Shown here in pieces: positions 1 through 22,916 of a stretch of DNA of 22,916 nucleotides. The DNA comes from a bacterium (lineage in GTDB: Bacteria; ARS69). Location: NCBI GenBank assembly GCA_025774805.1, contig JALGZR010000115.1:1-22916 (forward strand). Direction: 5' to 3'. A program made the translations under genes and the position numbers. The number at the start of each line of letters is the position of its first letter. The first letter of the stretch is position 1. The notes beneath the pieces were generated by a model. It ran no database searches, had not been told where the DNA came from, and saw only the letters and a list, made by a program, of their open reading frames with translations.

Positions 1-348
1 CACCCGATCGAGCAGGCGGTGCGCCGACAGGATGACGTGGGCCCGCCGGCTCACGAGGATCCGCCCCGCGCACCTCACCCCTCCCGCCTCGAGCTCCTCG
101 ATCTCGCGCCGCAGCGTCTCCGGGTCGACGACGACGCCGTTGCCGAGGAGACAGAGCGGACGCTCGCTCAGGATTCCGCACGGGATGTGGTGCAGGACGG
201 TCTTGCGGCCGTCGATCACGACGGTGTGACCGGCGTTCGGACCGCCCGCGAAGCGCGCGATGATCCGCGCCTCCGACCCGAGATAGTCGACGACCTTCCC
301 CTTCCCCTCGTCCCCCCACTGCGCTCCCACCAGAACTCGCACCGGCAT
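1..348 (-). CDS. purA: Adenylosuccinate synthetase, N-terminal part (cut by window edge)
   Basis: PurA joins IMP and aspartate using GTP to make adenylosuccinate, the first committed step to AMP. The first 116 codons are present and the gene runs off the left edge. The translation begins MPVRVLVGAQWGDEGKGKV, with the family's GDEGKGK phosphate loop at residues 12-18, then NAGHT near residue 41 and a conserved H-H-I-P-C/G-I-L stretch. The ATG shares one base with the engB stop codon (TGATG), and a GGAGG-type ribosome site lies about 8 nt upstream, so the start is well supported. It is the last visible gene of the minus-strand tig-clpP-clpX-lon-engB series. Identification is secure; the catalytic C-terminal part cannot be judged. 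Confidence 0.96.
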   Translation of the reverse strand, partial: MPVRVLVGAQWGDEGKGKVVDYLGSEARIIARFAGGPNAGHTVVIDGRKTVLHHIPCGILSERPLCLLGNGVVVDPETLRREIEELEAGGVRCAGRILVSRRAHVILSAHRLLDRV

Positions 349-983
349 CAGCGCGCCTCCCCCTCTCCGGCCGCGGATCGAAAGCCGCCCGCGTGCCGCC
401 AGGCCTCCAGTGTCCGGTCGATCCAGGCCAGGATCTCCCGTTTCCCGTCACGCGTGACCGCGGAGAACCCGACCACCTCGAGTCCCCGGCTGCCCCACTC
501 GGTCTCGAGGGCCTTTCGGGCCACGTTCTGCGCGTTCCGCTTGATCTTGTCCATCTTCGTCGCCACCACCAGCGTGGGCCGGCCGGTCGAGGCCAGCCAC
601 TCCAGCATCTCCCGGTCGAGGGCGGTCGCCCCGTGACGCGAGTCCACGAGCTGGACGATTCCCGCGAGCTGCTCCCTCGTCTCGAGGTAGTCCCGCACGA
701 GAGCGCTCCACTTCGCCTTCGCGCTCTCCGGCGCCCGAGCATACCCGTATCCGGGCAGATCCACGAGGTGCCAGGAGCCTCCCACCGCGAAGAAATTGAT
801 CTCCTGGGTCTTCCCCGGTGTCTGGCTGACCCGAGCGAGGCCCTTCCGTCCGAAGAGCACGTTCAGAAGCGACGACTTGCCGACGTTGGAGCGCCCGGAG
901 GCGGCGATCTCGGGGATGCGCGCGCGGGGCAGGCCGTCGAGCGAGACCACCCCCTTGACGAAGCGCGCGGGAAGGCCGGCCAT
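348..983 (-). CDS. engB: Ribosome biogenesis GTP-binding protein EngB/YsxC/YihA
   Basis: This is a 211-residue TrmE-Era-EngA-EngB-like small GTPase; family members are about 195-215 aa and assist late large-subunit assembly. Visible motifs are the G1 P-loop GRSNVGKS (about residues 30-37), a TPGKTQ switch region, G3 DLPGYGYA, G4 TKMDK and a G5-like FSAV. The open frame extends further upstream, but that part is low-complexity Arg/Pro-rich sequence overlapping the lon stop. The ATG at 983 has a GGGGG purine run just upstream and gives the standard N-terminus MAGLPARFVKG. The gap to lon is about 80 nt, and the stop overlaps the purA start by one base, suggesting translational coupling. Confidence 0.95.
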   Translation of the reverse strand: MAGLPARFVKGVVSLDGLPRARIPEIAASGRSNVGKSSLLNVLFGRKGLARVSQTPGKTQEINFFAVGGSWHLVDLPGYGYARAPESAKAKWSALVRDYLETREQLAGIVQLVDSRHGATALDREMLEWLASTGRPTLVVATKMDKIKRNAQNVARKALETEWGSRGLEVVGFSAVTRDGKREILAWIDRTLEAWRHAGGFRSAAGEGEAR

Positions 984-1062
984 CGGTTTCCCCCGAGGTC
1001 GAGGCGGTCCGGCCCGGCTCTCGCAGCGGTCCGGCCCCGCCGTTGGACGGCGCCGAGCTCCG

Positions 1063-3831
1063 CTAGTGCGCGATTCCCGGAAGACCCTCGACGCTCGGAC
1101 CCCGCTCCGCATCCCGGAACAGGCGATCCAGGGCCTTCGACGGAACGAGCGCGGTGCGGAGGACCTCGTCGACGTGGGAGGCGAACGTCACGGTGAGCCC
1201 CCGCTTGGCCTCCTTCGGGATCTCCTCCCAGTCGGGCTCGTTCTCTCCGGGAACGATGACGTGCGTGTAGCCCGCGAGCGAGGCGGCCACGACCTTCTCG
1301 TTGAGCCCGCCGATCGGCAGCACGGTTCCGAGAAGCGTGATCTCTCCGGTCATGGCCACTTCGCGCCGCACCGGGGCCCGGATCAGGGCGCTCAGCACCG
1401 CCGTCGCGATGCAGACCCCGGCGCTCGGACCGTCTTTCGGGATCGCGCCCTCCGGCATGTGCACGTGCAGGTCGAGACGGTCCGCGAAGTCGGTCGAGAG
1501 CCCGAGCAGCGAGGCCCGGCTCTTCGCGTACGAGAGCGCGGTCCGCGCCGACTCCCGCATGACCTCCCCCAGCCGCCCGGTCAGACTGATCTTCCCGCTC
1601 CCGGGCAGGATCATGACCTCGACGGGAAGCACGTCGCCGCCGTACTCCGTCCATGCCAGCCCGGAGGCGACGCCGACCTGGTTCTCCTTGGGGACGCGCC
1701 TCTCCGGGAACCGGGGCGGACCCAGCGACTTCTCCACCGCCTTCACCCCGACCTGCACCCGCTTCTCCCTTCCCTTCACCCATCCCCGCGCGACCTTTCG
1801 GCAGAGCGTGGCGATCTCCCGCTCGAGATTCCGCACGCCCGCCTCCCGGGTGTAGCGCGTGATGAGAAGGCGCAGCGCTTTCTCCGAGATCGTCACGTGC
1901 TTCGGCGAGAGCCCGTGCTGGGTGATCTGCTTGGGCACGAGGAACTGCCGCGCGATCCCCATCTTCTCGTGCTTCAGGTAGCCGGGAAGCCGGAGGACCT
2001 CCATCCGGTCGCGCAGCGCCGGAGGAATCGCGGGGAGCACGTTCGCCGTGGTGAGGAAGAGCACCTCGGACAGGTCGAAGTCGCAGTCGAGATAGTGGTC
2101 GTTGAACGTCGAGTTCTGCTCCGGGTCGAGCACCTCGAGCAGCGCGGCCGACGGATCGCCCCGGAAGTCGGACGCGAGCTTGTCGACCTCGTCGAGGAGG
2201 AACACCGGGTTCTTCGTGCCCGCCTTCCGGATGCCCTGGATGATGCGGCCCGGCATCGATCCGATGTACGTGCGCCGGTGACCCCTGATCTCCGCCTCGT
2301 CCCGGACGCCCCCGAGCGAGACCCGCACGAACTTCCGCCCGAGCGCCCGCGCGATCGACCGTCCCAGGGAGGTCTTGCCCACGCCCGGCGGACCGACGAG
2401 GCAGAGGATCGACCCCCGCGGCCGCTTCACGAGCTTCACGATCGCGAGGTACTCGAGAATGCGCTCCTTCACCTTCACGAGCCCGTAGTGGTCCTCGTCG
2501 AGGATCGCCTGCGCCCGATCGAGGTCCAGCCGGTCGCGCGTGCGCTTCTTCCACGGCAGGGAGACGAGCGTCTCGACGTAGCCCCGCACCACCGTGGCCT
2601 CGGGGGACATCGGGCTCATGCGCTTGAGCCGGTCGACCTCGGTGAGCGTCTTCTTGCGGACCTCGGTCGGCATGCCGGCCTTCTCCACCGCCTCGCGCAG
2701 CTCCGCTCCGTCGTGGTCCTCTTCCCCCAGCGACTCGCCGAGCTCCTTGCGGATCGCCTTGAGCTGCTCCTGGAGATAGAACTCCCGCTGCCCCTTCGTG
2801 ACGCGGTGCCGCACCTCGCCCTCGATCTTCTGATCGATCCGGAGGATCTCCAGCTCCTCCCCGATGACGCGGGAGAGCGTCGAGAGCTGGGTCTTGAGGT
2901 CGAGGCTCGCGAGGATCCGCTGGCGCACGGACAGGTCCACGATCAGGTGGCCCGCGACGACGTTCGCCACGTTGTGCGGCTCGGGGATGCTCTCGATCGC
3001 CGCCCCGATCTCGTCGGGAATCCGGCGGTTCAGCGTCACGTACTCGCGAAACTCCTCGACCACTCGCCGCAAGAGCGCCTTCAGCTCGGACGACGGCCTC
3101 GTCGGTCGCTCCGCGAGAGCGACCCGGGCGGCGCGATGGTCGTCGCGCCACGCCACCTCCTCCATCGTGACCCGGCAGATCCCCTCGACGAGGATCTTCA
3201 GGGTCCCGTCGGGGACCTTGAGCACCTGGACCGCACGCACGATCGTTCCGACGGAATGCAGGTCCTTCGTCTCGGGCTCGGTCAACTGCGCGTCGCGCTG
3301 CGCGAACGCGGCGAAGATCTTGTCGTCGGCGACCGCCCGCTCGACCGCCGCGACGGAGGCGGGGCGCCCAACGAGAAGCGGGGCCATCATCCCCGGGAAG
3401 ACCACGATGTCGCGCAGCGGAAGGAGCGGAAGCTCGGACCGGCACGTGAACCGCTTGCCCCCCGGCAAGGGGAGTACGACCCTCCCGGCCGCCGATCGCC
3501 GCGGTGCCCGCTTCTTGGCGGCGGCTCTCTTCGGCCCCGACCTCCTGACGGCGGTCTTCTTCGCCGCCGCCTTCCCGGGCTTCCTCACGACCTTCCCGCC
3601 GGCCTTCGCGGCCGCCTTCTTCACGCTCTTCCGCCCGGCCTTCGCCGCCGACCTCTTCACCGCGCCCTTCCTCGCCGCCGTCTGGCTGCTCTTTCGCACG
3701 GCCTTCGCCACCTTCTTCCCGTTCTTTCGCACGGCTTTCCGGGGGGAGGAGGAGGCGCGGGAGGAGCTCCGCTTCCGGGAGCCCAGGGAACTAGGCTTCC
3801 TTTTTCTTGTATTCCTCGCTGAGGACGACAA
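1063..3831 (-). CDS. lon: ATP-dependent Lon protease with an H1-like basic N-terminal tail
   Basis: Lon is a cytoplasmic AAA+ serine protease that degrades misfolded and regulatory proteins. Numbering from the TTG at 3831 (922 aa): basic tail about 8-113, LON substrate-binding domain from about 130 ([15 protein letters not shown]), Walker A GPPGVGKT 480-487, Walker B FLLDEVDK around 544-551, and a proteolytic domain with Ser803 in PKDGPSAGV and Lys846 in GGLNEK. The tail is the oddity: 42 of about 106 residues are Lys or Arg, with many Ala and Ser and no Asp or Glu, resembling histone H1/AAK-repeat proteins. I chose the TTG start because AAGGAG lies 8 nt upstream. The in-frame ATG at 3858 has a purine run touching the codon and is less likely. 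Either start overlaps the end of clpX (41 or 68 nt). GTG codons at 3732 and 3711 would shorten the tail. Confidence 0.95.
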
Positions 3832-5041
3832 TGGGCTCGCTCCTTCCGAGGACCGCATCCTCAGTCATGACGCACTCGATCACCCCCTCGGTGGAGGGGA
3901 TGTCGTACATGATGTCGAGCATCGCGCTCTCCATGACGGACCGGAGTCCCCGCGCCCCCGTGCCGCGCTCGTTGGCGATCCGGGCGACCGCCGTCAGCGC
4001 GTCATCGGTGAACGTGAGCTCCACCTTCTCCATCTTGAAGAACTTGCGATACTGCTTGCAGAGCGCGTTCTTCGGCTGGGTGAGGATCTCGACGAGCTGT
4101 TCCTCGCTGAGCTCGTCGAGGTCGCAGATCAGCGGAAGCCGTCCGATGAGCTCGGGGATCAGCCCGTACTTGAGCAGGTCCTCGGGCTCGACCCGGTCCA
4201 GCAGACCGGCGCGATCCTCGGGGGAGGTCTTGAGGTCGGACCCGAACCCGACGATCTTCTTTCCGGTGCGGCGCGCGATGATCTTGTCGAGTCCGGCGAA
4301 GGCCCCCCCGCAGACGAAGAGGATGTTGCGGGTGTTGACCTCCAGGTACTTCTGCTGGGGGTGCTTCCGTCCGCCCTGGGGCGGAACGTTGGCCACGGTC
4401 CCCTCCAGCATCTTGAGGAGCGCCTGCTGCACGCCCTCGCCCGAGACGTCCCGGGTGATCGAGGGGTTGTCCGACTTGCGCGAGACCTTGTCGATCTCGT
4501 CGATGTAGATGATGCCCCGCTCCGCGCTCGCCAGATTGAAGTCGGCGGCCTGCAGCAGCTTGACGAGGATGTTCTCGACGTCCTCCCCGACGTAGCCCGC
4601 CTCGGTGAGCGTCGTCGCGTCGACGATCGCGAAGGGGACCTTCAGCATCCGGGCCAGCGTCTCGGCGAGGAGCGTCTTTCCCGTGCCCGTCGGACCGATC
4701 AGGAGAACGTTCGACTTCTCGAGCTCGGTCGGATCGTCGTCGAGGGTGGAGTTGATCCGCTTGTAATGGTTGTAGACGGCGACGGAGAGGATCTTCTTCG
4801 CGCGATCCTGTCCGATCACGTACTCGTCGAGCAGCGCCCGGATCTCGGCCGGCTTCGGCAGATCCACCGTGACGGTGGCCGCGTCCCGCCCCATCTCCTC
4901 TTCGAGGATGTCGTTGCAGAGCTTGATGCACTCGTTGCAGATGTACACCGACGGGCCGGAGACGAGCTTCGTCACCTCGTCCTGACCGCGCCCGCAAAAC
5001 GAGCACTTGATGGCGTGCGGAGAGTCGACTCCCTTTTTCAT
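3791..5041 (-). CDS. clpX: ATP-dependent Clp protease ATP-binding subunit ClpX
   Basis: ClpX is the AAA+ unfoldase that feeds substrates into ClpP. The 416-residue length matches the family. An N-terminal zinc-binding domain has Cys13, Cys16, Cys35 and Cys38 (CSFCGRG and CNECIKLC). The AAA+ module shows Walker A GPTGTGKT at 116-123, the GYVGED pore loop at about 149-154, Walker B IIYIDEID ending at residue 184 and an arginine-finger segment PELIGRLP. The ClpP-docking tripeptide, IGF in many species, reads VGF here (KKIVGFG). The gene lies 66 nt downstream of clpP and its 3' end overlaps lon. No strong ribosome site precedes the ATG. Confidence 0.98.
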
Positions 5042-5107
5042 CTTCGTGCCGTCTGCCTTCCGGACTTCTCCGGGATTCGCGTGCCCGGCCCGCGTGATAC
5101 GCGCGGG

Positions 5108-5692
5108 CTAGGTGCGCTTCTGGATCACCTCATCGACCAGGCCGTACTCCTTCGCCTCCTCGGCCGACATGAAGTTGTCCCTCTCGGTGTCGCGGTTGAT
5201 GGTCTCCAGATCCTTGTCCGTGTGCTTGTGAAGGATCCCGTTCAGACGCTCGCGGGTCTTCAGGATCTCCTCGGCGTAGATCTTCACGTCGCTGGCCTGG
5301 CCCTGCGTGCCGCCCAGAGGCTGGTGAATCATGATCCGGGCGTTCGGCAGCGCGGAGCGCTTGCCCTTGGTCCCGGCGGACAGGAGCACCGCGCCCATGC
5401 TCGCGGCGAGACCCATGCAGATCGTGACCACGTCCGGCCGGATGTACTGCATGGTGTCGTAGATCGCGAGACCGGCCGAGACGGTGCCGCCCGGGCTGTT
5501 GATGTAAATGAAAATGTCCCGCTCGGGGTCCTCCGCCTCGAGGAACAGAAGCTGGGCGATGACCAGACTGGCGATGTGATCGTCGATGGGTGTCCCGAGA
5601 AACACGATCCGGTCCTTGAGCAGACGCGAGTAGATGTCGTACGCGCGCTCGCCGCGTCCGTCCTGCTCCACGACCATGGGAACCAGGGCCAT
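5108..5692 (-). CDS. clpP: ATP-dependent Clp protease proteolytic subunit ClpP
   Basis: ClpP forms the tetradecameric serine peptidase core used by ClpX (and ClpA/ClpC elsewhere). The 194-residue protein has the catalytic triad in its usual places: Ser98 in GLAASMGA, His123 in MIHQPLGG and Asp172 in [10 protein letters not shown]. The oxyanion/handle segment [12 protein letters not shown] is at about 63-74. The start ATG at 5692 has GGAGG 6 nt upstream. The N-terminus is short and has no obvious propeptide beyond the first few residues. It sits 50 nt after tig and 66 nt before clpX in the same direction, the common tig-clpP-clpX order. Confidence 0.98.
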
Positions 5693-5742
5693 CTCATCCT
5701 CCGTTTTCCGCGAATCGAGCGCCCGGGGGCGCTCTCACGTTC

Positions 5743-7053
5743 TCACGATCCTTCCGTCGTTCGCGCGGGAACGATCTTTCTCGTAATCTCGGCATTCTCC
5801 ACGAGGAAGGCAAGGACCTTTTTGTCACGCATCTCGCGCCTCAGATTGCGGAGGAATCGGTCTCCTCCGAGATCGGAGACGAGCTTCGCGGGCGGCGTTC
5901 TCTGCAGGCGGGCGAGCTGGTTCACCCGATCCTGGATCTCCTGCGGGGGAACCTCGATCTTCTCCCGCTCCGCGACGGCGTCGAGCAACAGCATCCGGCG
6001 CACCTGCCGGGAGGCTCCCTCCCGGTTCTCCGACCGCAGCTTCTCCACGTCGAGGCTCTTCGGATCCTCCTCCCGGCGCGCGGCCTCGAGGCTCTGCCGC
6101 TCCACGAACTCGTCGAGAAGGGCCTCGACGAGCGAACGGGGCGGCTCGAACGGGTTGGCCTCGACGACCTTCTCCAGGAGAACCGACTCCAACCGGTCAA
6201 CCCCGGCGCGGTCCGCCTGTTCCTCCAACTCCTTGCGGACCCGCTCCCGCAGCTCCTCCACCGTTTTCCGGTCGGTGTGCGCCGCCACGAGCTCGTCGTC
6301 GAGCTCCGGGAAGCGCTTCTCCCGGACCTTTCGAACCTTGATCCGGTACCGGGCGGTCGTCCCCGCCAGGATCTCGTCCGGGTAGTCCTCCGGGTAGGGG
6401 ATCTCCGCCGTGCGGACGTGCCCCGGCTCCGAGCCGCGAACGGCCTCCTCGAACGAGTCGACGACCTGTCCCGCACCGAGCTCGAGGGAGTAGTCGGTCA
6501 CCTTTCGGTTCGGGATCGGCTTGTCCTCCCGGTCGACGGCCTGGTAGTCGAGCAGGAGAACGTCTCCGTCGATCGCGGCCCGGTCGACCTCCTCCAGCGC
6601 GGCCCGGCTCTTCCGAAAGTCCTCGAGCACCCGATCGATCTGCTCCTCGGACACTTCCGGTACCTGCTTCTCGGCGGCGATCCCCCGGTAGTCCTTCAGC
6701 TCGAGAATCGGCCGGCACTCGAAGTCGGCGACGAACGAGAAGGGCCGCTCCTCGCCGAAGGAGACTTCCTCGAACTTGGGCTTCGAGACCGGATCGATTC
6801 CGGTCTGCTCGATCGCCTGGCCGAACGCCTTCGGAACCACCGTCTCGAGGAACTCCGCGTCGAGCTCCGACTTGAAAGAGCGCCGCACCACCGAGGTCGG
6901 CACCTTTCCCTTGCGAAACCCGGGAATCTTCACCTTTTTCGCCATGCGGCGGGCCACGCGCTCGTACTCCTTCGCGACGTCCTCGGCCGGGACCTCGATC
7001 GAGAGCACCCTCCGCCAGGCCTCCTCCTCGCGGACCTCTACCTTGACTTCCAC
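5743..7053 (-). CDS. tig: Trigger factor, ribosome-associated chaperone
   Basis: Trigger factor binds ribosomal protein uL23 at the exit tunnel and shields nascent chains. The 436-residue product has the ribosome-docking loop GFRKGKVP at residues 45-52, a central FKBP-type peptidyl-prolyl isomerase domain at roughly 160-245 (beginning DGDVLLLDYQAV) and a long helical C-terminal chaperone domain. The start codon is GTG at 7053, preceded by GGAG about 5 nt upstream; the nearby ATG at 7058 is out of frame. The start is only 28 nt beyond the 3' end of the tRNA-Leu gene, so the tig mRNA leader may be made by tRNA processing. Confidence 0.97.
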   Translation of the reverse strand: MEVKVEVREEEAWRRVLSIEVPAEDVAKEYERVARRMAKKVKIPGFRKGKVPTSVVRRSFKSELDAEFLETVVPKAFGQAIEQTGIDPVSKPKFEEVSFGEERPFSFVADFECRPILELKDYRGIAAEKQVPEVSEEQIDRVLEDFRKSRAALEEVDRAAIDGDVLLLDYQAVDREDKPIPNRKVTDYSLELGAGQVVDSFEEAVRGSEPGHVRTAEIPYPEDYPDEILAGTTARYRIKVRKVREKRFPELDDELVAAHTDRKTVEELRERVRKELEEQADRAGVDRLESVLLEKVVEANPFEPPRSLVEALLDEFVERQSLEAARREEDPKSLDVEKLRSENREGASRQVRRMLLLDAVAEREKIEVPPQEIQDRVNQLARLQRTPPAKLVSDLGGDRFLRNLRREMRDKKVLAFLVENAEITRKIVPARTTEGS

Positions 7054-7081
7054 GCCATCTCCGTTCTCCGCGGTTTCCGGA

Positions 7082-7163
7082 TGCGAGAGAGGGGACTCGA
7101 ACCCCTACGAGTTTCCTCACCGGATCCTAAATCCGGAGCGTCTGCCAATTCCGCCACTCTCGC
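7082..7163 (-). tRNA. tRNA-Leu, anticodon UAG
   Basis: The minus strand folds as a class II tRNA. The acceptor stem is GCGAGAG pairing with CTCTCGC, the D-arm contains GGAATTGGCAGACGC, and the anticodon stem CCGGA/TCCGG holds the loop TTTAGGA, giving anticodon TAG. A long variable arm (TGAGGAAACTCG) is typical of leucine tRNAs, and the T-arm is AGGGG-TTCGAGT-CCCCT. The discriminator base is A. The 3' CCA is not encoded and would be added enzymatically. The tRNA lies immediately upstream of tig. Confidence 0.96.
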
Positions 7164-7257
7164 AACCGGACCGGGCCCTCTCGCCCGGATCTCGGTGGAA
7201 CTCCTCCGGCCGGTCGGCCGGCTCGGGGTCTGTCGGCGGACGGGGCCGGCCCGGCCG

Positions 7258-7689
7258 TCAATCCGGCTCCGCGCCCTCCGGCGGACCGGCGACCTCGAGA
7301 CAGCGCGCGGTGGCCCGCGCGATCAGCCGGCCGTCCCGCCGCGCCTCCGCCACCATCCGGTGGAGGCGCCCGCGCCGCTTCTCCCTCCAGGCGTGCACCA
7401 GAAGCTCGTCGCCGAGCGGGGCCGCTTCCCGGAACCGGACTTCGAGGGCGGCGGTGGCGGCGTCCACCCCGTTCATGTACAGGTGGGCCAGCATCGCCTC
7501 GTCGAGCAAGGTTACCATCAGGCCGCCGTGGAAGACCCTCTCCCACCCCCCGTGGATGTCCCGGGGGGTGAAGCGGGTTTCGAGCCGTCCGTCTTCCAGA
7601 AGCTCGAAGTCGAGCCGGAGCCCGGCCTCGTTCTCCTTTCCGCAGCCGAAACAGAGGCGGCTGTTCTTCACGGATCGAAGAACGGTCAA
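7258..7689 (-). CDS. PaaI-type hotdog-fold acyl-CoA thioesterase
   Basis: A 143-residue protein matching the 4HBT/PaaI thioesterase family, which hydrolyses acyl-CoA to acid plus CoA. It has the family opening C-F-G-C-G-x-E-N-x-x-G-L (residues 13-24), then the active-site segment HGGLMVTLLDE at 54-64, where the Asp/Glu acts as catalytic carboxylate, and a beta-rich C-terminal half. The start is TTG at 7689, with a GGGGG run 4-5 nt upstream; a stop lies further upstream in frame and there is no ATG. GTG at codon 7 is a weaker alternative. It is transcribed toward the tRNA-tig operon but ends 94 nt before it. The substrate cannot be told from sequence. Confidence 0.85.
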   Translation of the reverse strand: MTVLRSVKNSRLCFGCGKENEAGLRLDFELLEDGRLETRFTPRDIHGGWERVFHGGLMVTLLDEAMLAHLYMNGVDAATAALEVRFREAAPLGDELLVHAWREKRRGRLHRMVAEARRDGRLIARATARCLEVAGPPEGAEPD

Positions 7690-8008
7690 GATACCCCCGG
7701 GACGGCCCGATCGGTGCCGGGAAAACCCTTCTTTCCATGCATCTCAGGGTCGGCCAAGAGCTTACGCTATCCGAGGGGCAGGCGCCTGTCAAGAGCGGGG
7801 CGGACAGGACGCTCGGCGGCTTCCGGGCGCGACGTGCCGCCCTTCCGTCGGCCATCGATCCCGGGGTCGCGGCCGGCCACCCGGGCTGGTAGGATCCTCC
7901 CCCCCGCCCGCGCGGCGGGAGGAATCCCGGGAGGGGGCGGACGGGGCGGGTAACCGGCCAGAGGAGCCGCCCGCCGGAGCCCCCTTTAACCCCGAAAAGG
8001 AGAGCTCG
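7690..8008. other. Intergenic region between divergent genes
   Basis: About 320 nt separate the thioesterase (minus) and the DUF1579 gene (plus). I see a plausible minus-strand promoter at 7764-7792 (separate entry). The plus-strand gene has a strong ribosome site (AAGGAG, 7997-8002), but I could not find a convincing promoter for it in the very GC-rich stretch 7800-7990. No conserved-looking ORF or RNA fold is obvious. Confidence 0.6.
7764..7792 (-). promoter_or_regulatory. Candidate sigma-70-type promoter for the thioesterase gene
   Basis: On the minus strand a perfect -35 box TTGACA (7792-7787) is followed after 17 nt by TAGCGT (7769-7764), a 3-of-6 match to TATAAT that keeps the key TA...T positions. 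Transcription would begin near 7757, about 67 nt before the TTG start. This is a by-eye call. Confidence 0.45.
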
Positions 8009-8614
8009 ATGAAGTCTGCACTCTGGACGGCGACCGTCGTTGCCGTCGCCCTCTGTGCCTTTTCTCCGGCGGCACTCGCCGAGGAGGGGTCGGAGAGCGC
8101 CTCCGGCATGGATCACGAGAAGATGAAGAAGGCCTGGGAGGCCGCCGCGACCCCCGGCCAGTACCACGAGCGCCTGGACTGGTTCGTCGGCGACTGGACG
8201 GCGAAGATCACGAGCTTCATGGGGGGCGAGCCGGTGGTGGCCCAGGGCACCGCGCGCTTCACGTGGGAGCTCGGCGGCCGGTACGTCTATTCGGTTCACG
8301 AGTCGGAGTTCAACGGAATGCCCTTCGAGGGTCGGGGCATCGACGGCTACGACAACACGACCGGGAAGTACTTCAGCATCTGGACGGACAACATGGGCAC
8401 GGGCTACCTCCTCTCCGAAGGCGAGCCCTGCGAGGAGGGCAAGCCCCAGGTCGTGAGCGGCACCATGTCCGATCCGACGATGGGGACCGTGAAGACCCGG
8501 TTCGTGACGAACATCACCGGGGACGACTCGTTTCTCTTCGAGATGTACATGACGGCGGAGGGCATGCCGGAGACGAAGTCGATGGAGATCGAGTACACGC
8601 GGGTCGATTCCTGA
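8009..8614 (+). CDS. Secreted DUF1579-family protein
   Basis: A 201-residue protein with a Sec signal peptide (MKSALWTATVVAVAL then an Ala-rich end, likely cut after A-L-A at about residue 24). The mature part matches the DUF1579 pattern: L-x-x-F-V-G-D-W (about 49-56), a W-E-L-G-G-R-Y turn, G-I-D-G-Y-D-N, then W-T-D-N-M-G-T-G. DUF1579 proteins are small, probably lipocalin-like beta-barrel proteins of unknown function, common in Acidobacteriota, Planctomycetota and Gemmatimonadota. The ATG is preceded by AAGGAG at the right distance. A Cys at residue 16 lacks a proper lipobox, so I favour a periplasmic protein over a lipoprotein. Confidence 0.82.
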   Translation: MKSALWTATVVAVALCAFSPAALAEEGSESASGMDHEKMKKAWEAAATPGQYHERLDWFVGDWTAKITSFMGGEPVVAQGTARFTWELGGRYVYSVHESEFNGMPFEGRGIDGYDNTTGKYFSIWTDNMGTGYLLSEGEPCEEGKPQVVSGTMSDPTMGTVKTRFVTNITGDDSFLFEMYMTAEGMPETKSMEIEYTRVDS

Positions 8615-8709
8615 CGTCCGGCCACCGGGCGGCGCGTGCCCGCGGATCCGGGACGCGAGGCGGAGACTCGAGACGCCGGTCTCCTCCGTTCGGATCCGCG
8701 GCGCACGGG

Positions 8710-8751
8710 CCGCCGAAAAGGAGCCGCCGAACAGGGACCGCCGAAAAGGGG
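8710..8751 (+). repeat. Three tandem 14-bp repeats, each carrying a ribosome-site-like core
   Basis: Three head-to-tail units, CCGCCGAAAAGGAG, CCGCCGAACAGGGA and CCGCCGAAAAGGGG, fill 8710-8723, 8724-8737 and 8738-8751 just before the ATG at 8756. Each has a purine-rich Shine-Dalgarno-like segment; the last one (AAAAGGGG) serves the start codon at 4-nt spacing. Confidence 0.85.
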
Positions 8752-8755
8752 ATCG

Positions 8756-9628
8756 ATGAGGATCGTACGCTGGTCGGAGATCGGCTCCGAGGACATCCGG
8801 TTCGGGCTCTGGATCGACGACACGATCGCCGACGCCGGGCCGGCCGAGGAGCTGGGTCTTCCTGCCGGCGCCGGTGCGGAGGCCGTCCTCGCGGGGGGCA
8901 CGAACGCTCTGATGGAGCTCGAGGGCCGCGCGGTCACGAGGACCCGGCGTCCCCGGTCCGGGGTGCGGCTGCACGCACCCGTCGCCCGGCCGTCGAAGAT
9001 CGTCTGCCTCGGCCTGAACTACCGGGAGCACGCGACGGAGCAGGACCGGGAGCCGCCCGAGGAGCCGATGATCTTCCTCAAGCCTCCGTCCGCGATCATC
9101 GGCCCCGGGGACGACATCGTGATCCCCTCGTTCTGCCACCACGTGGATCCGGAGGTGGAGCTCGCCATCGTCATCGGGAAGCGGGTCAAGGGGGCCACCG
9201 CGGCGAAGGCCCGACGGAGCGTCGCGGGGTACACGATCCTCAACGACGTCTCGGAACGGAAGCTTCAAAAGCGGGACGTCCAGTACTCCCGGGCGAAGGG
9301 CATCGACACGTTCTGTCCTCTCGGCCCCGCCCTTGTCACCACGGATGAGGTCGACGCCGGGGATCTCGCCATCCGCCTTGCGGTGGACGGAGACGTGAGG
9401 CAGGATGCGCGGACCTCGCAGATGATCCGCGGCGTCGGCGAGATCGTAGAGTTCGTCACCCGCACGATGACCCTCGAGCCGGGAGACGTGATCGCGACCG
9501 GAACGCCCTCCGGGGTCGGGGTCTACCGCGACCCGAAGGTGTTCCTCGAAGAGGGTCAGACGGTCCGCTGCGAGATCGAGGGGATCGGGACATTGGAGAA
9601 CCGCGTGGTCCGGGAGGCGAAAGCATGA
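8756..9628 (+). CDS. Fumarylacetoacetate hydrolase-family protein (acylpyruvase/decarboxylase type)
   Basis: A 290-residue FAH-fold enzyme. This family cleaves C-C bonds in, or decarboxylates, beta-dicarbonyl or oxo-acid substrates using a divalent metal. Visible motifs are [10 protein letters not shown] (84-93), I-F-L-K-P-P-S-A, the metal-ligand segment D-P-E-V-E-L (131-136; Glu133 and Glu135), G-Y-T-I-L-N-D-V-S (158-166; Asp164) and the C-terminal G-T-P-S-G-V-G. An extra N-terminal region of about 75 residues is typical of the longer bacterial members. Its stop overlaps the start of the carboxyltransferase gene (ATGA), so it heads the propionyl-CoA carboxylase operon. The exact substrate is unknown; oxaloacetate decarboxylase or acylpyruvate hydrolase activity are reasonable guesses. 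Confidence 0.9.
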
Positions 9629-11175
9629 CGCGCATCGACCGACTGGAGGAGCTCAAGCGGCGGCGTGAGGAGGCATTCCTCGCCGGCGGGCGCGAGCGCA
9701 TCGACAAGGTCCACGAGGCGGGCAAGCTCCTGGCCCGCGAGCGCGTCGAGCTGCTCCTCGACCGCGGCTCCTTCGAGGAGCTCGGCTTCTTCGTGACCCA
9801 CCGGATCACGGAGTTCGGCATGGGCGAACGAAAGATCGTCGGCGACGGGGTGGTCTCGGGGCTCGGACGCATCGACGGCCGACCGGTCTGCATGTTTGCC
9901 CAGGATTTCACCGTGTTCGGCGGCACGATGTCCGAGTCGAACGCGAAGAAGATCTGCCAGATCATGGACATCGCCGTGGAGACCGGAGTTCCGGTCATCG
10001 GGCTCAACGACTCCGGCGGTGCCCGCATCCAGGAGGGCGTGCTGAGCCTGGGCGGTTACGCCGACATCTTCCTGCGAAACACGCTGGCCTCGGGCGTCGT
10101 GCCCCAGATCTCCGCCATCCTCGGTCCGTGCGCGGGAGGCGCCGTCTACTCCCCCGCCATCACCGACTTCATCGTGATGACCGAGGGCACGAGCCACATG
10201 TTCATCACCGGCCCCGATGTCATCAAGGCGGTGACGAACGAGGAGGTCACGTTCGAGGAGCTCGGGGGCGCGAAGACCCACGCCTCCAAGAGCGGGGTGG
10301 CTCACCTGCGCGCTCCTTCCGAGCGCGACACGCTGGCGCTCGTCCGCCGGCTCCTCTCGTTCCTGCCCTCGAACAACACCGAGGATCCCCCGGCGATTCC
10401 CTGCGACGATCCCCCCGATCGAGAGGAGAAGTCCCTCGAAGGTGTCGTGCCCGACGAGGCGAACAAGCCCTACGACATGCGGGACGCGATCCTCCCCATC
10501 CTCGACGGAGGCGACTTCCTCGAGATCCAGCCGGAGTATGCGCGCAACATCCTGGTCGGCTTCGGGCGCCTGAACGGGCGCGTCGTGGGGCTCGTGGCGA
10601 ACCAGCCGAAGCACCTCGCCGGGGTGCTCGACATCGACGCCTCCATCAAGGGCGCGCGCTTCATCCGCTTCTGCGACGCGTTCAACATCCCGATCGTGAC
10701 GTTCGAGGACGTGCCCGGCTTCCTGCCCGGCACCGCGCAGGAGTGGGGAGGCATCATCAAGCACGGCGCGAAGCTGCTCTTCGCCTACGCCGAGGCCACG
10801 GTGCCGAAGCTCACCGTGATCACGCGCAAGGCCTACGGCGGCGCCTACGACGTCATGTCGTCGAAGCACGTCCGCGGCGACTACAATGTCGCCTGGCCCA
10901 CGGGGGAGCTCGCGGTCATGGGAGCGGCGGGCGCCGTGCGGATCATCCATCGCCGGGCGATCAAATCGGCCGACGATCCCGCCGCCGAGGAGAAGCGGCT
11001 CGTCGACGAGTACAACGAGCAGTTCGCCAACCCGTACATCGCGGCGAGCTACGGATACCTCGACAACGTGATCTTGCCCTCGCAGACCCGACGGCACCTG
11101 ATCATGGCGCTCGAGTCCCTCAAGACGAAGCATCAGGCCATCCCGGCGAAGAAGCACGGGAACATTCCTCTCTAG
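9625..11175 (+). CDS. pccB: Propionyl-CoA-type carboxylase, carboxyltransferase (beta) subunit
   Basis: This 516-residue subunit transfers CO2 from carboxybiotin to an acyl-CoA. Both crotonase-like halves are present. The N-half has [12 protein letters not shown] (127-138) and the oxyanion segment [12 protein letters not shown] (167-178). The C-half has D-V-P-G-F-L-P-G (362-369), [11 protein letters not shown] and G-D-Y-N-V-A-W-P, and the protein ends in the family hallmark KKHGNIPL. Asp419 lies in the region where an Asp favours propionyl-CoA in characterised actinobacterial subunits; alignment by eye is only suggestive. With the epimerase in the same operon, propionyl-CoA is the likely substrate. 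GGGAGG lies 8 nt before the ATG. Confidence 0.93.
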
Positions 11176-11194
11176 CTCGGACGAGGAGGTCGAC

Positions 11195-12755
11195 ATGTTC
11201 CGCAAGGTGTTGATCGCCAACCGGGGGGAGATCGCGGTCCGGGTGATCCGAGCCCTCCGCGAGATGCGGATCCCCTCGTGCGCCGTCTACTCGGAAGTCG
11301 ATCGCAACGCCTTGCACGTGCTCCTCGCCGACGAGGCGGTGGCGATCGGTCCCGCCCCGGCGACCGAGAGCTACCTCGCGCAGGAAAAGATCCTCGGCGC
11401 GGCGCGCGAGGTCGGCGCGGAGGCCATTCACCCCGGGTACGGCTTCCTCGCCGAGAACGCGGAGTTCTCCGCGGCGTGCGAGGAGGCGGGGATCGCGTTC
11501 GTGGGGCCGCCGCCGTCGGCGATCATTTCGATGGGCGACAAGGCGGAGGCGAAGCTGAAGGTCGGGCAGGCGGGGGTTCCGGTCGTCCCCGGCAGCCTCG
11601 AGCCGGTCTCGGACGCCGAGGCCCGCGAGATGGCGAAGGAGATCGGATTCCCGGTGCTGCTGAAGGCGGCGAAGGGAGGCGGCGGTAAGGGGATGCGCGC
11701 CGTGCACCGCGAGTCGGACCTCGACGCGGCCCTCCGCCTGACGCGCGGGGAGGCGGAGTCCTCGTTCGGCAGCGGAGACCTCCTCGTGGAGAAGCTCGTC
11801 GAGCGGCCCCGCCACGTCGAGGCGCAGATCCTCGCCGATCGCCACGGGCGGACCGTGTTCGTCGGGGAGCGCGAGTGCTCGATCCAGCGCCGCCACCAGA
11901 AGGTCATCGAAGAGGCGCCGAGTCCCACGCTCGGAGCGGACCGTCGGGCCGAGTTCGGAGAGGTGGCCGTGAAGGCGGCCGAGTCCGTCGACTACGTCAA
12001 CGCGGGCACGGTCGAGTTCCTTCTCGCCCCGGACGGCTCCTACTACTTCCTGGAGATGAACACCCGCCTCCAGGTCGAGCACCCCGTCACCGAGGAGACG
12101 ACGGGCATTGATCTCGTGAAGGAGCAGATCAAGATCGCCGCCGGCGAGCACCTCACGCTGCGCGATCGGATCGATCCGCGCGGACACGCGATCGAGTGCC
12201 GGATCTACGCGGAGGATCCGACGAAGGGCTTTCTCCCGTCGGTCGGGCGGATCCAGTTCCTCCGGCCCCCGGACGGTGGTCGGGCGGATCCAGTTCCTCC
12301 GGCCCCCGGACGGTCCCGGCATTCGCCACGACTGCGGGGTCTACGAGGGCTTCCAGGTCCCGATCCACTACGATCCGATGCTCGCCAAGCTCATCACGCG
12401 GGGAGCGAACCGGACCGAGGCCACGATCCGGATGCAGTCGGCGCTGATCGAGTACCGCATCGAGGGACCGACGACGAACATCCCCTTCCTGAGATGGATC
12501 CTGGCTCACCCCGACTTCATCGAGAACCGGGTCGACACGCGATGGCTCGAGGAGGTGCAGGAGGGCTACGAGCCGATCGGAATCGGTCAGGGACGACGGG
12601 AGGACGTGGCGGCCGTCGCGGCCGCGATTCATATCCACCGGACCACCTCCGAGGCCAGCCGGACCGGGGCGGACGGCCGAGGGGAGGCGGACGGTCTCTC
12701 TCCGTGGGTTCGCGTGGGCAGGGCCCGGCGCTTTGGACTCCGGGGGCGAGCATGA
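11195..12755 (+). CDS. Acyl-CoA (propionyl-CoA-type) carboxylase, biotin carboxylase subunit; frame broken by a 37-bp duplication
   Basis: Biotin carboxylase loads CO2 onto biotin using ATP and bicarbonate. The N-terminus MFRKVLIANRGEIAVRVIRA, H-P-G-Y-G-F-L-A-E-N (79-88), ATP-grasp loop K-G-G-G-G-K-G-M (160-167) and E-M-N-T-R-L-Q-V-E-H-P-V-T (287-299) are all canonical. At codon 349-361 an exact 37-bp tandem duplication (12241-12314) shifts the frame. The proper C-terminal domain (starting P-G-I-R-H-D-C-G-V-Y-E-G-F) continues in the +1 frame to the stop at 12753-12755. Removing one copy gives a normal protein of about 507 aa. As printed, the original frame stays open by chance through about 160 nonsense residues and joins the biotin carrier in frame, so an automated caller will report a false fusion ending at 13285. 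GAGGAGG precedes the start. Confidence 0.9.
12241..12314 (+). repeat. Exact 37-bp tandem duplication inside the biotin carboxylase gene
   Basis: Copy 1 (12241-12277) and copy 2 (12278-12314) are identical, beginning GGTCGGGCGGATCCAGTTCC and ending GGACGGT, with no spacer. The flanks differ at once on both sides (C versus T before, G versus C after). The length is not a multiple of three, so it causes the frameshift. Confidence 0.97.
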
Positions 12756-13285
12756 GCACCGCCAAGCCGGCCGTCCGGTACTTCGTGCAGCTCAAGGGGC
12801 GCGAGCGCGAAGTGGAGCTGGTCGAGACCGATGGCGGGCTCGAAGTCCGTCTCGACGGGGAGGCGGTGACCGCCGATCTCCAGCGGATCCACTCGACCTC
12901 GCTCCACTCCCTGCTCTTCGAGGGATTCAGCCGGGAGATGATCCTCGAGCGCGAGGGGGAGAACGTCTGGGTCTCCCTCGACGGCGAGCGGATGCAGGCC
13001 CGCGTGCAGGACGAGGTGACGCGCGCCCTCTCGGCGATCGGCGGAGACGCCCCCGTCGGTCCCGCCGAGATCCGCGCCCCGATGCCGGGCATCGTCGTCG
13101 AGATCCCGGTCTCCCCGGGAGACGAGATCGCCGTCGGTCAGCCGGTGATCGTCGTCGAGGCGATGAAGATGCAGAACGAGCTGACGGCCGAGTCGAGCGG
13201 TGTCGTCGATCGTATTCTCGTCCGGCCCGGCGACACCGTGGACGGGGACGACGTCCTCGTCGTCCTCAAGCCGCCGGAGTCCTGA
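12752..13285 (+). CDS. Biotin carboxyl carrier (biotin/lipoyl attachment) protein of the acyl-CoA carboxylase
   Basis: A 177-residue biotin carrier. The last 70 residues form a biotinyl domain with the attachment motif V-E-A-M-K-M-Q-N; Lys139 is the biotinylation site. It begins after the P-A-E-I-R-A-P-M-P-G segment typical of these domains. The first ~95 residues are a beta-rich region probably corresponding to the subunit-contact domain seen in fused PCC alpha chains. In many bacteria this part is fused to biotin carboxylase; here it has its own ATG at 12752 overlapping the biotin carboxylase stop (ATGA), with a GGGGG run upstream. It likely depends on translational coupling, which the frameshift upstream could disturb. 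Confidence 0.88.
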   Translation: MSTAKPAVRYFVQLKGREREVELVETDGGLEVRLDGEAVTADLQRIHSTSLHSLLFEGFSREMILEREGENVWVSLDGERMQARVQDEVTRALSAIGGDAPVGPAEIRAPMPGIVVEIPVSPGDEIAVGQPVIVVEAMKMQNELTAESSGVVDRILVRPGDTVDGDDVLVVLKPPES

Positions 13286-13290
13286 GAGCG

Positions 13291-13713
13291 ATGGACTCCC
13301 GCTACCTGGGGATCGACCACTTGGGGATCGCCGTCCCCGATCTCGCGGAGATCCGGGAGGTCTTCGAGAGGCGACTCGGATTCGAGGTCACCGGGGAGGA
13401 GGTCGTTCCCGAGCAGAAGGTGCGGGTGGTCAAGGTCGCCGCCGGCGAGTCGGACCTCGAGTTCCTCGAGTCGACCGACGCGGACGGGCCCATCGCGAAG
13501 TTCCTCGCGAAACGGGGACCCGGCATCCACCACGTGGCGCTTCGCGTCCGGGATCTCGAGCGGACTCTCGGCGAGCTGGAGGCCTCGGGGGTGCGCCTCA
13601 TCGACCGCGAGCCGCGCGTCGGCGCCGGCGGCAAAAAGATCGCCTTCCTCCACCCGAAATCGACGGGCGGGATCCTGGTCGAGCTCTGTGAGGGGGAAGA
13701 CGGCGAGGAATGA
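13291..13713 (+). CDS. mce: Methylmalonyl-CoA epimerase
   Basis: A 140-residue vicinal-oxygen-chelate (glyoxalase-like) protein that interconverts (S)- and (R)-methylmalonyl-CoA, linking propionyl-CoA carboxylase to methylmalonyl-CoA mutase. Metal-binding candidates are His10 in I-D-H-L-G-I-A-V, one of His80/His81 in G-I-H-H-V-A-L-R-V and Glu131 in L-V-E-L-C. The P-G-I-H-H-V-A-L and G-x-K-I-A-F-L-H-P-K segments are characteristic of the family. It starts 5 nt after the biotin carrier stop with only a weak ribosome site (GAGAG), suggesting coupled translation. The mutase is not in the window. Confidence 0.92.
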   Translation: MDSRYLGIDHLGIAVPDLAEIREVFERRLGFEVTGEEVVPEQKVRVVKVAAGESDLEFLESTDADGPIAKFLAKRGPGIHHVALRVRDLERTLGELEASGVRLIDREPRVGAGGKKIAFLHPKSTGGILVELCEGEDGEE

Positions 13714-13722
13714 TCCCCCTCA
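13689..13722. terminator. Inverted repeat spanning two convergent gene ends (possible bidirectional terminator)
   Basis: TGAGGGGGA (13689-13697) pairs perfectly with TCCCCCTCA (13714-13722) around a 16-nt loop. It covers the stop codons of both the epimerase (plus) and the M64 lipoprotein (minus), which are only 6 nt apart. There is no T-tract on either side, so termination by this hairpin alone is uncertain. Confidence 0.4.
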
Positions 13723-15594
13723 GTTCGAAAAGATCGGCGGGTTCCGGATGGTCTTGGCCAGGGTGTCCTGACACACCTCGCAGAACGGATACTTGATGCC
13801 GCGCATCTTGCACCGGGAGGACGCCCGGAAGAACGGAGCACCCTGCGGGTCATTCAACGGGTCGCAGCCGGCGAGCTCGACCGACTCGACGAAGCCGCAC
13901 CCCCAGTAAGCCCCGAGCATGATCCAGTTTCCGTTCACATCGTCGTCCCACGAGTTGTGGTCGTCGTTGCAGGAGGTGTCCAATCTCCGATGAACCGGGA
14001 AGCCGCTGTCGGCCACGATCGTCTGCCACCAGACGTCACCTGCGTCCACCTGGGCCAGCGTGGCCATGTTCGGGTAGGTGCTCTCCCCGTCCCACTCTCC
14101 CCATCCGATGTATTCGTCCATCAGACGGGCCAGCGCGTGACCGAGCTCGTGCACGGCGATGTGGGCGAACACAGAGTCCTTCATGACCGGGGAGAGCGTG
14201 GTTCCGAGACCCAAACCGCAGGTCGGGTAGTAGACGTCGGGAGGAATCCCAACGTAACAGATTCGGCGGGACTCGTCCGAGTCGGTCCGGGCCGCCTGGT
14301 GCACGCAGTTCGCGATCATCACGTGGGCGTGGGCCCCTTCCGGGCCCAGGGACTCTGCGGCCGCCTCGTGCACTCTCCAGATGTCACCGTCCTCCATACC
14401 GAGAAACGAGGGCCAGGCCACGGGCTGGCCTTCGGCTCGGGCCTCGGCGGCCTGGGCGGCGGCGGCATCACACGTCATCGGGGTGTCGGGCTGGTAGCAC
14501 TTGCGGACCCGGTAGTGGGTCGGGACTTGAGTGCTGTCGTCCTCGCAGTAGGTGATCCCCGACGTCTGAGACACCGCCCGCACCCGGAGGATCCGGATGC
14601 TGTCGGCCAGGGTCGCGAACGGCTCGACGTTGAGAAGCGTGTCGACGAGGGCCTGCGAGTAGTGGAAGAACGTCGCACTGTCCGCGGCCGAGGCATCGAA
14701 GCCGTCGCCGTGGATGACGATGGTCAGGGGCGACCCGGCGGGTGAGGAATGGGGCTCGTCGACCGTCACGATCCCGACGGGTCGGTCGAACAGCTCTCTC
14801 AAACGGAACTCCAGGAGAGGGTGGAGGCGGACCTTCTCCAGCAGATCGAGGGGATCCTCGATCCCGAACGGAGGACCGAGATCCAGGTGATCCGGGAAAC
14901 CGTCGGGTAGCGGACTCGGTCCGGGTTCGGGCCCCGGCGTGGGCATGAAGGCGATCCCCCCGGTGTAACGCACCCCGAGCCAACGCTTGGACGGCGTCTC
15001 CGGGGGCCCGGCCGGCGGAGAGATCGGTCCGCGGATGGCGTGAAACCCTTGGAACGGTCCCGTGGGCCGTTCCGGATCGAACGGCCCGCTGTCCGCATCG
15101 GGAACCCGAACGTGGAAGAACGCGAGAAACGCGGCTTCGCGCAGTACCGGAAGATCGAACACGAAGCGCTTGATCTCCGGAATCCGTGTCGATCCGTGGA
15201 GCCCCGTACCGACGTTGTCGAAGAAGACCGTCATCCGCTTCGACCGGGCGCGGGACAGAAGGGCCGCACCCTCTCGATCGTAGAGAACCGCCGCGATCCC
15301 GTCGCTGCCCCGGGGATCGCCCGGCGGTGGGAGCGCGGGGCCCAGGACGTGACCCGGTCTCTCATCCCGTTTTCCGGAGCGCATCCAGACCTGGCGGATG
15401 TGGAATCCCTCGGGATCCTCCTCCACCGAAACCAGGACCCGCGGGAAGGGCGTCACGGGAGGCTTCGGGGGGACGGCACGAGCGGGGACCCGCTCCTCTC
15501 CGCAGCCCGCCACGAGAAGCGCGAGAACGAAGAGCAGCCCCGACGCGGCGGAGACTCCGGATCGACGGAACGGCCGAGCATCGACGAATCTCAT
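13720..15594 (-). CDS. Lipoprotein zinc metallopeptidase, M64 (IgA peptidase) family-like
   Basis: A 624-residue predicted lipoprotein. The signal ends with lipobox L-V-A-G-C (Cys31). Residues ~45-270 are a divergent N-terminal domain, followed by an M64-like peptidase domain. That domain opens with I-V-I-H-G-D-G-F-D (292-300), continues with a helix ending E-P-F-A-T-L-A-D and an S-x-T-S-G-I segment, and carries the zinc motif V-H-E-L-G-H-A-L-A-R-L-M-D-E-Y (481-495; His482, Glu483, His486, with Asp493/Glu494 conserved in M64). It closes with the family's C-K-M-R...F-C-E-V-C tail (595-608). Catalytic residues look intact. The ATG has AAAGGA at proper spacing and lies 26 nt after the radical SAM gene, so co-transcription is likely. 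It could mature or degrade the peptides encoded upstream, or have an independent role. Confidence 0.8.
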   Translation of the reverse strand: MRFVDARPFRRSGVSAASGLLFVLALLVAGCGEERVPARAVPPKPPVTPFPRVLVSVEEDPEGFHIRQVWMRSGKRDERPGHVLGPALPPPGDPRGSDGIAAVLYDREGAALLSRARSKRMTVFFDNVGTGLHGSTRIPEIKRFVFDLPVLREAAFLAFFHVRVPDADSGPFDPERPTGPFQGFHAIRGPISPPAGPPETPSKRWLGVRYTGGIAFMPTPGPEPGPSPLPDGFPDHLDLGPPFGIEDPLDLLEKVRLHPLLEFRLRELFDRPVGIVTVDEPHSSPAGSPLTIVIHGDGFDASAADSATFFHYSQALVDTLLNVEPFATLADSIRILRVRAVSQTSGITYCEDDSTQVPTHYRVRKCYQPDTPMTCDAAAAQAAEARAEGQPVAWPSFLGMEDGDIWRVHEAAAESLGPEGAHAHVMIANCVHQAARTDSDESRRICYVGIPPDVYYPTCGLGLGTTLSPVMKDSVFAHIAVHELGHALARLMDEYIGWGEWDGESTYPNMATLAQVDAGDVWWQTIVADSGFPVHRRLDTSCNDDHNSWDDDVNGNWIMLGAYWGCGFVESVELAGCDPLNDPQGAPFFRASSRCKMRGIKYPFCEVCQDTLAKTIRNPPIFSN

Positions 15595-15620
15595 GTCCCG
15601 GTCCTTTCTCGGTAGAGGCT

Positions 15621-16847
15621 CTACGGCTCACCCTCGGGGCTCTCCGGGTCCTTCTCGACGACGGTGAGAACCGGAATCGGCAGGGGAAGCGGCGACGGAC
15701 GCGTCAGGGTTCCGATCTCCCGGGCGAGGAGATCGCTGTGCTCGAGGGCGGCGAGATTGAAGGCGCAAACGAAGTCCGGAACCCGCCGCGGGTCGTCGTT
15801 GTTCGGGAGGTGCCCGATCGCGACCGGGCAGAATCGGCATCGCGAAAGATAGACGCAGTCCCGGCAGGCTCCGTAGGACGAGTACTTCTCCTCCTTGCGC
15901 GAGAAGAGCTCCTCCCGTGCGGTCGCCTCGTGCAGGCGCGCGCTCCTCTCCTCCAGCTCCGGCGCCCCGATCGAGCCGAGGGAGAGCGGCGCCGTCCGGT
16001 CCCGGAGCATCGCAGGCGAGAAGTGCTGGTAGCTGCCCGCGAGGGCGACGCACCGCACGACGCGGCCGTCCACGTCCACGGCGATCCGTCCGGACCGCCC
16101 GACGCCGCACATCGGGATCTCCGACCGGGGTCTCTCCCGGGGAGGGCGGTCGGGAAAGAGCGGACCGAACGGAACGCGTCCGGTTCTCCGGTAGTGATCC
16201 CTCAACCGAGGCACGACTCGCCCCATCTGCCCCCGGAGAGGCTCGAGCCAATCCTCGTCCCAGCCGGGGGCCGGAGTGATGCACGGCCCCGTCCGGATGT
16301 CGGCGACGTCATTGCGCAGGAAGTACTCGACGGTCTCCGCCAAGTGCGGGACCGAGCGGGGCAAGAGCGTCGTCGCGATCTCGAGATGGGAGTGATACCA
16401 GTCGGGATGGCGCTCCCGAATGTCGTCGAGAAGGGCGTCGAGCGCGTCGAAGGTCCCGGGAGCGCGCTCGTCCTGCAGGACCGGCAATCCGTCGAGGCTC
16501 AGTCGCAGATGGAAGCCGTGGTCGATCAGGTAGTCCAGAACGGAGCGTTCGAGCAGGGTCCCGTTCGTGGCCAGCGAGAGGACGAGGTCCTGTCCCGGGC
16601 GGCGGAGAGACTCCGCCCGGGCGACGGCGGCCCGGAGACTCTCGAGCTCGAGGAGCGGCTCCCCTCCGTAGAAGTGAATGGACACCCGCAGAAAGGGCGA
16701 CGCCATCACCCGATCCACGGCCGTCTCGAGAGTCTCCCGAGACATCCGTCCCGGTCCCTTGTCATCCTGATAGCAATAGGCGCACCGGAGGTTGCATTGC
16801 TTCGTGAGAACGACGGTGAGGCTTTCGATCCCGGAGGGGACGGCCAT
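15621..16847 (-). CDS. Radical SAM/SPASM domain enzyme, candidate peptide maturase
   Basis: A 408-residue enzyme. The radical SAM cluster motif C-N-L-R-C-A-Y-C uses Cys18, Cys22 and Cys25, followed by Y-G-G-E-P-L-L (SAM-binding GGEP) near residues 60-66 and A-T-N-G-T-L-L. A SPASM domain in the C-terminal third has Cys247 and Cys266 (C-x18-C), then C-x2-C-x5-C-x2-C at Cys328/331/337/340, and Cys361, enough for two auxiliary Fe-S clusters. SPASM enzymes typically modify ribosomal peptides (thioether, C-C or epimer links) or activate sulfatases. No sulfatase is nearby, but two small peptides sit directly upstream, so a RiPP maturase role is favoured. The ATG at 16847 has GGAGG 7 nt upstream; the open frame extends further upstream in unsupported sequence. 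No RRE-like fused domain is visible at the N-terminus. Confidence 0.88.
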   Translation of the reverse strand: MAVPSGIESLTVVLTKQCNLRCAYCYQDDKGPGRMSRETLETAVDRVMASPFLRVSIHFYGGEPLLELESLRAAVARAESLRRPGQDLVLSLATNGTLLERSVLDYLIDHGFHLRLSLDGLPVLQDERAPGTFDALDALLDDIRERHPDWYHSHLEIATTLLPRSVPHLAETVEYFLRNDVADIRTGPCITPAPGWDEDWLEPLRGQMGRVVPRLRDHYRRTGRVPFGPLFPDRPPRERPRSEIPMCGVGRSGRIAVDVDGRVVRCVALAGSYQHFSPAMLRDRTAPLSLGSIGAPELEERSARLHEATAREELFSRKEEKYSSYGACRDCVYLSRCRFCPVAIGHLPNNDDPRRVPDFVCAFNLAALEHSDLLAREIGTLTRPSPLPLPIPVLTVVEKDPESPEGEP

Positions 16848-16926
16848 GGTTTCCCTCCCGAGCACCGGTGCGGACGCCGGGCGCCGCCCCCCGGGGATCG
16901 AGGGGACCGCCCGCCGGGAAGAGCGA

Positions 16927-17151
16927 TCAGGGAGAGCAGTCGCCGGGGTTGAGAGGTGCCGGGTCCGTGCCGTTCGTGATGCTCTGCACGAGATCCAGCA
17001 GCTTGTCCACCGTGGTGTTTTCGTAAACGATCTCCGCATCCCGGGGTTGGGGGCAGGAGATCTGCATCAGCTTCTCGGCGTACTCCTTGAGCTTCGTGGC
17101 GGCGTCACAGAGCTCGCCGGCGGTGACCTTGCTCTCCGAGGGACTGACCAT
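16927..17151 (-). CDS. Small peptide A (74 aa), candidate RiPP precursor with PLNPGDC C-terminus
   Basis: A 74-residue protein unrecognised in any family I know. It has an amphipathic helical first half (T-A-G-E-L-C-D-A-A-T-K-L-K-E-Y), a middle N-T-T-V-D-K-L-L-D-L segment (45-54) and the C-terminal A-P-L-N-P-G-D-C-S-P (65-74). Cysteines are at 15, 33 and 72. It is clearly paralogous to peptide B encoded 183 nt upstream: the same order of helix, N-[TS]-T-V segment and PLNPG-x-C end. The ATG at 17151 has AGAGG 7 nt upstream; a TTG directly before it is less likely. The rSAM gene starts 79 nt downstream on the same strand. Precursor function is inferred from size, paired copies and context. Confidence 0.75.
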   Translation of the reverse strand: MVSPSESKVTAGELCDAATKLKEYAEKLMQISCPQPRDAEIVYENTTVDKLLDLVQSITNGTDPAPLNPGDCSP

Positions 17152-17283
17152 CAATGCACCTCTCTTTTTCGGTACGTGAACGGATTCGAAACGGCGCCCT
17201 CACGGACTCGTTCCTCTCGGCAGGTGCCTTCACTCGAGGCGGGCCCGCCGCCCTTTGACGGGCGGAAGCGCCTCGACGACGGA

Positions 17284-17315
17284 CCCGGACGCGGCGTGCC
17301 GCCGCCGCGGCCGGG
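17284..17315 (-). other. Strong GC hairpin just downstream of small peptide B
   Basis: A symmetric stem: CCCGG (17284-17288) with CCGGG (17311-17315), a 2x2 internal loop, then GCGGCG (17291-17296) with CGCCGC (17303-17308), closed by a 6-nt loop. On the minus strand it begins 18 nt after the stop of peptide B and has no U-tract. It could protect or attenuate the transcript, raising peptide B over downstream genes. The rest of the 182-nt spacer between the peptide genes shows no other feature. Confidence 0.45.
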
Positions 17316-17333
17316 CCGGGTGAGATTCGCCGG

Positions 17334-17570
17334 CTAGCAGCCGCCCGGGTTCAGGGGCATCGGCTCCACCTGGGTCCGGACGTTGTTGATCAGGGCCCGA
17401 AGCGTCTCCACGGTCGAGTTCGGCTCATATTCGAACGCGGCTTCCTTGTCCTGCCACTCGCACAGCTCCATCCACGCCTCGCCCCACTGCTTGAGGATCT
17501 TCCCGCTTTCATAGAGCTCGTCGTACGTGATCGTCGACATCGGCGGCGTGCCATTCGGCGGCGGCGTCAT
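17334..17570 (-). CDS. Small peptide B (78 aa), candidate RiPP precursor with PLNPGGC C-terminus
   Basis: A 78-residue protein, unrecognised as a family. After a Pro-rich start it has an amphipathic helix (T-Y-D-E-L-Y-E-S-G-K-I-L-K-Q-W, about 15-29), the segment N-S-T-V-E-T-L-R-A-L (51-60) and ends exactly at Cys78 in M-P-L-N-P-G-G-C. Cysteines are only at 37 and 78. It aligns along most of its length with peptide A. I chose the ATG at 17570 because GAGG lies 7 nt upstream; an internal ATG at 17540 has no ribosome site and the open frame further upstream overlaps the kinase gene. It starts 43 nt after the kinase stop on the same strand. Confidence 0.75.
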   Translation of the reverse strand: MTPPPNGTPPMSTITYDELYESGKILKQWGEAWMELCEWQDKEAAFEYEPNSTVETLRALINNVRTQVEPMPLNPGGC

Positions 17571-17613
17571 CGCTTCACCTCGATTCGGTTCACCCGGGAA
17601 GAGAAGAGTGATC

Positions 17614-20277
17614 TCAACGCGTCGACTCGATCGTCCAAACGTGTCCTCTCGGGGCAATGCGAGAGAATGCTAACAGATCCTCGGTGGGCGAGAGGTCGAA
17701 AAACGGGGGACTCTCCGGACCTCCGAAGACGATCGCGTCGTGTTCCTCTCGAACCTCTCCGGTGGAGGGGTCGATCACGCGACACTGGAGTCGATCCTCT
17801 CCCCACGTTCCGCAGACCCAGAGATCACCGGATGCACAGCTCCAGCGCACTCGCAGCGCGGAGGCCCCGTCCGTGATCCGTCGGGGCGAATCCCCTCCGT
17901 CCACCCCCACGATACACACTTCGCGAGCGCCGTTCCGCGAGCCCACGTAGGCGAGCTCCCGTCCGTCGGGAGACCAGACCGGCGTGAACGGGATCTCCTG
18001 GCGACCCATCACGCGGCGAGGTTCGCCGGTCGTCACTCCGTCCTCCACGGGAACGATCCAGATTTGGAAGCCGTCCTCCCGATCGGAGACGAACGCGATC
18101 TCCCTCCCGTCCGGAGACCAGGACGGATGAAGATCCGCGGCGGGGTGGTCGGTCAGGCGCTGCGCCTCGCCCCCCTGAGCGGGAAACGCCCACAGGTCTC
18201 TCACCTCTCCCTGGATCCGGTAGCACGCGATCCAGCGGCCGTCGGGGGAGAACGCCGGGTGCGAGACGGTGGGCCCCCCGTCGCTGAGGCGCCTGGGCGG
18301 GCCGGCGGGCCGCCCGTTCTCGAGCGGCTGGATCCACAGCTCCGCGGTCCTTCCCCACCGCTTCGAGACGAAGGCCACGGCCGATCCGTCGGGCGCCAGC
18401 GTCGGCATCCGGTCGTCCCGGGAACCGGGGATCGGGAATTGCCGATTGGTCTTCACATCCTTCAACAGGATCTCCTCGTGGTCCGATCGGGTGGAGTACG
18501 CGAAGCGCCGGCCGTCCCGGGAGAAGGTCGGGTGGCCCTCGGAGCCCGACCCGAGGGAGTACCGCCGGGGCTCGCCGCCGTCGGCCCCCACCCACCAGAG
18601 GGCCGCGATGCCGTCCCGATGGGACTCGAAGACGATGGCGGTCCCCGACGGAGCCCACGTCGGATCGATGGCGATGCTCCCGACTCCGGTGAGGGGCCGC
18701 GCTTCCCCGCCGTCGGCGGGGATCTCCCAGAGACGGTCGTGTCCCGTGTACACGATCGTACGGCAGTTCGGGGACCACGCGGGATTCATGTGGTTGAACA
18801 GGCCGTCACCATCTCGCGTGAGGAGGCGGGCGTCGGTCGGATTCTCGAGAGTCGCAACGCCGATTCGAATGAACCCGCCGGCTCGGGCTCGGGCGAAGGC
18901 GAGCCGGCGTCCGTCGGGGGAGATCGCCGCGTTCTTCGCGTCGGGCAGCAGGAGCGTGCCTCCCCCTCCCATCTGTCCGACTTTCCAGAGCGATACGTCC
19001 TGTCCGTCGTCGTGCGTGTAAACGATCGCACTTCCGTCGGGGAACCAGGCGGGCTCCGTCTCCTGGCCCGGACTGTCGGTGATCCGGAGCGCGTTGCCTC
19101 CGCGCGCGTCCACGATGTAGATGTCGGAGTTCCCGCCCCGGTCGGACGCGAACGCGATCCGGCTCCCGTCCGGAGAGAGCGCGGGATCCCGATTCCAGCC
19201 GTCTCCCGTGGTGACCTGACGGGGCGTCCCGTCGGGGATCGGACTCCCACCTCCCTCTCGCGCCACCATCCACACGATCGCCGCGACCGCCGCCACCATG
19301 GCGACCCCCAGGGCCCAGCCCAGCAGCCGCGGGCGGGGGCGCGGAAGAACCCCGTTCGTGCTCGTGGACGAGTACTCGCTGAACTCCAGATCCCGTCGCA
19401 GCGTCCGGAGAGCTCCCCGGAGCGCACGCGCATCGGGATAGCGGTCGTCGGGGGATTTCCGAAGACACTTGAGGATGATCCGCTCGAGCTCCGGAGGCGT
19501 CTCCGGCACGTACCGGGCGAACGACTCGGGATCCCGGTGGACGATCCGGTCGAAGATCTCGCCGAACTGATCGCCGGGAAACGCGGGTACGCCCGTGGCG
19601 AGCTCGTACAACACCGCGCCCAGGGAGAAGAGGTCGGTTCTCCTGTCGACCTCCTTGCCGAGGGCCTGCTCGGGAGACATGTAGCGTGGGGTCCCGAGCA
19701 CGGTCCCCATCGTCGTGATCTCGGTCGGCTGCGCGGAGATCGTGGATTGCTCCTCGGGCGGGATCAGAACCCGGGCGAGACCGAAGTCGGACAGGAGGGC
19801 ACCGCCGTCCTGATGGATGAGGATGTTCCGAGGATTCACGTCCCGGTGGAGCACGTTTCGCGCGTGGGCGGCCTCCAGCGCGCCGGCGAGCTGCTCCCCC
19901 CAACGCAGGGTCTTCTCGATCGGAGGGCGCCCGCGGCTCAGGACGGTCCGGAGATCCTCCCCCTCGACGAGCTCGAGGGCGATCCAGGGGAGGCCGTTCG
20001 CCTCGAACGTGTCGTAGACCTGAACGATGCCCGAGTGCGTCACGCGGGCCGTGGCGCGCGCTTCCTGGAGGAAGCGCTGGCGGATCTTCGGGTCGGCGGC
20101 CAGATGGGGCCAGGGGCACTTGAGCGCGACCTGACGCTCCAGACGGGGATCCCGGGCGCGGTAGACCACGCCCATTCCGCCGTGGCCGATCTCCGAGAGG
20201 ATCTCGTAGTCCCGGATTCTCTGGCCGGGACGGGCCGGGTGCGATCTCTCGCCCTCGCTCTCGGAGTGACGCGTCAA
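17614..20277 (-). CDS. Membrane Ser/Thr protein kinase (PknB type) with extracytoplasmic TolB/PD40 beta-propeller
   Basis: An 887-residue single-pass membrane kinase. The cytoplasmic kinase domain is about 24-295: glycine loop E-I-G-H-G-G-M-G-V-V-Y (29-39), catalytic Lys53 in V-A-L-K, HRD at 144-146, DFG at 164-166 and an S-P-E replacing APE at 201-203. The catalytic loop reads H-R-D-V-N-P-R-N, with Asn where most kinases have Lys. A transmembrane helix lies at about 318-339. The remaining ~540 residues hold about eleven S-P-D-G-type PD40 repeats forming one or two propellers outside the cytoplasm. The start is TTG at 20277, chosen because GAGGAGG lies 7 nt upstream; an in-frame ATG at 20385 lacks a ribosome site. 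It is the first gene of the peptide-rSAM-M64 series and may sense an external signal, though such kinases are numerous in these phyla. Confidence 0.9.
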   Translation of the reverse strand: MTRHSESEGERSHPARPGQRIRDYEILSEIGHGGMGVVYRARDPRLERQVALKCPWPHLAADPKIRQRFLQEARATARVTHSGIVQVYDTFEANGLPWIALELVEGEDLRTVLSRGRPPIEKTLRWGEQLAGALEAAHARNVLHRDVNPRNILIHQDGGALLSDFGLARVLIPPEEQSTISAQPTEITTMGTVLGTPRYMSPEQALGKEVDRRTDLFSLGAVLYELATGVPAFPGDQFGEIFDRIVHRDPESFARYVPETPPELERIILKCLRKSPDDRYPDARALRGALRTLRRDLEFSEYSSTSTNGVLPRPRPRLLGWALGVAMVAAVAAIVWMVAREGGGSPIPDGTPRQVTTGDGWNRDPALSPDGSRIAFASDRGGNSDIYIVDARGGNALRITDSPGQETEPAWFPDGSAIVYTHDDGQDVSLWKVGQMGGGGTLLLPDAKNAAISPDGRRLAFARARAGGFIRIGVATLENPTDARLLTRDGDGLFNHMNPAWSPNCRTIVYTGHDRLWEIPADGGEARPLTGVGSIAIDPTWAPSGTAIVFESHRDGIAALWWVGADGGEPRRYSLGSGSEGHPTFSRDGRRFAYSTRSDHEEILLKDVKTNRQFPIPGSRDDRMPTLAPDGSAVAFVSKRWGRTAELWIQPLENGRPAGPPRRLSDGGPTVSHPAFSPDGRWIACYRIQGEVRDLWAFPAQGGEAQRLTDHPAADLHPSWSPDGREIAFVSDREDGFQIWIVPVEDGVTTGEPRRVMGRQEIPFTPVWSPDGRELAYVGSRNGAREVCIVGVDGGDSPRRITDGASALRVRWSCASGDLWVCGTWGEDRLQCRVIDPSTGEVREEHDAIVFGGPESPPFFDLSPTEDLLAFSRIAPRGHVWTIESTR

Positions 20278-20438
20278 AGCGGTTCCCTCCTCGCGGGGTG
20301 AGCCCCTTCTCACCCAGGGACCGGTTCCTCCGGGCGGACGGCAGCGACTCCGCCCGCAGACCGACCTGCGGGCGGGCGCCCGCATCCCGCCCCCGACCCG
20401 ATCTCGCCCCGGGGACCCGGCACGCGGCCCAGGAAAAC

Positions 20439-20467
20439 AGCATACTTCCCGGATTCACCCTTTCCAA
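20439..20467 (-). promoter_or_regulatory. Candidate promoter for the kinase-peptide-rSAM operon
   Basis: On the minus strand TTGGAA (20467-20462; 4/6 to TTGACA) and TATGCT (20444-20439; 4/6 to TATAAT) are 17 nt apart. Transcription would start near 20432, leaving a leader of about 155 nt before the TTG start of the kinase. This lies in the 376-nt divergent region 20278-20653; 20278-20430 holds no other feature I can support. By-eye call. Confidence 0.4.
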
Positions 20468-20483
20468 GCCGCAGGATAAATGG

Positions 20484-20512
20484 TACACATTCGGTACTAG
20501 TACCGATATAGT
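20484..20512 (+). promoter_or_regulatory. Candidate promoter with a 16-bp palindromic operator for the rrf2-suf operon
   Basis: A -10 box TATAGT (20507-20512, 5/6) and a -35-like TACACA (20484-20489, 4/6) are exactly 17 nt apart. The spacer contains the perfect palindrome TCGGTACTAGTACCGA (20491-20506). This AT-richer patch stands out in a GC-rich region. A dimer bound here would block RNA polymerase, the classical repressor position. The adjacent Rrf2-family regulator is the natural candidate to bind. The palindrome also lies upstream of the divergent kinase promoter. The leader to the GTG start is about 135 nt. Confidence 0.6.
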
Positions 20513-20653
20513 ACTCATTGGAGAGGCGGTCCCGAGGCCCTCCCGAGGCCCCGGGACGGTCGAGCCAAGGGCCGAGGGCCGACCCGCGGCCCGGAGCGCC
20601 GCCTTCGGGGTTCAGTCCTGCATCCGGAGAGGGAGACGGAGGGAACCGCACCC

Positions 20654-21165
20654 GTGTTCGGATTCACGCGAAAGACCGACTACGCCCTCGTGGCTCTGGC
20701 CGGGCTCGCCGAGGTCTCCGGCGACGATCCCGCACGGCTGAGTGCCCGCCGGATCTCGGAGCGCTACGGCGTTCCCCTCCCCGTTCTCATGAACGTCCTG
20801 AAGAACCTGGTGGGGGGCGGTCTCGTGAGCTCGACCCGGGGCGCCCGAGGCGGCTACGCGCTCGCGCGGAGCCCGGAGGGCATCTCCGTGAACGACGTCA
20901 TCTCGGCGATCGAGGGTCCCGTGCAGGTGATGAACTGCTGCGAGCCCGACGAGACCCCGGAACGCGTCGGAGCTGTCGCTCCCGACTGCCGCATGGAGGT
21001 GCGCTGTCCCATCACCAAGTCGGTGCGGCGGCTGAACGAGCGGATCAACGACTACCTCCGCGAAGTCACCCTCGCGGACCTGATGAGAAACGAAGAGAGC
21101 GGCCTCGGGCCCCCTCGGGTCCGAACGTTCGATATCGAGTTTCGCCATCTCGCGAAGGAAGATCG

Positions 21166-21169
<4 letters not shown>
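20654..21169 (+). CDS. Rrf2/IscR-family transcriptional regulator of the suf operon
   Basis: A 171-residue winged-helix regulator. The opening [13 protein letters not shown] is diagnostic for the Rrf2 family, followed by the recognition-helix region [13 protein letters not shown] and the wing [11 protein letters not shown] (60-70). Four cysteines in the C-terminal half (95, 96, 112, 118) resemble the three-Cys Fe-S-binding loop of IscR, so it probably senses cluster status and regulates sufBCD. The start is GTG at 20654, with GGAGG 11 nt upstream, rather far. Its stop overlaps the sufB start (ATGA), so regulator and sufB are coupled. The palindrome at 20491-20506 suggests autoregulation. Confidence 0.9.
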
Positions 21170-22661
<1,492 letters not shown>

Positions 22662-22743
22662 TCGGGAAGCACCGTCCGGAGCGGCGCGAGGCCGTCTCCG
22701 GGAGGGACCACGGAAACGCATACGGGAAGGGATTCCGAGACTC

Positions 22744-22916
22744 ATGCTGGAGATCAAGAATCTGCACGCGAACGTTCAGGGAACGGAGATTCTCAAGGGC
22801 ATCGACCTGCGCGTCGGCGCGGGAGAGGTGCACTCGATCATGGGACCGAACGGCTCGGGCAAGAGCACGCTCGCCCAGGTGCTGGCAGGCCGGGAGACGT
22901 TCGAGGTCACCGAGGG
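22744..22916 (+). CDS. sufC: Fe-S cluster assembly ATPase SufC, N-terminal part (cut by window edge)
   Basis: SufC is the ABC-type ATPase partner of SufB/SufD. The 57 visible codons begin MLEIKNLHANVQGTEILKGI and contain the Walker A motif G-P-N-G-S-G-K-S-T-L (residues 34-43), followed by A-Q-V-L-A-G-R-E, as in SufC (which typically has GxPxYEVTxG next; here F-E-V-T-E-G). It starts 82 nt after the sufB stop, with a weak ribosome site (GGGAAGGG rather far upstream). The signature motif and Walker B lie outside the window. Confidence 0.93.
   Translation, partial: MLEIKNLHANVQGTEILKGIDLRVGAGEVHSIMGPNGSGKSTLAQVLAGRETFEVTE

Follow-up and report, generated by a model that had tools for sequence, protein, structure and literature searches.

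Radical SAM RiPP systems are usually associated with the production of antimicrobials, cofactors or quorum signals, and radical SAM enzymes also turn peptides into cofactors or crosslinked subunits, as is the case for PQQ, mycofactocin and quinohemoprotein. To our knowledge, most of the propeller-bearing Ser/Thr kinases of Acidobacteriota-like bacteria have no known signal. The locus described here resembles several known systems in one part or another. The PapB system of Paenibacillus polymyxa (NF047865, freyrasin) has the same combination of a short SPASM radical SAM enzyme and a Cys-containing precursor, and the PapB motif is Cys-Xn-Asp (PMC9413430). CteB, the thioether-forming SCIFF maturase of thermocellin (PDB 5wgg), is like the enzyme of the locus, and so is ChlB (PDB 9gm3, a structure that includes its precursor's leader) in length and overall fold, a likeness taken from the PDB title and the fold match alone. 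In graspetide loci, the gene for the small LPL proteins is found directly upstream of the SPASM gene (PMC8939145). Finally, the TolB-propeller or PD40-propeller Ser/Thr kinases have the kinase, transmembrane (TM) segment and propeller architecture seen here, and TolB itself binds peptides (colicin boxes) and Pal.

The locus lies in a window of 22,916 nucleotides, by which we mean the whole stretch of DNA that was analysed. It holds five genes, all on the minus strand, and the gaps between them, in the order from the kinase to the M64 lipoprotein, are 43, 182, 79 and 26 nt:

17614..20277, minus strand, Ser/Thr kinase-TM-propeller gene (887 aa; TTG start), first gene of the unit
17617..19250, minus strand, propeller domain within the kinase, the module-specific part of that protein
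17334..17570, minus strand, peptide 1 (78 aa), with the N-terminal helix TITYDEL..., Cys37 and the C-terminal PLNPGGC
16927..17151, minus strand, peptide 2 (74 aa), with the N-terminal helix KVTAGEL..., Cys15, Cys33 and the C-terminal PLNPGDCSP
15621..16847, minus strand, radical SAM/SPASM enzyme (408 aa), with CX3CX2C and the full SPASM cysteine set
13720..15594, minus strand, M64 zinc peptidase lipoprotein (624 aa), with the lipobox LVAGC and HELGH

An earlier note on this DNA had described these five genes as a RiPP-like system. The coordinates and gaps it gave are exact, and the identities it assigned are supported by Pfam (Pkinase and PD40, Radical_SAM, Peptidase_M64) and, for SPASM, by the full cysteine motif. 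Elsewhere in the window, stretches of 37 and 47 nt are perfectly duplicated in tandem (12241-12314 and 22025-22118), and each duplication frameshifts a conserved gene, a biotin carboxylase-type gene and sufB as named by eye; both duplications are probably artefacts of the MAG assembly.

The window enzyme matches Radical_SAM of Pfam with 55.6 bits and SPASM with 15.2 bits, which is below the cut-off. The SPASM pattern, CX3CX2C plus C-Xn-G-X4-C ... CX2CX5CX2-3C ... C, is present in the window enzyme and in its relatives, and not one of the radical SAM and SPASM cysteines varies among the 21 aligned enzymes. Among solved structures CteB is the best match in both fold and sequence, and the SPASM cysteines in such a CteB-like enzyme imply two auxiliary clusters. 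In the structural model (mean pLDDT 87) the radical SAM core begins from about residue 10, and no N-terminal winged helix, as expected of an RRE domain, could be seen in the enzyme itself. The best curated match is the PapB family NF047865, which is matched by 21/21 enzymes with a best E-value of 6e-43; the window enzyme scores 114.9 bits, about a third of the cut-off of 340.

Relatives were gathered with the enzyme as sole bait. A first scan gave 3 loci, labelled Vicinamibacteria, Acidobacteria and Krumholzibacteriia, all with a propeller kinase followed by a small ORF and the enzyme, and later profile searches brought the collection to 27 loci in 24 genomes, the window included. The search covered the phyla reached from the first matches together with 290 relatives, among which there was one match outside the window's own genome. 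The module is found in Acidobacteriota, in the phylum of a Krumholzibacteriia MAG, in a third small phylum and in the window's own phylum. Since the enzyme family was present in 13/396 genomes of a phylum-wide draw (at a score of at least 217 bits), in 5/80 genomes of the phylum of the Krumholzibacteriia MAG, in 3/20 of the third phylum and in 1/5 of the window's phylum, the distribution is wide but patchy.

The conserved unit is a kinase-TM-propeller gene, one or two small peptide genes and a SPASM radical SAM enzyme gene, on one strand and in that order. Wherever the upstream DNA could be read, which was the case for 26 loci, a propeller gene of the same clade as the window's stands directly upstream of the rest on the same strand; the contig of the remaining locus, L062, begins too late for its upstream part to be read. 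A kinase domain could be recognised in 22 loci and could not be judged in L005, L055 and L070, which meet contig ends (in L005 the propeller end alone is visible at the contig edge), or in L053, where a run of N precedes the propeller. Such a recurring order is not due to chance. It is true that kinases are numerous in these genomes (in the window genome, G000, the window kinase matches 32 kinase domains, only a few of which come with PD40 propellers), and chance neighbours in kinase-rich genomes could be imagined; that idea is refuted by the adjacency in 26/26 cases with the same order and orientation, by a propeller that is specific to the clade, and by the lower-score control enzymes L065-L067 (n = 3), none of which has such a kinase beside it.

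The link between enzyme and propeller can also be followed across whole genomes. In a class of 38 genomes around G163, the enzyme occurs in G006, G069, G163, G210 and G336 (497-539 bits). A propeller profile that included 4 of these 5 propellers, the one of G163 being left out, and that was scored against at most 35 candidates per genome, which is a minor reservation, found the identical five genomes (719-821 bits) and no other at E 1e-100. The chance of identical sets of 5 in 38 genomes is 1/C(38,5), 1 in 501,942 or about 2e-6. There is a sixth, weak enzyme match in this class, partial and of 141 bits, in G179. The earlier note had made the kinase part of the system, but it underrated a gene that is the constant partner of the enzyme, both in the readable loci and in this class. 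The identical distribution also speaks against a reading in which the product of the enzyme is a cofactor derived from a peptide, or a crosslinked structural protein, and the kinase is unrelated, merely co-regulated. Peptide-processing radical SAM enzymes of that kind are known, and QhpD-like models score weakly for the window enzyme, but no partner oxidoreductase recurs near the loci, and we find this explanation very improbable. Congruence of enzyme and propeller distances, as a sign of one shared history of the pair, was weak (r = 0.19, p = 0.11) and was not retained.

The window kinase matches Pkinase with 145 bits and PD40 ten times, and has the motifs HRDVNP and DFG. With a kinase domain, one TM helix and PD40 repeats it belongs to the TolB-propeller transmembrane Ser/Thr kinases. 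A hydrophobic segment separates the kinase from the propeller in every kinase examined, and the propeller would therefore sit outside the cytoplasm. The model of the propeller (mean pLDDT 89) shows the TM helix and a long series of beta-blades, which fits a tandem propeller; with a pTM of 0.75, how its two halves are placed relative to each other is uncertain. By sequence, its closest solved relative is TolB. It is the propeller that sets these kinases apart. Compared with the window propeller, the full-length linked propellers score 336-502 bits as against 58-88 bits for the propeller-bearing paralogues of the window genome, and the linked propellers that are not cut are, together with the TM segment, nearly collinear over 579-599 residues. 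The kinase domains are less distinctive, with 142-286 bits for the linked ones and mostly 116-227 bits for the paralogues in the window genome.

The earlier note had also proposed that the small peptides and the radical SAM enzyme form an undescribed system, an idea that withstood a search for related enzymes that consistently stand without such peptides. One or two small ORFs were found between kinase and enzyme in every locus, and in 27/27 loci a Cys-containing one lies directly ahead of the enzyme. Both window peptides have GAGGTG ahead of them, and their own frame is the one that best fits the codon usage of the kinase next to them. They are similar to each other, as the note had it, with 36% identity in alignment and a common PLNPG[GD]C end. 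A purine-rich ribosome-binding site precedes most of the 27 peptides tested, and for 24 of them local codon usage favours the annotated frame. Judged from the sequence, they have a weakly conserved N-terminal helix, often with (I/V)TxxEL, and in many cases a second one, and the variable stretch falls between or after the helices. No evident signal sequence was found in the peptides. Every one of the 27 peptides contains Cys, which makes up 2.45% of the residues compared to 0.85% in the linked kinases (chance of all having it, 1.4e-7). Gly is enriched at positions -4 to -1 of Cys, 34 as compared to 17.6 expected, and Pro or Gly at -6, -4 and -3.

In a leave-one-out test, a profile of the peptides ranked the true peptide first in 15/25 cases among 33-155 ORFs, where about 0.3 would be expected by our estimate. 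The profile is weak, and L060 and L086 are among the peptides it fails to recover. Because the peptide set was chosen by position, these tests are supportive and not an independent discovery. The peptides do resemble each other, if weakly, and no more than this would be expected of precursors whose cores vary. Neither the window peptides nor P0008, P0009 and P0010 could be placed in a precursor family of NCBIfam or Pfam, the few matches being weak and unrelated (E at least 0.016), which agrees with the earlier view that they fall outside the known precursor classes (SCIFF, Nif11, NHLP, geopeptide and others). The PLNPGxC motif was too narrow to be the family signature it had been taken for, its exact form being restricted to the window among the 27 loci; what is general is a core Cys mostly flanked by Gly or Pro. 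The window's PLNPGGC and PLNPGDC fit the same pattern as the peptide of L084, which repeats KKGC, and the peptide of L086 (L086:6538-6996), which has its eight core cysteines in a WPGxSC-like unit that recurs, is the clearest candidate substrate for mapping the modification.

A few peptides depart from this picture. The one at L051:3555-3794 has a six-Cys stretch at the N-terminal and the helix at the C-terminal, the reverse of most others. In G856, which carries L084 and L085, the peptides are very short, 43 and 32 aa, the small ORF of L085 having one Cys in its 32 residues, and both enzyme matches have internal stop codons; these copies of the module may be decaying or misassembled.

It is likely that the peptides are substrates of the enzyme and are modified by it. 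They could instead be adaptors, PqqD-like or LPL-like, guiding the enzyme to some other substrate such as the kinase. Their helical character and their place directly upstream of the SPASM gene, the same position as that of the LPL proteins in graspetide loci, would suit such a role; on the other hand, variable cores with a near-obligatory Cys, mostly Gly/Pro-flanked and repeated in L086 and L084, fit a substrate better, and there is no invariant Cys among the aligned linked propellers that could be the target. We regard adaptors as decidedly unlikely.

As for the bond that is formed, a PapB-type reaction was considered and set aside. Compared with shuffled peptides, Asp and Glu are not enriched at +4 or at +1 to +7 after Cys, and of the five cysteines in the window peptides Cys37 of peptide 1 (CEWQD) is alone in fitting a Cys-X3-Asp/Glu motif. 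Since acidic residues after Cys are not enriched, the Cys-Xn-Asp chemistry is unsupported. Our most likely guess is a Cys-derived crosslink, that is, a thioether.

The M64 gene of the window belongs to Peptidase_M64 (PF09471; 39.9 bits, cut-off 26) and has the HELGH motif. It had been seen as a core part of the system, a place it cannot keep; an M64 gene adjoins the enzyme in just 3/27 loci, the window, L048 and L049, and is therefore accessory. A clear lipobox is present in the window copy only, while the divergent copies in the other two loci (L048:8460-9776 and L049:3329-5389) have no obvious signal peptide by eye, and that of L049 has a long Lys-rich C-terminal tail. A search of 12 genomes found 0-2 M64 genes per genome, with the window's own gene below the threshold. 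In G005 and G126 the enzyme-adjacent M64 scored 57-59 bits, far below the other M64 of those genomes, which makes this a divergent subtype that keeps turning up with the module in some of the loci. Perhaps it trims the peptide.

Apart from the M64 gene, the surroundings of the unit bear on whether this is an ordinary RiPP natural-product cluster, with an exported peptide that acts on other cells and a kinase linked to the cluster as regulator or immunity sensor. A SPASM enzyme next to hypervariable peptides with Cys cores is the usual RiPP layout, and the peptidase in three loci could be counted in its favour, as could the sole exporter-like neighbour noticed, an ABC transporter gene in L083 (L083:1697-3829) that shares the strand of the kinase ORF and lies 51 nt upstream of it. 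In the 27 loci there is no conserved exporter or leader protease next to the unit, a feature that is common, though not universal, among RiPPs, and this argues against a standard exported natural product. Furthermore, the peptide cores diverge, yet the dedicated propeller remains the same from one phylum to the next. An ordinary cluster seems rather unlikely to us.

We favour another reading and think it fairly probable, namely that the unit is an undescribed RiPP-like three-gene signalling-type module, in which a dedicated, receptor-like kinase is the working partner of a peptide modified at Cys. It takes as its basis what was observed, that is, the gene order with its conservation and co-occurrence, the SPASM cysteines, the coding evidence for the peptides and their Cys enrichment. 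The operon would encode a transmembrane Ser/Thr kinase with its dedicated propeller facing outward, one or two Cys-bearing precursor peptides and the SPASM enzyme. The enzyme would recognise the N-terminal helix of the peptide without the help of an RRE domain and modify the Gly/Pro-flanked Cys core, most likely by the thioether crosslink suggested above. The modified peptide would then become a partner of the kinase encoded beside it, either as its ligand or as a regulator, probably by way of the propeller, and in the window and its two relatives the added M64 peptidase may trim it. We infer both the chemistry and the contact between peptide and kinase, the latter from gene context. Going one step further, it is conceivable, although we put this forward tentatively, that the kinase has the modified peptide as its dedicated ligand or regulator, and that the unit is a new signalling circuit spread across several phyla. 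The lack of a signal sequence and of a conserved exporter or protease leaves the route of the peptide to an outward propeller unexplained, which counts against the mechanism. The peptide may instead contact the kinase domain in the cytoplasm.

If the peptide is the ligand, this would give one of the many propeller-bearing Ser/Thr kinases a defined ligand, and the enzyme would represent a new maturase family that works without an RRE domain. Occurring in several little-studied phyla, the module may be an undescribed use of a chemically modified peptide in cell signalling, and with three genes it is small enough to be tested directly by co-expression. Literature searches, with most subscription journals outside their coverage and so as weak evidence of absence, found no description of a kinase-peptide-SPASM module.

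As judged by the family models, the enzyme and the peptides are outside every curated family, and each of the closest known systems differs from the module. Contrary to PapB, the window peptides have no Cys-X3-Asp repeats, the enzyme scores far below the family cut-off, and a propeller kinase is a constant partner. CteB has an N-terminal RRE and SCIFF peptides have six cysteines, and the score of the window enzyme with TIGR03974 is far below the cut-off; compared with ChlB, it is of a different sequence family. The LPL and graspetide loci differ in that the unit here has no ATP-grasp ligase and its peptides have variable Cys cores. The linked propellers, unlike those of the other propeller kinases in the window genome, form a tight, nearly collinear and distant group. 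The novelty of the module is that of a radical-SAM-plus-peptide system distinguished by its constant kinase partner.
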